The notes under the pieces were generated by a model. The model was not told the origin of the DNA. It saw nothing but the letters and a program-made list of their open reading frames with translations, and searched no databases. From positions 722,106-786,105 of the forward strand of contig CASDWE010000002.1 in the NCBI GenBank assembly GCA_949284685.1: a DNA stretch of 64,000 nucleotides. Direction: 5' to 3'. The stretch's first letter is position 1. The number at the start of each line of letters is the position of its first letter. Shown here piece after piece: positions 1-64,000 of this stretch. Made by a program: the position numbers and the translations under genes. Source of the DNA: an uncultured bacterium. GTDB lineage: Bacteria; Bacillota_I; Bacilli_A; RFN20; CAG-826.

Positions 1-1134
1 AAAAGACTTACTTATATGAATCCGAATTTTAGTTTCATACCGAATGAAACTTTAATATTTTTTGATGAAATACAATCTTTTATGGATGTTATGACCTCTT
101 TAAAATTTTTTGCAATAGATAAGAAGTACGATGTTATTTGTAGTGGTTCGGCACTTGGAATAAACAATAATCATATTTCATCGATTTCTGTTGGATATCA
201 GCAAGAATATATTATGTATCCACTTGATTTTGAAGAATTTCTTTGGGCGGTAGGATATGGTGATGACTTTATTGATATTCTTAGAGAAAAACTTTGTAAT
301 TTAGAGCCATTAGATAAATTAATTCTAAGCATAATTAATGAAAAATTTGATGAATATATAATTTTAGGTGGCATGCCAAAAATAGTAAGCGAATATATAA
401 AATGCAAAAATTTTTCAAAACCATATTATTTGCAAAAACAACTTAGAAAAGATTATTCGAATGATATAAAGCAATATGTTGATGATTTAGACAAATCTAA
501 AGTTGAAAAAGTTTATAACAATATTGCTTTACAATTAGGAAAAGAAAATCACAAGTTTCAATTTACAAAATTAGGACATGGTGCTAGATTTAATAGCTAT
601 TTTGGCTGTTTTGAATGGTTAAAGAGTGCTGGAATAGTACTGGTATGTAATAATGTTATCGACATTCGTTATCCACTGCCTCTTTATGAAGAGGAAGACA
701 ATTTTCGAGCGTATTATCTTGATAGCGGTCTTTTCATTTCTTTTTTTGATACCGACACTAACAAACAACTTCGTGTAGAAAATGAATTTTCAGCATATAA
801 AGGTGCTTTATATGAAAATGTTGTTTTAAGCGAATTATATAAATCTGGTTTTGAAAATATCTTTTTTTATCGTAGTAAAGATTCTACAATCGAACTTGAT
901 TTTTTATTGCAATATAATAGCGAAATAATACCAATCGAAGTAAAAACAAAAAAAGGCAAAACATTATCATTAAATACCGCAATTAATAAATTTGAAGAAA
1001 TTAAATATTCAATCAAATTATCACGACAAAATATTGGTTATACTAATAAAATAATAACTTTGCCTTATGCTTTAACTTTTTTGTTAAAAGATTTTTTAAA
1101 TAGTAATAATTATAAAAAATTAATTAATCAATAA
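1..1134 (+). CDS. AAA_14/DUF4143-type ATP-binding protein, 5' end missing
   Basis: The reading frame is open to the first base, so this is the 3' part of a gene that begins outside the window. The first visible part carries a Walker B-like strand (LIFFDEIQ) followed by a sensor-like stretch (VICSGSALG), as in AAA_14 ATPases; the Walker A must lie upstream. The C-terminal third has the DUF4143 arrangement ELDFLL followed by IPIEVKTKKGK, which resembles a PD-(D/E)XK core. Proteins of this family are common, often variable, in anaerobic Firmicutes, and their substrate is mostly unknown. The stop overlaps the convergent copA end by 11 bases. Family call is good; function is unknown. Confidence 0.8.
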   Translation, partial: KRLTYMNPNFSFIPNETLIFFDEIQSFMDVMTSLKFFAIDKKYDVICSGSALGINNNHISSISVGYQQEYIMYPLDFEEFLWAVGYGDDFIDILREKLCNLEPLDKLILSIINEKFDEYIILGGMPKIVSEYIKCKNFSKPYYLQKQLRKDYSNDIKQYVDDLDKSKVEKVYNNIALQLGKENHKFQFTKLGHGARFNSYFGCFEWLKSAGIVLVCNNVIDIRYPLPLYEEEDNFRAYYLDSGLFISFFDTDTNKQLRVENEFSAYKGALYENVVLSELYKSGFENIFFYRSKDSTIELDFLLQYNSEIIPIEVKTKKGKTLSLNTAINKFEEIKYSIKLSRQNIGYTNKIITLPYALTFLLKDFLNSNNYKKLINQ

Positions 1135-1327
1135 CTTCATAACCAGCGTTTTTAACCGCGGTTTTTAATTCATCTAGATTTAAATTTAGACCTTTAACTT
1201 CCGCGGATTCATTTTCTAAAGAAACATTAACTTCTTTAACTCCTTGGACGACCTTTAATGCGTTAGTGACATGCATAACACAATGTTGACACATCATACC
1301 TTTAATTTTTAATGTTAAATTTTCCAT
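1124..1327 (-). CDS. copZ: Possible separately translated CopZ copper chaperone (internal start within copA)
   Basis: Inside the 3' end of copA, in frame, an ATG at 1327 is preceded by a perfect AGGAGG (1336-1341) with an 8-base spacer. Translation from it gives a 67-residue protein consisting only of one HMA domain with CxxC at residues 13-16, the size of a free CopZ. CopZ-type chaperones carry Cu(I) to CopA. The likely history is adjacent copA and copZ genes whose separating stop was lost, leaving the old ribosome site. Alternative: the site is accidental and only the fusion is made. Confidence 0.45.
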   Translation of the reverse strand: MENLTLKIKGMMCQHCVMHVTNALKVVQGVKEVNVSLENESAEVKGLNLNLDELKTAVKNAGYEVID

Positions 1328-2236
1328 CTTTTCTTCCTCCTTTTGTTTAACATTTTCTATAATTTTGTTTTCTTTAAATTTAAATAAATTTATTGTTAAG
1401 GCATTTAAAACAACAAAAACACTAGAAATAGACATCGCTAAAGATCCAATCATTGGATTAAGTTTTAATTCAGGATTTAAAGGATAAAACATTCCAGTCG
1501 CTAATAAGACACCTATACAGTTATAAAAGAAAGCCCAAAACAAATTACCTTTAATTGTATTTAATGTTCTTTTAGATAATCTAATCGCATTAACAACACC
1601 GATAAGATCATTTTTAATTAAAACTATATCAGCACTTTCTTTTGCAATATCGCTACCTCCTCCAATAGCAATTCCTAAATCAGCGCTTGTTAAAGCTAAA
1701 GCATCATTAACACCATCACCAACCATCGCCACTAAATGTTTATTGTCTATTTTTAAAGAATTAATAATAGTGGATTTTTCAATTGGCAAAACTTCGCTAT
1801 AAACTTTATCAATACCAACTTCATTAGCGATTGCTTGTGCAGTTTTTTGATTGTCTCCTGTTAACATTACAACTTTAATTTGCATATCTTTTAATAACTT
1901 AATTGCGTATTTGCTATTTTCTTTGATTTCATCTTTTAATGCTAAAATAGCTAAAACTTCTTTTTCATCAGCGACATATAATATAGTTTTGCCTTGACTA
2001 GATAATTCATCTATAGAATTTTTAATATTATCATCCAAGTCGATATCTAATCCTTTTTTATTACCAATATAATAAGTAACATTATCGATTCTAGCATATA
2101 AACCTTTTCCATCTTGAGCGATGTAATCTTCTATTTTTAAATTGTTTAAAGCATTATTTTTTTTGCAATATTCGTTAATGGCGTTAGCAAGAGGATGCTC
2201 GCTTAGTGTTTCAATGCTATAAATAATATTTAATAT
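1124..2236 (-). CDS. copA: Copper P-type ATPase CopA, C-terminal part with fused CopZ-like HMA domain
   Basis: This frame continues the ATPase that breaks off near 2236. It begins with the nucleotide-binding-domain motif SEHPLA, then GDGVNDALAL of the P-domain and the last two membrane helices. A CopA would normally end near residues NLFKFKEN; here a short charged linker runs in frame into a complete HMA domain with metal-binding MCQHC. There is no start codon at the top of the segment (first possible TTG at 2038), so it must once have been read with the 2217-3629 part. Removing one base of the A10 run at 2236-2245 joins both into one protein of about 830 residues. Whether the indel is biological, programmed or a sequencing error cannot be told here. 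Confidence 0.85.
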   Translation of the reverse strand: MLNIIYSIETLSEHPLANAINEYCKKNNALNNLKIEDYIAQDGKGLYARIDNVTYYIGNKKGLDIDLDDNIKNSIDELSSQGKTILYVADEKEVLAILALKDEIKENSKYAIKLLKDMQIKVVMLTGDNQKTAQAIANEVGIDKVYSEVLPIEKSTIINSLKIDNKHLVAMVGDGVNDALALTSADLGIAIGGGSDIAKESADIVLIKNDLIGVVNAIRLSKRTLNTIKGNLFWAFFYNCIGVLLATGMFYPLNPELKLNPMIGSLAMSISSVFVVLNALTINLFKFKENKIIENVKQKEEEKMENLTLKIKGMMCQHCVMHVTNALKVVQGVKEVNVSLENESAEVKGLNLNLDELKTAVKNAGYEVID

Positions 2237-3629
2237 TTTTTTTTTGATCTTGTTTTAAATATAAAACATCAGTAACAGTGGGGGAACCATTAGTAATCGT
2301 TCCGGTTTTATCTAATACGACTGTTTTAATCAAATGAGATTTTTCTAATATTTCAGCATTTTTAATTAATAATCCATTGCTTGCTCCTTTTCCAGTCGCG
2401 ACCATAATAGCGACAGGTGTAGCAAGACCTAACGCACAAGGACAAGCAATAACGACAACCGATATTGCAAAATTAAACGCTAATTCAAAATCATAACCAG
2501 CACTTAAAAATCCAATCAAAGTGGCAAGTGCAATTAATAATATCGTAGGAACAAAATATAAAGAAACTTTATCCGCTAATTTGGAAATTGGAGCCTTAGA
2601 ATTACTAGCTTGTTCTACTAATTCAATAATAGTGTTAATAGAAGTATCTTTTCCAACTTTTAAAGCTTTAATTAAAATATAACCACTAGTTAATATTGTT
2701 GATGAATAAACACTATCTCCTTCTTTTTTAAAAGCAGGAATAGATTCGCCTGTAATTGTTGATTCATCTATTGAAGCACTGCCTTTAATGATTTCGCCAT
2801 CAATTGGTATAGATTCGCCTTTTTTAACTACGACTATATCTTTTACTTTGACTTTTTCTATATCGACAACTTTTTCTTCCTCATTAATTAATAATATTGC
2901 TTTTTTAGGAGCTAAATCCATCATTTTTTCTACAGCTTTAGTAGTTCTTTTTTTGGCTAGTCCTTCAAAATATTTACCTAAACTTACTAAAGTTAAAATC
3001 ATCGCAGCGCTTTCAAAATATAAATTGTGTGTATAATCTAAAACATCTATATTATGGCTTAAGCCATATCCGATTTGATAAATTGCATATACACCATATA
3101 TTAACGATGCACACGCTCCTATCGCTATTAAACTATCCATGTTAGGTGATAATTTAAACAATCTTAAAAAACCATTTTTAAAATATTTTGCATAAATTAT
3201 CAAACTTGGAATGGTTAATAAGAGTTGAGTAAATGCAAAGGCAAGTGGATTTTCTTTTGGACTTAAAAAATCTGGAAGAGGTAATCCAATCATATGTCCC
3301 ATTGAAACATACATTAATATAATTAAAAAAACAAAACTAATAATTAATTTGATTAAATCCAAATCAATTTTTTTCTTTTTTGTTTCGCGTTTTGTAGAAA
3401 CTAAATTATTTTCTTTCTTATCGACTATGGAAGCTTTATATCCTTGTTTTTCAACACTTGAAATTATATCTTCGACACTTAAAACATTTTCATCAAAGTC
3501 AACATTCATTGAATTAGACAAAAGATTGACATTGACCTTTTTAATTCCATTTAATTTTTCAACAGCTTTTTGAACGTGAGCTTGGCATGAAGCACAAGTC
3601 ATGCCTTCAATATTAAACTTTAATTCCAT
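2217..3629 (-). CDS. copA: Copper-translocating P-type ATPase CopA, N-terminal part (frameshifted)
   Basis: Exports Cu(I) across the cytoplasmic membrane using ATP. An N-terminal HMA domain has CxxC at residues 12-15. Membrane helices follow, then the actuator motif TGES, the copper-specific CPC at 396-398 in a helix, and the phosphorylation motif DKTGT starting near 440. The frame then ends early at 2217 because of a homopolymer of ten A (2236-2245 on this strand); the missing nucleotide-binding domain is found in the adjacent frame. Start ATG overlaps the csoR stop (TAATG), so the two are translationally coupled and controlled by CsoR. Confidence 0.9.
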   Translation of the reverse strand: MELKFNIEGMTCASCQAHVQKAVEKLNGIKKVNVNLLSNSMNVDFDENVLSVEDIISSVEKQGYKASIVDKKENNLVSTKRETKKKKIDLDLIKLIISFVFLIILMYVSMGHMIGLPLPDFLSPKENPLAFAFTQLLLTIPSLIIYAKYFKNGFLRLFKLSPNMDSLIAIGACASLIYGVYAIYQIGYGLSHNIDVLDYTHNLYFESAAMILTLVSLGKYFEGLAKKRTTKAVEKMMDLAPKKAILLINEEEKVVDIEKVKVKDIVVVKKGESIPIDGEIIKGSASIDESTITGESIPAFKKEGDSVYSSTILTSGYILIKALKVGKDTSINTIIELVEQASNSKAPISKLADKVSLYFVPTILLIALATLIGFLSAGYDFELAFNFAISVVVIACPCALGLATPVAIMVATGKGASNGLLIKNAEILEKSHLIKTVVLDKTGTITNGSPTVTDVLYLKQDQKKNIKYYL

Positions 3630-3919
3630 TATTGAAACCTTTTAAATAAATCGGAAATTTCATCTATAACAGATTCATTTCCATTTTTAATATTTTCGAT
3701 AATACATGTGTGAAGATGTCGATCTAATATTTGATTAGCTAAACTTTTAATAGCCTTATCCACTGCGGATAATTGTATTAAAATATCATCGCAATACCTA
3801 TTATTTTCTATCATGTTTTTTATTCCATTTATTTGTCCTTGAATACGATTTATTCTTTTGCATAAATCTAATTTTTCTTCATCATTTCTAATTGTTGTTA
3901 AATTATGTTTTGCTTTCAT
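3629..3919 (-). CDS. csoR: CsoR-family copper-sensing transcriptional repressor
   Basis: A 96-residue all-helical DUF156 protein. The Cu(I) ligands of CsoR are present with the right spacing: Cys43, His68 and Cys72 (C-x24-H-x3-C). Longer forms reaching 3994 are possible, but the ATG at 3919 has a GAGG ribosome site and gives the normal family length. It is the first gene of csoR-copA and lies just downstream of a palindrome (3942-3962) that is probably its operator. Related CstR proteins sense persulfide, which matters because a CoA-disulfide reductase-rhodanese gene lies on the other side, but linkage to copA favours copper. Confidence 0.9.
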   Translation of the reverse strand: MKAKHNLTTIRNDEEKLDLCKRINRIQGQINGIKNMIENNRYCDDILIQLSAVDKAIKSLANQILDRHLHTCIIENIKNGNESVIDEISDLFKRFQ

Positions 3920-3941
3920 TGTTATTACCTCAATTAATATA

Positions 3942-3962
3942 ATATACCTACCTAGGGTATAT
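3942..3962 (-). promoter_or_regulatory. Probable CsoR operator
   Basis: Perfect inverted repeat ATATACC / GGTATAT with a 7-base centre (tacctag), 23 bases before the csoR start. CsoR operators are pseudo-palindromes with short G/C tracts in such arms. Its location fits autorepression of csoR-copA. Confidence 0.65.
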
Positions 3963-4008
3963 ATCAAATGATATGTTAATAAAATAATTGACAATCAAAA
4001 ACAGATAA

Positions 4009-4155
4009 TACAAAATATACTTAGATGAATTGGAATACAGGGGTGCATATAATTTAAGTATTTATTTAACATTAGTGGATAAAACACAATTGTTATCTGG
4101 AGAAACTATTTGTCGTTTAATAGGCGAAGATAATAATAGAAGTACTTTTATGTGA
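4009..4155 (+). other. Unrecognised open frame without start codon in the csoR-cdr gap
   Basis: Between the copper operator and the next gene, one frame is open for about 48 codons (ending at the TGA at 4153-4155) and has protein-like composition, but has no ATG, GTG or TTG start with a ribosome site. It may be the tail of a lost gene or chance. I do not recognise it. Confidence 0.2.
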
Positions 4156-4202
4156 TAATTTTAAGCAATTTAAAAAAAGATTAAATTTTAAGGGAAACAA
4201 AT

Positions 4203-5825
4203 ATGAAAACAATTATTATTGGTGGTGTTGCGTTAGGGGCATCCTGTGCGGCTAGATTAAAAAGATTAAGACCATTAGATGAAGTAATTATTATAGAAAA
4301 AGGAAAATATCCATCTTTTGCCAATTGCGGTCTTCCTTATTTTTTAAGCGGTGAAATAAAAGATATATCAGATTTAATAGTCACCGATGTTCAAACATTA
4401 AAAAATAAATATGGAATTGATGTAAGAATAAATCATGAAGTTATTAATATTTTTCCAAATTTAAATAAAATAAAGGTTAAAAATTTATTAACTAATGAAA
4501 CATTTGAATTATCATACGATAATTTGGTTTTAGCGATGGGTGCAAAAGAGATTGATTTAGGTTTTAAAAATATTGATAATGTTTATTTTTTAAGAACTAT
4601 TGAAGACGCTGCTAGGTTAAAAGATAGACTAAAAACTATAAAAGAAATCACGGTTGTCGGAGGCGGATTTATTGGTTTAGAAGCGATAGATAATATTTTA
4701 AAAATGAATGTAAAAGTTAATTTAATTGAAGCTAAAGATCATCTATCAAATTTAGATAAAGATATGGCAACATTTTTAAAGAAAATTTTAATAAATAAAG
4801 GTGTTAATTTATATTTAAATGAAAAACTTGTAAACATCACGACAAATCAGGATAAAACTTTAACAATTAAAACAAATAAATCTCTTATCAAAAGTGAAGC
4901 GGTTTTGCTATCTATTGGAGTAAAACCAAATGTTGATTTGATTAGAAATAGCGCTGTTGAATTAGATGAATTTAATGCAGTTAAAGTAAATGATAAATTA
5001 CAAACTAATTTTAAAAATATTTATGCTGGGGGAGATTTGATAACTAATAAATGTGTAGTTAATGATGAATATGTTTATTCTCCTCTTGCAGGGTTTGCTA
5101 ATAAACATGGACGAATTATCGCTAATAACATTGCAAATCTTGAATATTTTCGTCAAAAAGTAACTTTAGCAAGTGTTTTTAAATTTGATGAATATACTTT
5201 TGCTAGTGTTGGCTTAAACGAAGATTTGTTAAAAAGATTTAATATGAAATATCACTCTATTTATCAAAATGGAAATTCACACGCTACATATTATCCAAAC
5301 GCTACCTCAGTTATTACAAAAATTTTATACGATGATAATGGTAAAATTTTAGGTGGACAATTTATTGGAAAAAATTTAGTGGATAAGCGTTTAGATGTTT
5401 TATCAAATATAATTTTAAAAGGTGGAACATATAAAGATTTAATGGAAATTGAATCTTGTTATTCTCCAATTTATAGTAGCGCAAAAGATATTTTAAATTT
5501 TTCCGGATTTATTATTGATAATATCTTAAATATGAATCTTAAAACAATTTCTCCAATAGATATAAAACAAATTGAAAATGATGTTTTCATTATTGATGTT
5601 AGAAATAAATCTATGTATGACAAGGGTCATATTGGAAACGCTATTAACATACCATTAGAAAGTCTTTTAAATAACTTGGATAAATTAGATAAAAACAAAA
5701 CAATTTATATTCATTGTCAAGTCGGAATAACTTCTTATAATGCTTGCTGCAAATTAAAAGCGCTCGGTTATGATGTCTGTAATGTTATGGGTGGCTATTC
5801 TTTATATCAGTTGTTAAACGAATAA
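4203..5825 (+). CDS. cdr: CoA-disulfide reductase / FAD-dependent pyridine nucleotide-disulfide oxidoreductase with C-terminal rhodanese domain
   Basis: A 540-residue two-domain flavoenzyme. Residues 1 to about 445 form the CoADR core: N-terminal FAD motif GGVALGAS, single redox Cys42 in SFANCGLPY, a second dinucleotide site VVGGGFIGLEA and the FAD motif YAGGD. The last ~90 residues are a rhodanese domain with the persulfide-carrying Cys505 in HCQVGITS. Such fusions reduce CoA disulfide, CoA persulfide or polysulfides with NAD(P)H and keep low-molecular-weight thiols reduced. GGGAAACAA before the ATG acts as ribosome site. It is divergent from csoR-copA and its stop overlaps the CarD-like gene by 12 bases. 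Confidence 0.88.
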   Translation: MKTIIIGGVALGASCAARLKRLRPLDEVIIIEKGKYPSFANCGLPYFLSGEIKDISDLIVTDVQTLKNKYGIDVRINHEVINIFPNLNKIKVKNLLTNETFELSYDNLVLAMGAKEIDLGFKNIDNVYFLRTIEDAARLKDRLKTIKEITVVGGGFIGLEAIDNILKMNVKVNLIEAKDHLSNLDKDMATFLKKILINKGVNLYLNEKLVNITTNQDKTLTIKTNKSLIKSEAVLLSIGVKPNVDLIRNSAVELDEFNAVKVNDKLQTNFKNIYAGGDLITNKCVVNDEYVYSPLAGFANKHGRIIANNIANLEYFRQKVTLASVFKFDEYTFASVGLNEDLLKRFNMKYHSIYQNGNSHATYYPNATSVITKILYDDNGKILGGQFIGKNLVDKRLDVLSNIILKGGTYKDLMEIESCYSPIYSSAKDILNFSGFIIDNILNMNLKTISPIDIKQIENDVFIIDVRNKSMYDKGHIGNAINIPLESLLNNLDKLDKNKTIYIHCQVGITSYNACCKLKALGYDVCNVMGGYSLYQLLNE

Positions 5826-6338
5826 TTGATAATTTACATTTTCAATAATGAAAGTATATGCCTCATCAAGAGGAATTTTAAAAGCAAAACTTACTGCTTC
5901 TTTTACTATATAACTTGCTTTTTGCAAAATTTCACCATCAGAAGATGATAAATGTTTTTTTTCTAATCGCAATTCGTGAGATTTTTTTGTTAAACAAACA
6001 ATTAGATTAATTATATCCATTATATTATGAGAATGCAGGCAAGAAGTGAATAATTCTTGTCTCTCTCTTTTATTAGCGTTCCATTCTATTGTTTTTGGTT
6101 TTGTTTTTATTGCATTTAAAATTTGATCTTGGCTTAGTGTCGATAAAATATTAGAAAGTTGAGAAGGATTATCAAGGGGAACAAAAACTTTAACAGAGTT
6201 TTTTGGATTAATTGATTGAAGGGTTAAATAATCTTTACTAGATTCATCTTCGCCCATTGTTACAGTTTCTAAGACCTGGCATATTCCTAAAGAAACATAA
6301 TATACATAAGATCCCATTTTAATCTCTTCTTTTTTCAT
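5814..6338 (-). CDS. CarD/CdnL-like transcription regulator
   Basis: A 174-residue protein. Its N-terminal ~65 residues match the CarD/CdnL/TRCF RNA-polymerase-interaction module: MGSYVYYVSLGICQV for the usual opening strand, then YLTL and VFVPLDN. The rest is helical, as in CdnL. Such proteins bind the RNA polymerase beta subunit and stabilise open promoter complexes, especially at rRNA promoters. ATG at 6338 is chosen over 6353 because GGAGG lies 6 bases upstream. A TATAAT on this strand (6401-6406) can serve as its -10. Confidence 0.75.
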   Translation of the reverse strand: MKKEEIKMGSYVYYVSLGICQVLETVTMGEDESSKDYLTLQSINPKNSVKVFVPLDNPSQLSNILSTLSQDQILNAIKTKPKTIEWNANKRERQELFTSCLHSHNIMDIINLIVCLTKKSHELRLEKKHLSSSDGEILQKASYIVKEAVSFAFKIPLDEAYTFIIENVNYQLFV

Positions 6339-6400
6339 GTCACACCTCCACAATATTATTTTTAAAGATCTAAGTGGGTCAAAATCAAAAGTTCTAATTT

Positions 6401-6406
6401 ATTATA
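6401..6406 (-). promoter_or_regulatory. Candidate -10 box of the CarD-like gene
   Basis: TATAAT on the minus strand in the divergent gap, about 60 bases before the start. No clear -35 was recognised. Confidence 0.4.
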
Positions 6407-6484
6407 CCATAGAAAATTATTTTTTTGTTTTACTAAAATTTTAAATTTAACAAAAATTAAGGACACAACAAATATTTTTTGAAG

Positions 6485-6490
6485 TATAAT
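6485..6490 (+). promoter_or_regulatory. Candidate -10 box of the enoate reductase-like gene
   Basis: TATAAT 25 bases before the chosen ATG (6516), followed by a TGAGG ribosome site. The -35 is weak (AGGACA, 19 bases upstream). Confidence 0.45.
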
Positions 6491-6515
6491 TAATATAGAT
6501 TGTGAGGAAATGCAT

Positions 6516-8570
6516 ATGGATAAAAAATATGAACCATTATTTACTCCATTTAAAATCGGAAATGTCGAAATAAAAAATCGTATCGTCATGTGTCCGATGG
6601 GTGGAACATCACTTTTTGGTTGGATGGAACCAAATCATTTTGATAAGGTGGCTAGCGAATTTTTTGAAATGATTTCCAAAAATAATGTTGGTCTTATCAT
6701 TCCTGGAATTGCCCCTTTAAAAGACACTATTGGTGGAAGATGGCTTTATCAAAATAAAAAGATGTTTAAACAACTAAAACCATATATGGATAAGATTCAT
6801 CAGACTGGCGCAAAATTGTTTGTTCAATTAACAGCGGGATTTGGTCGTAGTTTTGCTATTACCGATGCGATGGTATTACTATTAAAAAATAAAGTTGTTG
6901 GAGCTTTAGCAAAACCTATTGTTGATGCTTCCTATCTTTGTGCAGCACCTAGTGAATTACCTTCAAGATGGGCTAACGATATTATTTGTCGTGCTTTAAA
7001 AAAAGAAGAAATTCAAGAAATGGTAGATGCTTTTGCTAAAACAGCAAAATTATGTCAAGAAGCTGGTGTTGATGGTGTAGAAGTTCACGCTGTCCACGAA
7101 GGATATTTATTGGACCAATTCACGATGGATTATACTAATAAAAGAACAGATGAATATGGTGGAAGTTTTGAAAATAGATATCGTTTTGCTTGTGATGTTG
7201 TAAAAGCAATTAAAAAAGAATGTGGTAAAGATTATCCAGTTTCATTAAGATATTCAGTTGTTTCAAAAACAAAAGATTTCTGCTATGGTGCTTTACCTGG
7301 TGAAAAATTTAAAGAAATTGGTCGCGACATGGCTGAAAGTGAAAAAGCCGCTAAATATTTGCAAGATGCTGGTTATGATATGTTAAATGCTGATAATGGA
7401 ACTTATGATGCATGGTATTGGGCTCATCCACCAGCATATATGCCTAAAAATTGTAACCTAGAAGAAGTTGCAAATATTAAAAAATTTGTTGACATACCTG
7501 TTGTTTGTGCTGGTAAGATGGATCCTGTTGATGCTGCAAAAGCAATCAAAGAAGGTAAAATTGATGCGATGGGTGTTGCTCGACAATTCCTTTGCGATCC
7601 AGAATGGGTTAGCAAATTAATTGAAAATCGTTTAGAAGATATTCGTCCATGCATTGCTTGTCATAACGCCTGCTTTGTCATGGCTAAATCAAAATCAACC
7701 GCTAATTGTGCAAGTATGGAAGATGTTTCACACATGTCAAGATGTGCATTAAATCCTATGACCATGCAAGGTCATAAATATGACATTATTCCTGCTAAAA
7801 AAATTAAAAGAGTTGCCGTTGTTGGTGGCGGTATTGGCGGTATGGAAGCTGCACGTGTTGCCGCATTGCGTGGACATAAAGTTACCATTTATGAAAAGAG
7901 CGATGTTTTAGGTGGTGTATTTATAGCAGCATCTAATTTTGATTTTAAAGAAAAAGATAAACTTTTAATTAAATGGTATATTCGTCAAATTGAAAAATTG
8001 CCGATCGAAGTTAAATTAAATTATGAAGTTAAAGATGTTTCTTCTCTTGATGCTGATGAGGTAATTATTGCCACAGGTGGTAAAGCTAAACAACTTCACA
8101 TTCCTGGTATTGAAAACGCTATAGAAGCTGTCGATTATTTATCTAGCAATAAAAAAGTTGGTAAAACCGTTGTCGTTATCGGTGGTGGACTGACTGGATG
8201 TGAAATTGCTTACGATTTGCATAAAAATGGTCATAATCCTATTATTGTCGAAATGTTAGATGATTTAATTGTTTCTAAAACTATCTCATTAGCGAATTCT
8301 AGTTATTTAAGAGACTATTTTAAAACTAATAATGTTGAAGTTTGTTTAAATAGTAAAGTTAATGAAATTAGTAAAAATGGTGTTAAAGTTTTAACAAACG
8401 ATGGAACGGTTAAAGAAATAAAATGTGATGATGTAATAGTTTCTATTGGATATAACCCAAATCCATTAGCAAGAAAATCATTACACGTTCATCTAGTTGG
8501 TGATTGTTATGAAATAGGCAATTTAAGAAATGTCATTTGGAGAGCCTATAAAGTCGCAGAATCAATTTAA
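6516..8570 (+). CDS. NADH:flavin oxidoreductase, 2-enoate reductase / BaiCD-like
   Basis: A 684-residue enzyme with the three-part build of 2-enoate and 2,4-dienoyl-CoA reductases. Residues 1-365 are an old-yellow-enzyme FMN barrel, with the signature NKRTDEYGGS. Next is a [4Fe-4S] ligand set CIACHNAC plus a later Cys in SRCALNP. The C-terminal part has an FAD site (VAVVGGGIGGMEA) and an NAD(P)H site (VVVIGGGLTGCE). Such enzymes reduce activated C=C bonds of fatty, aromatic or bile acids in anaerobes; the substrate here cannot be read. ATG 6516 is preferred over 6510 because the GAGG then sits 8 bases away. It stands alone with its own terminator. Confidence 0.88.
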   Translation: MDKKYEPLFTPFKIGNVEIKNRIVMCPMGGTSLFGWMEPNHFDKVASEFFEMISKNNVGLIIPGIAPLKDTIGGRWLYQNKKMFKQLKPYMDKIHQTGAKLFVQLTAGFGRSFAITDAMVLLLKNKVVGALAKPIVDASYLCAAPSELPSRWANDIICRALKKEEIQEMVDAFAKTAKLCQEAGVDGVEVHAVHEGYLLDQFTMDYTNKRTDEYGGSFENRYRFACDVVKAIKKECGKDYPVSLRYSVVSKTKDFCYGALPGEKFKEIGRDMAESEKAAKYLQDAGYDMLNADNGTYDAWYWAHPPAYMPKNCNLEEVANIKKFVDIPVVCAGKMDPVDAAKAIKEGKIDAMGVARQFLCDPEWVSKLIENRLEDIRPCIACHNACFVMAKSKSTANCASMEDVSHMSRCALNPMTMQGHKYDIIPAKKIKRVAVVGGGIGGMEAARVAALRGHKVTIYEKSDVLGGVFIAASNFDFKEKDKLLIKWYIRQIEKLPIEVKLNYEVKDVSSLDADEVIIATGGKAKQLHIPGIENAIEAVDYLSSNKKVGKTVVVIGGGLTGCEIAYDLHKNGHNPIIVEMLDDLIVSKTISLANSSYLRDYFKTNNVEVCLNSKVNEISKNGVKVLTNDGTVKEIKCDDVIVSIGYNPNPLARKSLHVHLVGDCYEIGNLRNVIWRAYKVAESI

Positions 8571-8589
8571 CTTAGTATTAAATTTTCTT

Positions 8590-8622
8590 AAGAAATCGTC
8601 GTTTTGGCGATTTCTTTTTTTA
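8590..8622 (+). terminator. Rho-independent terminator of the enoate reductase-like gene
   Basis: Stem AGAAATCG (8591-8598) pairs with CGATTTCT (8608-8615) across a 9-base loop, followed by a run of T. Confidence 0.85.
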
Positions 8623-8660
8623 TTTTTATGCAAATGATTTTAAATTTATTAAAAATATGT

Positions 8661-8666
8661 TATAAA
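8661..8666 (+). promoter_or_regulatory. -10 box of surE, probably leaderless
   Basis: TATAAA ends 7 bases before the surE ATG and no ribosome site is present, so transcription would start at or next to the A of the start codon. Confidence 0.5.
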
Positions 8667-8673
8667 AACATAC

Positions 8674-9390
8674 ATGAAAATTTTGTTAGTAAATGATGAT
8701 GGATATAATTCTGAAGGACTTATTTTGCTAAGAGATGAACTGAAAAAATATGGTGATGTTTATGTAGTAGCACCATATCATCATATGTCTGGAAAAAGCA
8801 TTGCTTTAACAATATTTGAACCTATTAAGGTTCATAAGATTGATGAAAAATTTTATGCTTTAGAAGGAATGCCTGCAGATTGTGTTAGTTTTGGCTTAAC
8901 GAGTCTTAAAATTAAATTTGATTTAGTTGTTTCAGGTATTAATAACGGGCTAAATGTTAGTTATGACACTCTTCATAGTGGTACGATTGGAGCGTGTGTG
9001 GAATCTTTAATGTATCAAACACCTGCGATTGCTTTTTCTTTAGAAAAAAATTTGAAGAAAATGATTAATTATGTTGATATGGTTATGGAGTATATTTTTA
9101 AAAATGAATTGTTAAGTAATGAATATTTTTTAAATGTTAATTTTCCTTATGGAGATGTGGTTAAAGATATCATTTTTTCTAAGTGTGGTTTTAGAAATGA
9201 CAAAAGATATTTTGTTTATGATGAAAATAAAGATGTTTATATTCCACATCGAATAATTAATAACGATAATAATGATGATTTTGCAGATATTAATTTGATA
9301 AATAAGGGTTATATAAGTATTACACCTTTATATCGTAGTCTTTTTAATAAAGAACTTTATTTAAATTTAAAAAAGAATAAAAAAATATAA
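8674..9390 (+). CDS. surE: 5'/3'-nucleotidase SurE
   Basis: A 238-residue SurE-family phosphatase that removes phosphate from nucleoside monophosphates and short polyphosphates in a metal-dependent way. The family signatures are complete: VNDDGYNSEG at the N-terminus (metal-binding Asp pair), VVSGINNGLN in the middle, and HSGTIGACVESL. Length matches the family. No ribosome site precedes the ATG; a -10-like TATAAA 7 bases upstream suggests a leaderless message. Next gene is ldh 56 bases away. Confidence 0.9.
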   Translation: MKILLVNDDGYNSEGLILLRDELKKYGDVYVVAPYHHMSGKSIALTIFEPIKVHKIDEKFYALEGMPADCVSFGLTSLKIKFDLVVSGINNGLNVSYDTLHSGTIGACVESLMYQTPAIAFSLEKNLKKMINYVDMVMEYIFKNELLSNEYFLNVNFPYGDVVKDIIFSKCGFRNDKRYFVYDENKDVYIPHRIINNDNNDDFADINLINKGYISITPLYRSLFNKELYLNLKKNKKI

Positions 9391-9446
9391 GCATTACTTT
9401 TTAAAATATTTTCATTTTCATTTAAAATTTAAATGGGGGTGATATT

Positions 9447-10400
9447 ATGAACAATCGTAAAGTAGTTATTATTGGCGATGGAATGGTTGGTTCATCCATT
9501 GCTTTTAGTTTAGTTAACGACAATGTTGTTAATGAATTAGTTATAATTGATGCGAATAAAAATAAAGCCGAAGGAGACGCTTTAGATTTAATGCACGGTC
9601 TTCCATTTGTTAGTCCTAAAAAAATTAAAGCTGGTGATTATAGCGATATTAAAGACGCTCATATTGTTATTTTAAGTGCTGGTGTTGCTCAAAAAGTTGG
9701 GGAAACTAGACTTCAATTATTAAATAAGAATATTACAATTTTTGATTCTATTCTTAGCCAAATGCAACCATATTTAGATGATGAAGCTGTTGTTTTAGTT
9801 GTCACAAATCCTGTTGATATTCTTTCTTATTTTACATATAAAAAACTTAATATTTCCTCAAATCGTGTTATTGGTAGTGGAACTGTTTTAGATACCGCTA
9901 GATTTAAGACAATTATTGCTCAACATGTCAATATTGATCCAAGAAATGTTCATAGTTTTGTTTTAGGAGAACACGGAGATAGCGAGGTTGCTATTTATTC
10001 TTTAACTACAATCGGTGGGATTCCAATTGATAAATATTGTGATACTTGTAAAAAATGTGAAAACAAAAATTTGAAGTTAATGTCTTTACATAAACAAGTC
10101 AAAGACGCTGCATATGAAATAATCGCTAAAAAAGGTGCGACATATTATGCGGTCGCACTTGCGGTGAATCATATAGTTAAAGCAATTTTAAACGATTCAC
10201 ATTCAATACTAACAGTTTCTACATATATTAAAAACGAGTTTTCTAATCGTGTTAAAAACATTTATTTTTCATTACCTTGTGTTATAGGAAAAGAAGGTGT
10301 TATAAGATTATTAAAACCTCAATATAACGATGAAGAAATTGAAAAATTAGTGGAAAGTGGAAATATTATTTCTAACGAAATTAAATCAGTTAATTTATAA
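9447..10400 (+). CDS. ldh: L-lactate dehydrogenase
   Basis: A 317-residue NAD-dependent enzyme converting pyruvate to lactate, regenerating NAD+ in fermentation. It has the N-terminal Rossmann motif GDGMVGSS, VTNPVDIL, GTVLDTARF and the catalytic-His motif GEHGDSE. The substrate-loop stretch VGETRLQLL favours lactate over malate dehydrogenase. A strong GGGGGTGAT ribosome site precedes the ATG. Its stop overlaps the next start (TAATG), so the DUF3810 gene is translationally coupled. Confidence 0.93.
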   Translation: MNNRKVVIIGDGMVGSSIAFSLVNDNVVNELVIIDANKNKAEGDALDLMHGLPFVSPKKIKAGDYSDIKDAHIVILSAGVAQKVGETRLQLLNKNITIFDSILSQMQPYLDDEAVVLVVTNPVDILSYFTYKKLNISSNRVIGSGTVLDTARFKTIIAQHVNIDPRNVHSFVLGEHGDSEVAIYSLTTIGGIPIDKYCDTCKKCENKNLKLMSLHKQVKDAAYEIIAKKGATYYAVALAVNHIVKAILNDSHSILTVSTYIKNEFSNRVKNIYFSLPCVIGKEGVIRLLKPQYNDEEIEKLVESGNIISNEIKSVNL

Positions 10401-11569
10401 TGTTTCATATGAAACAAAAAAAGTTTAAATTAACAATAAAAGAAATAATACTTATCGCATTATCTTGTTTTGTTTTAATTTGGCTTATAATTTTATTAAT
10501 TTTGAAAAATTTTCCTGAGATTTGCGAAGATTATGTTTTAAATGTATCAAATCCTTTGACTAATTTTATATCGCAAATCACAAGTATTTTTCCTTTTTCT
10601 TTAACAGAAATTGCAATTTTAATTTGGATAATTATCACAATTAGTGTTATCGCTTTAACCATTTATTATATTTGCAAGAAAAAATATCGAATCTCCATTC
10701 ATATTTTTGCTAGTTTTGCCTTTTATGCTTTAACGTTGTGTACATGTTATTTTGCTTTAAGCGGTTTAAATTATAATCGATTGCCAATTAATATTTCTTT
10801 ATATAATGAAAAAGTTGATACGGATGAATTTGAAGAAATAGCTAATTATTTTATTAAAGATTTTAATTATTGCAGTGAACAATTAAGTTATGGTGAAGAT
10901 GGTATGGTGATAATGCCATACTCTTTTGAAACTTTAAATGAAATAGTTATAAATGAATATAAACGATTAGATAATAATTCTTATTTTTCTAGTTACACAC
11001 CTAAAGCAAAACAATTAATTTCTAGTTATATTTTTAGTGAGTTTCATATTGCTGGAATGTCTTTTTCTTTATTAGGAGAAGCTAATATTAATATGTTAAA
11101 TGCTACGAATGACTTCCCATTTACTCTTGCACATGAACTTGCCCATCAAAAAGGAGTGATGCGCGAAGAAGATGCAAATTTGACCGCTTTATTTATTTGT
11201 CTTAGTTCTGACGATTGTTATTTAAGATATTCTGGTTATATACGTTCTATTTCTTCTATATTAATGCTTTTAAACTACAATGGTGATGAAAATAGTTATC
11301 AAGAAGTTTATGAAACAATTAATCCCAATATTCTTTTAGATATAAAAGCATCTAATGATTACATAAATAGTTTTAAATTAATAGGGGATATTGGTTCATT
11401 TTTTAATAACATTTATTTAACATTATTTGGTAATGGAGGAACAGATGCTTATATCGATAATCCAATTATTAATAACACTGGACAAGTTGACGCTGATGGA
11501 AACATCATATATGAAATTTATTTTTCTCCTTATCAAAAGTTGTATTTTGAATTTTATTTTAACAGGTAA
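10400..11569 (+). CDS. DUF3810-like membrane zinc metallopeptidase
   Basis: A 389-residue protein with three hydrophobic segments within roughly the first 125 residues (about 12-36, 60-88, 95-120) and an outer domain. Its HELAHQ motif is the HExxH zinc-binding, catalytic motif, followed by EEDAN, which supplies another acidic residue typical of DUF3810. I infer an outward-facing membrane protease of unknown substrate. The first ATG overlaps the ldh stop by one base; a second ATG three codons in (10409) is possible. A 5-base gap leads to the hydrolase gene. Confidence 0.75.
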   Translation: MFHMKQKKFKLTIKEIILIALSCFVLIWLIILLILKNFPEICEDYVLNVSNPLTNFISQITSIFPFSLTEIAILIWIIITISVIALTIYYICKKKYRISIHIFASFAFYALTLCTCYFALSGLNYNRLPINISLYNEKVDTDEFEEIANYFIKDFNYCSEQLSYGEDGMVIMPYSFETLNEIVINEYKRLDNNSYFSSYTPKAKQLISSYIFSEFHIAGMSFSLLGEANINMLNATNDFPFTLAHELAHQKGVMREEDANLTALFICLSSDDCYLRYSGYIRSISSILMLLNYNGDENSYQEVYETINPNILLDIKASNDYINSFKLIGDIGSFFNNIYLTLFGNGGTDAYIDNPIINNTGQVDADGNIIYEIYFSPYQKLYFEFYFNR

Positions 11570-11574
11570 AAATT

Positions 11575-12489
11575 ATGAAAATTATGACGAAATTAGCGGT
11601 GAAATTAATTATACGTTTTATTGCAAGAAATGATAAAAAACGCGATAAAATGTTAATAAATAATCGAAACACAAATAAAAATTATCAATTTGATATTCCA
11701 TATATTCTAGATAATAAAAAAGAGCACCTTTTTGATTTTTATAAACAAAATAAAAAGGATAACAATTTAACGTGTATCGATATTCATGGTGGTGGTTATA
11801 TTTATAGTTACAAAGAAAATAATTTTTTTATTAACGATTTTTACGCAAATAACGGGATAAATGTTATAAGCACTAATTACACACTTTTTAATGGTGAAAT
11901 TAATATAAAACACACTATTAAAGAAATGGCTTGTCTTTTAAAATATCTCTATTTAAATAATGATAACTATCATATTGATTTTAACAATTTAATCTTAAAA
12001 GGAGATTCAGCAGGAGGTCATATTGCTTTCCTATTGGCGTTAACAATTAATAACAAATCATTGCAAAAATATTATGATGTAGATATAGATGAAAATATTA
12101 AAGTCAAAAAACTTATTTTAAATAGTCCGGTGTATGATTATTTTATGATTTATAATTTAGCTAAAAAAGTTTTAACAAAAAATGCTTTAAAATTATTTTT
12201 TGGTAATAATTTAGATGATGAATTTATTCAAAATAATAATCCAAGTTATTTAATAATAAACAAATCTATAAATGTTGATTTTTCTATATTTGTAACTACA
12301 TCGCGAAATGATTTTTTAAAAAATCATTCTTTAAAATTAAAATCAGAATTATTTGATAAAGTAATTTTAGATTTTAATTACAGTTTTGATAAAAAAATAA
12401 ATCATATATATAACGTTTATAATCCATATGATAAAAGAAGTTTGTTGACTAATCAAAAAATAATAGATTATTTAAAAAACAATAACTAG
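11575..12489 (+). CDS. Alpha/beta hydrolase fold esterase
   Basis: A 304-residue enzyme of the hormone-sensitive-lipase/acetyl-esterase type. It shows the oxyanion-hole motif HGGGY near residue 66 and the nucleophile elbow GDSAGG near residue 142. A late His in KINHIY probably completes the triad. No signal peptide is seen, so it is cytoplasmic; it probably acts on a small acyl ester. It lies 5 bases behind the DUF3810 gene in the same operon. Confidence 0.82.
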   Translation: MKIMTKLAVKLIIRFIARNDKKRDKMLINNRNTNKNYQFDIPYILDNKKEHLFDFYKQNKKDNNLTCIDIHGGGYIYSYKENNFFINDFYANNGINVISTNYTLFNGEINIKHTIKEMACLLKYLYLNNDNYHIDFNNLILKGDSAGGHIAFLLALTINNKSLQKYYDVDIDENIKVKKLILNSPVYDYFMIYNLAKKVLTKNALKLFFGNNLDDEFIQNNNPSYLIINKSINVDFSIFVTTSRNDFLKNHSLKLKSELFDKVILDFNYSFDKKINHIYNVYNPYDKRSLLTNQKIIDYLKNNN

Positions 12490-12505
12490 GTCATTAATGT
12501 TTATG

Positions 12506-12511
12506 TATAAT
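12506..12511 (+). promoter_or_regulatory. Candidate -10 box of the acyl carrier protein gene
   Basis: TATAAT with 11 bases between it and the ATG at 12523; no ribosome site is seen, so the message has a leader of only a few bases or none. Confidence 0.4.
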
Positions 12512-12522
12512 TATAGATATCT

Positions 12523-12777
12523 ATGAATAATGATTTAGTTTTTAAAAATGTTATAAAAGTAATCAAAGGAATTAATCCCAATTGTTTGGATAAAGTTGAC
12601 ACTATCGATGAAAATATAAACTTAGCTAAAGATTTAGATTTTGATAGCATGGAATATTTGATGTTAGCGAGTTCGCTAGAAGAACAATTTGATTTGATTT
12701 TAAGAAAAGAAGATATATTAAACCTTAAAACAATCAAAGATGTAGTTGAATATATTAAACAGGCCAAAAACAAATAA
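12523..12777 (+). CDS. Acyl carrier protein
   Basis: An 84-residue acidic, helical protein with the phosphopantetheine attachment motif in DLDFDSMEYLML (Ser of DSM). It could be the fatty-acid AcpP or a dedicated carrier. It stands apart from fab genes here, next to an esterase and a Nudix hydrolase, which hints at a special role, but no other evidence is available. The next gene starts directly after its stop codon. Confidence 0.87.
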   Translation: MNNDLVFKNVIKVIKGINPNCLDKVDTIDENINLAKDLDFDSMEYLMLASSLEEQFDLILRKEDILNLKTIKDVVEYIKQAKNK

Positions 12778-13299
12778 ATGCGGTTAATAAATTCATTAGT
12801 GGATAATGAATACCCAAATAACGGTATTGATCATCTAAGACGCGCAGTCAGAGCGTTAGTAATTAATCCAAAAAATAATAAAATTGCTTTTATTAAGATT
12901 AAAAAAGATGATATTTTTGGTCATCGTGATTATTACGAAATTCCTGGTGGAGGAGTTAATAAAAACGAAACTCTACAAAAAGCTTTAAAAAGAGAAATTA
13001 AAGAAGAATTAGGTTTATTAATCAATAATATTGTTCCAATCGGGAAAGTTAAAGATTTTTATAATTTAATAAAACAAGAAAACATTTCTTATTACTATCT
13101 TTGTACAATAGATAGAAAAACAAAAAGAAATTTAACAAATTTAGAAAAAACGTTGTTTGAAAAAATATGTTGGATGGATATAAATAAAGCAATAAGAAAA
13201 TATCAAAAAATGACAAAAGAACCATTAGCAAGGCTAATTAAAAACCGTGAATTACCAATTTTATTGTTAGTTAAGTCGAAATACTTTGACAATTGCTAA
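12778..13299 (+). CDS. Nudix hydrolase
   Basis: A 173-residue protein with a complete Nudix box, G-x5-E-x7-REIKEELG, in the order expected for Mg2+ binding and pyrophosphate cleavage. Substrate is not readable; sanitising oxidised nucleotides or cleaving nucleotide sugars are the usual roles. Its ATG follows the acyl carrier protein stop with no gap, so the two are probably cotranslated. The tRNA-His gene follows 25 bases later. Confidence 0.85.
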   Translation: MRLINSLVDNEYPNNGIDHLRRAVRALVINPKNNKIAFIKIKKDDIFGHRDYYEIPGGGVNKNETLQKALKREIKEELGLLINNIVPIGKVKDFYNLIKQENISYYYLCTIDRKTKRNLTNLEKTLFEKICWMDINKAIRKYQKMTKEPLARLIKNRELPILLLVKSKYFDNC

Positions 13300-13324
13300 A
13301 TAAATTATTATCATAATTAGGCAC

Positions 13325-13401
13325 GGCGGATGTGGTGAAGTGGTTAACACTCCTGGCTGTGAACCAGGCATACGTGGGTTCGATTCCCATCATTCGCCCC
13401 A
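13325..13401 (+). tRNA. tRNA-His (anticodon GTG)
   Basis: Cloverleaf with anticodon GTG in the loop CTGTGAA. The extra G at position -1 typical of tRNA-His is encoded (13325) and faces C73 (13398). The acceptor stem has seven pairs, the T-loop is TTCGATT, and CCA is encoded (13399-13401). Confidence 0.96.
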
Positions 13402-13413
13402 AACGACAAATTA

Positions 13414-13438
13414 TCTAGGCTCAGCCTAGGTTTTTTTT
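13414..13438 (+). terminator. Terminator after tRNA-His
   Basis: Stem CTAGGC (13415-13420) / GCCTAG (13424-13429) with a 3-base loop, followed by eight T. Confidence 0.85.
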
Positions 13439-13443
13439 ATTTT

Positions 13444-13473
13444 TGGGTGGAAAATGGGTGGAAATTTGGGTGG
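13444..13473 (+). repeat. Three direct TGGGTGG repeats downstream of tRNA-His
   Basis: TGGGTGG occurs at 13444-13450, 13455-13461 and 13467-13473, spaced by 11 and 12 bases, about one helical turn, in a region that is otherwise almost G-free. Such phased repeats beside a tRNA 3' end resemble protein-binding iterons or recombinase arm sites, but no integrase is near. Confidence 0.6.
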
Positions 13474-13751
13474 CAAAACATATTTTTAAACGTGGTAAAA
13501 AATGGAAAATGTAAAATGATATAAACTACCAAAAAAGACTATTTTTGTATGTAAATATAAATATGAATTAAGAAAAATATCCATGATTTTCCATGGTGTG
13601 AGATTTCAACTCGTAATTATAAAAAAAGCACTGATGTTGTCAGCGTTTGAATAGCGAAAAATTTTTAGAAACAGTATTTAGTTTAGTTATAATATGTCTT
13701 AGTCGAGCAATAACAGTTATTTGAATAGATTTTTAAAATTTATCTTAACTT
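13474..13751 (+). other. Gene-free leader upstream of the Abi_2 gene, with hairpins
   Basis: With the terminator and repeats above, this makes a 350-base gap with no protein frame. It contains hairpins CCATG/CATGG (13581-13596), CTGA/TCAG (13631-13643) and AATAA/TTATT (13709-13721). A TATAAT (13688-13693) lies about 60 bases before the Abi_2 start. It could be a leader, a small RNA gene or the scar of an insertion. Nothing decides between these. Confidence 0.35.
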
Positions 13752-14591
13752 ATGTTCTATAACAATATTAAAATAACTAATATGAGCGATTTTAAAAAAC
13801 CGTTAACTTTAGATGAACAGATTGTTTATATTGGTAACAATAAAAGAATTGTATTTAATGTTTTTAGCAAAGAAAAAGCCAAAGAATTCTTGCTTAGATA
13901 TAACTATATTAATACAATAACACCATTTAAATATAACTTTTTTCGAAAGCACAACAACCAGCCTGTGTTTAATGATAATCATTGTCACATTTATGATAAA
14001 GATACTGATTTTGCTGAATATGTTAAATTGTATAAATCGGAACGAAAAAATTACAAAATTTTATTTGAACATATAAGTTGTTTTGAAACACAATTTAATG
14101 CGATTGTTTCTTATAATGTTTTAAACGACTATAATATCGATTCAACCGAATCTTTTGATAATTTTGTTAATGATTTGATAAATAATGCTCAAAACAAGTT
14201 AAAAGATTCTAATAGTATAAATTATGTGTTAGATTGTTTTAATCAATTCAGTGCTAAATTAAACAAATATGGTAGTCCGTTTATTGCTTTTGACCGATTT
14301 ACTTTGAACGAAATATGTCAAATTTACAAGTTTGTAAATTTAAAAACAAAATCAAATATTTTTTCTACTCTCATTAAATATAATCTTACTTTTGATTATA
14401 ATCAAGATAACCAATTCGATGATTTTTTAAATAGGTTGGTCAAAATTAGAAACTATGTTTATCACAATAGCAGTTTAACAATATTATTTAAATATTATAA
14501 TGTTTCAACAAAAAATTTAAGAACTTCTAGCGATGAAAGAAGATATAGAACCGCCTATCGAAAAATCTTAAATTTTAAGAATACCGAATAA
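13752..14591 (+). CDS. Abi_2 family (AbiD/AbiF-like) HEPN-domain protein, predicted abortive infection
   Basis: A 279-residue protein. The start (KKPLTLDEQI, then LRYNYINTITPFKY) and the middle (FEHISCFETQFNAIVSYNV) follow the Abi_2 pattern of phage abortive-infection proteins. Near the C-terminus Arg233-x4-His238 (in RNYVYHN) matches the HEPN ribonuclease motif R-x4-6-H. This suggests an RNA-cleaving toxin that acts on infection. ATG 13752 has no ribosome site; ATG 13782, which gives MSDFKKPLT, fits the family start equally well. Neighbours are a methyltransferase remnant and broken genes, so it sits in a defence or transfer island. No partner protein is seen; an RNA antitoxin is possible. 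Confidence 0.8.
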   Translation: MFYNNIKITNMSDFKKPLTLDEQIVYIGNNKRIVFNVFSKEKAKEFLLRYNYINTITPFKYNFFRKHNNQPVFNDNHCHIYDKDTDFAEYVKLYKSERKNYKILFEHISCFETQFNAIVSYNVLNDYNIDSTESFDNFVNDLINNAQNKLKDSNSINYVLDCFNQFSAKLNKYGSPFIAFDRFTLNEICQIYKFVNLKTKSNIFSTLIKYNLTFDYNQDNQFDDFLNRLVKIRNYVYHNSSLTILFKYYNVSTKNLRTSSDERRYRTAYRKILNFKNTE

Positions 14592-14601
14592 AACGAAAAA
14601 A

Positions 14602-14624
14602 ACCACCATTTAGTGGTCATTTTC
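14602..14624 (+). terminator. Weak terminator-like hairpin after the Abi_2 gene
   Basis: ACCAC (14602-14606) / GTGGT (14613-14617), 6-base loop, followed by CATTTTCT. The T run is short. Confidence 0.45.
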
Positions 14625-14715
14625 TAGCGCAAGCGCCCATCAGTATTTTCATTATAATAAGATTGCTTATTGTTGTAAAGTTTTATTTCTCAGAAAAGAT
14701 ATGTTTTGTAAATTC

Positions 14716-15090
14716 TTAAAACAACCTTAATTGTTCAATGTTACTTTTAATATCATCAATATTTTTATCCTCTAATCTATTAGTGGCTATATCATAATAT
14801 TCTTTATCTATTTCAAAACCTATATAGTTTCTTTTCAAAGATTTACACGCTACCGCGGTAGTGTCTCGCTTCAAATAGTTATTAGAAGAACAAGACTTTA
14901 AAGCTTTAAGAGCGGAAGTTTCATCACTAAAAAATTCGATATCATCTTCTCTAGGGTCGAATTCCCAACCATATACTTCTTTAGTAGGCTTTGACCAAGA
15001 ATTATTTATAAATTCTAATAATTCATCATCAGCGAATGAACCTTTAAACAATCGCCCAGTAGGTGTCAATACAAATTCTTTACGTTCCAC
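14716..15090 (-). pseudogene. Remnant of a DNA methyltransferase C-terminus joined to unrelated sequence
   Basis: The last ~50 residues contain TTAVACKSLKRNYIGFEID followed by YYDIATNRL. This is the end of type II/III N4/N6 DNA methyltransferases, where the usual text is GSGTT, A-rich helix, R-x-YIG-E, Y, A-RL. The Gly-Ser-Gly of the SAM-binding loop is replaced by KRD, and everything expected upstream (catalytic DPPY, target recognition) is absent. The first ~75 residues match nothing I know. A GTG start with AGAGG 8 bases away exists, so a short protein may still be made. I read it as a decayed restriction-modification gene. Confidence 0.6.
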
Positions 15091-15239
15091 TCCATCTTCC
15101 TCTCGTTCTAGTGAAAGTATATCACAAACAAGAAAAATAAATCTTAATCAATTTTCTAACTCACAATTTAAAAATATAATGGTTAAATAAATATCATTTA
15201 AATAATTCCTTTTGTTTGCTATGATGTTTTTAAAGCTAT

Positions 15240-15631
15240 ATGGAAGATATTAAACAATTTATAAAAAGCATAAAACAACAAAAGAAAAATCCTCATCTTT
15301 CATTGATTATTTATATTTATTGATGAATAAATATGGATTTGAAAATTCTTCAGATTTATATAATCGAGCTAATATTTCAAGGCAACTTTGGTCTTCTATA
15401 ATTTCTAATAAATCAAAGCCTTCATGAAATTCTTGCTTGAAAATTGTTTTTGCCTTAAAACTTACTAATCACGAATGCAAATATCTTTTAAAAAAAGCTG
15501 GCTACACTCTAGCATCTAGCAGCAATTTCGCTCTAATAATTCGTTATGCGATTGAAAATAAAATTTATGATATTAATGATGTTAATACATTATTAGAACA
15601 AAATGGTTATAAAGAAAATTTAATTATTTAA
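15240..15631 (+). pseudogene. Broken helix-turn-helix-like regulatory domain gene (frameshift plus nonsense)
   Basis: The C-terminal 64 residues (from 15437) match a domain common in Firmicutes accessory genes, with LLKKAGYTLASSS, then YAIENKIYDINDVN. Reading upstream in the same frame gives its natural continuation (LYNRANISRQLWSSI, then SNKSKPS), interrupted by a TGA at 15425-15427. The start of the gene (MEDIKQFIKS from the ATG at 15240) is in another frame, so a shift lies around 15275-15305. The intact domain resembles an XRE-type DNA-binding fold. The gene cannot give the full protein. Confidence 0.7.
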
Positions 15632-15652
15632 AAATATTGGTTTTAATTAATT

Positions 15653-15669
15653 GTCAAATGTGATTTGAC
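15653..15669. promoter_or_regulatory. Perfect palindrome upstream of the HD-domain gene
   Basis: GTCAAAT (15653-15659), 3-base centre, ATTTGAC (15663-15669). It follows the broken gene and lies 21 bases before a TATAAT (15691-15696). It may be an operator over the promoter of the HD gene, or a terminator stem, since CATTTTT follows. Confidence 0.45.
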
Positions 15670-15724
15670 CATTTTTATGTTTGCATTTTTTATAATTACA
15701 GCAAACAAATGGAGGTCAAAAATT

Positions 15725-16356
15725 ATGAACAATAATTTAGAAAAAATACACCAATATTTATTAAAATGTGGGTTCAAAAAAGAAGAAATATTGAATCTCT
15801 AGATACTAGCCCGGTTTATTTAGCAGCAGAGATAGCGGAATATGCACATCTAAATCAAAAAAGAGAAAATGGTGAAGATTATATAAATCATCCTATAAGA
15901 TGTTTAAATAAATATCGAGAACTTCTAGGAATTACACCAGATGATTATTTTATCGGCAAAGATTTAATACATGTTTCTAACATCCCATTTCCAGGTGTGC
16001 AGGAATTATGTTTATTACATGATGTAATTGAAGATACGTCTTTTAGTTTAAATGACATTAGAAATATTTATATTGAATGTGGCTTTAAAGAATATTTTGA
16101 TTGTTATATCAAAGATGCTTTGTTATGTATCACTCATGATAAAACAATAAAATACGATGAATATATTAAAAAATGTTTAACTAATCCAATCGCAGCCATA
16201 GTAAAAATGATTGATTTGCAAGATAATCTTCGCGTATTAAATCTTAATGAATTTAATAAAGCAAAATATCATCGCTCTCAAAAATATTTATACTATATCT
16301 ATTTAATAAATAAGACATATCGTTTTATTGAAAATATCGATAAATATCGAAAATAA
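15725..16356 (+). pseudogene. HD-domain phosphohydrolase, (p)ppGpp-hydrolase-like, frameshifted near its start
   Basis: The frame from 15766 encodes an HD domain of the RelA/SpoT-hydrolase type: EYAHLNQKRENGEDYINHP with the first His, LLHDVIEDT with the HD pair and KMIDLQDNLRVLN with the last Asp. The real start, however, is the ATG at 15725 with a perfect GGAGG (15711-15715). That frame runs about 25 codons (MNNNLEKIHQYLLKCGFKK) and stops at a TAG near 15802, one base out of step. A one-base loss between about 15780 and 15800 explains it. If translation instead starts at 15766 an intact HD domain of 196 residues could still be made, but without a ribosome site. Confidence 0.65.
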
Positions 16357-16585
16357 TTAAAAAAATTAAATGGCAATAAGTTTTGTTACGCATGTTTATA
16401 AATAATATTTTTAGATGAAAAGTTTGTATATCTGTTATAAAAATTAATAAAAGCGAATAATATAAAAATAATGTATATTTAAAAACAAATTATTATAAAT
16501 TGTTTTTGAAAAATATTATAAAAAAACTAGATTGACAGCAGATTTTTTAAAATTAATAATCGAATTATGCTTAAAGGAGAAAATT

Positions 16586-17512
16586 ATGGAAAACACAAAA
16601 GTTATGCAAAACACAGATTTAAAAGATGAAACATCAAATTACGTTGAAAAAGTCAAAAAAAGAATGAAGCATGCTAAAAAATTATCAGATCAAAATATGA
16701 GAAGAACAAAAAAAGTATCATACGATATTATTTTTCGTCTTTCTAATCTTGAATTTCCATTTCCAATGATGAAAAAATATACGTTATTAACCTTTAGAAA
16801 CATAGTATTGACTTGTATTAAAAAATATAATGTCACTATTAAAAGCAATAATGTCTATTATTACGCTGATGATTTTTTTAGAATAATAGATGATATTGAT
16901 TTTAATAAATATAGTTTTAAAAATTTGTGTGACGGTATTTTTAATAAACTCCATCTATGCTTTTATAATGGAATTGATTTAAAACAACATCTTATAAGTT
17001 TATTCCCAGAATATGATTTCATTAATAATAAAGATAATACAGTTTATTTAATTGAATCGGCTTTAGATTATTTTTTGTTTATATATTCGAAACAATGTGA
17101 AGAAGAATTGCGTTCATATATAAGTTATAAGAATTTATTTAAATGTTGCTATAAGCGTCCTGGCTATTTGCTTGTTAGCAAAAATGGTCACAAAAAATTG
17201 TTATATAACTATAATATGTATGGTAGCAAATTTTCATATTTATTTTATTGTAATGAATGTATTTCAAAAGACGACATTTGTAAAATATGTAAAGTAAATC
17301 TTGATTTTTTTGATAGGCAAGATGCCATCGAGCCATTTTGTTATTTTGCCTTAGATGATGATTATTATATTCAAAGAAGTGACGATGTCGAAGAATATGT
17401 TTTTGATGATAAAAATCTTATTCCAAGAGGAGCATATGTGATGTATGCGTATGGTTGCTCATGCAATTTCTTGTTTAAACAAAATGAATGGTATTTAGTC
17501 GACCTTAATTAA
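16586..17512 (+). CDS. Hypothetical protein with a Cys4 zinc-finger-like cluster
   Basis: I do not recognise this 308-residue protein. The start is the ATG at 16586, with AAAGGAGA just upstream, rather than the longer frame from 16532. Residues 1-45 are highly charged and probably helical or coiled. The middle is rich in Tyr, Phe and Asn. Near residue 235 is C-x2-C-x7-C-x2-C (CNEC to CKIC), likely a zinc-binding knuckle, and two more Cys lie close to the end (YGCSC). No signal peptide or membrane helix. It is the last gene of the tRNA-His island and may be recently acquired. Confidence 0.65.
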   Translation: MENTKVMQNTDLKDETSNYVEKVKKRMKHAKKLSDQNMRRTKKVSYDIIFRLSNLEFPFPMMKKYTLLTFRNIVLTCIKKYNVTIKSNNVYYYADDFFRIIDDIDFNKYSFKNLCDGIFNKLHLCFYNGIDLKQHLISLFPEYDFINNKDNTVYLIESALDYFLFIYSKQCEEELRSYISYKNLFKCCYKRPGYLLVSKNGHKKLLYNYNMYGSKFSYLFYCNECISKDDICKICKVNLDFFDRQDAIEPFCYFALDDDYYIQRSDDVEEYVFDDKNLIPRGAYVMYAYGCSCNFLFKQNEWYLVDLN

Positions 17513-17602
17513 ATATTATTTGAATAATGAAATAAGAAAGTTGATTTTTTCAACATAGAAAATATTAAAATCATAACTTTCCAAAGAAAATGTCGCTTTC
17601 CC

Positions 17603-17663
17603 GTGCTTGTGCTTGAGCATGCAAGCATAAAATGTAAGCAAGCAAGCATGCGTATATGCATGC
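17603..17663. repeat. GC-richer cluster of GCATGC palindromes and AAGC repeats
   Basis: GCATGC at 17617-17622, 17646-17651 and 17658-17663; AAGC three times in tandem (17636-17647); and a hairpin TGCTTG (17610-17615) / CAAGCA (17622-17627). The base composition contrasts sharply with the AT-rich surroundings. It lies between the island and the convergent popT gene and may mark the island border or end both transcripts. Confidence 0.55.
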
Positions 17664-17699
17664 GAACAACTATTAATTTATTATTAATTAAAAAATAAA

Positions 17700-18692
17700 C
17701 TATTTTAAATTTTCGTTGTCTTTATTAGTATCGATTTTTTCGTGTTTGTCTTTTCTTTTGTTAAAGAAATAAACAAAAAGAAATACCGCTACAGCGCACA
17801 CGACAAATAATGGAATTCCAATCGATAAATCAAGCGTCATTTTATTAGAATTGCTTGGCCATATATTTGTATAAACACCATAGACATCTTTGTTATAAAA
17901 AATACTAATTATTGATCCAAATGTTAGTCCTGTAACTAAAAAGTACATATTTGTATGCCATTTGTTAAATAGCAGTGTAAAGAGTTTGCTTAATAAAAAG
18001 AAACCAACAACAAAGCCTAAAACGAAAACAAAAAAGAACAATATCCATATAGGTTGGCTAGATAATTCACTAATACTCACTGCATTCATCATAGGGGTAA
18101 AAAACCCAATTGACATTAATAATACTGTCGCTGATAATCCAGGAATTATTTGTGTTAGTGATGTTAAAATTCCAACCAAAAATCCAACAAGATGTATCCA
18201 CCAGGGAAAATCGTCAAAAATTTGACTCATATCTAATTCAATAACGTTTGCAAACACTGCACTTAAAATAATAGGTATAGCAAATCCAATAATTATCAAA
18301 CTTATTCTTAATGGTGTTATTTTTTCTTTTCGAATAATTTGTATTATTTCAGGTGTTGCACCTAACATCATTCCACCAAAAACACAAACCAAAATAAAAG
18401 TATAATCTTCTATAATGCTTTGTATTGCAAAAAACCCAACGCAAAATCCTATAATCATGCCTACAACAATAGGCAATAAAAATAAAAAACAAATTTTAAA
18501 TTTTTTAAAAATATTACTTACAGAATATAAAATTTTATCATAAATTTTAAATAATATCGCAATAGTGGAACCGCTGATTCCAGGCAAAATTACAGCAAGT
18601 CCGAGCAAAATCCCTGCAAAACCATCTTTAAAAAATGATTTTAATGTTCTTTTTTTTATTATTGGAGTTTCTTTTAATTCGTTATCATTCAT
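17700..18692 (-). CDS. popT: DUF368 membrane protein, PopT-like undecaprenyl-phosphate translocase
   Basis: A 330-residue polytopic protein with the DUF368 signature GILLGLAVILPGISGST in the first helix and a repeat-like second copy (LTQIIPGLSATVLL). DUF368 proteins of the PopT type have been reported to flip undecaprenyl phosphate back across the membrane to recycle the cell-wall lipid carrier. About eight to nine hydrophobic segments are visible. The charged C-terminal tail is cytoplasmic. It follows the XRE membrane regulator by 13 bases and is probably in one operon with it. Confidence 0.85.
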   Translation of the reverse strand: MNDNELKETPIIKKRTLKSFFKDGFAGILLGLAVILPGISGSTIAILFKIYDKILYSVSNIFKKFKICFLFLLPIVVGMIIGFCVGFFAIQSIIEDYTFILVCVFGGMMLGATPEIIQIIRKEKITPLRISLIIIGFAIPIILSAVFANVIELDMSQIFDDFPWWIHLVGFLVGILTSLTQIIPGLSATVLLMSIGFFTPMMNAVSISELSSQPIWILFFFVFVLGFVVGFFLLSKLFTLLFNKWHTNMYFLVTGLTFGSIISIFYNKDVYGVYTNIWPSNSNKMTLDLSIGIPLFVVCAVAVFLFVYFFNKRKDKHEKIDTNKDNENLK

Positions 18693-18705
18693 ACTATTTA
18701 CCTAA

Positions 18706-19293
18706 CTATGCTGCATAATAAAACGATAAATTAATAGCAAAAAATATTAAAAATATCGTTATTATAAAAATCGTATAGTTTATAATTCTAGCAACTAGCA
18801 ATACGTTAATTTTAATTTTTATTATTTTTATAAACATCAAAAAATCAAGAATTAATACAAATAATGAAGTTAAAATATTTAAAATAGAAAAAGTATATGC
18901 AATGACTCCAACATAGTTTTCATAATATAAGGACGAAGTAACTATACTAAGTGGAATTTCTTTTAAAGAATTGTCCTTAATTAAATAAAAATTTATAAAT
19001 CCAATTATTATAAACACAAATGGAATAGCAAATGTTAAGATAGTCATAATCACATTAGCTAAATTATATTTGGGGTTTATTATTTTGTTATTTTCAATTT
19101 CTTGTACTTTAAAGTCTTCAACTTCGATACCAAAAAAAACCGCTAATCGATTTAAATCCGTTTCATTTGGCTTTTTAATTCCATCTTGATACATTTTTAA
19201 TGTCTCTAAAGGAATTTTGGTATCATTAGAAATTTGATTAAGTGTTAATCTTTTATCGTGTATTAATTCGTTAAATTTCTCACAAAAAGTCAT
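18706..19293 (-). CDS. XRE-family regulator with C-terminal membrane domain
   Basis: A 195-residue protein. Residues 1-62 form a Cro/C1 helix-turn-helix (LTLNQISNDTKIPLETLKMY, then PNETDLNRLAVFFGI). After a short linker come four hydrophobic segments (about 77-103, 119-135, 136-158, 165-188). Membrane-bound XRE regulators of this kind sense an envelope state and bind DNA at the membrane. Position just upstream of popT suggests that it may control that gene. AGAGG precedes the ATG. Confidence 0.75.
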   Translation of the reverse strand: MTFCEKFNELIHDKRLTLNQISNDTKIPLETLKMYQDGIKKPNETDLNRLAVFFGIEVEDFKVQEIENNKIINPKYNLANVIMTILTFAIPFVFIIIGFINFYLIKDNSLKEIPLSIVTSSLYYENYVGVIAYTFSILNILTSLFVLILDFLMFIKIIKIKINVLLVARIINYTIFIITIFLIFFAINLSFYYAA

Positions 19294-19386
19294 AAAATTT
19301 CCTCTTTGTAATTATATATGAATAATTTTGCTTATAAAATAAATTTTGGTATATTAATTAGGGTTATTGCATATGGAGTATACAAA

Positions 19387-19992
19387 ATGACACAAAAAGA
19401 AAAAATGTTAAGCGGAATGTTGTATATTGCTAATGATGAAGAGTTAGCAAAACAAAATAACTATAAAAAAGAAATTCTTAGTAAATTTAATGATGAAACT
19501 AATACCGATACAGCAAAAAAACAAGAATTATTAAAAAAATTATTTAAAAGTATTGGAAAAAATTGTTTCATTAATTATCCTTTTCGTTGCGATTATGGTA
19601 GCAACATTATAATAGGAGATAATTTTTACGCTAATTTTGATTGCATATTTTTAGATGTAAATGAAATTATAATCGGAAATAATGTCAAATTCGGACCACG
19701 TGTCTGCTTATATACAGCTGGTCATCCTATCGATAAAGATATTCGTAATGAGTTGTTAGAATATGGATATCCAATTAAAATTGGCAATGATGTTTGGCTT
19801 GGTGGAAATGTTATCGTTAATCCTGGTGTAACAATTGGAAATAATGTTGTTATTGGTTCTGGATCAGTTGTAACACACGACATTCCAGATAATGTAATTG
19901 CAGCAGGCAACCCTTGTAAAGTAATACGAAAAATCGATATTAATGACAAAATATATTGGAATAAAGAAAAGGAAAAATATTTAAAAAATTAA
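19387..19992 (+). CDS. maa: Maltose/galactoside O-acetyltransferase (hexapeptide-repeat)
   Basis: A 201-residue left-handed beta-helix acetyltransferase transferring acetyl from acetyl-CoA to a sugar. N-terminal helices MTQKEKMLSGMLY are typical of the maltose acetyltransferase family. Hexapeptide repeats (IIIGDN, IIIGNN, IKIGND, VTIGNN, VVIGSGS) follow, and the catalytic His lies in TAGHPID. The start at 19387 is preferred to 19318 because GGAG lies 8 bases upstream and it gives the family N-terminus. Sugar specificity is uncertain. Its stop overlaps the convergent xre gene by 4 bases. Confidence 0.85.
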   Translation: MTQKEKMLSGMLYIANDEELAKQNNYKKEILSKFNDETNTDTAKKQELLKKLFKSIGKNCFINYPFRCDYGSNIIIGDNFYANFDCIFLDVNEIIIGNNVKFGPRVCLYTAGHPIDKDIRNELLEYGYPIKIGNDVWLGGNVIVNPGVTIGNNVVIGSGSVVTHDIPDNVIAAGNPCKVIRKIDINDKIYWNKEKEKYLKN

Positions 19993-20294
19993 TTTTTATT
20001 TTTATCTTCAATATTTTTAATTAAACAATCTTTAATACATTTTAAAAAATCTTCATGATTAATTTTGTTTAATTCTAAAAATATTTCATTTATATAATTC
20101 TCTTTGGTGCTTTTTCTATTTATCAAATAATCGACACTAACCTTAAAATAATCAGCGAGTTTTATTAATTGTTCAATATTAGGATGGTAGATTTCATTTT
20201 CCCAATTTAAGATGGTTTGTCCGCTGACGCCAATTATTTTTCCTAAATCATTTTGTGTAATTCCTTTTTTTAATCTTAATTCCTTTATTCGCAT
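19989..20294 (-). CDS. XRE-family transcriptional regulator
   Basis: A 101-residue DNA-binding protein. Helix-turn-helix in residues 1-60: IKELRLKKGITQNDLGKIIG, then TILNWENEIYHP and LADYFKVSVDYLI. The short acidic tail has no effector domain. Target unknown; it may regulate itself or the adjacent sigma-factor operon, which starts 255 bases away divergently. Confidence 0.85.
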   Translation of the reverse strand: MRIKELRLKKGITQNDLGKIIGVSGQTILNWENEIYHPNIEQLIKLADYFKVSVDYLINRKSTKENYINEIFLELNKINHEDFLKCIKDCLIKNIEDKNKN

Positions 20295-20548
20295 AATTCA
20301 CCCGTCTTTATAATCAAGTAAACCTGTATTTTTTTGCTAAAATATCAATTTTAACTTTGCAAAATATAAAAACATTCAAAGTTAATTTGATTTTTTAATG
20401 TTGAAATAAAGATATGATGAATTAGATATAATCTAATTAATATTATAACAATTTTTTTCTTTATTTATGTTTTAACAAGCAAATTTATTTCATTTTATAT
20501 AATTTTCCAATAAAATGTCTTACGTATTTGTTAATAAGGTGAAAGGGT

Positions 20549-21073
20549 ATGGATGATAAAGAACTTTTAAGTAAACTTCTAATACGCCTACAAAACGATG
20601 ATATGTCAGCGTTTGATGATTTCTACAATTTAACAAAAAAAGCAGTCTATTATGCGATTTATGTTGTTTTTAGAGATGATCACATCAGTCAAGATCTCAT
20701 GCAGGAGACTTACATCGATTTTTTAAATTATCGCCATAAGTTAAAAAAAGATGTTGATATCATTGCTTTTTTAGTCACAAGTGCTAAAAACAAGGCAATA
20801 AATTTCTATAAGAGACGTCGTCATGAAAAAGAATATACATTTAAGTACATTAATGATTCTTATTCAAATGATGAAAAAATTGAAAGCGATTTAATAGATA
20901 AAATTAAAGATATTCTTGATGAAAAAGAATTTATGGTCTTCATTTTAAAAGTTTTGGGCGATTATACTTTTAAAGAAATTTCTCTTTTAAAAAATATACC
21001 AGTTGGGACACTTACATGGTTATATAGTCAGGCAAAAGATAAATTGCAAATAAAATTAGGAGGTTATCAATGA
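20549..21073 (+). CDS. ECF-type RNA polymerase sigma factor
   Basis: A 174-residue sigma-70 family protein. Region 2 covers about residues 15-92 (ISQDLMQETYIDFL for 2.2, then TSAKNKAINFYKRRRHEKE). Region 4 covers about 115-170 (DEKEFMVFILKVLGDYTFKEIS, then IPVGTLTWLYSQAKDKL). Region 3 is lacking, as in ECF sigmas. It heads a three-gene unit: its stop overlaps the next ATG (ATGA), and the neighbour is a single-pass membrane protein, the usual position of an anti-sigma factor. A TATAAT at 20498-20503 precedes it. Confidence 0.87.
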   Translation: MDDKELLSKLLIRLQNDDMSAFDDFYNLTKKAVYYAIYVVFRDDHISQDLMQETYIDFLNYRHKLKKDVDIIAFLVTSAKNKAINFYKRRRHEKEYTFKYINDSYSNDEKIESDLIDKIKDILDEKEFMVFILKVLGDYTFKEISLLKNIPVGTLTWLYSQAKDKLQIKLGGYQ

Positions 21074-22128
21074 TGGATGAACGAAAATTACGTCAAGATA
21101 TTTTAAGTAGTTTAGATTCAAATAAAGTAGAAAATCTTTCTGTACAAATTTTAAATACTTATAAGACATCTAAACACGAAAAGAAAACACCTTGGTACAA
21201 AAATAAAGCTCTATATTTTATTGGTTCTCCTATTCTTGCTAGCGGTGTTGCACTTGCCATTGTTTTGCCTTTAACTATGCATGGTAATAATTCAAATATA
21301 TTGCCCCCAATAAGCGGTGATTATGTGCCAGTTACTATTCAAGGAGAAGAAAACGAAATTGCTTTTAGTGTTTTAAGTGCTTTTAATATCGTTTCAAGTG
21401 ATAACAACAAAATTTCACCTTTATTAAAACGACGAATAAGTGAAAATGATTTTAAAGAAAATATAACTTTATTAAATCCTTACATGTCAACATCAGAAAC
21501 AATGCTAAAAAATAATCTTGATGTTAAACCAACGATTTATCAAATTACCGACCCAGCATCAAAATGGGAATATCAAATGAGCATCGATGATCATGGTACA
21601 ATCATTGAATTTTATTATAATCAAACTGATATTACTGATGTCGATGAAGACGACGATGAAAAGGAATATCGTTTAGACGGTCAATTTATTGTCAATAGCA
21701 CTGTTTATCATGTCAGTGGTGGAAAAGAATTAGAAGAAGATGAATACGAATTAACATTAAAAGTAGAATTAAATAGTAATTCTTATTTGTTGATTGAACA
21801 AGAAGTTGAAACCGAACAAGACGAGCATGAAGAAAGCTATTTATATTCATTATACGAAAATAATCGTCAGCAATTTTTAGTAGAATTATCTTTTGAGCAA
21901 GAACAAAACGAAGAAAAAGTTGTTGAAGTCAAAATAGAACAAAATCGTAAAGAAAGCGAATATTGTATAATGTTTTCTCAAGATCCTAACCACGATTTTA
22001 TAATGAGTTATGAAATGGATGATGAGGAAGGTTTAATCGATATCGATGTGATAGAACAATCAAATGAATCATATTATCAATATATCGAAAAAAATCTTGG
22101 ATATATTATCCAATTAAAAAGAAATTAA
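21070..22128 (+). CDS. Single-pass membrane protein, putative anti-sigma factor / sensor
   Basis: A 352-residue protein. About 50 cytoplasmic residues (MMDERKLRQDIL, then LSVQILNTYK) precede one membrane helix near 53-77 (IGSPILASGVALAIVLPLTM), followed by a ~270-residue outer domain. The coupling to the ECF sigma gene and the topology suggest an anti-sigma factor, though no ZAS zinc motif is present. The outer domain is clearly related to that of the lipoprotein encoded next: both have EYR-x-DG, two residues, then VN, and later KEL-x2-DEYE, a Y-x4-EQE patch and strongly acidic stretches. Function is inferred from context only. Confidence 0.65.
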   Translation: MMDERKLRQDILSSLDSNKVENLSVQILNTYKTSKHEKKTPWYKNKALYFIGSPILASGVALAIVLPLTMHGNNSNILPPISGDYVPVTIQGEENEIAFSVLSAFNIVSSDNNKISPLLKRRISENDFKENITLLNPYMSTSETMLKNNLDVKPTIYQITDPASKWEYQMSIDDHGTIIEFYYNQTDITDVDEDDDEKEYRLDGQFIVNSTVYHVSGGKELEEDEYELTLKVELNSNSYLLIEQEVETEQDEHEESYLYSLYENNRQQFLVELSFEQEQNEEKVVEVKIEQNRKESEYCIMFSQDPNHDFIMSYEMDDEEGLIDIDVIEQSNESYYQYIEKNLGYIIQLKRN

Positions 22129-22189
22129 AAAAATTCCAACAAAAATTAATTCTTAGTTGTTGAATAGGTGAAAAAGGAGAATTAAACTT

Positions 22190-23062
22190 ATGAAACAACT
22201 TAAAATCTTACTTCCAGTATTAGCAATCGGCATGTTAACTGGCTGCCAACTCAACAATAATGATAACCTTTCAACCAACAATCAAGGTGGTGGAATTACA
22301 CAAAACGATAGAAACGTTTACGCTTTTGAAGCTATCACATCTGTTGGATTATTAACTACATTAGATACAAATCAAACTGTCCAACCAATTAAAAAAGCCG
22401 CTGCAGATGAAACATTAATAAGTCAAATTAAAGACTATTTACCAACTGTAGAAGCTGCACTTTATAATCAAAGTCTAATGACTAATAGTGAAGTATTGCC
22501 TTCTGATCGCGATGAATATCAGACGAAAGTTTTAATTTCTTATACTGATATAGCAATGGCTAATCAAAGCATTACAATGTATTATAATGAAACATTAATG
22601 CAAGATTATGATGACGATGATGATTGGGATGATCAAGAAGAAGAATATCGAATTGACGGATTAATTATTGTTAATGAAAATGAATATAAAATGTTCGGCG
22701 AAAAAGAATTGGATCGCGATGAATATGAAATATCGTTTACCTATCAAGTTGATGAAGATAGTTATGTTAAAGTAGAACAAGAAATTGAAAATAATGAAAG
22801 TGAATTCAACTATACTGTTATAAACAACAGAAGAAAAGTATATGAATATAGTTTAGAAATCGAAAATGATGAAGTTGAATTAGAAGTTAAAGATCGCAAT
22901 CTTGGTGTAGAAAAGATGGAATTTAAATTCATTAATCGAAATAATAAAACACTTATCATTGCTGAAATTAGAAAAGCAAGCCAAAAAAGCGAAATTGTTT
23001 TTGAAAAAGTAGTGGACGCACAAACAAATACAATTGATTATGTTGTAATTAGTAATTCTTAA
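22190..23062 (+). CDS. Lipoprotein with the same outer domain as the upstream membrane protein
   Basis: A 290-residue lipoprotein. Signal peptide with lipobox LTGC and lipidated Cys19, then an Asn/Gly-rich linker, then an acidic beta-rich domain. That domain shares its motif order with the preceding protein: AFEA and AFSV at the start, MYYNET versus FYYNQT, EEEYRIDG versus KEYRLDG, and KELDRDEYE versus KELEEDEYE. It matches no family I know. The sigma/membrane/lipoprotein order suggests a sensor pair, the lipoprotein perhaps binding its membrane paralogue or a shared ligand. A good ribosome site (AAAAGGAGA) and a strong terminator flank it. Confidence 0.7.
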   Translation: MKQLKILLPVLAIGMLTGCQLNNNDNLSTNNQGGGITQNDRNVYAFEAITSVGLLTTLDTNQTVQPIKKAAADETLISQIKDYLPTVEAALYNQSLMTNSEVLPSDRDEYQTKVLISYTDIAMANQSITMYYNETLMQDYDDDDDWDDQEEEYRIDGLIIVNENEYKMFGEKELDRDEYEISFTYQVDEDSYVKVEQEIENNESEFNYTVINNRRKVYEYSLEIENDEVELEVKDRNLGVEKMEFKFINRNNKTLIIAEIRKASQKSEIVFEKVVDAQTNTIDYVVISNS

Positions 23063-23080
23063 TAAATAAACAATATCTAA

Positions 23081-23105
23081 CCCCACTTAGTGGGGTTTTC
23101 TTTTT
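23081..23105 (+). terminator. Terminator of the sigma-factor operon
   Basis: CCCCAC (23081-23086), 3-base loop, GTGGGG (23090-23095), then TTTTCTTTTT. The strongest hairpin in the region. Confidence 0.93.
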
Positions 23106-23191
23106 GTTTTTAATAAAAACATTATAGTTGAAAAGAATTATTTTTTTATTCATAATTATCACGATACATTTTATTAAAAGAGGGTAAAAAA

Positions 23192-23752
23192 ATGTTTGAA
23201 ATCGTTGATGTCAATGAATTAATTAAAAAGCACCCAGATTTAACTAAAAAAGATTTGGCGGCGTATTTTAATGATTGCTTTAATATGATTAAAAAGGATT
23301 TAAAACTTAAAAAAATATTTAATGTTTATGATGGCGATTATCCAAATGAAGAAATATTTTATAGCGATATTAGTGAAAACAAAATGTTAATAGCGATGTA
23401 TCGTGATGCGATAATAGGTGCTATATCATATGAAAAATTTGGTTTAGAAAACGAATTTTTAGATGATGAAAATCATGAGAAATATTTAACATTTTTAAAG
23501 CAAATTGATGTTGATCCAAATAACTATTATTCTTTACATCGTCTTTTTATTTTACCAGAATATCAAGGCAAAGGAGCGGGAACTTATTTATTAAAATATG
23601 TTGAAAATCTTCTTAAAAATACAACAATTGTTTTTTTAGTTTCACCATATAATATTCCTGCTTTAAAAATGTATGAAAATCTTGGCTATTTAAATTTAGG
23701 AAACTATACTTTTTTCTTTGGTGATTTTGTTGTCTTTAAAAAAGAAAATTAA
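23192..23752 (+). CDS. GNAT family N-acetyltransferase
   Basis: A 186-residue acetyl-CoA-dependent transferase. The acetyl-CoA loop is LPEYQGKGAGTYLL, preceded by the strand YSLHRLFI and followed by the Ala-x-x-x-Tyr-x-x-x-Gly pattern (ALKMYENLGY). Substrate unknown. It has a good ribosome site (AGAGGG) and follows the strong terminator, so it starts its own transcript, perhaps with the 5'-nucleotidase gene 17 bases later. Confidence 0.82.
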   Translation: MFEIVDVNELIKKHPDLTKKDLAAYFNDCFNMIKKDLKLKKIFNVYDGDYPNEEIFYSDISENKMLIAMYRDAIIGAISYEKFGLENEFLDDENHEKYLTFLKQIDVDPNNYYSLHRLFILPEYQGKGAGTYLLKYVENLLKNTTIVFLVSPYNIPALKMYENLGYLNLGNYTFFFGDFVVFKKEN

Positions 23753-23769
23753 TTTGTTATTATTAAAAC

Positions 23770-25317
23770 ATGAAAACTAGAATACTTATAATTTTTGGCT
23801 TGTTAGCCTTACTTTCGACATCATGTCATCCTTCTGATAGTTCATCATCAACTTCTTCTAGCGGTGGTCAAACAACTATTTCCACGAGTATATCTGTCGA
23901 TGATAGACCACAACTTATCGATTTTTATGCAATTAATGATTTCCATGGTCATATTCAAGAAAACACTTCCAATTTTGAACCTGGTTTAGCAAGATTGCAA
24001 ACTTATTTAAAATATGAAAAAGTCAAAAACCCTGATGGATTTGTCTTTTTAAGTAGTGGTGATACTTTCCAAGAAACATATGATTCATCTATAAATAAAG
24101 GCGAAATAATGGCAAAAGCTTTACCATTATTAGAAACCGAAACGATGACTCTTGGTAATCATGAATTTGATTGGGGCTTAGATATTATTAAACAAAATCA
24201 AATTTACGCCGGAGAAACAACGTTTTTGGGTGCTAACATTTATAATTACGATGATAGTAGTGATACAATTTTAGATTTTGCTGATGATTTAGTGGACGAA
24301 TATAAAATTATCGAACGAGATGGATTAAAAATCGGAATTATTGGAATTATTGGACAAGATCAAATAACATCCATCACATCTTCTATTTGGGAAGATATAA
24401 TTTTCTTAGAACCAACTGAAACTGTTCTTTCTTTATCCGATGAATTAAAAGGAGAAAAGGGATGCGATATTGTTATTGTAAGCGCTCATGCTGGATATAA
24501 CAATTTGAGTTCTGAATTTATTAAACAAACTACATCGATTTCTCCTGTTACAAATAAACGATATATTGATGTTTGCTTTACCGCTCATTCGCACGGCTTT
24601 GATGATGAATTGATTAACGGAGTTCCATTTATTCAATCTGGAAGCAAAGGGCAATATGTTAGCCACGTACAATTACAAGTAGTGGATGGCGAAATAAATT
24701 TATTATCGAAAAATAGCGACCCGATTATGATGAATTTACCAAAAGATGGTGAAATGGAAACATTTTTAAATACATATTTTAATGATGAATTTTACGCCGA
24801 AAAAAATGAAATTGTTGGCTATATAGAAGGGGCAACTTATCTTTCAACAAGTATGAGTGGCAATCTTTTAGCGTATGCAACATACTTAGATTTAAAAGAA
24901 GATAACATTGAAGTCGATGTTATTTTAAATAATGGAGGAAGAAATTCAATTGATTTATTCGATAATGGTGGAATTTCTATTGGCTTAATTTATGACGCTC
25001 TCCCATTTTTAAATAAAACATACGTTGCAGAAGTTTCTGGCAGTGATATTTTAAGTGAAATTCGTTACAACAATTATTACGCTCCAAAACGTCTTGAAAT
25101 TGAACGCAATAAAAAATATACAGTTGCCTGTATTGATTATTTATTGCTTCATAAAAACGCTAATCGAGAATATGATTATTTTCCAAGTTATGATGGAACA
25201 TATTCTCACGTAATTGATACAGTTAGCTATGAACTTGTTAATGAATATTTTTTAAAAAATCAAACAATTAGTTTAAGTCTTTTAAACAATGATCCTGGCT
25301 TTAGCAATCTCGATTAG
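23770..25317 (+). CDS. Surface lipoprotein 5'-nucleotidase / UDP-sugar hydrolase
   Basis: A 515-residue exported enzyme that removes phosphate from extracellular nucleotides so that nucleosides can be taken up. Lipobox LSTSC with Cys19, then a Ser/Thr-rich linker. The calcineurin-type metallophosphatase domain has all metal motifs: NDFHGH, SGDTFQ, GNHEFDWG, SAHAGY and THSHG. The C-terminal substrate-binding domain carries NNGGRNSI. Nucleoside salvage fits udk encoded next to it on the other strand, whose 3' end overlaps by 17 bases. Confidence 0.88.
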   Translation: MKTRILIIFGLLALLSTSCHPSDSSSSTSSSGGQTTISTSISVDDRPQLIDFYAINDFHGHIQENTSNFEPGLARLQTYLKYEKVKNPDGFVFLSSGDTFQETYDSSINKGEIMAKALPLLETETMTLGNHEFDWGLDIIKQNQIYAGETTFLGANIYNYDDSSDTILDFADDLVDEYKIIERDGLKIGIIGIIGQDQITSITSSIWEDIIFLEPTETVLSLSDELKGEKGCDIVIVSAHAGYNNLSSEFIKQTTSISPVTNKRYIDVCFTAHSHGFDDELINGVPFIQSGSKGQYVSHVQLQVVDGEINLLSKNSDPIMMNLPKDGEMETFLNTYFNDEFYAEKNEIVGYIEGATYLSTSMSGNLLAYATYLDLKEDNIEVDVILNNGGRNSIDLFDNGGISIGLIYDALPFLNKTYVAEVSGSDILSEIRYNNYYAPKRLEIERNKKYTVACIDYLLLHKNANREYDYFPSYDGTYSHVIDTVSYELVNEYFLKNQTISLSLLNNDPGFSNLD

Positions 25318-25930
25318 TTTTTAAATCTAAAATTTTGTTTTTTAATAATAGAACTTGTTTATTATCTAAACCATTATTTTCTTCGTTGATAAAAATATAA
25401 TCAGCGTTTAATTTGCTTGGTTCAATATATAAATCATGCATTGGCTTAACAGTTGAAATAAATTGATTAATCACACTTTCTTTGCTTCTTCCACGAAGTG
25501 CAATATCACGTTTTATTCGACGATTTAATCTAGTGTTTTCGCTAGCGTCGACATAAATATTAAAATCCGAAATTTCAAGCAAATCTTTAAAATACAGTGC
25601 AAAAATCCCATCAATTAACAATATTTCGTTATATTTAATGTGCTGGGTTTCTTGACTTCTTAAATGCATTTTAAAATCATATGTAGGAATTTCAATATCC
25701 TTATTTTGATTATATTCATTGATTTTGTTTAATAATAATTCTATTTCATAAGCTTCTGGTTTATCGTAGTTAACTTTGCATCTTTCTTCAAAAGATAGAT
25801 GGGTATTATTTTTATAAAAATTATCAATATTCAATAATGAAATATTAGGAATTTCTTTCATTAATGTTTCACAAAGTAATGTTTTTCCGCTGGCACTTCC
25901 ACCTCCGACCAAAACAATTAAAGGTTTCAT
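25301..25930 (-). CDS. udk: Uridine/cytidine kinase
   Basis: A 209-residue P-loop kinase phosphorylating uridine or cytidine in salvage. Walker A GGGSASGKT is at the N-terminus, then IDNFYK, NYDKPEA (family usually NFDHP), the RRIKRDI lid with RGRS, and TVKPMHDLYIEPSK. Length is normal. Its ATG overlaps the pepT stop by 4 bases (ATGA), making it the last gene of the leftward deaminase-folD-thyX-like-pepT-udk operon. The second kinase at 59350 is a different, larger type. Confidence 0.88.
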   Translation of the reverse strand: MKPLIVLVGGGSASGKTLLCETLMKEIPNISLLNIDNFYKNNTHLSFEERCKVNYDKPEAYEIELLLNKINEYNQNKDIEIPTYDFKMHLRSQETQHIKYNEILLIDGIFALYFKDLLEISDFNIYVDASENTRLNRRIKRDIALRGRSKESVINQFISTVKPMHDLYIEPSKLNADYIFINEENNGLDNKQVLLLKNKILDLKTNRDC

Positions 25931-27144
25931 ATTTTTACAATCTCCTTTAAAATTTCTATCAATAAATTGTGTTCATTTACATTTAAAAATTCTAATACAC
26001 CATGATGATTGTACGAACCTGTACCTAGATTAGGTGTTGGACAACCTTTAAAAGAAAATGTTGCACCATCAGTGCCTCCTCTAATTGGAAGGATTTTATA
26101 AGAAATATTTAATTTATCAAAAGCATTTTTAGCTTTATTAATTGCACGTGAATCTTTGTTTAAAATTTCTGCCATATTTTTATATTGATAATTAACACCA
26201 ATATCTATTTTTGCGGCTTTATATTTTTTTAATAAAATATCTTTTGCATTATAAAAAGCATCAATCTTATTATTTAATTCGTCTTGATTAAAATCGCGAA
26301 TGATATAGTGCATATGGGCACGGCTTTCATTACCAGACAAATCGTTTAAATGATAAAATCCTTGATAATTTTCTGTTAGTTCTGGTATTGCTTTTGCATC
26401 TAGATATGAATTTATTTGAAAAGCTAAAAGCAGTGCGTTAACCATTTTATTTTTTGCTTCGCCAGGATGAATATTAAATCCAGTAATATTTATATCCACT
26501 TCCGCGGCATTAAAGTTTTCATAACTAATTGCATAGGGTGTATCACCATCAATTGTAAAGCCATAATCTGCTTTAAAAATCAAATTATTAAAGTGATCAG
26601 CACCTCTTCCAATTTCTTCATCGCATGTAAATAATATGGAAATTGGATGATGTTTAAATGATGGATTTTCTTTTAAAAATCTAATTAAATTCATAATTAT
26701 AGATATTCCAGCTTTATCATCGGCACCTAAAAGCGTCGTTCCATCTGTTGTAATTAAGGTATCACCAATGAAACTATTTAAAATCGGATATTCATTAGGA
26801 GAAATTATTTTATTATTTTTTAAAATAATATTTTTCCCATCATAATTTGAAATTATGTTAGCGGTAACATTTTTACCACTTTCTTCTAAAGCGGTATCCA
26901 TATGGGCACAAAAGCCGATTGTATCAGAATTTTTTTCACCATCAATAAACAAATAAACTTGTCCAAATTCATCAATAAAGGTATTTGTATATCCAAGTTT
27001 TTTAATATCGTTATATATTTCTTTTGCCAATACTAATTGATTAAAAGTTGATGGTGTTGTTTTACTATTATCATCGCTTTGAGTATCAAAAGTTATATAT
27101 TTTAAAAAATAATCCAATGTTTTTAAATTATTATTCTTTTCCAT
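25927..27144 (-). CDS. pepT: Peptidase T (tripeptide aminopeptidase)
   Basis: A 405-residue M20B zinc peptidase that releases N-terminal residues from tripeptides in the cytoplasm. Metal motifs: HMDTA, LLGADDKAG, CDEEIGRG and a late GGTDGATFSF; LGTGSYNHHGVLEF holds the final His. Its start overlaps the preceding gene by 14 bases and its end overlaps udk by 4. It supplies amino acids from peptides; its place among nucleotide genes is probably only operon packing. Confidence 0.92.
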   Translation of the reverse strand: MEKNNNLKTLDYFLKYITFDTQSDDNSKTTPSTFNQLVLAKEIYNDIKKLGYTNTFIDEFGQVYLFIDGEKNSDTIGFCAHMDTALEESGKNVTANIISNYDGKNIILKNNKIISPNEYPILNSFIGDTLITTDGTTLLGADDKAGISIIMNLIRFLKENPSFKHHPISILFTCDEEIGRGADHFNNLIFKADYGFTIDGDTPYAISYENFNAAEVDINITGFNIHPGEAKNKMVNALLLAFQINSYLDAKAIPELTENYQGFYHLNDLSGNESRAHMHYIIRDFNQDELNNKIDAFYNAKDILLKKYKAAKIDIGVNYQYKNMAEILNKDSRAINKAKNAFDKLNISYKILPIRGGTDGATFSFKGCPTPNLGTGSYNHHGVLEFLNVNEHNLLIEILKEIVKI

Positions 27145-27754
27145 TTTTCTTATCTAGATTTAATATTTTATCGACACCAGTCAATTCGAAAAAGTAAGGC
27201 AGTGTTTCACACCACGAACAAAATACATGCCATTCTTTTAATTTATGATATCGTCGTTGCAAATACATCGTTTTTAGTTGTTGATAATTTGTTGTCATTG
27301 TTGCTCCTAAGCAGAATCCGCATGGTAAACTAGCAACAATTTTTCGCCATTGCAAAACTTTATTCGGATTGGTATCATCCAATTTTAAATAGTCATTTAT
27401 CATTTCATTAATAATTTCTATTATTCGTTTATCAGTGTCTTCAACGCATTGATCTTCAACTTTAAATTTTAAAAGACAGTGCATAGTTGATTGACTAGAT
27501 ACAAAATCAAACCAATGATATCTTTGGGCTTGTTTCCAAAAATAAAGTGGTGCAGTTAAATCCATTTGAACAACGATCCCTTTTAAAAAATTATCATGGC
27601 CTTGACCATTTAAAGTTTGTCCTAATTTAAAAGCACGATTGAAATCTTTTTCGGTGATATCTGTTCTATCTAATATTGTACGCATTGGATTTCCAGATGC
27701 TTTGATAGCTTTATTAACGCCATACACTTCAGTATTTTCAATTTTAAATTCCAT
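27131..27754 (-). CDS. Divergent ThyX-like (flavin-dependent thymidylate synthase-like) protein
   Basis: A 207-residue protein of a poorly described family. Its layout follows ThyX. GH-x4-IV-x6-AP-x5-Q-x2-R near residues 52-78 matches the ThyX stretch before the RHR motif, which here reads QRYHWFDFVSSQS. In the second half, SLP, then MTTNYQQLKTMYLQRRYHKL and EW, matches the LP, then TTN-x3-L-x3-L-x-R-x3-H-x2-W/E end of ThyX. The neighbours are dCMP deaminase (towards dUMP) and FolD (makes methylene-folate), exactly the two inputs of thymidylate synthesis. No thyA is in the window. The altered catalytic motif means activity cannot be assumed. Confidence 0.55.
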   Translation of the reverse strand: MEFKIENTEVYGVNKAIKASGNPMRTILDRTDITEKDFNRAFKLGQTLNGQGHDNFLKGIVVQMDLTAPLYFWKQAQRYHWFDFVSSQSTMHCLLKFKVEDQCVEDTDKRIIEIINEMINDYLKLDDTNPNKVLQWRKIVASLPCGFCLGATMTTNYQQLKTMYLQRRYHKLKEWHVFCSWCETLPYFFELTGVDKILNLDKKNGKE

Positions 27755-28556
27755 CGTTATTTTTCTCCTTTGTTAAACATATTTTTATTAAATTTTCATA
27801 AAGAGCAAGACGAGTTAGTAATCCAACCCCACCAGGAACTGGAGTTTGAAGTTGTACAGGCAAGTTTTCTTTTGCATCGCCTTTTAATCCTTCTAGTGTT
27901 CTATTGATTCCGACATCAATAATAATAGCGTCGCTTTTATAATTAAAACGTTCATCTAAAAATCCATTTTTCCCAATCGCAATAACGATTATATCAGCGT
28001 TTTCTATGTAGTTTTTTAAATCAATAAATTTGGTTTTTGAATGGCAAATAGTAACATTACAATTTTCATTTAGCAATAATTTCGCCATCGGTTTTCCAAC
28101 AATGTTGCTTCTTCCTATTACTAAAGCATTTTTCCCTTCTAAAGTTATGTTTTCATGATGCAAATAATTAATTATGCCTTGTGGAGTGCAGGGATTTAAT
28201 TTTCCTAATGGATGAAAACCATCGACATCTTTATCTTTTGAAATAGTAAGTTTAATAATAGATTCATCGATATGTTTTGGAAGCGGTAATTGAACAATAA
28301 TGCCATCACAATTTGAATCGTTATTATATTTTTTAATTAATTCGATTAATTGTTCTTGTGTAATACTTGGTTCTAATTGAATAAGTTTAGCATCAACATT
28401 TAAAAGTGCAGCATCTTTAAGCTTTCCATTAATGTAACTTTTACTTGCTGGATCTTCATTAGCGTTAATTATTATAAGTTGTGGAACTTTTGTTAAGGTA
28501 TTGACCACATCTTTTAATTGCTGTTTTCTACATGATACATATTCTTTAATTGTCAT
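27744..28556 (-). CDS. folD: Bifunctional methylenetetrahydrofolate dehydrogenase / cyclohydrolase
   Basis: A 270-residue FolD that interconverts 5,10-methylene-, methenyl- and 10-formyl-tetrahydrofolate. Visible motifs: GIIVQLPLPKHID, NPCTPQGI, the NADP site VIGRSNIVGKPMA and the C-terminal PVPGGVGLLTR (the family usually has GPMT, so LLT is a variant). The catalytic Lys sits in the early motif SKSYINGK. The start is one base after the deaminase stop and its end overlaps the ThyX-like gene by 11 bases, so all are cotranscribed. Confidence 0.93.
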   Translation of the reverse strand: MTIKEYVSCRKQQLKDVVNTLTKVPQLIIINANEDPASKSYINGKLKDAALLNVDAKLIQLEPSITQEQLIELIKKYNNDSNCDGIIVQLPLPKHIDESIIKLTISKDKDVDGFHPLGKLNPCTPQGIINYLHHENITLEGKNALVIGRSNIVGKPMAKLLLNENCNVTICHSKTKFIDLKNYIENADIIVIAIGKNGFLDERFNYKSDAIIIDVGINRTLEGLKGDAKENLPVQLQTPVPGGVGLLTRLALYENLIKICLTKEKNNDGI

Positions 28557-28557
28557 T

Positions 28558-29040
28558 TTATTTAATCTCGATATTTATTTTACGTCCTTGATATTTTCTT
28601 AATTTGATACCCGCTAAATCGAGCATTTTTTTGCTTGCAATAGTATTTAATTGATCTTCGTATTTATTATCTAAATAAACAACTTCTTTAATACCAACTT
28701 GAATAATTGCCTTCGCACATTCATTGCAAGGAAATAAGGTAACATAAAGTATACAATTTTTTAAAGCGGAACCATTTCTAGTATTTAAAATAGCGTTAAA
28801 TTCAGCGTGGCAAACATATAAATATTTACTATCTAATCCTTCTCCTTTGTTCCACGATAAATTATCTTCATCAAGTTTTCTTGGCATGCCATTATATCCA
28901 ATAGAAACAACTTTGTTGTCTTCATCAACAATACACGCTCCGACTTTAGTGTTTGGGTCTTTACTTCTAAGCGAACTTAAAAGTGCGATACCCATAAAAT
29001 ATTCATCCCAGTTTATATTATTTGTTTTCATGTTTTTCAT
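28558..29040 (-). CDS. dCMP deaminase (ComEB-like)
   Basis: A 160-residue zinc deaminase converting dCMP to dUMP, the precursor of dTMP. Zinc and catalytic motif CHAEFNAI and zinc ligands PCNEC are in place; DPNTKVGACIV and IGYNGMPR are typical of dCMP deaminases (ComEB group). Two Met codons lie at the start (29040 and 29031) without a ribosome site; TAAAAT lies just upstream, so a leaderless message is likely. First gene of the leftward operon. Confidence 0.9.
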   Translation of the reverse strand: MKNMKTNNINWDEYFMGIALLSSLRSKDPNTKVGACIVDEDNKVVSIGYNGMPRKLDEDNLSWNKGEGLDSKYLYVCHAEFNAILNTRNGSALKNCILYVTLFPCNECAKAIIQVGIKEVVYLDNKYEDQLNTIASKKMLDLAGIKLRKYQGRKINIEIK

Positions 29041-29108
29041 TTTAACAAATTTTATTTAATAAATATACATTTAATTAATAAATTAATTAATTTTTATAGA
29101 ATTTAATA

Positions 29109-29114
29109 TATAAT
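29109..29114 (+). promoter_or_regulatory. -10 box of nrdG, probably leaderless
   Basis: TATAAT ends 6 bases before the ATG at 29121, leaving no room for a ribosome site; the transcript should begin at the start codon. Confidence 0.55.
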
Positions 29115-29120
29115 ATCGAT

Positions 29121-29810
29121 ATGGATTTTGTTGGAATTGAAAAATTATCATTAGTGGATTTCGATGAAAAAATCAGTTGTGTTTTATTTATGCAAGGATG
29201 TAATTTCCGCTGCCCATTTTGTCATAATAGAGATTTAGCTCTTTCAAAAATCGATACCTTTATTCCTTTTCAAGATGTCTTGGATTATTTAAGTTCACGC
29301 AAAAATATAATTGATGCTGTTGTGGTAAGTGGTGGAGAACCAACATTAATGCCTGATTTAAAAGAAAAAATAACTAAAATTAAGAACATGGGTTTTTTAG
29401 TTAAGATTGACACTAATGGTACTAATTTTAATGTTTTAAAAGATTTGATAGATAATAAATTAATTGATTATGTTGCGATGGATATAAAAAACGATTTTAC
29501 AAATTATCCTTTAACAGCGGGCGTATCTAATATCGATTATTCAAATATTAAAAAGAGTATTGAATATTTAATCAATGGTTCAATAGATTATGAATTTAGA
29601 ACTACGTTAGTAAAAGAATTTCATAGCGAAGAATCAATAAAAAATATGTCTGTTTTATTAAAGGGTGCTAAAAAATTATTTTTACAAAAATATATCGCTA
29701 GCGATTCTTGTTTTAATAGCAAGTTAAATTTTGTCGAAAAAAAAGTATCCCAACATTACATAGAGATACTTAAAGAGAATATTGATTCGGTTGAATTAAG
29801 AGGATACTAA
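29121..29810 (+). CDS. nrdG: Anaerobic ribonucleoside-triphosphate reductase activating protein
   Basis: A 229-residue radical-SAM activase that generates the glycyl radical on NrdD. The cluster motif is CNFRCPFC (Cys27, Cys31, Cys34), followed by VVSGGEPT for SAM binding. It belongs to the NrdG2-like type related to pyruvate-formate-lyase activases. It faces nrdD across trxB, with which its stop overlaps by 4 bases. Paired with the nrdD at 30712-33090. Confidence 0.9.
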   Translation: MDFVGIEKLSLVDFDEKISCVLFMQGCNFRCPFCHNRDLALSKIDTFIPFQDVLDYLSSRKNIIDAVVVSGGEPTLMPDLKEKITKIKNMGFLVKIDTNGTNFNVLKDLIDNKLIDYVAMDIKNDFTNYPLTAGVSNIDYSNIKKSIEYLINGSIDYEFRTTLVKEFHSEESIKNMSVLLKGAKKLFLQKYIASDSCFNSKLNFVEKKVSQHYIEILKENIDSVELRGY

Positions 29811-30712
29811 CTAAGATATTTTACCGCATTAATTGCCGCAAGAGAACCTTCACTACAAGCATTAATGACTTGGCGAATATCTTTTTTTATTGTATCTCCC
29901 GCAGCAAATATACCTTTAGTGGATGTTTCCATATTGGAATCAACCACAATATAGCCATTATCTAATTTAACAAGATTGGAAAAACGATTATTATCTACTT
30001 GCTGACCTATAGCAATAAATACATTATTAGTTTTAACATTTACTAATTCATTTGTTTTGGTATTTTTAAATGTTAAGCCTGTTAAAGTATCATCGCCTTC
30101 AAAACTTGTTAAAGACATATTATATTTAATATCTATTTTTGGATTTGAATAAACTTTTTGTTTTAAAATCGCATCGCCAAATAAATGATCAAAAAGTGCA
30201 TACATCGTAACTTTTGGACAATATGAAGAAAGCATTAAGGCATATTGCATAGCACTGTTAGCATCGCCAATAATATTAACTTCTTCACCTTTATAAAATG
30301 GACCATCACAAGTAGCACAATAACTAATACCAGAACCAATAAATTTATCTTCGTTTGGTAAATTCATTTTTTTATGATGGCATCCATTTGCAATAATGAC
30401 AGCACGGCAATTAAAGACATTGTTAGTTGTTTTAACAATGAAATCTTTGTCGTTATTTTTTATAACTCCAATAACATCATCTAATTCAAATTCAACGCCA
30501 AGATTATTTATTTGTTCAAATAACTTATCGCTAAATTCTAATCCGCTTATTTTTTCAATTGAAGGGAAGTTTTCTAAACGTGGTGCGGTTGCTATTTGTC
30601 CACCAAAAGATTCTTTTTCGATTATTAAAACCTTTTTATTTTCTCTTAGTGCATATAAAGCACTGCTCATGCCAGCTGGTCCGCCACCAACAATGATGAT
30701 ATCATAAATCAT
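29807..30712 (-). CDS. trxB: Thioredoxin-disulfide reductase
   Basis: A 301-residue flavoprotein passing electrons from NADPH to thioredoxins. FAD motif IIVGGGPAGMSSA at the N-terminus; redox pair Cys132-Cys135 in CATCDGPFY; FAGD-type end FAAGDTIKKDIRQV. Its ATG overlaps the nrdD stop (TAATG), so it is coupled to the reductase whose C-terminal glutaredoxin-like domain it may reduce. TrxA (39707) is another probable partner. The NADPH motif is not canonical, so coenzyme choice is open. Confidence 0.9.
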   Translation of the reverse strand: MIYDIIIVGGGPAGMSSALYALRENKKVLIIEKESFGGQIATAPRLENFPSIEKISGLEFSDKLFEQINNLGVEFELDDVIGVIKNNDKDFIVKTTNNVFNCRAVIIANGCHHKKMNLPNEDKFIGSGISYCATCDGPFYKGEEVNIIGDANSAMQYALMLSSYCPKVTMYALFDHLFGDAILKQKVYSNPKIDIKYNMSLTSFEGDDTLTGLTFKNTKTNELVNVKTNNVFIAIGQQVDNNRFSNLVKLDNGYIVVDSNMETSTKGIFAAGDTIKKDIRQVINACSEGSLAAINAVKYLS

Positions 30713-33090
30713 TAAGCTCTAGCCTCAATATATCCTTTAATTTTGCTGGCGTTATCATACATTTCAAAAGAATTGCCGTGTGGAATTAAAAGAGTTGGTG
30801 CATTTTTAACATTGTATTTTAAAGCAAGTGCTTTGTTATTGTCTTCTTCGACATAAACTAGTTGATATTTGATATTTGCCTTATCTAAAAGCATTTTAGC
30901 AATTTTACAATTTGGACATGTTTTAGTGGCAAATAAGATTGGAACTTGAATATCATCACATGAAATTGTGTCGATAACTTCATCTAAACCATTTTCTTTT
31001 AAAGCGTGTGTCAATTTAGAATGCTCTAAATCGTATGTTTTGCGCATTTTAAATTCTTCTGCTTTTCCATCATTCCAATTTTGAACAGGTCGATAATAAC
31101 CTGTAATTCTTGAATAAACTTCTGTTTTTTGATGGCAAATAGGGCATTCGTATTCTTCTCCAGTAATATAGCCATGTTCTTTACAAACAGAGTAAGTTGG
31201 AGAAATTGTATAGTAAGGCAAATGATAATTATCAGCAATTTTTCTAACTAAATTCATACAAGATTTCCATGATGGTAATTTTTGACCTAGGAAAGCATGA
31301 AATACCGTTCCTGAAGTATAAAGAGTTTGCAATTCATCTTGGATATCTAATGCTTTAAATATATCGTCAGTGTATCCGACAGGTAAGTGACTAGAATTAG
31401 TGTAATATGGTGTTTTATTATTTTCACTTGCAGTGATAATATTTGGATATCTTTCTTTATCGTGTTTTGCTAAACGATATGCAGTTGATTCAGCTGGTGT
31501 GGCTTCTAAATTATATAAATCACCATATAATTCTTGATAATCGCTTAAACGAGTACGCATATGATTCAAAACATTTTTTGTAAATTGTTGAGCGTCTTCA
31601 TGTGTTAAATCTTTTTGAATCCAACGAGCATTTAAACACGCTTCATTCATTCCTACTAAACCAATTGTAGAGAAATGATTATTAAATGTACCTAAATATC
31701 GTTTTGTGTATGGGTATAATCCAGCATCTAATAATGCAGTAATTGTGTTTCTTTTGACTTTTAAACTACGTGCAGAAATATCCATAATTTTATCTAGACG
31801 ATGATAGAAATCTTGTTCGTCGGTACTTAGATAAGCAATACGAGGCATATTGATTGTTACAACACCAATACTTCCGGTTGATTCGCCAGAACCAAAGAAA
31901 CCACCGGATTTTTTTCTTAATTCACGCAAGTCAAGACGCAATCTACAACACATACTTCTTACATCGCTTGGTTCCATATCACTATTAACATAGTTGGAAA
32001 AGTATGGTGTGCCATATTTTGCAGCCATTTCAAAAAGAAGTTTGTTATTTTCTGTTTCGCTCCAATCAAATGTTTTAGTAATTGAATAGGTAGGAATTGG
32101 ATATTGAAATCCTCTTCCATTAGCGTCTCCTTCTATCATGATTTCAATAAATGCTTTATTAATCATGGCCATTTCTTTAACACAGTCTTTGTATTTAAAA
32201 TCCATTTCTTTTCCACCGACAATGCAATTTAATTCGGCCATATCGTTTGGAACAACCCAATCTAATGTGATGTTAGTAAATGGTGCTTGTGTACCCCATC
32301 TTGAAGGAGTATTAACACCAAATATAAAAGATTGGATGCATTGTTTAACTTCTTTATAAGTTAAATTATCTGCTTTAACAAATGGAGCTAAATAAGTATC
32401 AAAACTTGAAAATGCTTGAGCGCCAGCCCATTCGTTTTGCATGATTCCTAAAAAATTAACCATTTGATTACATAATGTTGATAAATGGCTAGCTGGAGCA
32501 CTCGTAATTTTTCCAGGAACACCACCTAAACCTTCTTTTATTAATTGTTTTAAAGACCATCCAGCACAATATCCAGTGAGCATAGATAAATCATGGATAT
32601 GGATATCGGCATTGCGATGAGCATTTGCAATTTCTTGATCATAAATCTCACTCAACCAGTAATTAGCGGTGACTGCACCTGAATTTGATAAAATTAAACC
32701 ACCAACAGAATAAGTGACAGTGGAATTTTCTTTAACTCTCCAGTCATTAATTTTTAAATAGTTATCAACAATATTCTTATAATCGATATTAGTAGATTTA
32801 ATTTGTCTTAGATTTTCGTGTTGTTTTCTATAAATAATATAGGAACGAGCTACATCGATATATCCGGCTTGAATCAATACAACCTCAACGCTATCTTGAA
32901 TGTCTTCTACATCAACGATATCGTTTTTGACTTTGCTATTAAAATCAGCGGTAGTGCGTAACGCCAACATTGAAATAATATCTTGATTGTAATATTTATG
33001 TTCCGCAAGAAATGCTCTTTCAATTGCGTTTTCTATTTTTTTAATTTCAAATCCTTTTATTTGTCCATCTCTTTTCCTAACTTGTAACAT
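30712..33090 (-). CDS. nrdD: Anaerobic ribonucleoside-triphosphate reductase with fused C-terminal glutaredoxin-like domain
   Basis: A 792-residue class III reductase making dNTPs without oxygen. An ATP-cone occupies residues 1-90 (VRKRDGQIKGFE). The barrel contains ASHLSTLCNQMVNFLG and MCCRLRLDLREL. A zinc site is formed by a C-x2-H pair (CKEH) and CPIC, and the glycyl radical is Gly664 in RITGYYRP. The last ~80 residues form a thioredoxin-fold domain with CPNC (Cys725, Cys728) and the cis-Pro motif NAPTLL. This points to internal thiol reduction rather than formate as reductant. GGAGGGG precedes the ATG. Coupled to trxB; nrdG lies beyond. Confidence 0.93.
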   Translation of the reverse strand: MLQVRKRDGQIKGFEIKKIENAIERAFLAEHKYYNQDIISMLALRTTADFNSKVKNDIVDVEDIQDSVEVVLIQAGYIDVARSYIIYRKQHENLRQIKSTNIDYKNIVDNYLKINDWRVKENSTVTYSVGGLILSNSGAVTANYWLSEIYDQEIANAHRNADIHIHDLSMLTGYCAGWSLKQLIKEGLGGVPGKITSAPASHLSTLCNQMVNFLGIMQNEWAGAQAFSSFDTYLAPFVKADNLTYKEVKQCIQSFIFGVNTPSRWGTQAPFTNITLDWVVPNDMAELNCIVGGKEMDFKYKDCVKEMAMINKAFIEIMIEGDANGRGFQYPIPTYSITKTFDWSETENNKLLFEMAAKYGTPYFSNYVNSDMEPSDVRSMCCRLRLDLRELRKKSGGFFGSGESTGSIGVVTINMPRIAYLSTDEQDFYHRLDKIMDISARSLKVKRNTITALLDAGLYPYTKRYLGTFNNHFSTIGLVGMNEACLNARWIQKDLTHEDAQQFTKNVLNHMRTRLSDYQELYGDLYNLEATPAESTAYRLAKHDKERYPNIITASENNKTPYYTNSSHLPVGYTDDIFKALDIQDELQTLYTSGTVFHAFLGQKLPSWKSCMNLVRKIADNYHLPYYTISPTYSVCKEHGYITGEEYECPICHQKTEVYSRITGYYRPVQNWNDGKAEEFKMRKTYDLEHSKLTHALKENGLDEVIDTISCDDIQVPILFATKTCPNCKIAKMLLDKANIKYQLVYVEEDNNKALALKYNVKNAPTLLIPHGNSFEMYDNASKIKGYIEARA

Positions 33091-33165
33091 AATTTCCCCT
33101 CCACATTTTTTGTAAACAAAAAATACATTTTTATTTTTTTGAAATTTTATTTATTTTATAAACAC

Positions 33166-33199
33166 GCTAATCAATAGTGGGTTCGAGTTATATATTAGC
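33166..33199. promoter_or_regulatory. Inverted repeat in the nrdD upstream region
   Basis: GCTAAT (33166-33171) and ATTAGC (33194-33199) flank 22 bases in the divergent 250-base gap between nrdD and the GH2 gene. It might serve either gene. It does not fit the NrdR-box consensus well. Confidence 0.3.
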
Positions 33200-33327
33200 A
33201 AATTTTATATACATGAAAAATAAAAAAATTAAAAATTTAGACAGTGTAAAGAAGTGTTATTTTTCCACTTAACAAATAAGATTAATTATGTATTGCAAAA
33301 TTATGTAAAATATCTTTAAAATTAGTG

Positions 33328-33333
33328 TAAAAT
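33328..33333 (+). promoter_or_regulatory. Candidate -10 box of the GH2 gene, probably leaderless
   Basis: TAAAAT ends 7 bases before the ATG; no ribosome site. Confidence 0.4.
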
Positions 33334-33340
33334 TAGTAGT

Positions 33341-35116
33341 ATGAAAATCGATATTCAAAAAACTCTTCCTTTACAAGAATATCCAAGAATGCAATTCCAA
33401 AGAGATTCTTATCTTAATTTTAATGGATTGTGGAAATATGCATTTAAAAAAGATGAAAATTTTTATGAAAAGTTTGATGGAGATATTCGCGTTCCATATT
33501 CACCTGAGAGTAAATATTCTCTTGTGAATAGACAATTAAAAAAAGATGAATTTTTGCATTATCAAAAGTTTTTTGTTCTTCCTGATAAATTTAATATTGG
33601 AAGGGTGTTATTAAATGTTGGTGCAATTGACCAACGTTGTAAAATTTATATTAATCGTAATCTTGCATTTCAATGGTCTTTTGGTTATATCCCCTTTTGC
33701 GTAGATATAACTCCATATTTACATTTGGATGGTGAAAATGAATTATATATTATTGTTTATGATGATGCGGATAGTGAAATTTACGCTCGTGGGAAACAAA
33801 AATATAAAAGGGGAGGAATTTGGTATACTGCAATAAGTGGCATTTATCAAACCGTGTTTTTAGAATCTGTTCCTGTTAGTTATGTTAAAAATATCAAAAT
33901 AACACCAAACTTTGATTGTAAAAGCGTTAGTTTTGAATTTTTGTGTGTCAACAATCCGAAAAATATTGTTTTAGAAATATATGAAAAAGATAAATTAAAG
34001 GGGAAAATGGTTTCTAAAAATGGGGAATCGATTACTTTTAATTTTAATACTTTCATACCATGGGATGTTGATAATCCATTTCTTTATGATATTTTAATTT
34101 ATTATAAAAACGACAAAATTAAATCATATTTTGCTATGAGAAAAATTGCCTATCAAGATTTTTCTGGATATCGGTTGTTCACTTTAAATAATTCACCAAT
34201 TTTGTTCCAAGGCGTTCTCGATCAAGGATATTATTATCCTGGAATTTACACTGTTAGAAGAGATCAAGATTTTATAAATGATATCGTATTAGCTAAAAAT
34301 TTAGGCTTTAACATGTTAAGAATGCATGCAAAAGTTGAAAGCGATAGATTTTATTATCATTGTGATCGATTAGGTATGCTCGTATGTCAAGATATGGTTA
34401 ATGGTGGAGCAAAATATAAAAAACGTTATATCTTTTTAGCACCATTTTTCAATTTTAATATCGATGATACTACTAGTAAAAATCTTGGGCGCAATAGTGA
34501 AAAATCACGTCTTCAATTTATGAAAGAAACAAAATTGACAATACAAACGTTATATAATCATCCTTCTATCGTCATGTGGACTATTTTTAATGAAGGCTGG
34601 GGACAATTTAATTCTTTGGAAATGACAAATTATGTTCGTGAATTAGATTCTACAAGATTAATAGATTCCACAAGCGGTTGGTTTGACCAAGATGCTGGCG
34701 ATTGCAATTCGAAACATGTTTATTTTAAAACTATCTCGCTTCATAACGACCATCATCGAGTTCTCTTTTTGAGTGAATTTGGTGGTTATTCCTTGAAAAT
34801 TAAAGGTCATACTTTTTCTAAAAAAAGTTTTGGATATAAACCTATGGTCGATAGTTATGAACTTAGTGATTCGATTTATAATTTATTTCTAACAGAAGTA
34901 AAAATGTCTATCTTAAAGCATGGTTTATCTGGATATGTATATACGCAGTTAAACGATGTTGAAGATGAATTAAATGGTTTTATTACATATGATAGAAAAG
35001 TAGTAAAAGTTGATGTAGAAAAAGTTAAAAGTGCAAACAAAAATATGAAAGAAACTTTTTCAAAATTTGTTTTAAATAAAATTAATCTTGAGAATAAGTG
35101 GGCGGATTTTTCTTAA
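33341..35116 (+). CDS. Glycoside hydrolase family 2 (beta-galactosidase/glucuronidase-like)
   Basis: A 591-residue cytoplasmic glycosidase. The N-terminal jelly-roll (LNFNGLWKYAF), an immunoglobulin-like middle and a TIM barrel follow the GH2 plan. RMHAKVESDRFY is the usual strand before the acid/base. The acid/base Glu lies in FNEGWGQF, where many GH2 enzymes have NEP, and the nucleophile is probably the Glu of LSEFGG. It is somewhat shorter than classical beta-galactosidases and has no signal peptide, so sugar must be imported, probably by the MFS carrier encoded convergently with a 35-base overlap. Confidence 0.85.
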   Translation: MKIDIQKTLPLQEYPRMQFQRDSYLNFNGLWKYAFKKDENFYEKFDGDIRVPYSPESKYSLVNRQLKKDEFLHYQKFFVLPDKFNIGRVLLNVGAIDQRCKIYINRNLAFQWSFGYIPFCVDITPYLHLDGENELYIIVYDDADSEIYARGKQKYKRGGIWYTAISGIYQTVFLESVPVSYVKNIKITPNFDCKSVSFEFLCVNNPKNIVLEIYEKDKLKGKMVSKNGESITFNFNTFIPWDVDNPFLYDILIYYKNDKIKSYFAMRKIAYQDFSGYRLFTLNNSPILFQGVLDQGYYYPGIYTVRRDQDFINDIVLAKNLGFNMLRMHAKVESDRFYYHCDRLGMLVCQDMVNGGAKYKKRYIFLAPFFNFNIDDTTSKNLGRNSEKSRLQFMKETKLTIQTLYNHPSIVMWTIFNEGWGQFNSLEMTNYVRELDSTRLIDSTSGWFDQDAGDCNSKHVYFKTISLHNDHHRVLFLSEFGGYSLKIKGHTFSKKSFGYKPMVDSYELSDSIYNLFLTEVKMSILKHGLSGYVYTQLNDVEDELNGFITYDRKVVKVDVEKVKSANKNMKETFSKFVLNKINLENKWADFS

Positions 35117-36506
35117 TTTCAAAATGCGCTAACGTGATAGGAATAAAAGTTAATAAAGCAATGCCGGCTGCAACAATAAACAAATAAAAATTTGGTGCGT
35201 ATCCAGTAATTTCACCTTGCTCATAAACTAAGGTAATTGGATCGCCAAGATATTGAACGATAAAATTACCAACTAATGTTCCTAAAAACATTGGTATACA
35301 AACATAAAATATCATTCTTATTCCTTCAAATTGACTCCTCATATCTTCTGGATAAAGATTTTTAATCCAAACCATTAATGCTTGATATAGACCCATATAG
35401 CCAATTCCAACGAAGAAAATGCCGATTAATATTATAGCTATTTCTCCTCCATAAGTAACTCCTGCTAATGAACCAAAAAATAAGATAAGTAATCCTAAGA
35501 TATTTGAGGCAACTGAAGCATAAAGGATAGGAATAAATTTTTGTTTATTTAAAAATCTACCAAATAAAATCACCAAAGGAACACCTAATAATAATCCACC
35601 CGCTAATAATCCGCCTGCAATAGTTTCACTAGCATCGCTACTATTAAATAAAACATTTGATAACCATTCGATAGTGGTGGAACTTCTACCATAAATAAAG
35701 TAGTTTAAAATGTGTGGAAAATAAACATTAAACGAAATGAAAAAAACCATAAACGTAAGCAAAACATATAGCAAAAGCTTATTATTTTTTAATAATTTAA
35801 AGTTGAACGGTCTTTTTAAAGAAGTAGAAAAACTTTCATTTTTTCTTGGTTTTAATGTTGGCGATTCTTTAGAAAGAAAGAAACTAACAACACCAATAAT
35901 TATTATTGCAATCCCGCTTATTAAAAACATCATAAAATAGTCTAAGACGTATCCGCCTACTTCAAGATTTGAAAAGCCAGAAATAATAGCACCGAATAGT
36001 AACGAGCCAACAATAGTGGCAATAACTGGTTGAATAGCTAAAACCGTTCCAAGACTTCCGCGGTTATTTGGATTAGTCATATCAGTAGTCCAAGTTGAAA
36101 ACCCACAATCGTTACCAGTTGAACCAAAAAATGACATTACAGCATCGGCAATAACAACTAAAACCGCGGCACCTGTAACACCTAACGCACCAACGGTAAA
36201 TTGAGTCAGTCCAAAAATAATTGTTGAAACTCCCCACATTATATATCCAATCAAAATGAAAATTCTTCTTTTCCCAATTCGATCAGAAAATGTACCCATT
36301 AAGAAAGTGGCAAACGTTGAAACAATCGCAGAAATAGTAACCATCCAAGTAATAATATTTGGATCTGGTGCAATTTTGTCGTATACGAAAGTATTAAACC
36401 ACGAATTTTCAATATTCCAAACTAATTGTCCAGCCATTCCTGCTATCCAAATTACAAGCCAAAATTTCCATCCAAGTTTATTTGATTTTATATTTACATT
36501 TTCCAT
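35082..36506 (-). CDS. MFS transporter, probably for glycosides
   Basis: A 474-residue membrane protein with about twelve hydrophobic segments. The MFS loop 2-3 signature is FSDRIGKRRIFI, with a weaker counterpart FGRFLNKQKFI in the second half. A large central hydrophilic loop precedes helix 7. Convergent position next to the GH2 enzyme suggests uptake of its substrate, but this is inference. GAGG precedes the ATG. The two coding ends overlap by 35 bases. Confidence 0.85.
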   Translation of the reverse strand: MENVNIKSNKLGWKFWLVIWIAGMAGQLVWNIENSWFNTFVYDKIAPDPNIITWMVTISAIVSTFATFLMGTFSDRIGKRRIFILIGYIMWGVSTIIFGLTQFTVGALGVTGAAVLVVIADAVMSFFGSTGNDCGFSTWTTDMTNPNNRGSLGTVLAIQPVIATIVGSLLFGAIISGFSNLEVGGYVLDYFMMFLISGIAIIIIGVVSFFLSKESPTLKPRKNESFSTSLKRPFNFKLLKNNKLLLYVLLTFMVFFISFNVYFPHILNYFIYGRSSTTIEWLSNVLFNSSDASETIAGGLLAGGLLLGVPLVILFGRFLNKQKFIPILYASVASNILGLLILFFGSLAGVTYGGEIAIILIGIFFVGIGYMGLYQALMVWIKNLYPEDMRSQFEGIRMIFYVCIPMFLGTLVGNFIVQYLGDPITLVYEQGEITGYAPNFYLFIVAAGIALLTFIPITLAHFEIKKNPPTYSQD

Positions 36507-36580
36507 ATGTTTTTCCTCATTTTTATTATATATTCTTTTCTTTATAGTGCTAAATTATTTTTGCTGTTAAAATAAAATAT

Positions 36581-37261
36581 ATGGAAGGTTTAGAAATAAC
36601 TGGATATGTATTTCTTGGTATATTTTTTTCATTTAGTGTTTTTCATCTAGTGGTTTGTTTTTTTGAAAACGAAAAATTACGAAAAATAACCAAAATATTT
36701 TGTTTGGTTTTATTAGCTATTGCTGCTTGTTTTTTAGCCTATCGTCATCCATTGATTTATGTTGGTGCTATTTTAGGTGCTGTTGGAGATTATTTTTTGT
36801 TAAAGAAAAATCATCTTTTATCTTTTGTTTTTGGCGTAATAAGTTTTTTTATCGGTCACGTTTTATATTTGACACAAATTATTTTCTTATTTGACTGGCC
36901 AAATTATGGATATGCAATATTTTATGGAAGTTTGATTATCTTTTTAATTATTTTTTCTATCGCATTATATCCAAAGACAAAATTACTAGCAGGGAAGGTA
37001 GCGTATTTAGGCAATGCTTATTATGGAATAATGTTTGTTAATTTTGTTGTAAGCATAGTTTTAGCTTGTTTGACTTCTTACCATTGGCAGTTATCATTAT
37101 TTGCAATTGGTTATGTTTTCTTTGTTATAAGCGATTCGTTTTTGTTATACACTTCTTACATTAAGGATGTAAAAAGAAGAGATTTTTATATAATGCTATC
37201 TTATCTTGTTGCACAATCACTTATTGTTTTATCACTTGTATTTATTAACATAGGTATTTAA
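36581..37261 (+). CDS. Lysoplasmalogenase-family membrane protein (YhhN/TMEM86-like)
   Basis: A 226-residue protein with about eight hydrophobic segments. The family motifs GAILGAVGDYFLL and FFIGHVLYL contain the conserved Asp and His that form the presumed active site. YhhN/TMEM86 proteins cleave the vinyl-ether bond of lysoplasmalogens; plasmalogens occur in many anaerobes, so the role is plausible. No ribosome site; TAAAAT lies 7 bases before the ATG. Confidence 0.78.
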   Translation: MEGLEITGYVFLGIFFSFSVFHLVVCFFENEKLRKITKIFCLVLLAIAACFLAYRHPLIYVGAILGAVGDYFLLKKNHLLSFVFGVISFFIGHVLYLTQIIFLFDWPNYGYAIFYGSLIIFLIIFSIALYPKTKLLAGKVAYLGNAYYGIMFVNFVVSIVLACLTSYHWQLSLFAIGYVFFVISDSFLLYTSYIKDVKRRDFYIMLSYLVAQSLIVLSLVFINIGI

Positions 37262-37271
37262 TATATTATTC

Positions 37272-38339
37272 ATGGAAAACAAAGGTTATTGTTCTCGTTG
37301 CTCTAATAAAAATGAGTTAGAAAGAATTTTTGTTGTTAATAGTAATGAAGAATATTGTACATGTCCAAATTGCCAAAAAACATTTTTAACAAAGGATGCT
37401 ATTTTAGCGTTTAAAAATAAAATCATCTCGCTTCAAAGAAAAGCAATATATACTTTTAATTTTAAAAGCAATTACACTAAAGCATATAAAATGTTTGGTA
37501 ACATTTTAAATTATGACAGCGGCAATGCAATCGGAGTATGTGGAAGAATAGAATCATTAATAATGATGTCGACATTAAGAAATGCAAAATTTAATGATGC
37601 ATACGATTTACTTGACATAGCCTTATCTTTGCAATTGAAAAAAATTAAAAATTATACATGTTTTAATGCCTTTTTTGCAAAAATTGATAAAATTTTAAAA
37701 AAATACATGTTAGTTATTAAAAAGAAATTGACAACAAAAACATATTTTTATGATAGCGATTGTCTTAAATTGTATTTAATTCGCGGTTATGAAGAACTGC
37801 GTTTGTATAAATTATTTTTAAATGGTTTTTTGTATTATAAAGAACACGGTGTAAATAAATTAAATATTGATGAAACTATCGCTTACATTGAAAAGACCAT
37901 CAAAGAAAAAACAACGCTTATTGAATCTGCGTACATTTGCGCAGATGGTTTATCATATAAATTAGTAAAAAATTATCAAAATAATAATTTTAATTTAGAA
38001 AATGATGGAATAAAAATAAATACAAAATTAAATTTAGCCAAATTAGAAACTCTTTATCCTAGTGAAAATAAAAAGGTAATAAAAGATAGGGTTTTTATGA
38101 ATAACAAACTTAAATATTCTCTTTTCATTTTAAGTTATATTGGAATATTAACTTTTATAATCGTTGGAGTAGTTTTATTAGCCTTAAGTTTTGTCTTTGA
38201 TGAATTGCTAATACCCTTTTTAAGCATATCTATTGTTTTAATAGTTCTTTGCGTTGCTTGTATTATTTCGCGTATCATCATTAAAAAAGAAATGAAAAAA
38301 ACGATTCTTAAAGATGATAGTGCTTATCAAGATAATTAA
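37272..38339 (+). CDS. Hypothetical protein with N-terminal zinc ribbon and two C-terminal membrane helices
   Basis: I do not recognise this 355-residue protein. Residues 7-36 hold CSRC and CPNC, a four-Cys zinc ribbon. About 200 helical residues follow, perhaps TPR-like (KAYKMFGNILNYDSGNAIG). Two membrane helices (about 282-305 and 312-335) and a Lys-rich tail end it, so the zinc ribbon and helical part are probably cytoplasmic. It follows the lysoplasmalogenase gene by 10 bases and overlaps rdgB by 32 bases at the 3' end. Confidence 0.65.
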   Translation: MENKGYCSRCSNKNELERIFVVNSNEEYCTCPNCQKTFLTKDAILAFKNKIISLQRKAIYTFNFKSNYTKAYKMFGNILNYDSGNAIGVCGRIESLIMMSTLRNAKFNDAYDLLDIALSLQLKKIKNYTCFNAFFAKIDKILKKYMLVIKKKLTTKTYFYDSDCLKLYLIRGYEELRLYKLFLNGFLYYKEHGVNKLNIDETIAYIEKTIKEKTTLIESAYICADGLSYKLVKNYQNNNFNLENDGIKINTKLNLAKLETLYPSENKKVIKDRVFMNNKLKYSLFILSYIGILTFIIVGVVLLALSFVFDELLIPFLSISIVLIVLCVACIISRIIIKKEMKKTILKDDSAYQDN

Positions 38340-38910
38340 TCATATTTTTTAGTGCTCTTGCACGATGTGATATTTTATTTTTAGTTTTGCTAGATAATTT
38401 GGCAAAACTGTTTTTATATCCAAACGGGACAAATATCGGATCATAACCAAAAGATTTTTCATCAATCGTATTTGGCAATGTATCAATAATTTCTCCTTTA
38501 CAAATTCCTTCAAAATAAAGCGGTTCTTTATCAAAATTTATCAAAACAATATTACAACAAAACTGCGCATTACGACTTTGATTTTCGATTTTCTTAAAAA
38601 TAGATTTAAAAGCATTATTATAACCATGATGCAATTTGGCATAACGTGATGATTTTATACCAGGAGCAAAATTCATTGATTCTATTTCTAAACCAGAATC
38701 ATCGCTCATGATTGGATAATTTGTATATTTAGCGTATACTTTGGCTTTTTTTAATGCATTTTCTTTATACGTTTTTTTATTTTCTTTAACATCAATTTCT
38801 TCTATTTTTAAATCCGACAGTGAAAGTATTTGAATAGGGTAGTTTTTTAAAATATCCTTAACTTCTTCTAATTTATGATTGTTATGTGTAGCTAATACGA
38901 TTGTTAACAT
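38308..38910 (-). CDS. rdgB: XTP/dITP diphosphatase (RdgB/HAM1)
   Basis: A 200-residue housekeeping pyrophosphatase that removes non-canonical purine nucleotides (XTP, ITP, dITP) from the pool. Motifs: ATHNNHKLEEVK at the N-terminus, SDDSGLEIE in the active site, FGYDPIF and SHRARAL for base recognition. Length is normal. Its last 32 bases overlap the convergent zinc-ribbon gene. Confidence 0.93.
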   Translation of the reverse strand: MLTIVLATHNNHKLEEVKDILKNYPIQILSLSDLKIEEIDVKENKKTYKENALKKAKVYAKYTNYPIMSDDSGLEIESMNFAPGIKSSRYAKLHHGYNNAFKSIFKKIENQSRNAQFCCNIVLINFDKEPLYFEGICKGEIIDTLPNTIDEKSFGYDPIFVPFGYKNSFAKLSSKTKNKISHRARALKNMINYLDKHYHL

Positions 38911-38919
38911 ATAAAAACA

Positions 38920-39432
38920 TTAATTTTCTTTCTTTTTGTGTGTAAACAAATTTAAATCATTAATTTCAAAGTCTAATCCAAAAATTTGTTTGCTTTGAGT
39001 TTTGCCAACTATTCCAGTTGAAAGGGTAATTGAATCAATATTGTTAAAACCTAAACTATGATATAAAGTTAATGCTTTAATATTCGATGGATTAACTTCA
39101 ATTTGCACTCTTTCTTGGCCATTATTTAATAAAATATTTTCAATTTCTTTTAAAGCAAAAGACCCAAGACCTTTTCCACGATGTTCTTTTTTAATGTATA
39201 AATATTCAATATTATTGATGTAGCCATATTTTTCATTTACATAAATAAAACCCGCTATATTGTTATCACAAGTTATCAAATATGAAAAACATTTTGGATT
39301 TAATAAGCGTCTAATATCTTCTAAAATATCAGATTTAGTAGCATCCACTAATTGTGTTTTCCAAAAGTCTTTGAGCATTATTTCTAATTCTTTTAAATCG
39401 TCTAATTCGATTTTCTTTAATTGTTTTTCCAT
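38920..39432 (-). CDS. GNAT family N-acetyltransferase
   Basis: A 170-residue acetyltransferase. The acetyl-CoA loop is EHRGKGLGSFAL after IEYLYIK, and the later helix is NIKALTLYHSLGF. ATG 39432 is chosen over 39453 because AGGAGG lies 9 bases before it. It is cotranscribed with rdgB, which starts 9 bases after its stop. Substrate unknown. Confidence 0.83.
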   Translation of the reverse strand: MEKQLKKIELDDLKELEIMLKDFWKTQLVDATKSDILEDIRRLLNPKCFSYLITCDNNIAGFIYVNEKYGYINNIEYLYIKKEHRGKGLGSFALKEIENILLNNGQERVQIEVNPSNIKALTLYHSLGFNNIDSITLSTGIVGKTQSKQIFGLDFEINDLNLFTHKKKEN

Positions 39433-39544
39433 AAAGCATAACCTCCTTAGCAACTTTAAAATATACCATAAATTAGAAAAATTTTCATTTAGTGCTTTAG
39501 GGTTTAAAAAAATACCATCGCTGGTATATTTACTTTATTTTGCA

Positions 39545-39618
39545 TGGAGCAGGTGACGAGAATCGAACTCGCATAATTAGCTTGGAAGGCTAATGTTCTA
39601 CCACTGAACTACACCTGC
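39545..39618 (-). tRNA. tRNA-Gly (anticodon TCC)
   Basis: On the minus strand the acceptor GCAGGTG (39618 to 39612) pairs with CACCTGC (39555 to 39549). The anticodon loop CTTCCAA gives TCC, the T-loop is TTCGATT, the discriminator is T and CCA is encoded (39547-39545). Confidence 0.96.
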
Positions 39619-39686
39619 ATACGTGCATTAAATAATATAACTAGACAAGAACAAAATAGCAAGAAAAATTAATAATAAAATAATAA

Positions 39687-39707
39687 AAGTGCACTTAAAA
39701 TGCACTT
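39687..39707 (-). terminator. Terminator of trxA
   Basis: AAGTGCA / TGCACTT hairpin with a 7-base loop followed, on the minus strand, by TTTATTATTTTATT. The stem begins inside the trxA stop codon. Confidence 0.8.
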
Positions 39708-40015
39708 TATTGATTAATAAATTTTAATAATTGATTTTCAGGAAGATAACCAGTACTTCTTCTTAATTCTTTACCATTTTCTAATATTACTAATGTTGGG
39801 ATTACTTGTATTGAATATTTTCTTGCGATATCTAATGCAGCATCAACATCAACTTTAATAATTTTTGCATTGGATTTATTTTCTTCATCTATTTTTTCAA
39901 GAACAGGGGATAGCATTCGGCAAGGACCACACCAAGAGGCATAAAAATCCACTAACACTAAACCATTTTGTGTTTTTTCAATAAATTCATTTAATTTTTC
40001 TACATGTTCAATCAT
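39707..40015 (-). CDS. trxA: Thioredoxin
   Basis: A 102-residue cytoplasmic thiol reductant. Active site WCGPC (Cys29, Cys32), preceded by VLVDFYAS; cis-Pro motif IPTLVIL. A strong AGGAGG precedes the ATG and a terminator follows directly, so it is a single-gene unit. It is presumably reduced by TrxB (29807). Confidence 0.95.
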   Translation of the reverse strand: MIEHVEKLNEFIEKTQNGLVLVDFYASWCGPCRMLSPVLEKIDEENKSNAKIIKVDVDAALDIARKYSIQVIPTLVILENGKELRRSTGYLPENQLLKFINQ

Positions 40016-40074
40016 AATTTTGACCTCCTTTAATTATCTTATCAATTTTTAAAATACATTAAAAACGATATGCT

Positions 40075-40965
40075 TTACAAATATCTTAAAGTAAAGATTA
40101 TAAAAATTAAAAACAAATGAAGTGGGTAATATGAATAAGTAAATATTCTAAACCAACGTCTATCATATCCACGTTTTCCATTATAAAAAATAATAAATAT
40201 TGCCGCACACATCATTATTAATTGTTCATTTGCATCCCAATACACTATCTCATTAGCAAATATTGTAAAGGAATAATAAATTAACGAGACAATAATTAAT
40301 CCACAAAAAGATAACAAATTTAAATATAAACGATATTTTAAATCGTTTTCATAAAGATTTGGTTTCAAACCATAACTTTCCATTAAAACTGGTAATAATT
40401 TATAAGACGAATAAAATACTAAAAATAACATAATTGCTAAGATGTCATATTCTGGTCTTAAAAAATAAGGCAGCCAATAAATAGTGGTATTTTGATTTTG
40501 ATATTCATATACATTAACTACAAAACCCAAAATACAATAAACAATTGGCAGTATCCCTAAAAATTTAATATATTTATTTTTATTTTCGAAAAGCCATACC
40601 ATTAAAACGCCCAAAAATAATGTTATAAAAATATTTGGCTGAAGAAGTCTTTGATTATCAGAAATTATTCCTCCAATAAATAACATTTCTAAAACAAATT
40701 CAACAACAATCAAAAACAACATAACAATAGTTAATCGTAGCAAATAATTTTTTATGTTTTTAGTTTTAAGAGCACCTTCGACGGCTAAAAAGCAAAATAA
40801 TGGTAAGGAAATTCTTCCAATAATTCTAAAAATATATCCAGTTATTTGCATAGGAGAATTATCATAAGGAGAATATTGCATTAAGAAAAATCCAATATGA
40901 TCTAAAGTCATTGTCACTATGGCAATAATTTTAAGTATAAAATTTGATAAAAATAAACTTTTCAT
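40075..40965 (-). CDS. TraX-family membrane protein
   Basis: A 296-residue membrane protein with about eight hydrophobic segments. The start LKIIAIVTMTLDHIGFFL and the next block RIIGRISLPLFCFLAVEGALKT are the two TraX signatures. TraX of F plasmids acetylates pilin; chromosomal relatives in Firmicutes are thought to acylate surface molecules. No conjugation gene is near, so a cell-surface role is more likely. It begins two bases after the CPBP gene stop, with TATAAT just upstream. Confidence 0.8.
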   Translation of the reverse strand: MKSLFLSNFILKIIAIVTMTLDHIGFFLMQYSPYDNSPMQITGYIFRIIGRISLPLFCFLAVEGALKTKNIKNYLLRLTIVMLFLIVVEFVLEMLFIGGIISDNQRLLQPNIFITLFLGVLMVWLFENKNKYIKFLGILPIVYCILGFVVNVYEYQNQNTTIYWLPYFLRPEYDILAIMLFLVFYSSYKLLPVLMESYGLKPNLYENDLKYRLYLNLLSFCGLIIVSLIYYSFTIFANEIVYWDANEQLIMMCAAIFIIFYNGKRGYDRRWFRIFTYSYYPLHLFLIFIIFTLRYL

Positions 40966-40967
40966 AA

Positions 40968-41825
40968 TTATATTCTACTAGCAATCAAGACCGATATTAA
41001 ACTTATAATATTATTCAAAACATGGGCAATAGAGGATCCTACAAATGAATAATTTTCATAAAGATAACAAAGAATTAATCCTGAAACGATATAAGATGGT
41101 AAATTTAACAATTCATCGATAATGTTGCCCGTAAACGAAAAATGAATAAATCCAAAAATTAAACTCGTCACTAAATAGGCTAACCATCTTTTGTTAAAAC
41201 GATACAAAATATTAAATAAACCAACACGATAAATAAATTCCTCAACAATTGGTCCAACGATTGCAAATATTAATAGACTAGACCATGGATATGAAAGGAC
41301 AATTTCATTTATAACTTGCTGATTTTGATTAGTTTCACTTATGATTGGAGAGATTAGCGTACTATAAACGACACTAAAACCAACCATTACCAAAAAGCCA
41401 ACAAATCCTGCAGAAATCTTTGTAAAACTCTTATATTTTCGTAAAATATCTTTTAAATATGGAAGAGATATCATAATAACAAATATAAAAACGCCTGAAT
41501 AACAAACAGCATTTATGATTAAATTTATTTTTGCTCCTGATAATAATTCGTTAATAATAGCTACACCATCTTCACTTAAACCATATTTGCTCATTAATAT
41601 TGATGAGGTAACTAACGAGCATATCAAACTAAGAATTTGCAATAACAAATAGCCACCTGCACAAAGTAAAAGTTGTCTCATCAGTGGCATCCAATCCATT
41701 TCTCTTACATACTTATATTCAGGGCGAAATGAATTATTATTATGGCATTTAGGACAACGCAATTCATATTTATCAAAATTATTTTGACAATTTGGACATA
41801 TAATTTTTTGTGGATTATTTCTCAT
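40968..41825 (-). CDS. CPBP-family intramembrane metalloprotease with N-terminal zinc ribbon
   Basis: A 285-residue protein. N-terminal zinc ribbon CPNC with CPKC (residues 10-31), then about seven to eight hydrophobic segments. The CPBP (Abi/CAAX-protease) motifs are present: EEFIYR, FGFIHF and AHVLNN, which provide Glu-Glu, His and His/Asn of the intramembrane active site. Such proteases can process prenylated or bacteriocin-like peptides or act in membrane signalling. Cotranscribed with the TraX-like gene. Confidence 0.82.
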   Translation of the reverse strand: MRNNPQKIICPNCQNNFDKYELRCPKCHNNNSFRPEYKYVREMDWMPLMRQLLLCAGGYLLLQILSLICSLVTSSILMSKYGLSEDGVAIINELLSGAKINLIINAVCYSGVFIFVIMISLPYLKDILRKYKSFTKISAGFVGFLVMVGFSVVYSTLISPIISETNQNQQVINEIVLSYPWSSLLIFAIVGPIVEEFIYRVGLFNILYRFNKRWLAYLVTSLIFGFIHFSFTGNIIDELLNLPSYIVSGLILCYLYENYSFVGSSIAHVLNNIISLISVLIASRI

Positions 41826-41920
41826 TTTTTAATATCGCTTTTCGTAAATATATTATCATTAAAAAAGACAAATATCATTGTAAAATTATCTTATTTTATT
41901 TATATTAAATAAGTAACGAT

Positions 41921-44900
41921 ATGTTTGACTTTTTATTTTCAATAAATTCTTTAATTGACACTTCGACAATTCAAAATATTTTTAATATTAGTTTGATCTG
42001 TCTTTTTGTTTTCCTTATTCTTGGTTTATTACTAAGTGGAGTTGTCGGTTTTTTTAAGGGTATTTATTCAACATCGTTTAGACTTTTATTTATCTTATGT
42101 TGTACGATTCTTGCAATTTCTTTATTGCCATTATCAATTGATGCTTTTTCAAATTTTAATGTATCTAACTTTAGTGAACTTTACATCAATTTGACTTTCC
42201 AAGAGACAGGTCAAGTTATTTCAATTCAAATTACTTCTATTTTGGAAACATTAGAGAAGGTTTTAGCGGTTCTCTTAAGTAATTTTGGCTATCAAGGTTC
42301 ATCATATGAACTTGCTAATTTAGTCGTTCAATTAGCAAACATGATCATAAGTTATTTAGTCATTTTGATTGATGGTATATTGATTGGAATTTTTGGAAAT
42401 TTATTTGGTATTATTTTATATCAATTAATTTTTAAAAGATTTTTTACAAGAATTGGCAGGAAAATTGTTAAAATACGTTGGGCATCAGTCTTTACTGAAG
42501 TTGTTAATTATGTTGTTTGTGCTTGCCTTTTTATTTTTCCATTTACTTCGCTTGCCAATCTTGCTAATCAAACTTGGCAAAAATATTCACCTACGCAAGG
42601 GGATGAAACTGTTCAAACAATCGGATCTTTTTTGGATACGTATAATAATTCAATATTAGCTCAAACACTTTTTAATTGGACGACGAATAGCGATGGATTA
42701 ACAATTGATAATCAAATTTTATCAACGATTTTGCAAACAACTGTTGGCGATGGTCAAACTTCTGTTATTGAAACTTTAAACAATTTAGGAAATATAGGCG
42801 GGGCAGTTTTAGATGGACTAACTATTGAAAATAGTCAAGTTCAATTTAATTTCACATATTTACTTGCAGAAGATACTCTTGTAAGTTTGTTTTCAACTTT
42901 AAATAGCATGGAATTATTTACGTATCTTCTGCCAATATGTGCAAATATTGCTGTCAATAGCGATATGTTAGCAAATTATGTCGATACATCTTTGCTAGAT
43001 ATGTCTGACATAGATTGGAATAGTGAATTAGAAAATGTTGAATTGATGCTAATTGATATAGTTAATTCGAATGTGCTTGATTATTTTTTAGATGAAGAAG
43101 GACAATTTGTTGATCCAAGCCAATTAGATACAAATGAGGTTTTAATGTCCTTATTAAAAGACGAGTCTTATTCTTATATCAACAGCGCTCTTAATCGAAT
43201 TGATTCATCAAAATTACTTTCACGCGCTATTCCTGTGGTTATTAATGCTTTTAGTGAAACAAATCAAGAATTAGCTAATATTCTTCCTACCAACTGGGCG
43301 GAATTAAATTCGATTAGTTGGGGGAAAGAATTATCAATAATTTATGATAGCATCTACACATTAAACAAAGTTGATGAAACTATTATTCCTACCATTTTAT
43401 CTTTTTCATCAAGTGATGAAACTGATAACAAAAATAAAAATTACTTAAACAGTAAAAATAATGACAACAAAACATCAAATGAAGAATTAATCGATGTTTT
43501 GGTTAAAAATCAAGACTCTATTAAAACTATTTTAATTGGCGAGTTTGATAAAGATGGAAATCTTATAAATTGTGATGAAAATGGTGTCAGTATTGTTTAT
43601 GATTTATTCGGCAATAAAATAAACAATCGAAAATATACTTTGTTTGACACTAATTTATTTAAATATCTTGCTCCGACAGTGTTTGACGTTGTCATCGATT
43701 TATTAAACAACACATCCTTATCTGAATATACTTCTAATATTGACGCTACAATTAGTGACTTATTATCTGGAAACAATTTTAGAAAAAATGTAAAAGAAGA
43801 ATTCAATTCAATTTTTAACATCATAGAAAGTGCTTCTGGAAGTGAAGAAATTATGAATTCATTTAAAGAACAAATGAATAATCCTTCTGCCGATTTAATT
43901 GAATTAGCAAATGAAAATTTAATTAACGATTTGCAAGAAGTTCTTCCTCTTATTGATAAATCAAAAATAATTACTTCCGTAATAAGACCTTTTTTAGAAG
44001 ACACACTTTTAAATAATGGTGAACTTGCTGATTCATTGGCAAATGTTGGAATTAACATTGAAGATTTAAATCTTGAAGTCGATAATATCGGTCAGGAATT
44101 TGCTAATTTGTTAAATGTTTATAAGAGCAAAAATTTATTAGATGTTTTGACAGATTCAACTATTTCAGAGGATGAGTTAATTACCGCTGTTAGTGAAAAT
44201 CACATTTCAATTGCTAATTTATTAGATACTATTTTTGAATCTGAGATAATTAATCCTAAAGATAAGTTTTATGATGGTGATAATGAAAATAATTATTTTG
44301 ATTTGTTAAATTATTTATTCGAATCATCAAATAATGGAAACCAATTAATAGAAGGTTTTGTTTTTGATGAAGATAAAGTTGGTTTGTATCCAACAAGTAA
44401 TGCAGTTGGCAATCATGCTTGGAATAACACTCGTAACAACGGTGATTATATTTTAGATGCTTATGGTCAGCCAATCTTAGATGGTGAAAATGGATATATT
44501 GCCTTAGTAATTGCATCATTTGGAAAGACTAGTGAGAACAAATCTTCTCCTTATTATGGTAAAAATCTTTTCCAAGCTATTTTAAATGAAGATGATGTCA
44601 GTGAATTAATTGGATATTTAGAAAGCGATTTTAAAATTTCACAAGTATTCAAAGCAGTGGATTCTTCTAGTGTTTTCAGTGCTTCTTTTGGACAATTTTT
44701 AGATACTACTTTATCTAGTGTTGATATTGATTTGATTAATATTGATGAAGGACGTTCGTTTACTTTAATCAAAGATTGGACCCAAGAAGGAATGAATTTT
44801 GCTAATATTTGTAACTCCATTAAAGAAGTTGGTATTTCATTAAATAATTTCGATATTACTAGTGTAAGTAATGTTCCAGCTTTAAATGTTTTGTTGCATT

Positions 44901-47900
44901 CTTTATCTAATTCACGGATGTTTGGCGGTGAAAGTTCCTACACTTTTAATACTTTTTTATATAAGACATTGCAAGCATCGCTTCCTGAAAATCTAGATTT
45001 ATTAAGTGATCCTGACTTGGATGAAAATGGAAATAAAACATATCGTAAAGCAATGGATGATTTTAATGTTTATTTGAGCGATGATTTATATTTAAGTGAC
45101 GCTAATAAGGATGAATGGTGTAACAATTTATGGATTGAAAACTACGCTTCCTTAAAAGGCGATTTATTAATTCAAACTGCTAAAAATGATCCAAATTTTT
45201 ATAGTATGGATTATATATCTTACATTTGTGATTTTATTAATCAAATGAATGAATCAATTGCAAATGCTGAAGAAGAAAGCGGCGAAAATTTTGAAGATAT
45301 ATCCCAAGCTTTACTAAGTGGCTATGTATCCACACAAGACTTAGAAGAAATGCTTTTATCTTTAAATAGTGTTCAATGCTTAAGAATGCCTCTTTATCAC
45401 GCTTTTGAATTAGTTAGAGAAAATGTCACAACAGAAACAGTTGGTTTTGATTTATCAATGATGAATAGCGAATATATTGCTTATGATTCAACTACTAAAG
45501 ATGATCGGGCTAATGAAATACAATGCCTTGTTGAAATTTATGACTCGATGAATGAAATTAAAAGTTCGCTTGGTGATGTTTCGAATATTGATATCAACCA
45601 AGTTGTTAAAAATAAAGCAAATCTTATTTATTTAGATAATGTTTTAACTAATCTTAATTTTTCTTATGTTTTCCATCGAAGTGGTCCAGATGACGAACAT
45701 AGTGAAACTGCTTTCCAACATATTACAAAACAATTGATTCATGTTGATGGACTTAACCAAATTTATTATAGCGACGATTTAGCAAGCAAAGATCAAATCG
45801 AAGAATATTTAATTAGTCATGGTAATTATAAAAACTTTGAAGAAAAATTAGATTACAATGTTGATAATATTTTTGCTTATTCTAGTAGTGATTATCAAAA
45901 CCAAATCGATGAATGTCATAAAATAGTGGAAATATTATCTTCTTTAGTCGGTGGTTATAAAAACGTTAAAGATTTAACATTTGATGAAGATGGGAATGTT
46001 ATTGGAAACATTAACGATGTTTATCTTGGATTATTGTTAGATGAACAAGGTGAAATTATTGACTTTAATAATTTAGACATTGATGTTGTTAATATTGATG
46101 CACTTAATGAAACATTAGATGTCATTAACCAATCTGATTTATTGTACGATTGTGTTAGCAACACATTAAACTATTTATTGAATAATACTGTGGTAGAAGA
46201 TGATTCTGAAATTAATGCAATGATTGCAGAAGCTTTAAAAAATGCAAACCCATACTATATTTATACAATTGAATCTAGCACACCAAATTATGATGCAAGA
46301 TTTGCTTTAAAAGATGAATATAATCGTAAAGATATTAACGAATTTACTATTTTATGTGATTTGTTATCTGATTTACGTGATTTAAGAAATAACACTAGCG
46401 ACGCTGAAGACGATATTATTAACACGATTAGGGACAATAAGAATCTTGTTTTATTTGATAATGTATTAGAAAATTTAAACACTTCTTATGTTTTCCATCG
46501 TGGTGGTCCAAAAGATTCTGGAAAAACAGCTTTCCAACTTGGAATAGAAAAATTGTTCCAAATCGACATGTTTGAAACAACTTATTATAGTGACGATTTA
46601 GCAAGCAAAGATCAAATCGATGAATATTTAATTAGTCATGGTAATTACAAAAACTTTGAAGAAAAATTAGACTACAATGTTTATGAATTATTTGATTATA
46701 AAACCGCAGATGATCGGCAAGTTGAAGAATGTCATAAAATAGTGGAAGTCATATCTTCTTTAGTCGGTGGTTATAAAAACTTAAAAGATGCTTATATTAA
46801 CGAAGAAGGTGTTGTCATTTCATCAAGCAATGAAACTTATCAAGGTTTATTTTTAAATCCCACTAATCCTGATTTGTTATTAAATTTTGAAAATGTTGAT
46901 ATTAATCGTGTCAATACGATTGCTTTAAATGAAACGTTAAATGCAATCAACAATTCTGATTTATTATATGATTGTGGTCCAAATGTCCTTGCTTATATTT
47001 TTGATAGTATCAACATTGATTCCGAAAACAAAATTATTAGTCAAATTCTAGATAATGCAAATCCATATTATATGTATTATTTAAATGGCTATGATAATCC
47101 TAATTATGATGCAAGGTTTGCTTTTGAAAACGAACATGATCGGAAAGATATTTTAGAAATAGAACAATTATGTAATTTCATTGAAGATATCAAACAATTA
47201 GCAATCGATGAAAACATCGACAATATTTTAAATATGTTCCTTGATAAAGATAAACTTGTTGTGTTTGATGATACGCTTGAAAATTTAAATTCTTCATATA
47301 TTTTCCATCGTGGCGGACCAAAAATTATCTCAAATACTTCTTTAATTAACGGGGAAACAAGTTTTCAAAGTATAATCAAATTAATTGTAAAAAATGAAGG
47401 TGTCAGCGAATTTTATTATAGCGACGATTTAGCAAGCAAAGATCAAATCGAAGAATATTTAATTAGTCATGGTAATTATAAAAACTTCGAAGAAAAATTA
47501 GATTACAATGTTGATAATATTTTTGCTTATTCTAGTAGTGATTATCAAAACCAAATCGATGAATGTCATAAAATAGTGGAAATATTATCTTCTTTAGTTG
47601 GTGGTTATAAAAACGTTAAAGATTTAACATTTGATGAAGATGGGAATGTTTTAAATGGAGATGATATTCAAATTTATACCGGCTTATTGTTAAATAATGG
47701 CCAATTATTGGATTTAACTTCAATGCAAATAGCTAACATAAACGAAAATGCTTTATATGAGACATTAACTAATGTTAATAATTCCGATTTGCTTTATGAT
47801 TGCACAAGTAATATGATGAGTTACTTGTTTGATAAATTCGAAGGAAATGATGAAATTTCTATAATGATTTCTTCTGCATTAAAAAATGCAAATCCATACT

Positions 47901-49774
47901 ATATTTATACGATCGAATCTAGTACACCAAATTATGATGCAAGATTTGCTTTAAAAGATGAATATAATCGTAAAGACGCTGATGAAATTTCTTTACTATG
48001 TGAATTTATTGGTGATTATAATACTCTCATTAATGAATTCGCGGATGTTAATTTAAATATAATTTTCAATTTAAGTGAAAGTGAATTAGATGAAGTTGTA
48101 AGCACTTTTGATTCACTTTTGATGAAATTATCGGATTCTTATATTTTCCATAAGGCAAATTTAATGTATTTGACAAGTGACGAAATTATTAATAGAAACA
48201 TCGAACAAACAACAACATTTGAATACTGTATGGACTTTATTTATGACAATATTGGTCTAACTGATTTAAATTTTGACGAAAGCCATGATGTAGAATTTAT
48301 TAACGCGGAAGAAAAAATTATTACAAAAATTTATCAAATGAGCAGCATTGATAATTTGCAATTAACTAATCCAAATTTATATGGAAGTAATAACTGGAAT
48401 AAAGAAATTTTTAATTTTATAAGCTTAGTAAAAGATACAAAACAAATATTACCTGATAATGAACAATACAGTAATAATTTTGGTAATTTTGATTTTGAAT
48501 TAAATAATCCTAAATTATCCCCTGATAACATAAACAAAGTTTTGATAGGAATAAATAAATGTAATGTTATAAATGATGTTTTGCCAAATTATTTAAACAA
48601 TAGTTTTGTTAATTTGGGATTTGAACAATATACTCAATATAACGGAAATAATTACGCACAATATTATTTTGATAATCAACAAGAAATGTATGCTAGCGAA
48701 AATGGTATCAATCTGATAAAAGATTTATTAGATAATTTTGCTATTTACAATCAATCAACAGGTGAATTTGAAGGATATATTGTATTAAATCAAGGTGACA
48801 ATTTCTTCTCTAACTATTTAAGTAATGGCAAATCTACAAGCGTCATTTTAAATTTCATTGAAAATTCAATTATCTATCAAAATTATGTAGAAAGTAATAA
48901 TGAAAATTTTGGTGTTGATGCACTGTTTATTTATAAAATATTTGAAGATGCTAATGTTTCTGATTTAATTTTTGGAAATACCGAAGTAGAGAAGATTTTA
49001 TTGCTCAATAAATTCCTCAATGATGATCCATTTGCTTATGATCCTTATAATGAAGGACAAGCATTTGATATTATTTTTAACAATATAATTACGTTATATA
49101 AAGATGGTGCTGATTCTTTTGATGCAACAGATATTGATAATATCAAAAATGTTAAAGACATAATTGTTAAATCATTATTATGCCTAACTCATAGCGTTAA
49201 TGATGATAACATTTATGCTGGCGAAGAACACAATCGTGCATATATTTCTAGTGAAATAGTTGCTTCACTTTTAGAAAATATTATCGATAATGAATTGGAT
49301 AATATTTCTACGAAATTCAACTTAAATCCTTCGAATATTCGTTATTTTAGAAAAAATATTAATAATGAAAACATAACAAATTATCTCGAGATTGTCCCAA
49401 CAAGTTATGATTTGCTTAGCAAAGATGAAGCACGTGGTTTAGATGGCATTTTAAGTTTATTTAAAGGTACTCAATATGATAACTTTACTGATTATATAAA
49501 TGATTTAGATATTATTTCATCATCTACAAAATTATTAGAGTATGAAAATAGATTATCTAATTCTTACATCGGAAGTGTCATATATTCCTCAAGACTTCAT
49601 GATATTTTTGATGATATGTTTAAAATTATACAAGGCCATATACCACCTGAAACCATAATAGTAAATGATATAAATGATTTATTTATTTATAATGGGGCTG
49701 AAGGAATTGGATTCATTGATTATGGTAATTCCATTATTGAATTAGTTAATCAATTTGGTGAATATTTAAGATAA
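41921..49774 (+). CDS. Giant CvpA-like membrane protein with ~275-residue tandem repeats
   Basis: A 2617-residue protein. The first ~220 residues carry four membrane helices (about 20-47, 50-75, 130-160, 193-212) and the CvpA-like motif LSGVVGFFKGIY. The remaining 2400 residues have no membrane helix and are rich in Asn, Asp, Glu and Ser, with Leu-rich helices. From about residue 1205 to 2030 are three repeats of ~275 residues, each with SYVFHR or SYIFHR, YYSDDLASKDQI, ISHGNYKNFEEKLDYNV, ISSLVGGYKN or LSSLVGGYKN, NANPYY and PNYDARFA. A partial fourth begins at SYIFHKA. CvpA is normally ~160 residues, so this is a fusion or huge extension. It starts an operon with yigZ (3 bases away), pepP and glpK. 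Function unknown; an envelope-spanning or surface role is inferred. Confidence 0.75.
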   Translation: MFDFLFSINSLIDTSTIQNIFNISLICLFVFLILGLLLSGVVGFFKGIYSTSFRLLFILCCTILAISLLPLSIDAFSNFNVSNFSELYINLTFQETGQVISIQITSILETLEKVLAVLLSNFGYQGSSYELANLVVQLANMIISYLVILIDGILIGIFGNLFGIILYQLIFKRFFTRIGRKIVKIRWASVFTEVVNYVVCACLFIFPFTSLANLANQTWQKYSPTQGDETVQTIGSFLDTYNNSILAQTLFNWTTNSDGLTIDNQILSTILQTTVGDGQTSVIETLNNLGNIGGAVLDGLTIENSQVQFNFTYLLAEDTLVSLFSTLNSMELFTYLLPICANIAVNSDMLANYVDTSLLDMSDIDWNSELENVELMLIDIVNSNVLDYFLDEEGQFVDPSQLDTNEVLMSLLKDESYSYINSALNRIDSSKLLSRAIPVVINAFSETNQELANILPTNWAELNSISWGKELSIIYDSIYTLNKVDETIIPTILSFSSSDETDNKNKNYLNSKNNDNKTSNEELIDVLVKNQDSIKTILIGEFDKDGNLINCDENGVSIVYDLFGNKINNRKYTLFDTNLFKYLAPTVFDVVIDLLNNTSLSEYTSNIDATISDLLSGNNFRKNVKEEFNSIFNIIESASGSEEIMNSFKEQMNNPSADLIELANENLINDLQEVLPLIDKSKIITSVIRPFLEDTLLNNGELADSLANVGINIEDLNLEVDNIGQEFANLLNVYKSKNLLDVLTDSTISEDELITAVSENHISIANLLDTIFESEIINPKDKFYDGDNENNYFDLLNYLFESSNNGNQLIEGFVFDEDKVGLYPTSNAVGNHAWNNTRNNGDYILDAYGQPILDGENGYIALVIASFGKTSENKSSPYYGKNLFQAILNEDDVSELIGYLESDFKISQVFKAVDSSSVFSASFGQFLDTTLSSVDIDLINIDEGRSFTLIKDWTQEGMNFANICNSIKEVGISLNNFDITSVSNVPALNVLLHSLSNSRMFGGESSYTFNTFLYKTLQASLPENLDLLSDPDLDENGNKTYRKAMDDFNVYLSDDLYLSDANKDEWCNNLWIENYASLKGDLLIQTAKNDPNFYSMDYISYICDFINQMNESIANAEEESGENFEDISQALLSGYVSTQDLEEMLLSLNSVQCLRMPLYHAFELVRENVTTETVGFDLSMMNSEYIAYDSTTKDDRANEIQCLVEIYDSMNEIKSSLGDVSNIDINQVVKNKANLIYLDNVLTNLNFSYVFHRSGPDDEHSETAFQHITKQLIHVDGLNQIYYSDDLASKDQIEEYLISHGNYKNFEEKLDYNVDNIFAYSSSDYQNQIDECHKIVEILSSLVGGYKNVKDLTFDEDGNVIGNINDVYLGLLLDEQGEIIDFNNLDIDVVNIDALNETLDVINQSDLLYDCVSNTLNYLLNNTVVEDDSEINAMIAEALKNANPYYIYTIESSTPNYDARFALKDEYNRKDINEFTILCDLLSDLRDLRNNTSDAEDDIINTIRDNKNLVLFDNVLENLNTSYVFHRGGPKDSGKTAFQLGIEKLFQIDMFETTYYSDDLASKDQIDEYLISHGNYKNFEEKLDYNVYELFDYKTADDRQVEECHKIVEVISSLVGGYKNLKDAYINEEGVVISSSNETYQGLFLNPTNPDLLLNFENVDINRVNTIALNETLNAINNSDLLYDCGPNVLAYIFDSINIDSENKIISQILDNANPYYMYYLNGYDNPNYDARFAFENEHDRKDILEIEQLCNFIEDIKQLAIDENIDNILNMFLDKDKLVVFDDTLENLNSSYIFHRGGPKIISNTSLINGETSFQSIIKLIVKNEGVSEFYYSDDLASKDQIEEYLISHGNYKNFEEKLDYNVDNIFAYSSSDYQNQIDECHKIVEILSSLVGGYKNVKDLTFDEDGNVLNGDDIQIYTGLLLNNGQLLDLTSMQIANINENALYETLTNVNNSDLLYDCTSNMMSYLFDKFEGNDEISIMISSALKNANPYYIYTIESSTPNYDARFALKDEYNRKDADEISLLCEFIGDYNTLINEFADVNLNIIFNLSESELDEVVSTFDSLLMKLSDSYIFHKANLMYLTSDEIINRNIEQTTTFEYCMDFIYDNIGLTDLNFDESHDVEFINAEEKIITKIYQMSSIDNLQLTNPNLYGSNNWNKEIFNFISLVKDTKQILPDNEQYSNNFGNFDFELNNPKLSPDNINKVLIGINKCNVINDVLPNYLNNSFVNLGFEQYTQYNGNNYAQYYFDNQQEMYASENGINLIKDLLDNFAIYNQSTGEFEGYIVLNQGDNFFSNYLSNGKSTSVILNFIENSIIYQNYVESNNENFGVDALFIYKIFEDANVSDLIFGNTEVEKILLLNKFLNDDPFAYDPYNEGQAFDIIFNNIITLYKDGADSFDATDIDNIKNVKDIIVKSLLCLTHSVNDDNIYAGEEHNRAYISSEIVASLLENIIDNELDNISTKFNLNPSNIRYFRKNINNENITNYLEIVPTSYDLLSKDEARGLDGILSLFKGTQYDNFTDYINDLDIISSSTKLLEYENRLSNSYIGSVIYSSRLHDIFDDMFKIIQGHIPPETIIVNDINDLFIYNGAEGIGFIDYGNSIIELVNQFGEYLR
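45764..46000 (+). repeat. Repeat 1 core in the giant protein gene
   Basis: 237 bases encoding YYSDDLASKD to FDEDGNV. By eye it is identical to 47414-47650 except for two silent T/C changes. Confidence 0.85.
46583..46792 (+). repeat. Repeat 2 core in the giant protein gene
   Basis: Lies 819 bases after repeat 1. The first ~100 bases and the block from 46727 to 46780 are nearly identical to repeat 1; the part between has diverged (YELFDYKTADD in place of DNIFAYSSSD). Confidence 0.8.
47414..47650 (+). repeat. Repeat 3 core in the giant protein gene
   Basis: Exactly 1650 bases after repeat 1 and almost identical to it, although repeat 2 lies between and is more different. This indicates recent gene conversion or block duplication. 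The later ANPYYIYTIESS block (near 46242 and 47887) is also nearly identical. Confidence 0.85.
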
Positions 49775-49777
49775 TTT

Positions 49778-50155
49778 ATGGAAATATTTGATATATTTGA
49801 AGAACAATTTATCGAAAATAAATCTAAATTTATTTCAATACTTTTGCCATTACAAAATAAGGATGATTTTAAGGAAAAACTTATATGGTGTCAAAAAAAG
49901 TATCCTTTGGCTACACATTATTGTTACGCAATGCGATATAATGGATATGAGAAAGCAAGTGATGATAACGAGCCAAAAGGAACGGCTGGAAAACCTATTT
50001 TAAAAATTTTACAAATAAAAAATATTGATAAAGTTATTCTTGTTGTAGTTCGATATTTTGGCGGAAAAAAACTTGGAGCATCCAAATTATTAAGAACATA
50101 TGTGAAAAGTGCCGCACTTGTTGTTGAAAAAGCATTAGAAAAGGAAGGTCAATGA
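49778..50155 (+). CDS. YigZ/IMPACT-family protein, N-terminal domain only
   Basis: A 125-residue UPF0029 domain: ATHYCYAMRY, then DDNEPKGTAGKPIL and VVRYFGGKKLG are the family core. The usual ~200-residue YigZ has a second ferredoxin-like domain (DUF1949), absent here. The family is linked to translation and proteolysis control, without a firm bacterial function. Three bases separate it from the giant gene and three from pepP, so it is inside one operon. Confidence 0.88.
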   Translation: MEIFDIFEEQFIENKSKFISILLPLQNKDDFKEKLIWCQKKYPLATHYCYAMRYNGYEKASDDNEPKGTAGKPILKILQIKNIDKVILVVVRYFGGKKLGASKLLRTYVKSAALVVEKALEKEGQ

Positions 50156-50158
50156 TAT

Positions 50159-51424
50159 ATGTCAGAATATGCAAATCGAAGAAAAAAATTATTTGAACTA
50201 TTACCAGAAGGAAGTCTTGTTTTAATTCATAGCGGTGTTAGTAAAATTGCAAGTGAGGACGAAGAATTTCCATTTGTAGTAAATAATGACTTTTTCTATT
50301 TCACTGGAATAAATCAAGAAAATTCTATCTTATTTATGGTAAAAGAAGTAGGAGAAGAAAAAGTTTATTTATTTATTGACGAATACAATCCATTAAAAGA
50401 ACGATGGACAGGAAAAAGATTAAGCATTGAACGTGCTAGTTCGATTAGTGATATAAAAAACGTTTTGACTAATAATGTTTTGGATTCAAAAATAGATTTA
50501 GCTTTACAATATGGTTCAACACATTTTGGAAAAATTAATAATGTCTATCTTGACATGGCTACCGAATTAAAAGTTTCCAGTAATATGTTTATTAGTGATT
50601 ATCAAAATCATTTATTAATGTTGTATCCACATATTCAATTTCTTGATGTTAAACCTTTAATAACTACTTTAAGAATGGTTAAATCAAATTTTGAAATAGA
50701 GCAAATCCGCAAGGCCATAAATTTGACACAACATGGTATAAATCAAATGCTCATGCAATTAAAAGTTGATAAAAAAGAATATCAACTCGCTAATATTTTT
50801 AAATTTTATGGATTAGAAAATAATAAATCTCCATTAGCTTTTTCCACAATAGTGGCTTCTGGTAAAAACGCTACATGTTTACATTATCCAACCCAAGATG
50901 ATCGCATTAAAGATAATGATTTAATTTTATTTGATTTGGGTTATAAATACGAAGGATATTGTGCTGATATTTCAAGAACTTACCCTGTGAATGGTACTTT
51001 TACTGAATTGCAAAGAAAAATTTATCAAACTGTCTTATTAGCAAATAAAGCAGTTATTGAATATGCTAGGGAAGGATTGACATTAAAAGATTTAAACGAT
51101 AAAGTTATTGAATTTTATAAAGATGAATTGCCTCGTCTAGGTTTAATAGATGAAGGAGAAGATATTCATAAATATTATTTCCATAGCGTTAGCCATCATC
51201 TTGGTCTTGATACGCATGACGTTTCATATCGTGAAAAAGTGCTTGAGGCAGGCAATGTTATTACATGTGAACCAGGTTTGTATTTTGAAAAATATGGTAT
51301 TGGTGTACGAATCGAAGATGATTTATTAATTACCAAAGATGGCTGTGAAGTTTTATCAAGACAAATCCCAAAAGAAATTGATGAGATTGAATCCTTAATA
51401 AAACAATGTAAAAATATTAAGTAG
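50159..51424 (+). CDS. pepP: Xaa-Pro aminopeptidase
   Basis: A 421-residue M24B metallopeptidase removing an N-terminal residue before proline. N-terminal AMP_N domain (RRKKLFELLPEGSLVLIHSG), then the pita-bread catalytic domain with metal ligands in FDLGYKYEGYCADISRTYP, HHLGLDTHD, TCEPGLYFE and GVRIEDDLL. Cytoplasmic. Encoded between yigZ and glpK with almost no gaps. Confidence 0.92.
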   Translation: MSEYANRRKKLFELLPEGSLVLIHSGVSKIASEDEEFPFVVNNDFFYFTGINQENSILFMVKEVGEEKVYLFIDEYNPLKERWTGKRLSIERASSISDIKNVLTNNVLDSKIDLALQYGSTHFGKINNVYLDMATELKVSSNMFISDYQNHLLMLYPHIQFLDVKPLITTLRMVKSNFEIEQIRKAINLTQHGINQMLMQLKVDKKEYQLANIFKFYGLENNKSPLAFSTIVASGKNATCLHYPTQDDRIKDNDLILFDLGYKYEGYCADISRTYPVNGTFTELQRKIYQTVLLANKAVIEYAREGLTLKDLNDKVIEFYKDELPRLGLIDEGEDIHKYYFHSVSHHLGLDTHDVSYREKVLEAGNVITCEPGLYFEKYGIGVRIEDDLLITKDGCEVLSRQIPKEIDEIESLIKQCKNIK

Positions 51425-51430
51425 GTAAAT

Positions 51431-52906
51431 ATGTCAAAATATATCTTAGCAATTGATCAAGGCACAACGTCGACACGCGCTATTATTTTTGATCGTCAAT
51501 CTGTGCCACTTTACATGGCTCAAAGAGAAGTCAAATGTTTTTATCCTAAATCTGGATGGGTTGAAAGTGATGCGTTAGAAATTTGGGTCAGCGTTATTGA
51601 TGTTATAAATGAAGTTTTAGTTAAAGCTAATTTAACATTTTCTAATATTGATTCAATTGGTATTACAAACCAACGCGAAACAACAATCGTATGGGATAAA
51701 AATACAGGGATGCCAGTTTATCATGCGATAATTTGGCAATCAAGACAATCTAAATCAATTTGTGATAAGCTAGAAAACAAAAAAGATTTTATACATAAAA
51801 AAACAGGTTTATTAATTAATCCATATTTTTCTGCATCTAAAATTCGCTTTATTTTAGATAATATAAAAGATGGACAAAAAAGAGCTATTAATGGTGAATT
51901 AATGGTTGGAACGATCGATACTTGGATTATGTATAAGATGAGTCATGGTAACATTTATGCGACTGATGTTAGCAATGCGTCTCGAACACTACTTTTTAAT
52001 ATTTTTGAGAAAAAATGGGACAAAGATTTGTGCGATTTATTTAATATTCCAATCGAAATATTACCAGAAGTAAAGCCATCATCGTTTGAATATGGTTTTG
52101 CTTCATTTTTCTCAAATAGGGTGAAAATTTGTGGAGTAGCAGGCGATCAACAAGCCGCATTATTTGGCCAAGCGTGTTTTAAAAAAGGCGATAGTAAGAA
52201 CACCTATGGAACTGGTTGCTTTATGCTCATGAATATCGGAAAAGAACCACTTCTTTCAAAAAATGGTCTATTAACAACAATTGCTTGGCAAATAGGCGAT
52301 GAAACAATTTACGCTATGGAGGGATCTGTTTTTATTGGTGGTGCAGTAGTGCAATGGCTAAGAGATGAAATGAAAATGATTTCTGCATCTGCAGAAAGCG
52401 AAGACTTTGCATATAAATGTGAAGATAGCAATGGTATATATGTTGTTCCAGCTTTTGTTGGTTTAGGCACACCATATTGGCAAAACGATGTTCGTGGTTC
52501 GGTTTTTGGTCTAACTCGTGGTTCAAATCGTTATCAGTTCGTTAGAGCGTGTTTAGAATCTATTGCATATCAATCTAAAGATGTCATTGATGTTATGAAA
52601 GAAGAAACTAAATTAGATATAACTTGTTTAAAAGTTGATGGGGGAGCCACTGATAATAATTATTTAATGCAATTCCAAAGTGATATTTTACAAACAACAA
52701 TATCTCTACCAAAATGTATAGAAACAACTGCCCTCGGTGTAAGTTATTTAAGCGGCCTAGCTTCAGGATATTATAAATCTTTAGACGATATACATTCCTG
52801 TTATTATAGCAAAAAGCAATTTCACCCCCTTATGAGTAAAAATAAGGCTATTGAAAAATGTGAAGGTTGGCGAAAAGCTATCAACGCTACAATTGCGTTT
52901 AAATAG
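51431..52906 (+). CDS. glpK: Glycerol kinase
   Basis: A 491-residue FGGY-family kinase making glycerol-3-phosphate for lipid synthesis or glycolysis. ATP-binding start AIDQGTTSTRAIIFD; NQRETTIVWDK and HAIIWQSRQS for substrate binding; AGDQQAALFGQ; GTGCFMLMN; GGAVVQWLRD; and VDGGATDNNYLMQFQ all match GlpK. Length is normal. No glpF or glpD beside it. Six bases after the pepP stop. Confidence 0.94.
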   Translation: MSKYILAIDQGTTSTRAIIFDRQSVPLYMAQREVKCFYPKSGWVESDALEIWVSVIDVINEVLVKANLTFSNIDSIGITNQRETTIVWDKNTGMPVYHAIIWQSRQSKSICDKLENKKDFIHKKTGLLINPYFSASKIRFILDNIKDGQKRAINGELMVGTIDTWIMYKMSHGNIYATDVSNASRTLLFNIFEKKWDKDLCDLFNIPIEILPEVKPSSFEYGFASFFSNRVKICGVAGDQQAALFGQACFKKGDSKNTYGTGCFMLMNIGKEPLLSKNGLLTTIAWQIGDETIYAMEGSVFIGGAVVQWLRDEMKMISASAESEDFAYKCEDSNGIYVVPAFVGLGTPYWQNDVRGSVFGLTRGSNRYQFVRACLESIAYQSKDVIDVMKEETKLDITCLKVDGGATDNNYLMQFQSDILQTTISLPKCIETTALGVSYLSGLASGYYKSLDDIHSCYYSKKQFHPLMSKNKAIEKCEGWRKAINATIAFK

Positions 52907-52919
52907 AACTATAAAATGT

Positions 52920-52925
52920 TATAAT
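52920..52925 (+). promoter_or_regulatory. -10 box of addB, probably leaderless
   Basis: TATAAT ends 8 bases before the ATG at 52934 and no ribosome site exists, so the addBA transcript should begin at or close to the start codon. Confidence 0.5.
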
Positions 52926-52933
52926 TATGAACG

Positions 52934-55195
52934 ATGGAAAAAATTTTTATTGCACCTAGTTCATTTAAAAAAACAATTATTACCGAATATTTAAAATCAA
53001 ATATTTTTTCATCAGTTCACGTATATAGTAAAGAAGATTTAATTGATTTTTTATATCCTTGGTTTAAATCTAAATCTATAAATTTATTAATGAAAGAATT
53101 TGACTTTTCATATTTAAAAGCCAAAAACTATCTTTTTTATTTAAGATTTTTTGATATAAGTAAAGCGAGTAAAATGCCTTTGATGAATGAAATATATAGA
53201 TTTTTAAAAGATAACAAAATGGTTTTATTTGACGAGTTTGCAAAACAATTAGTTATTGGAAAAACAATAGATGTTTATGGATATTATTCTGACGATAAAT
53301 TCTTGCAATTTTTATTAAAAAAACTGCAAATAACACCTAATTTTATTAAAAACCACGGTATTTTGCAAAATAATAAGTGTTATATATATGACACTATCGA
53401 GGAAGAATGTCATCATTTATTTATCAATATTTTAAAATGCTACAATGATGGCGTTTCATTAAATGATATATACATTTATGGTTATTCTAATGAATATAAA
53501 TTTTATTTTGACTATTATAGTAATTTATATAATTTACCTATAAATAATTTTCCTAAATTTAATTTTTATTCTTTAAATTTTGTTAAAGTTTTTTTAAAAC
53601 AATTTAAAAGGACAAACAATATAGATTTGTGTTTGAATGATATAGAAAAGTTGATAAAAAACAATCATGAATTATTTATACAATTTAAAGATTTAGTGGT
53701 TTCAAATTTTGATCAAACGCTTAGCAACGCTCAACAACTTGATATTTTTAAAGAAGTATTTAAAAGCAAAAATAATATTGATGTTTTTGATAATGCAGTA
53801 ACGATTATTAATGATTATACATATATTAAAAACAAGCACATTTTCTGTATCGGATTTAATCAAAACTCTTATCCAAAAATTAAATTTGATACGGATGTTA
53901 TTTTTGATTCTGACAAAAGGATTTTAAATGTACCAACAAGCGAAGAAGAGAATTTAATTAACAAACTATCTCTAGTGGATTTTTTAAAAAGCGATAATAC
54001 ATTTTATTTTTCTTTTGCCAATAAAAGCTATACTAACAATTATTATTTGTCTTTTATTGCACTTAATAATAATTTTGAAATAATTAAAAAATGCGAAGAC
54101 TTGTTTGACTATAGTAAAGTTTCTAGTTTAAATTTCGCGATGAAATCTGAAGATATATTTAATAAATATGGAAAAAAAGATAACTATTTGACTTCGTTTC
54201 GAAAATCTTTAGATTATTCTTATAATTCTTATGATAACCAATTTAAAAAATTTTCTATTTTTAATGATAAATCAAAACTTCGCTATTCATATTCATCATT
54301 AAACTCTTTTGCTAAGTGTCCATTTTCATATTATCTACAATATGTTTTAAAAATCAGTGAAAACGAAACAACATTTTCACTTCAACTTGGTAATTTTGTT
54401 CATGAAATATTTCTAATTGGTCTTAAAAATAATAATTACAATTTTGAAGAGATATTCAACACATGTCTATATAATAATAAATATCAATTTACACCAAAAG
54501 AATTATTTATAATAAATGGTCTAAAAAGCAGGATGCATCAGGTTTTTAACTTTAACAGCTCCCATAAAAACAAAATTAAAAATGCTAAATTTTATTTAGA
54601 AAAATCTTTTAGTTTTAATTTAACAGAAAATTCAATTTTTGAAGGACGAATTGATAAATTAATTGTTACAAACAATTCATTTTATTCGATAGTGGATTAT
54701 AAAACTGGAAACATAAGTTTGGATATAAACATGTTTAAATATGGTCTTGATTTACAATTGATTAGTTATGGAATGCTGATTAATTATGATCAAAATTTTT
54801 CTCATCTTTCTCTTGCTGGCCTATACTATCAAACAGTTTTTAATAAAGTAAATGACGATAATGAAAAGCATTATAAACTTAATGGTTTGTCACTTTATAA
54901 TCCGATATATTTAACTGACTTTGCTTACAATGAATTTGTCTTAAATAAAAAAAGTAATATGATTAGTGAAAGCGAATTTGATCAACACATCAACACTTGC
55001 TTAAATCAATACTTATCTATGGATAAAAAGATAAGAAATAATGATTTTTTAATAGCACCTCTTTGCAAAGGAAAATCTTTTGATTCATGTATTTATTGTA
55101 AATTTAAAGATATTTGTTTTGTAAAGAATAACCAAAGATTAGAAATTGGAAAAAACGTTGAAGAAGAGGAGGACTATAATGATGAATCCTTCTAA
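52934..55195 (+). CDS. addB: AddB/RexB-like nuclease subunit of the AddAB recombination complex, compact form
   Basis: A 753-residue partner of AddA for double-strand-break repair. The C-terminal PD-(D/E)XK nuclease has GRIDKL, then IVDYKTGN. Four Cys sit in the iron-sulfur arrangement of AddB: one in AKCPFSYYL and three in SCIYCKFKDIC. The N-terminal two thirds replaces the inactive helicase of AddB (usually ~1150 residues in total); no Walker A is visible (start MEKIFIAPSSFKKT). It is therefore a shortened AddB. Its end overlaps addA by 17 bases. Confidence 0.85.
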   Translation: MEKIFIAPSSFKKTIITEYLKSNIFSSVHVYSKEDLIDFLYPWFKSKSINLLMKEFDFSYLKAKNYLFYLRFFDISKASKMPLMNEIYRFLKDNKMVLFDEFAKQLVIGKTIDVYGYYSDDKFLQFLLKKLQITPNFIKNHGILQNNKCYIYDTIEEECHHLFINILKCYNDGVSLNDIYIYGYSNEYKFYFDYYSNLYNLPINNFPKFNFYSLNFVKVFLKQFKRTNNIDLCLNDIEKLIKNNHELFIQFKDLVVSNFDQTLSNAQQLDIFKEVFKSKNNIDVFDNAVTIINDYTYIKNKHIFCIGFNQNSYPKIKFDTDVIFDSDKRILNVPTSEEENLINKLSLVDFLKSDNTFYFSFANKSYTNNYYLSFIALNNNFEIIKKCEDLFDYSKVSSLNFAMKSEDIFNKYGKKDNYLTSFRKSLDYSYNSYDNQFKKFSIFNDKSKLRYSYSSLNSFAKCPFSYYLQYVLKISENETTFSLQLGNFVHEIFLIGLKNNNYNFEEIFNTCLYNNKYQFTPKELFIINGLKSRMHQVFNFNSSHKNKIKNAKFYLEKSFSFNLTENSIFEGRIDKLIVTNNSFYSIVDYKTGNISLDINMFKYGLDLQLISYGMLINYDQNFSHLSLAGLYYQTVFNKVNDDNEKHYKLNGLSLYNPIYLTDFAYNEFVLNKKSNMISESEFDQHINTCLNQYLSMDKKIRNNDFLIAPLCKGKSFDSCIYCKFKDICFVKNNQRLEIGKNVEEEEDYNDESF

Positions 55196-58100
55196 AGAAC
55201 AATTACAAGCAATTCAAAGCCATCACGAAAATGTTTTAGTTAATGCTGGTGCTGGAAGTGGCAAAACATGGGTGTTAGGCGAACATGTTCTCTATTTAAT
55301 GAAAAATTATAATTATCACATTCTTGATTTTCTTATTGTAACGTTTACTAATGCAGCGGCTAATGAGATGAAAACAAGAATTAAAAATATGATATCTAAT
55401 GATGATAGTTTAAAAAAATATGCGGATAATGTTGAATTTGCACACATTCAAACATTCGACGCTTTTAATTTGTTTTTGGTAAAAAAATTCCATGATTTTA
55501 TTAAATTACAAGACGAAATTGATATACAAGATAAATCTATTTTTAATATTGAAATTGAAAAATATATCAACGAAGAATTAGATAAATATTATGAAAGTGA
55601 TAATTCTTTATTACATGAAGTTATTAATGTTTTTTGCGATAAAGATGATCAAAAAATACATATGATAATACTTGATATCATCAATTATTATGATAGTTGT
55701 ATAGATGGTGATAAAGCTTTATATAATTTACTTATCAATCCTTATAAAAATGATTTTATAAATAAAGTCGTTGATACTTATTTTTTAAACATTAAAGCCC
55801 AATTTGCGGAGATTTATAACAAAATTGACTTATTTTCGCCTTATAAAGAAATTTATGAAAATTATCTTAACCAATATAATTGTCTAGATTTTTCTAGCTA
55901 TGATAATTTTTTAACTAGTATCAAAGATGTTAATTTTCCTAATAAAAATTCCAAAGGAGCAAGAAAAATAAAAAATGATGATTCAGAACTTTATAATATG
56001 ATAGGTGAAATAGGTGAAACGTTTAAAAAAATCAAAGAAAAAATTTATAATTTCGGCTATTTTAATGATATCGTACATCATCATATGCATTGTAAAGAAT
56101 ATTTAGAATTACTTATTGATATTGCAAAAAAAGTTATAAATAGATTAAAAAACTTTAAAAAAGATAATTGTATATACGATTTTAATGATATTGCTAAATT
56201 TGCACTTGAAATTTTAAGTAACGATGAATGTTTAAAAATCGTTAAAGACGAATTTAAATATATTATGATTGATGAATATCAAGACACTAACGATATTCAA
56301 GAAGCTCTTATTTCAAAATTAGAAAATTCAAATGTTTTTATGGTCGGCGACGTTAAACAATCCATATATCGATTTAGAAATGCAAATTGTGTTATTTTTC
56401 TAGATAAATATCTTGCATATAAAAATCGTAATGGTGGCAAAAAAATTGATATGACATTGAACTTTAGATCAAGAAAAGAAATCATTGATGGTATTAATTT
56501 AATGTTTGATACTTTAATGACAAAAAATACAAATTTAATCGATTATAATGATGGACATGTTTCGTTTTATGGTCAAAAATCTTACGATAAAAAAATCGAA
56601 AATTATGATTATGGAATTAATTTTTTAACTTATGATTGTGAAAAATACAAATTAAGAAAACATCAATATGAAATAATAGCAAAAGATATTATTAACAAAA
56701 TATCTAAAAAAATGAAATTGTTAGACGCCTCTAAAGGAGAATTTTATGATTGTACTTATAAGGATTTTGCTATTATAGTCGATAGGAATACTAATTTCGA
56801 TGAAATCATTCGTGTTTTTAATGAATATCAGATTCCTATTTTTGCTGTTGAAGATTCAAATATATTAAATAATGATATTTCTTCTTTAATTTTTAATTTG
56901 ATGAATTTGGTGTACTTATCTAGTCTTGGACAATATGATAATAGTGATTTCAAACATAGTTATATAAGCGTTATAAGAAGTTTTATTTATTCATACGACG
57001 ATGAAAAAATTTATAATCTATTCGATAAGGGCAATTACATAAATGATGATTTGTTTCTTATAATAAAAAATCTAACCAAACAATTAAACGAATTGTCTTT
57101 ATATGATTTAGCTTGTTCGTTAATTGAAAAAACTAATCTTTTAAATAAAATTATTAATCTTAATGATTTTCATAGCATTCATCTTTGTATTAATTCTTTC
57201 CTTGATAAAATTAATGCTTTAGACAATTTAGGATACTCTTTAGAAGATTTTACTATTTATTTCAATCAGATTAAGGATAGCGGCGAAGAGTTAAAAGGCT
57301 CAAATTTTAAACTTGATGATAATGTAGTGACCTTAACGAATATTCATAAATCAAAAGGTCTAGAATATAAAGTTTGTTATTATGTGGATTTGGATAAAAA
57401 ATTTAATATCAGTGATATAAAAAAGACATTTCTGATAAGTAAAGACTATGGATTAGTTTGCAATAATTACGAAAAAGGATATAATGCTAACTCGTTTTTT
57501 AAGCAATTGCAGATAGATAATTTAAAACAAGCTGATTTTGAAGAAAAATTACGTTTGCTATATGTTGCGCTGACTAGAGCAAAAGAAATGATTTATATTA
57601 TTTTGCCGCTTAAAGAAAAAGACAAAATACAAATGAAATCAATTAACGATTCAAATAATTTTAGAAAAATATTGTTATTCGTTTATAAAAATTTTAAAAA
57701 CATAAACGCAGATAGTCTACTCGCTGAAGATATTAAATTTAATAATTTTAATAACGAAGAAAAAGTTTTAAATTTTGATATTCTTGATAGCAAACAAATT
57801 GAGTATACAAAAATTAATAAAGTTCGAGCCTCAAAAGAAACAAGTTATGATATTGATGAAAATTTGTTAATTTTTGGAAATCGTCTCCATCATTTGCTTC
57901 AATTAACTGATTTTGTAAAAAAAGATACATCATTTATAAGCGATAATAAGTTAAAAATGTATGTTGACAATGTATTAAAACACGAACTTTTTTCTAATCT
58001 TAAAGAGGCTACTATTTTAAAAGAATATGAATTTTATGACGAGATTAATCATGTCAATGGTATTATTGATTGTTTGATTATTAAAAAAGATGAAATATTA

Positions 58101-58250
58101 ATTATTGATTATAAAACCAAACAAATCGATGATGAATTGTATAATATTCAACTAGAGACATATAAAAATTTCATAAAACAATTGACTAATAAAAATATCC
58201 GCTTATATTTATTAAGCATTATAGATGATAAAATAAAGGAGGTTAAATGA
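55179..58250 (+). CDS. addA: AddA helicase-nuclease subunit
   Basis: A 1023-residue UvrD-type helicase plus nuclease. Helicase motifs in order: NAGAGSGKTWV, TFTNAAANEMK, MIDEYQDTND, VGDVKQSIYRFR, LNFRSRKE, TNIHKSKGLEYK and YVALTRAKE. C-terminal PD-(D/E)XK motif GIIDCLIIK, then IIDYKTKQ. With AddB it resects DNA ends, regulated by Chi. ATG 55179 is preferred over 55146 because AGGAGG lies 7 bases upstream. Its stop overlaps the next ATG. Confidence 0.93.
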   Translation: MMNPSKEQLQAIQSHHENVLVNAGAGSGKTWVLGEHVLYLMKNYNYHILDFLIVTFTNAAANEMKTRIKNMISNDDSLKKYADNVEFAHIQTFDAFNLFLVKKFHDFIKLQDEIDIQDKSIFNIEIEKYINEELDKYYESDNSLLHEVINVFCDKDDQKIHMIILDIINYYDSCIDGDKALYNLLINPYKNDFINKVVDTYFLNIKAQFAEIYNKIDLFSPYKEIYENYLNQYNCLDFSSYDNFLTSIKDVNFPNKNSKGARKIKNDDSELYNMIGEIGETFKKIKEKIYNFGYFNDIVHHHMHCKEYLELLIDIAKKVINRLKNFKKDNCIYDFNDIAKFALEILSNDECLKIVKDEFKYIMIDEYQDTNDIQEALISKLENSNVFMVGDVKQSIYRFRNANCVIFLDKYLAYKNRNGGKKIDMTLNFRSRKEIIDGINLMFDTLMTKNTNLIDYNDGHVSFYGQKSYDKKIENYDYGINFLTYDCEKYKLRKHQYEIIAKDIINKISKKMKLLDASKGEFYDCTYKDFAIIVDRNTNFDEIIRVFNEYQIPIFAVEDSNILNNDISSLIFNLMNLVYLSSLGQYDNSDFKHSYISVIRSFIYSYDDEKIYNLFDKGNYINDDLFLIIKNLTKQLNELSLYDLACSLIEKTNLLNKIINLNDFHSIHLCINSFLDKINALDNLGYSLEDFTIYFNQIKDSGEELKGSNFKLDDNVVTLTNIHKSKGLEYKVCYYVDLDKKFNISDIKKTFLISKDYGLVCNNYEKGYNANSFFKQLQIDNLKQADFEEKLRLLYVALTRAKEMIYIILPLKEKDKIQMKSINDSNNFRKILLFVYKNFKNINADSLLAEDIKFNNFNNEEKVLNFDILDSKQIEYTKINKVRASKETSYDIDENLLIFGNRLHHLLQLTDFVKKDTSFISDNKLKMYVDNVLKHELFSNLKEATILKEYEFYDEINHVNGIIDCLIIKKDEILIIDYKTKQIDDELYNIQLETYKNFIKQLTNKNIRLYLLSIIDDKIKEVK

Positions 58251-59353
58251 TGGATAGGATTTTAACAAAAGAACAATTTTCAAAAGTCGCTGAACCATAC
58301 ATCAAAAATCTTCATATTGATGTAGATTTTACATACGAGGTTTATGAATTATCGGTTGAAGCAATCAAGTCGTTAAAAGATAGCAATATTATAAAAAGCA
58401 TTCAACCTATCAACTCCTTACAATTGATTTATTACATTTTTGGTGAGTTTTATTATTCAATCAATAATGTAAGTGAAGAAAATTATCAAAAATTCATTCA
58501 TAATGACAAAATCAAAATGCAAATGGCTTCTGTGGTTTCTGATAAGTATATGTCTTTAGATTTTTTCAATTATAAAGAAAAAGCGCTTGGAAACAAATTT
58601 TTGCCTCCAATCTCCTCTCTTGATACATATCTAAACTTTATGATTACCACATTAAACAAAACGCCAAAGAATAATCCAAGTCAAACTTTGATTAGCGATT
58701 TATTGAGTAAATCAATTAGCATTAGCCGTTGCATTTTATATCTTTTAACTATGGGCTTTGAAACTGAAGCAATGGCTTCGTGGAGAACTCTTCACGAATG
58801 TGAATGTACATTGATTGTCTTAAAAAAATACGGTCAGCCATTAGTGGATACATATCTAAAACATATGAAATACGCTATTGCATATCGAAACGGTTTAAAA
58901 ACAAAAGAAGAAACTGATGAAGTTTTTGTCGAAATAAAAGAAAAAATGAAAATGCATGATTTACGCAGTAAAGATATGAAAAAATTCATTGAATATGGTT
59001 GGTTATATGACACTGATGAATCAAAAGATTCAACCTTTAAGCTTAATTTTAGAGATGGTTTGCAATTTGTCGCAGGATTAAAATCATACAATAAAATATA
59101 TGAACAATCTTCAGAAATCGTCCACTCCACACCTATGTTAATATATTCAAATAAAGCATATTATTATTTATTGACATTAATTAGTTTATATGAATCATTT
59201 TTTCGAATTGAATCAATATTTACATCATATTTTTTCATCGAAAATTTTAAACAACAAATTGGTCAATACAATAACATGCGAAAAATGTATTTTTCACAAT
59301 TATTATCTATTTATAAAAAAGAAATTAGTCATTTTAAAAATGACAAAAATTAA
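58250..59353 (+). CDS. DUF5677-like protein of unknown function
   Basis: A 367-residue, mostly helical protein. The middle resembles DUF5677 (RCILYLLTMGFETEAMASW, then RTLHECECTLIVLKKYG), a family with HEPN-like helical bundles. A late EIVHSTP may supply a conserved His. No membrane helix. Start 58250 has AAAGGAGG 7 bases before; 58247 overlapping addA is the alternative. Being coupled to addA suggests a defence or repair link but does not show one. Confidence 0.6.
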   Translation: MDRILTKEQFSKVAEPYIKNLHIDVDFTYEVYELSVEAIKSLKDSNIIKSIQPINSLQLIYYIFGEFYYSINNVSEENYQKFIHNDKIKMQMASVVSDKYMSLDFFNYKEKALGNKFLPPISSLDTYLNFMITTLNKTPKNNPSQTLISDLLSKSISISRCILYLLTMGFETEAMASWRTLHECECTLIVLKKYGQPLVDTYLKHMKYAIAYRNGLKTKEETDEVFVEIKEKMKMHDLRSKDMKKFIEYGWLYDTDESKDSTFKLNFRDGLQFVAGLKSYNKIYEQSSEIVHSTPMLIYSNKAYYYLLTLISLYESFFRIESIFTSYFFIENFKQQIGQYNNMRKMYFSQLLSIYKKEISHFKNDKN

Positions 59354-60990
59354 ACATCTGCGTAACAACTACCGCCAATAAATTCTCTAAATACTGAATT
59401 GCATGGCACCCATTTATCATCTAGGTCATCGAAAAATTTTAACATTCTTATCAATCTTTCAGCGATTGGGAAATATGGTGAATCACGATCGATTTTGCTA
59501 AGTAGTGGAAGAGCATATTTTTTCATAACCGATAATTCATAAACTAAGAAAGAATTAAAAACAAAATCAGCACCTTCTTGGTTATCATAAATCCATTTAA
59601 ATTCGCCTTTTCTGACACTTGGCCACATTTCTAATGTTTCTAAGGCGGAAGCGTTTCTAAATTGATAGTCACGAACTATTCTTCTTAACAAACGCAAGTC
59701 TGTTAAAGACATTGGATTTTGATTATCAAAATTGATTTGAGCTTGTGGGGCAATATAAATTTTAAATTTTTGATGTCGAGGAATAGAATTTGTCAACATA
59801 TCATTTAATGCGTGGATACCTTCAATAATAATTGGTTCATCTAAACCAACTTTCAAAGTTCTTCCTTTGACTCTTCTACCTAGAGTGAAATCAAATTTAG
59901 GTAATTCAACTTCATATCCTTCGATTAAATCAGAAATATTTTTGTTGAATAGTTCAATATCAAGTGCTTTTACATCTTCTAAATCTGGATCACCATTTTC
60001 ATCTTTTGGTACAGCATCTTTAGGTAAATAATAGTCATCAATCGAAACTCGTATTGGACGAATTCCACGCGATAGTAATTCAATTCTTAAACGGTTAGCA
60101 AAAGTAGTTTTGCCTGAACTAGATGGGCCAGCAATACAAATTAGGCGAATAGAATCGATATCTTTTTCAATTAAATCACCAAGTTCAGCAAATTGAGCGT
60201 TATGACTATGTTCACACATGTTAATAAAATCAACCGCACCATAATTTCTTGTCATTTCATTAATTCCAGCAACTGTATCAATACCTGCGATTGAAGCCCA
60301 CGCATGAGCACGTTTTAAAGTTCTTCCATATGTAGGCGCATCTTTAAATTCTGGAATCTCGCCATTACACTCGGAACGTGGGTATTGAATAATAATGCCA
60401 GGAGAATAAAATTTTAAACGCCATTTTTTGATATATCCTAATGAAGGAACCATTCTTTCATACATATAGTTTTTATAATCGCCACATGTATAAATATGAG
60501 CGTCTTTTTCTGGGCGATATTTCATCAATTTTGTTTTATCTAAAAATCCTTCTTTTTCATATATTCTTATAGCTTCTTCTTTAGAAATTTTGCATCTGAC
60601 AAGAGGTAGATCTTCCTTGATTAATCGATGCATCTCTTTTTCTAATTCTAATGTCAATTTTGTAGACGCGGTTTTATTTTCATTTAGGATTTGTAAAAAA
60701 ATTGAACGAGAGACATTATAAGAAAATCTAAATTGAATATTTTTTGCAATATTATGCATTGCCATAGCAACTAAATATCTTAAACTTGCTTCATATATTT
60801 TAATGGAATCGCGATCTTTGCAAGTTAATGGTTCGACAACGCAATCTTTTTCCAACATGTAAGTTAATTCTCTTACACGATTATCGATTCTTGCACAAAT
60901 ATATTCTTTACTATCTCCAACAACTTCTAAAACGCTGACAGGTTTGTTAAAAGTTTTTTCTTGTCCTAAAATTTTTACTTTAAATTGCAT
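59350..60990 (-). CDS. TGS-domain uridine kinase-like nucleoside kinase
   Basis: A 546-residue protein of the long uridine-kinase type found in many Firmicutes. N-terminal TGS domain (residues 1-60), then a ThrRS-editing-like region (GGDYKNYM-type motif here CGDYKNYMYERMVP), then a P-loop kinase: GPSSSGKTTFANRL, SIDDYY, PKFDFTLGRR, IIIEGIHALN and RRIVRDYQFR. Substrate probably a nucleoside; the TGS part suggests nucleotide sensing. The start is set at 60990, with GAGG upstream, giving MQFKVKILG. Its end overlaps the DUF5677-like gene by 4 bases. Confidence 0.85.
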   Translation of the reverse strand: MQFKVKILGQEKTFNKPVSVLEVVGDSKEYICARIDNRVRELTYMLEKDCVVEPLTCKDRDSIKIYEASLRYLVAMAMHNIAKNIQFRFSYNVSRSIFLQILNENKTASTKLTLELEKEMHRLIKEDLPLVRCKISKEEAIRIYEKEGFLDKTKLMKYRPEKDAHIYTCGDYKNYMYERMVPSLGYIKKWRLKFYSPGIIIQYPRSECNGEIPEFKDAPTYGRTLKRAHAWASIAGIDTVAGINEMTRNYGAVDFINMCEHSHNAQFAELGDLIEKDIDSIRLICIAGPSSSGKTTFANRLRIELLSRGIRPIRVSIDDYYLPKDAVPKDENGDPDLEDVKALDIELFNKNISDLIEGYEVELPKFDFTLGRRVKGRTLKVGLDEPIIIEGIHALNDMLTNSIPRHQKFKIYIAPQAQINFDNQNPMSLTDLRLLRRIVRDYQFRNASALETLEMWPSVRKGEFKWIYDNQEGADFVFNSFLVYELSVMKKYALPLLSKIDRDSPYFPIAERLIRMLKFFDDLDDKWVPCNSVFREFIGGSCYADV

Positions 60991-61162
60991 ATAGTCCTCA
61001 CTTTCTTGGTATATTAATTTTAGCAACTTAATATGTTATTGAAAATTGTTTTCAATTTCTTTGACTATCTTTATTATAAATAAAGAATTTGAATTTTTCT
61101 AACAAATAGTTTTTATCAACTATATTAAATGGTATCATATATATTTAGTTGAGGTCATTTAT

Positions 61163-62365
61163 ATGAAAAAAAATCTTGTTTATATCCAAAGTGGTGGTCC
61201 CACCAGTGTTATAAATTCTTCATTGTATGGTGCTATTATTGAAGCTAGAAATCATCAAGATAAAATCGAACATGTTTTAGGTTCTTTGCATGGTATTGAA
61301 GGATTAATTTATGATAATTTAGTAGTTCTTGATGAAGAAGATAATGAACAAATAGAATTATTAAAACAAACCTCTGGGGCGATTTTAGGTTCAACAAGAT
61401 TAAAACTTCCAGATGATTATCACCATGATTTATATTTTAAAATTGTTGAAAATATTAAAAAGCATAACATTGGATATATATTGATTAATGGCGGTAACGA
61501 TTCGATGGATACTTGCTATCGTATTTCTAAATTATGTGAAGAGTTGAAATTAGATGTTAAAGTTATGGGTGTTCCTAAAACTATTGATAACGATTTAGCT
61601 ATCACTGATCACTCGTTAGGTTTTGGTTCAGCCTGTAAATATGTTATTAATACAGTCGCTCAAATTGCTATCGACGCTCGTGGATTTAAAAAAGGAAAAG
61701 TACATCTAATTGAAATTATGGGTCGAAGTGCTGGTTGGTTAACGGCAAGCTGTGATATTTTGGATGAAAGATATAGACCAGACCTTATTTATATTCCAGA
61801 AAGACATTTTGAAGTTAAGGAATTTTTAAAAGATATTAAACGTGTTTATGATAAAAAAGGTTCGGTTATTGTTGCTCTTAGCGAAGGTATTAATTTTCCA
61901 AGAAAAGTAACATCATCATCGACAGATGGATTTGGACATGTTCAATTGGAAGGTGTCGCGACAGAATTAGCATTTGATGTTGAAGACCAATTGCATCTTC
62001 CTTATCGTATTATCGAATTAAGTGTCCCGCAAAGAGCGTTCGTATCTTTAATAAGTAAGACCGATCAAGAAGAAGCGATAAACGCAGCAAAAAAAGCTTT
62101 ACAATGTGCTTTAAATGGCGAAACTTCGAAAATGGTTGTTTTAAAAAGATTAAGCAATCATCCATATAGTGTTGATTATCAAGTCGAAAGTGTCCATTTA
62201 ATCGCCAATGCAGTAAAAACAATTCCTGATGATTTTTTAGATAGCCAAGAGCATATGTCAAAATCATTTAAGCAATATCTTTCTCCACTAATTAAAGGCG
62301 AAACAGATGTCATTTATGATGATGGAATAATCCGATTTGCTAAATTTAAATTTATCAAAGCATAA
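61163..62365 (+). CDS. pfp: 6-phosphofructokinase, pyrophosphate-dependent type
   Basis: A 400-residue glycolytic enzyme. Two residues decide phosphoryl-donor use in this family: ATP enzymes have GGDGS and PGTIDND. Here the sequence has GGNDS (Asp113) and PKTIDND (Lys139), the PPi pattern. Other motifs: MGRSAGWLTA and PERHF. PPi use would save ATP in fermentation and consume PPi made by biosynthesis. GAGG before the ATG. The F-ATPase genes follow one base after the stop. Confidence 0.87.
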   Translation: MKKNLVYIQSGGPTSVINSSLYGAIIEARNHQDKIEHVLGSLHGIEGLIYDNLVVLDEEDNEQIELLKQTSGAILGSTRLKLPDDYHHDLYFKIVENIKKHNIGYILINGGNDSMDTCYRISKLCEELKLDVKVMGVPKTIDNDLAITDHSLGFGSACKYVINTVAQIAIDARGFKKGKVHLIEIMGRSAGWLTASCDILDERYRPDLIYIPERHFEVKEFLKDIKRVYDKKGSVIVALSEGINFPRKVTSSSTDGFGHVQLEGVATELAFDVEDQLHLPYRIIELSVPQRAFVSLISKTDQEEAINAAKKALQCALNGETSKMVVLKRLSNHPYSVDYQVESVHLIANAVKTIPDDFLDSQEHMSKSFKQYLSPLIKGETDVIYDDGIIRFAKFKFIKA

Positions 62366-62366
62366 A

Positions 62367-62756
62367 ATGGATAAAATTAAAAAACTATCTCTAGTAAAAA
62401 AATCTTTGCTATTATCTATTTTGATTACTATTTTAGCTTTTGTTTTTACGATACCTTTATTCTTTTTTAATTTACTTGAAATACCTTTAGGTATATTATT
62501 AGGTGGTATAGGATGCATTATTTCTTTATCGTTATTCACGATAAAAGAAAACTCACTAGATAAGCATTCTTTAATGATTTTGACAATTATTAATATCGTG
62601 TTGATGAGTGTCATTCATGCTTCGTGTTTGATACTTGCTGGATGTTTATATTATTTATGTGATTTGCACATATTTAATGTATTTGCAACATTTGGGGCAT
62701 CATTTATTGGATTATTGTCACTAGTCATTATCTCTTTAATTAGCAAAAAGGAATAG
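62367..62756 (+). CDS. atpI: Small membrane protein upstream of atpB (AtpI-like)
   Basis: A 129-residue protein with four hydrophobic segments (about 12-34, 36-56, 65-87, 97-122). It lies directly before atpB, the place of atpI, whose product helps assemble the c-ring and is poorly conserved. The assignment rests on position and topology. ATG 62367 is preferred to a longer frame overlapping pfp. Confidence 0.6.
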   Translation: MDKIKKLSLVKKSLLLSILITILAFVFTIPLFFFNLLEIPLGILLGGIGCIISLSLFTIKENSLDKHSLMILTIINIVLMSVIHASCLILAGCLYYLCDLHIFNVFATFGASFIGLLSLVIISLISKKE

Positions 62757-62758
62757 CA

Positions 62759-63556
62759 ATGAATAATATTGATAAAATTGTTGAATTATTCTTACTCCCA
62801 CCAAATAAGTGGAACGATGAAATTATCGGTTTTTTATTTTCTAGTGGTTGTGTTATGTTGATTATGATTATTTTAATCATAATTATTAATATAAAAGCCC
62901 GCTTTGCTGATCCTTTAAAAAAGCCAAAAGGGATCCTATTTTTATTTGAAAGCGGAGTTAAGATGTTTGATAACTTATGTTTAGATATCATGGGAAAGCA
63001 TTTTGATGGTTTTGGCGGATTTATGTTTGGTATCAGCGGTTATTTATTAATAACATTTATGTTTGGTTTAACTGGTCTACCATCACCGATGACTAACCTT
63101 GCAGTTCCATTGTCTTTAGGATTAACTACATTTTTATTAATTCATATTACAGCGATTAGAACAAATAAATGGAAATATTTTAAAAGATATATCGATCCAA
63201 TCCCAAAGGTGCCATTATTTTTACCAATTAATTTATTATCAATGTGGTCGCCATTAATTAGTTTAAGTTTTCGTTTATTTGGAAATGCGATTGCAGGGTG
63301 GACATTGATGAGTCTTGTTTATTATGCTTTAGAAAATTTATCAATCGCAATATTCTCATTTTTACCTGATGGTGTTAATTCGTTATTTATCGCACCTATT
63401 ATCGCACCTATATTACACCTTTATTTTGACTTATTTTCAGCGTTTATTCAAACTGTAGTTTTTTGTATGTTATCAATGATGTTAATTGGTCAAGAAGGAC
63501 CAGATGATGAAGAAGAAATTTCAAAAGCGACGCAAGTTAAATCACTTGCAAATTAA
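62759..63556 (+). CDS. atpB: F-type ATP synthase subunit a
   Basis: A 265-residue membrane protein, the stator of the ion channel. The essential Arg lies in SFRLFGNAIAG in the fourth to fifth helix, with the following Gln/His positions represented by APILHLYFDLFSAFIQTVVF. The tail is acidic (GPDDEEE). Two bases after the AtpI-like gene. First structural gene of the atp operon; atpE and atpF follow. Confidence 0.93.
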   Translation: MNNIDKIVELFLLPPNKWNDEIIGFLFSSGCVMLIMIILIIIINIKARFADPLKKPKGILFLFESGVKMFDNLCLDIMGKHFDGFGGFMFGISGYLLITFMFGLTGLPSPMTNLAVPLSLGLTTFLLIHITAIRTNKWKYFKRYIDPIPKVPLFLPINLLSMWSPLISLSFRLFGNAIAGWTLMSLVYYALENLSIAIFSFLPDGVNSLFIAPIIAPILHLYFDLFSAFIQTVVFCMLSMMLIGQEGPDDEEEISKATQVKSLAN

Positions 63557-63608
63557 ATTGGTTGAAATAGTTGTACTATTTTAATAAAACTAATAAGGAG
63601 GTTAAATT

Positions 63609-63824
63609 ATGGATCTTACTGCATTAGCAGCCGGTATTGCTGTCTTATCAGGTATTGGCAACGCAATTGGTGAAGCATTTGTTTGCTCACATGCTCTTGA
63701 TGGAATGACAAGAAATCCTGAAATGGCAAAAACATTGCGTAACAATATGATTTTAGGATGTGCAATTGTTGAAACAACTGGTATTTACGCCCTTGTCGTG
63801 GCAATTATGATTTTATTTGTGTAG
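63609..63824 (+). CDS. atpE: F-type ATP synthase subunit c
   Basis: A 71-residue hairpin protein forming the rotor ring. The loop is RNPE. The ion-binding carboxylate is Glu55 in CAIVETTGIY, where Thr after Glu resembles Na+-type rings (ES/ET with Tyr). Unusually, helix 1 has Glu22 at the position that is Gln in Na+ rings (GIGNAIGEAF). Perfect AAGGAGG before the ATG. Confidence 0.95.
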   Translation: MDLTALAAGIAVLSGIGNAIGEAFVCSHALDGMTRNPEMAKTLRNNMILGCAIVETTGIYALVVAIMILFV

Positions 63825-63826
63825 TT

Positions 63827-64000
63827 ATGAATTATTTAAATTATTTTATTTCTGTTTTAAGCGACACAACTAATGATTATCCTTCATTACCAAGCGGTGA
63901 AGACTTTCTTGCCAAAATAATTCCAAATATTTGGGCATTTTTAATTCAATTTCTTTCACTAATTGTTCTAGTCATCATATTTTTTGTTTTTGCTTACAAA
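63827..64000 (+). CDS. atpF: F-type ATP synthase subunit b, truncated by the window end
   Basis: The first 58 residues are visible from the ATG two bases after atpE. About 30 outer or amphipathic residues are followed by KIIPNIWAFLIQFLSLIVLV, the b-subunit membrane anchor, then VFAYK. No lipobox, unlike some mollicute forms. The long dimerisation helix lies beyond the window. Confidence 0.88.
   Translation, partial: MNYLNYFISVLSDTTNDYPSLPSGEDFLAKIIPNIWAFLIQFLSLIVLVIIFFVFAYK

Follow-up and report, generated by a model that had tools for sequence, protein, structure and literature searches.

A predicted ECF sigma factor loop of Bacilli in which a membrane sensor and a lipoprotein under sigma control carry homologous outer domains

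The window, i.e. the whole stretch of 64,000 nucleotides that was analysed, belongs to a gut bacterium of the class Bacilli with a genome of 1.1 Mb and about 27% G+C. Three adjacent genes encode an ECF sigma factor, a single-pass membrane protein (T) and a lipoprotein (LP). With a probability of roughly 0.55 these genes form a self-contained ECF signalling loop, in which T would be the anti-sigma factor and sensor, and LP would be induced by the sigma factor, bind the same ligand as T and exert feedback.

Organisation of the sigma-T-LP cluster

The genes, their signals and the segments of T were located as follows.

20505..20535, + strand: putative ECF-type promoter of the sigma-T operon, TTCCAATAAAATGTCTTACGTATTTGTTAAT, with -35 CCAATAAA and -10 TGTTAAT; intergenic, about 17 nt before the ATG
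20549..21073, + strand: ECF sigma factor gene, 174 aa, sigma2 and sigma4 only
21070..22128, + strand: gene of T, single-pass membrane protein of 352 aa; ATGA overlap with the sigma gene; homologues beside sigma across the class
21070..21207, + strand: cytoplasmic segment of T, residues 1-46; helices 2-13 and 20-34 predicted (AF2, low confidence)
21208..21276, + strand: transmembrane segment of T, about residues 47-69, from a hydropathy scan of the sequence
21277..22125, + strand: ectodomain of T, predicted by AF2 to have helices 94-108 and 125-148 followed by a long antiparallel strand meander; homologue of LP
22134..22164, + strand: putative separate ECF-type promoter of LP, TTCCAACAAAAATTAATTCTTAGTTGTTGAA; intergenic, about 29 nt before the ATG
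22190..23062, + strand: gene of LP, lipoprotein of 290 aa with the lipobox LTGC and Cys19; paralogue of the T ectodomain
23079..23105, + strand: intrinsic terminator of the whole cluster, 8-pair stem, 3-nt loop and T-rich tail

The sigma factor scored 31.3 bits with PF04542 (cut-off 24), 57.4 with TIGR02937 (cut-off 42.9) and 24.6 bits with PF08281, just below the cut-off of 25.7. Its shortness and the presence of sigma2 and sigma4 alone are those of an ECF (group IV) sigma factor. It accounts for one of three sigma region 2 matches in the window genome. A second ECF sigma gene of the same genome (L032:2-1794; genome G000, contig C1) was accompanied by its own overlapping single-pass partner of 416 aa, which was not assigned to the T family.

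A preliminary description of this DNA had the sigma gene overlapping the membrane protein gene (ATGA) and one terminator serving all three genes. Both statements are correct, as are the coordinates and the gene structure. The stem-loop occupies 23079-23097 with T-rich DNA next to it, and no terminator was found between the sigma, T and LP genes. The T and LP genes are 61 bases apart, and the three genes do not depend on one promoter only, LP having a second, predicted ECF-type promoter of its own.

Homology of the T and LP ectodomains

In the window T and LP were aligned by BLASTP with an E-value of 2e-13 and 28% identity over 267 columns, and hhalign of the two family alignments yielded a probability of 99.9 and an E-value of 8e-33. 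Ordered motifs had been recognised in both outer domains at the outset, and the likeness is indeed far above chance by both methods: EYRLDGQFIVN, KELEEDEYE and YYNQT of T correspond to EYRIDGLIIVN, KELDRDEYE and YYNET of LP. The profile and structure comparison that had been proposed as a check thus returned homologous ectodomains with a matching order of predicted secondary structure. AlphaFold models built on relatives gave T and LP two helices and then about 14 antiparallel strands in the same order; as each model alignment mixed T and LP rows, this likeness follows in part from the sequence homology. The T model (m3fabe7e02e57) had a whole-protein mean pLDDT of 71.9 with 10-residue means of 74-94 for residues 121-352, and the LP model (m375316ea2f40) had a mean pLDDT of 76.9 and a pTM of 0.73.

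Neither protein had a convincing Pfam or NCBIfam family or a PDB sequence match. Foldseek produced no clear match to a solved fold, the best E-values being 0.016 for LP and 0.061 for T. The VIA-align results were not convincing for a known fold either, with outer-membrane barrels and other beta proteins on top at Z-scores of 8-9.5 and an rmsd above 5 A. For LP we considered RseB in particular: the MucB/RseB Pfam domain did not match LP, Foldseek did not go beyond the E-value of 0.016 and the best VIA-align Z-score was a middling 8.8 at 6.7 A. Acidity was discarded as a clue to the ligand because it is not distinctive, the net charge per 100 aa being -13.8 for the T ectodomain, -13.2 for LP and -12.5 for other lipoproteins of the same loci.

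Distribution of the trio and exchange of ectodomains

A search with T gave matches in 36 of 95 relatives, some of them LP genes. Among 392 genomes sampled across the phylum the T/LP family was present in 66, all of one class; this class limit is not firm, as the records of L052 and L056 are titled 'uncultured Clostridia'. A collection scan was run with a narrower alignment, alignment A2 being too diverse. The non-redundant loci had the order sigma-T-LP in 34 cases and LP-sigma-T in 8, with some loci holding only part of the set, several of these from the ends of contigs or fetched stretches, and with L016/L046 and L029/L122 left out of the counts as GC-rich loci where the ORF caller preferred antisense frames. 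A search for the trio in relatives, which the preliminary description had called for, therefore revealed conservation across the class Bacilli in two gene orders. Sigma-T operons without a linked LP were seen at L018 and L022, and some genomes carry LP without linked sigma and T (e.g. L037 and L051). Upstream of the trio in one sub-lineage (L040, L043 and L045) lie genes resembling, by eye, a potassium-uptake pair and a methylglyoxal synthase, a neighbourhood not kept elsewhere.

In trees the T and LP labels were strongly clustered with 8 changes versus about 40 in shuffles. T and LP were mostly separate within the order, and they were intermingled in one family. Across the class a single T clade was rejected with a p-AU of 2e-6, the obvious exception having been left out, although this statement is limited by long branches and a quick tree method. 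A clean ancient split of T and LP was ruled out on this result. The earlier proposal that the outer domains arose by duplication is thus right as to duplication, but one clean ancient event does not describe it.

The sensor ectodomain of L125 (L125:1726-4140, genome G065) scored 217 bits against its own LP with 50-57% identity and 64 bits against the best other T, and its cytoplasmic part is of the T type (E 4.6e-9). The locus is best read as an exchange of the ectodomain between sensor and lipoprotein; it is one clear case and is independent of the tree. From these sequences the T and LP ectodomains appear to have been re-matched sometimes in evolution.

An ECF-type promoter motif and the predicted regulon

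The upstream regions of sigma and LP have in common the motif CCAAYAAA-N14-YGTW, which is AAC/CGT-like and constant in spacing. Within 150 bases upstream it was found at 24 of 34 operon-leading sigma genes (shuffle expectation 0.10) and 36 of 53 LP genes with linkage to sigma or T (shuffle expectation about 0), the expectation being 0.1 or fewer in every gene group. In the same interval it was found at none of 51 T genes, 10 sigma genes behind LP and 166 other ORFs. Because the motif was derived from some of the counted loci, the differences among the gene groups weigh more than the counts as such. The strict motif is absent before about one third of the linked LP genes. It was present at 3 of 15 LP genes without linked sigma or T, at least one of these loci (L026) being a short stretch only. 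Because unlinked LP occurs, mostly without the motif, LP can plausibly have a role outside the loop. Upstream of one such LP a sigma70-like promoter (L037:4893-4922, TTGACT-18-TATGTT) replaces the ECF motif, as if loss of the sigma factor had been followed by rewiring of the gene; a match of this quality is close to what chance would give, and L051, examined in a similar way, had none.

AAC and CGT boxes, a co-transcribed anti-sigma factor and autoregulation are features of ECF systems (PMC8103513). At the level of the sequence autoregulation is indicated here by the AAC-like -35 and the CGT-like -10 of the sigma factor's own promoter. Sigma and LP appear to be driven by the same sigma-type promoter, which puts LP among the predicted sigma targets.

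The size of the regulon was gauged with a relaxed form of the motif. Of its 19 matches in the window genome 17 were inside ORFs, and the intergenic ones were those of sigma and LP alone. Because all other matches are coding, a large regulon was rejected for this motif. The direct targets predicted here are sigma-T and LP alone, and LP is probably the main, perhaps the only, sigma target in this genome. Genome G043 has a sigma-T operon without an adjacent LP (L022); a strict motif match elsewhere directly precedes a lipoprotein gene, which turned out to be an unlinked LP member (E 3e-30 with the LP profile). The scan of the window genome and this recovery of LP by way of the motif are more independent tests than the motif counts. 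In G193 sigma and LP are unlinked with the motif before both.

Further strict matches in 11 relatives (20 regions) were mostly coding. G043 has two back-to-back motifs in a divergent intergenic region (L173:1-1870) between ferric-reductase-like membrane genes and a gene of a cytochrome-b5-like exported protein. These genes are possible extra targets and may hint at a metal or redox signal. In G014, with a sigma-T operon lacking LP, the motif is 42 nt upstream of an MgtC-family gene (L172:687-1436). In G065 a strict motif precedes a gene that looks by eye like one for a tRNA synthetase, and in G051 a further one precedes the genome's own sigma gene. Judged by the motif, several genomes are predicted to have a loop that is close to minimal, and a few to have a larger one.

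T as a candidate anti-sigma factor

The cytoplasmic domain of the T family has a median length of 47 aa, and its N-terminal segment is basic. No T cytoplasmic domain of the family contains Hx3Cx2C or two cysteines, in line with the initial remark that an anti-sigma zinc motif is missing. T is therefore not of the zinc type of class I anti-sigma factors, and nothing but this type is excluded. The missing motif says little because about 44% of class I anti-sigma domains are devoid of it (PMC7406223). Class II anti-sigma domains are short as well (PMC7406223); next to the CnrY type, which is helical, under about 50 aa and wraps around the outside of sigma, T has its median of 47 aa and two helices predicted with low confidence. 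In Pfam searches with window T and family members the cytoplasmic domain matched no known anti-sigma family. Window T had no Pfam match at E-values up to 10. DUF4179 was matched neither by window T at this limit nor by family members at E-values up to 1, and the RsgI_N domain was found in none of them.

The overlap with the sigma gene, the single-pass topology, the constant neighbourhood and a cytoplasmic segment that is basic and about 47 residues long make T the probable anti-sigma factor; T is probably the sensor as well. A site-2 protease family (PF02163) is present in the window genome. PrsW was considered as site-1 protease of T and dropped, as six genomes yielded no match.

Discussion

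In the loop that we infer, the short cytoplasmic domain of T would keep the sigma factor inactive, and the ectodomain would sense an extracellular ligand or a condition of the envelope. Inactivation of T, probably by regulated intramembrane proteolysis, would set the sigma factor free to transcribe its own operon and, from the second promoter, LP. LP would present a T-type ectodomain on the outer face of the membrane, where it most likely binds the ligand of T. As an effector it may capture or shield, and with less free ligand the loop would be turned off. More tentatively, at a little short of an even chance, we propose that LP, equipped with the sensor's own ligand-binding domain, is the main output of the sigma factor and titrates the signal, and that selection for identical ligand binding has repeatedly exchanged ectodomains across the class.

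LP could instead be a co-sensor, which binds T via the common fold as a hetero-oligomer and keeps T inhibiting until the ligand removes LP, as RseB does for RseA. Linkage and paralogy of T and LP are compatible with this, an interaction surface would also lead to re-matched ectodomains, and there are precedents in the operon-encoded RseA-RseB (PMC8103513) and the lipoprotein CseA (PMC6767563). Yet LP is kept in genomes without a linked T, and T occurs without a linked LP (L018, L022). Furthermore, the predicted inducible promoter of LP and the unlinked copies suit an output better than a stoichiometric subunit, and we regard a co-sensor as unlikely. Because LP has its own promoter, exists in unlinked copies that bear the motif and persists without linked sigma-T, we favor an output over a fixed subunit. 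Lipoproteins are often found in ECF regulons. LP may thus be a plain surface effector of an ordinary ECF/anti-sigma pair, the likeness of the ectodomains being inherited and their ligands no longer linked. The identity of 28% in the window and the mostly separate positions in the tree within the order would agree with that, but without a common function it is difficult to account for the re-matched ectodomains and for a pair conserved throughout the class, which leaves a plain effector doubtful. The re-matching is also the reason why we favor a common ligand of T and LP.

A very improbable reading is that T is a positively acting receptor, or a bystander transcribed along with the sigma gene, and that the sigma factor is set by its expression level or by another partner. 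It draws on the lack of a recognised anti-sigma domain and on the short cytoplasmic segment with its low-confidence model. The overlap with sigma, the adjacency across the class, the single pass and the basic N-terminal segment speak against it, and the predicted autoregulation and the layout fit the standard ECF/anti-sigma pattern (PMC8103513). The preferred reading has T as anti-sigma sensor and LP as its induced output.

The linkage of a sensor to its own lipoprotein paralogue, as first described, is upheld by the linkage of T and LP and the homology of their ectodomains. According to that description, a sensor that pairs or competes with this paralogue would be a new kind of ECF control. 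We consider the trio a variant rather than a wholly new kind because a sensor that resembles an output has a precedent: the GH10 domain of RsgI6 of Clostridium thermocellum is 57% identical to Xyn10D (PMC4711584), the nearest such case. RsgI-SigI combines an anti-sigma ectodomain homologous to an output-related protein with an autoregulated sigma factor, as the trio is predicted to do. RsgI is cleaved within the membrane by RseP (PMC12203970). RsgI systems differ in their many targets and in domains whose catalytic or carbohydrate-binding nature is known. The trio has no RsgI_N match; its strand-rich ectodomain is without a name, the lipoprotein paralogue is linked, the regulon is predicted to be near-minimal and ectodomains have been exchanged.

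Among anti-sigma factors that cross the membrane once and act as receptors, RsiV of the RsiV-SigV system of Bacillus subtilis comes nearest to T. RsiV is an anti-sigma factor and lysozyme receptor subject to site-2 proteolysis, and its transmembrane/amphipathic segment is DUF4179 (PMC6066255). Unlike RsiV, T has no Pfam match, and the trio adds a paralogous lipoprotein under predicted sigma control. The nearest extracytoplasmic partners to LP are RseB and CseA. To our knowledge, RseB is not homologous to the periplasmic domain of RseA, whereas the ectodomains of T and LP are paralogous. Otherwise RseA-RseB-RpoE of Escherichia coli resembles what is predicted for the trio: it is autoregulated, and the operon of its single-pass anti-sigma factor also encodes an extracytoplasmic partner (PMC8103513). 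In Streptomyces coelicolor the sigE operon likewise includes a lipoprotein, CseA, which dampens the response (PMC6767563); unlike what is predicted for the trio, this system lacks an anti-sigma factor and SigE does not act on the sigE promoter, nor has CseA been reported to be a sensor paralogue. We found no description of the sigma-T-LP trio in the open-access literature, and any claim of novelty is limited to that scope.

The trio would be a little-known wiring of a common type of bacterial signalling, in that a sensor seems to induce a protein resembling itself. Because the window genome has three sigma region 2 matches only, extracytoplasmic signalling in small-genome gut Bacilli may run mainly through this circuit. 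What is gained is an unnamed domain family, a defined promoter motif with which regulons of uncultured lineages can be predicted, and a case, open to direct testing, in which a sensor would induce the paralogue of its own ectodomain. Such a case would bear on how sigma circuits with one signal and nearly one gene evolve and shut themselves down.
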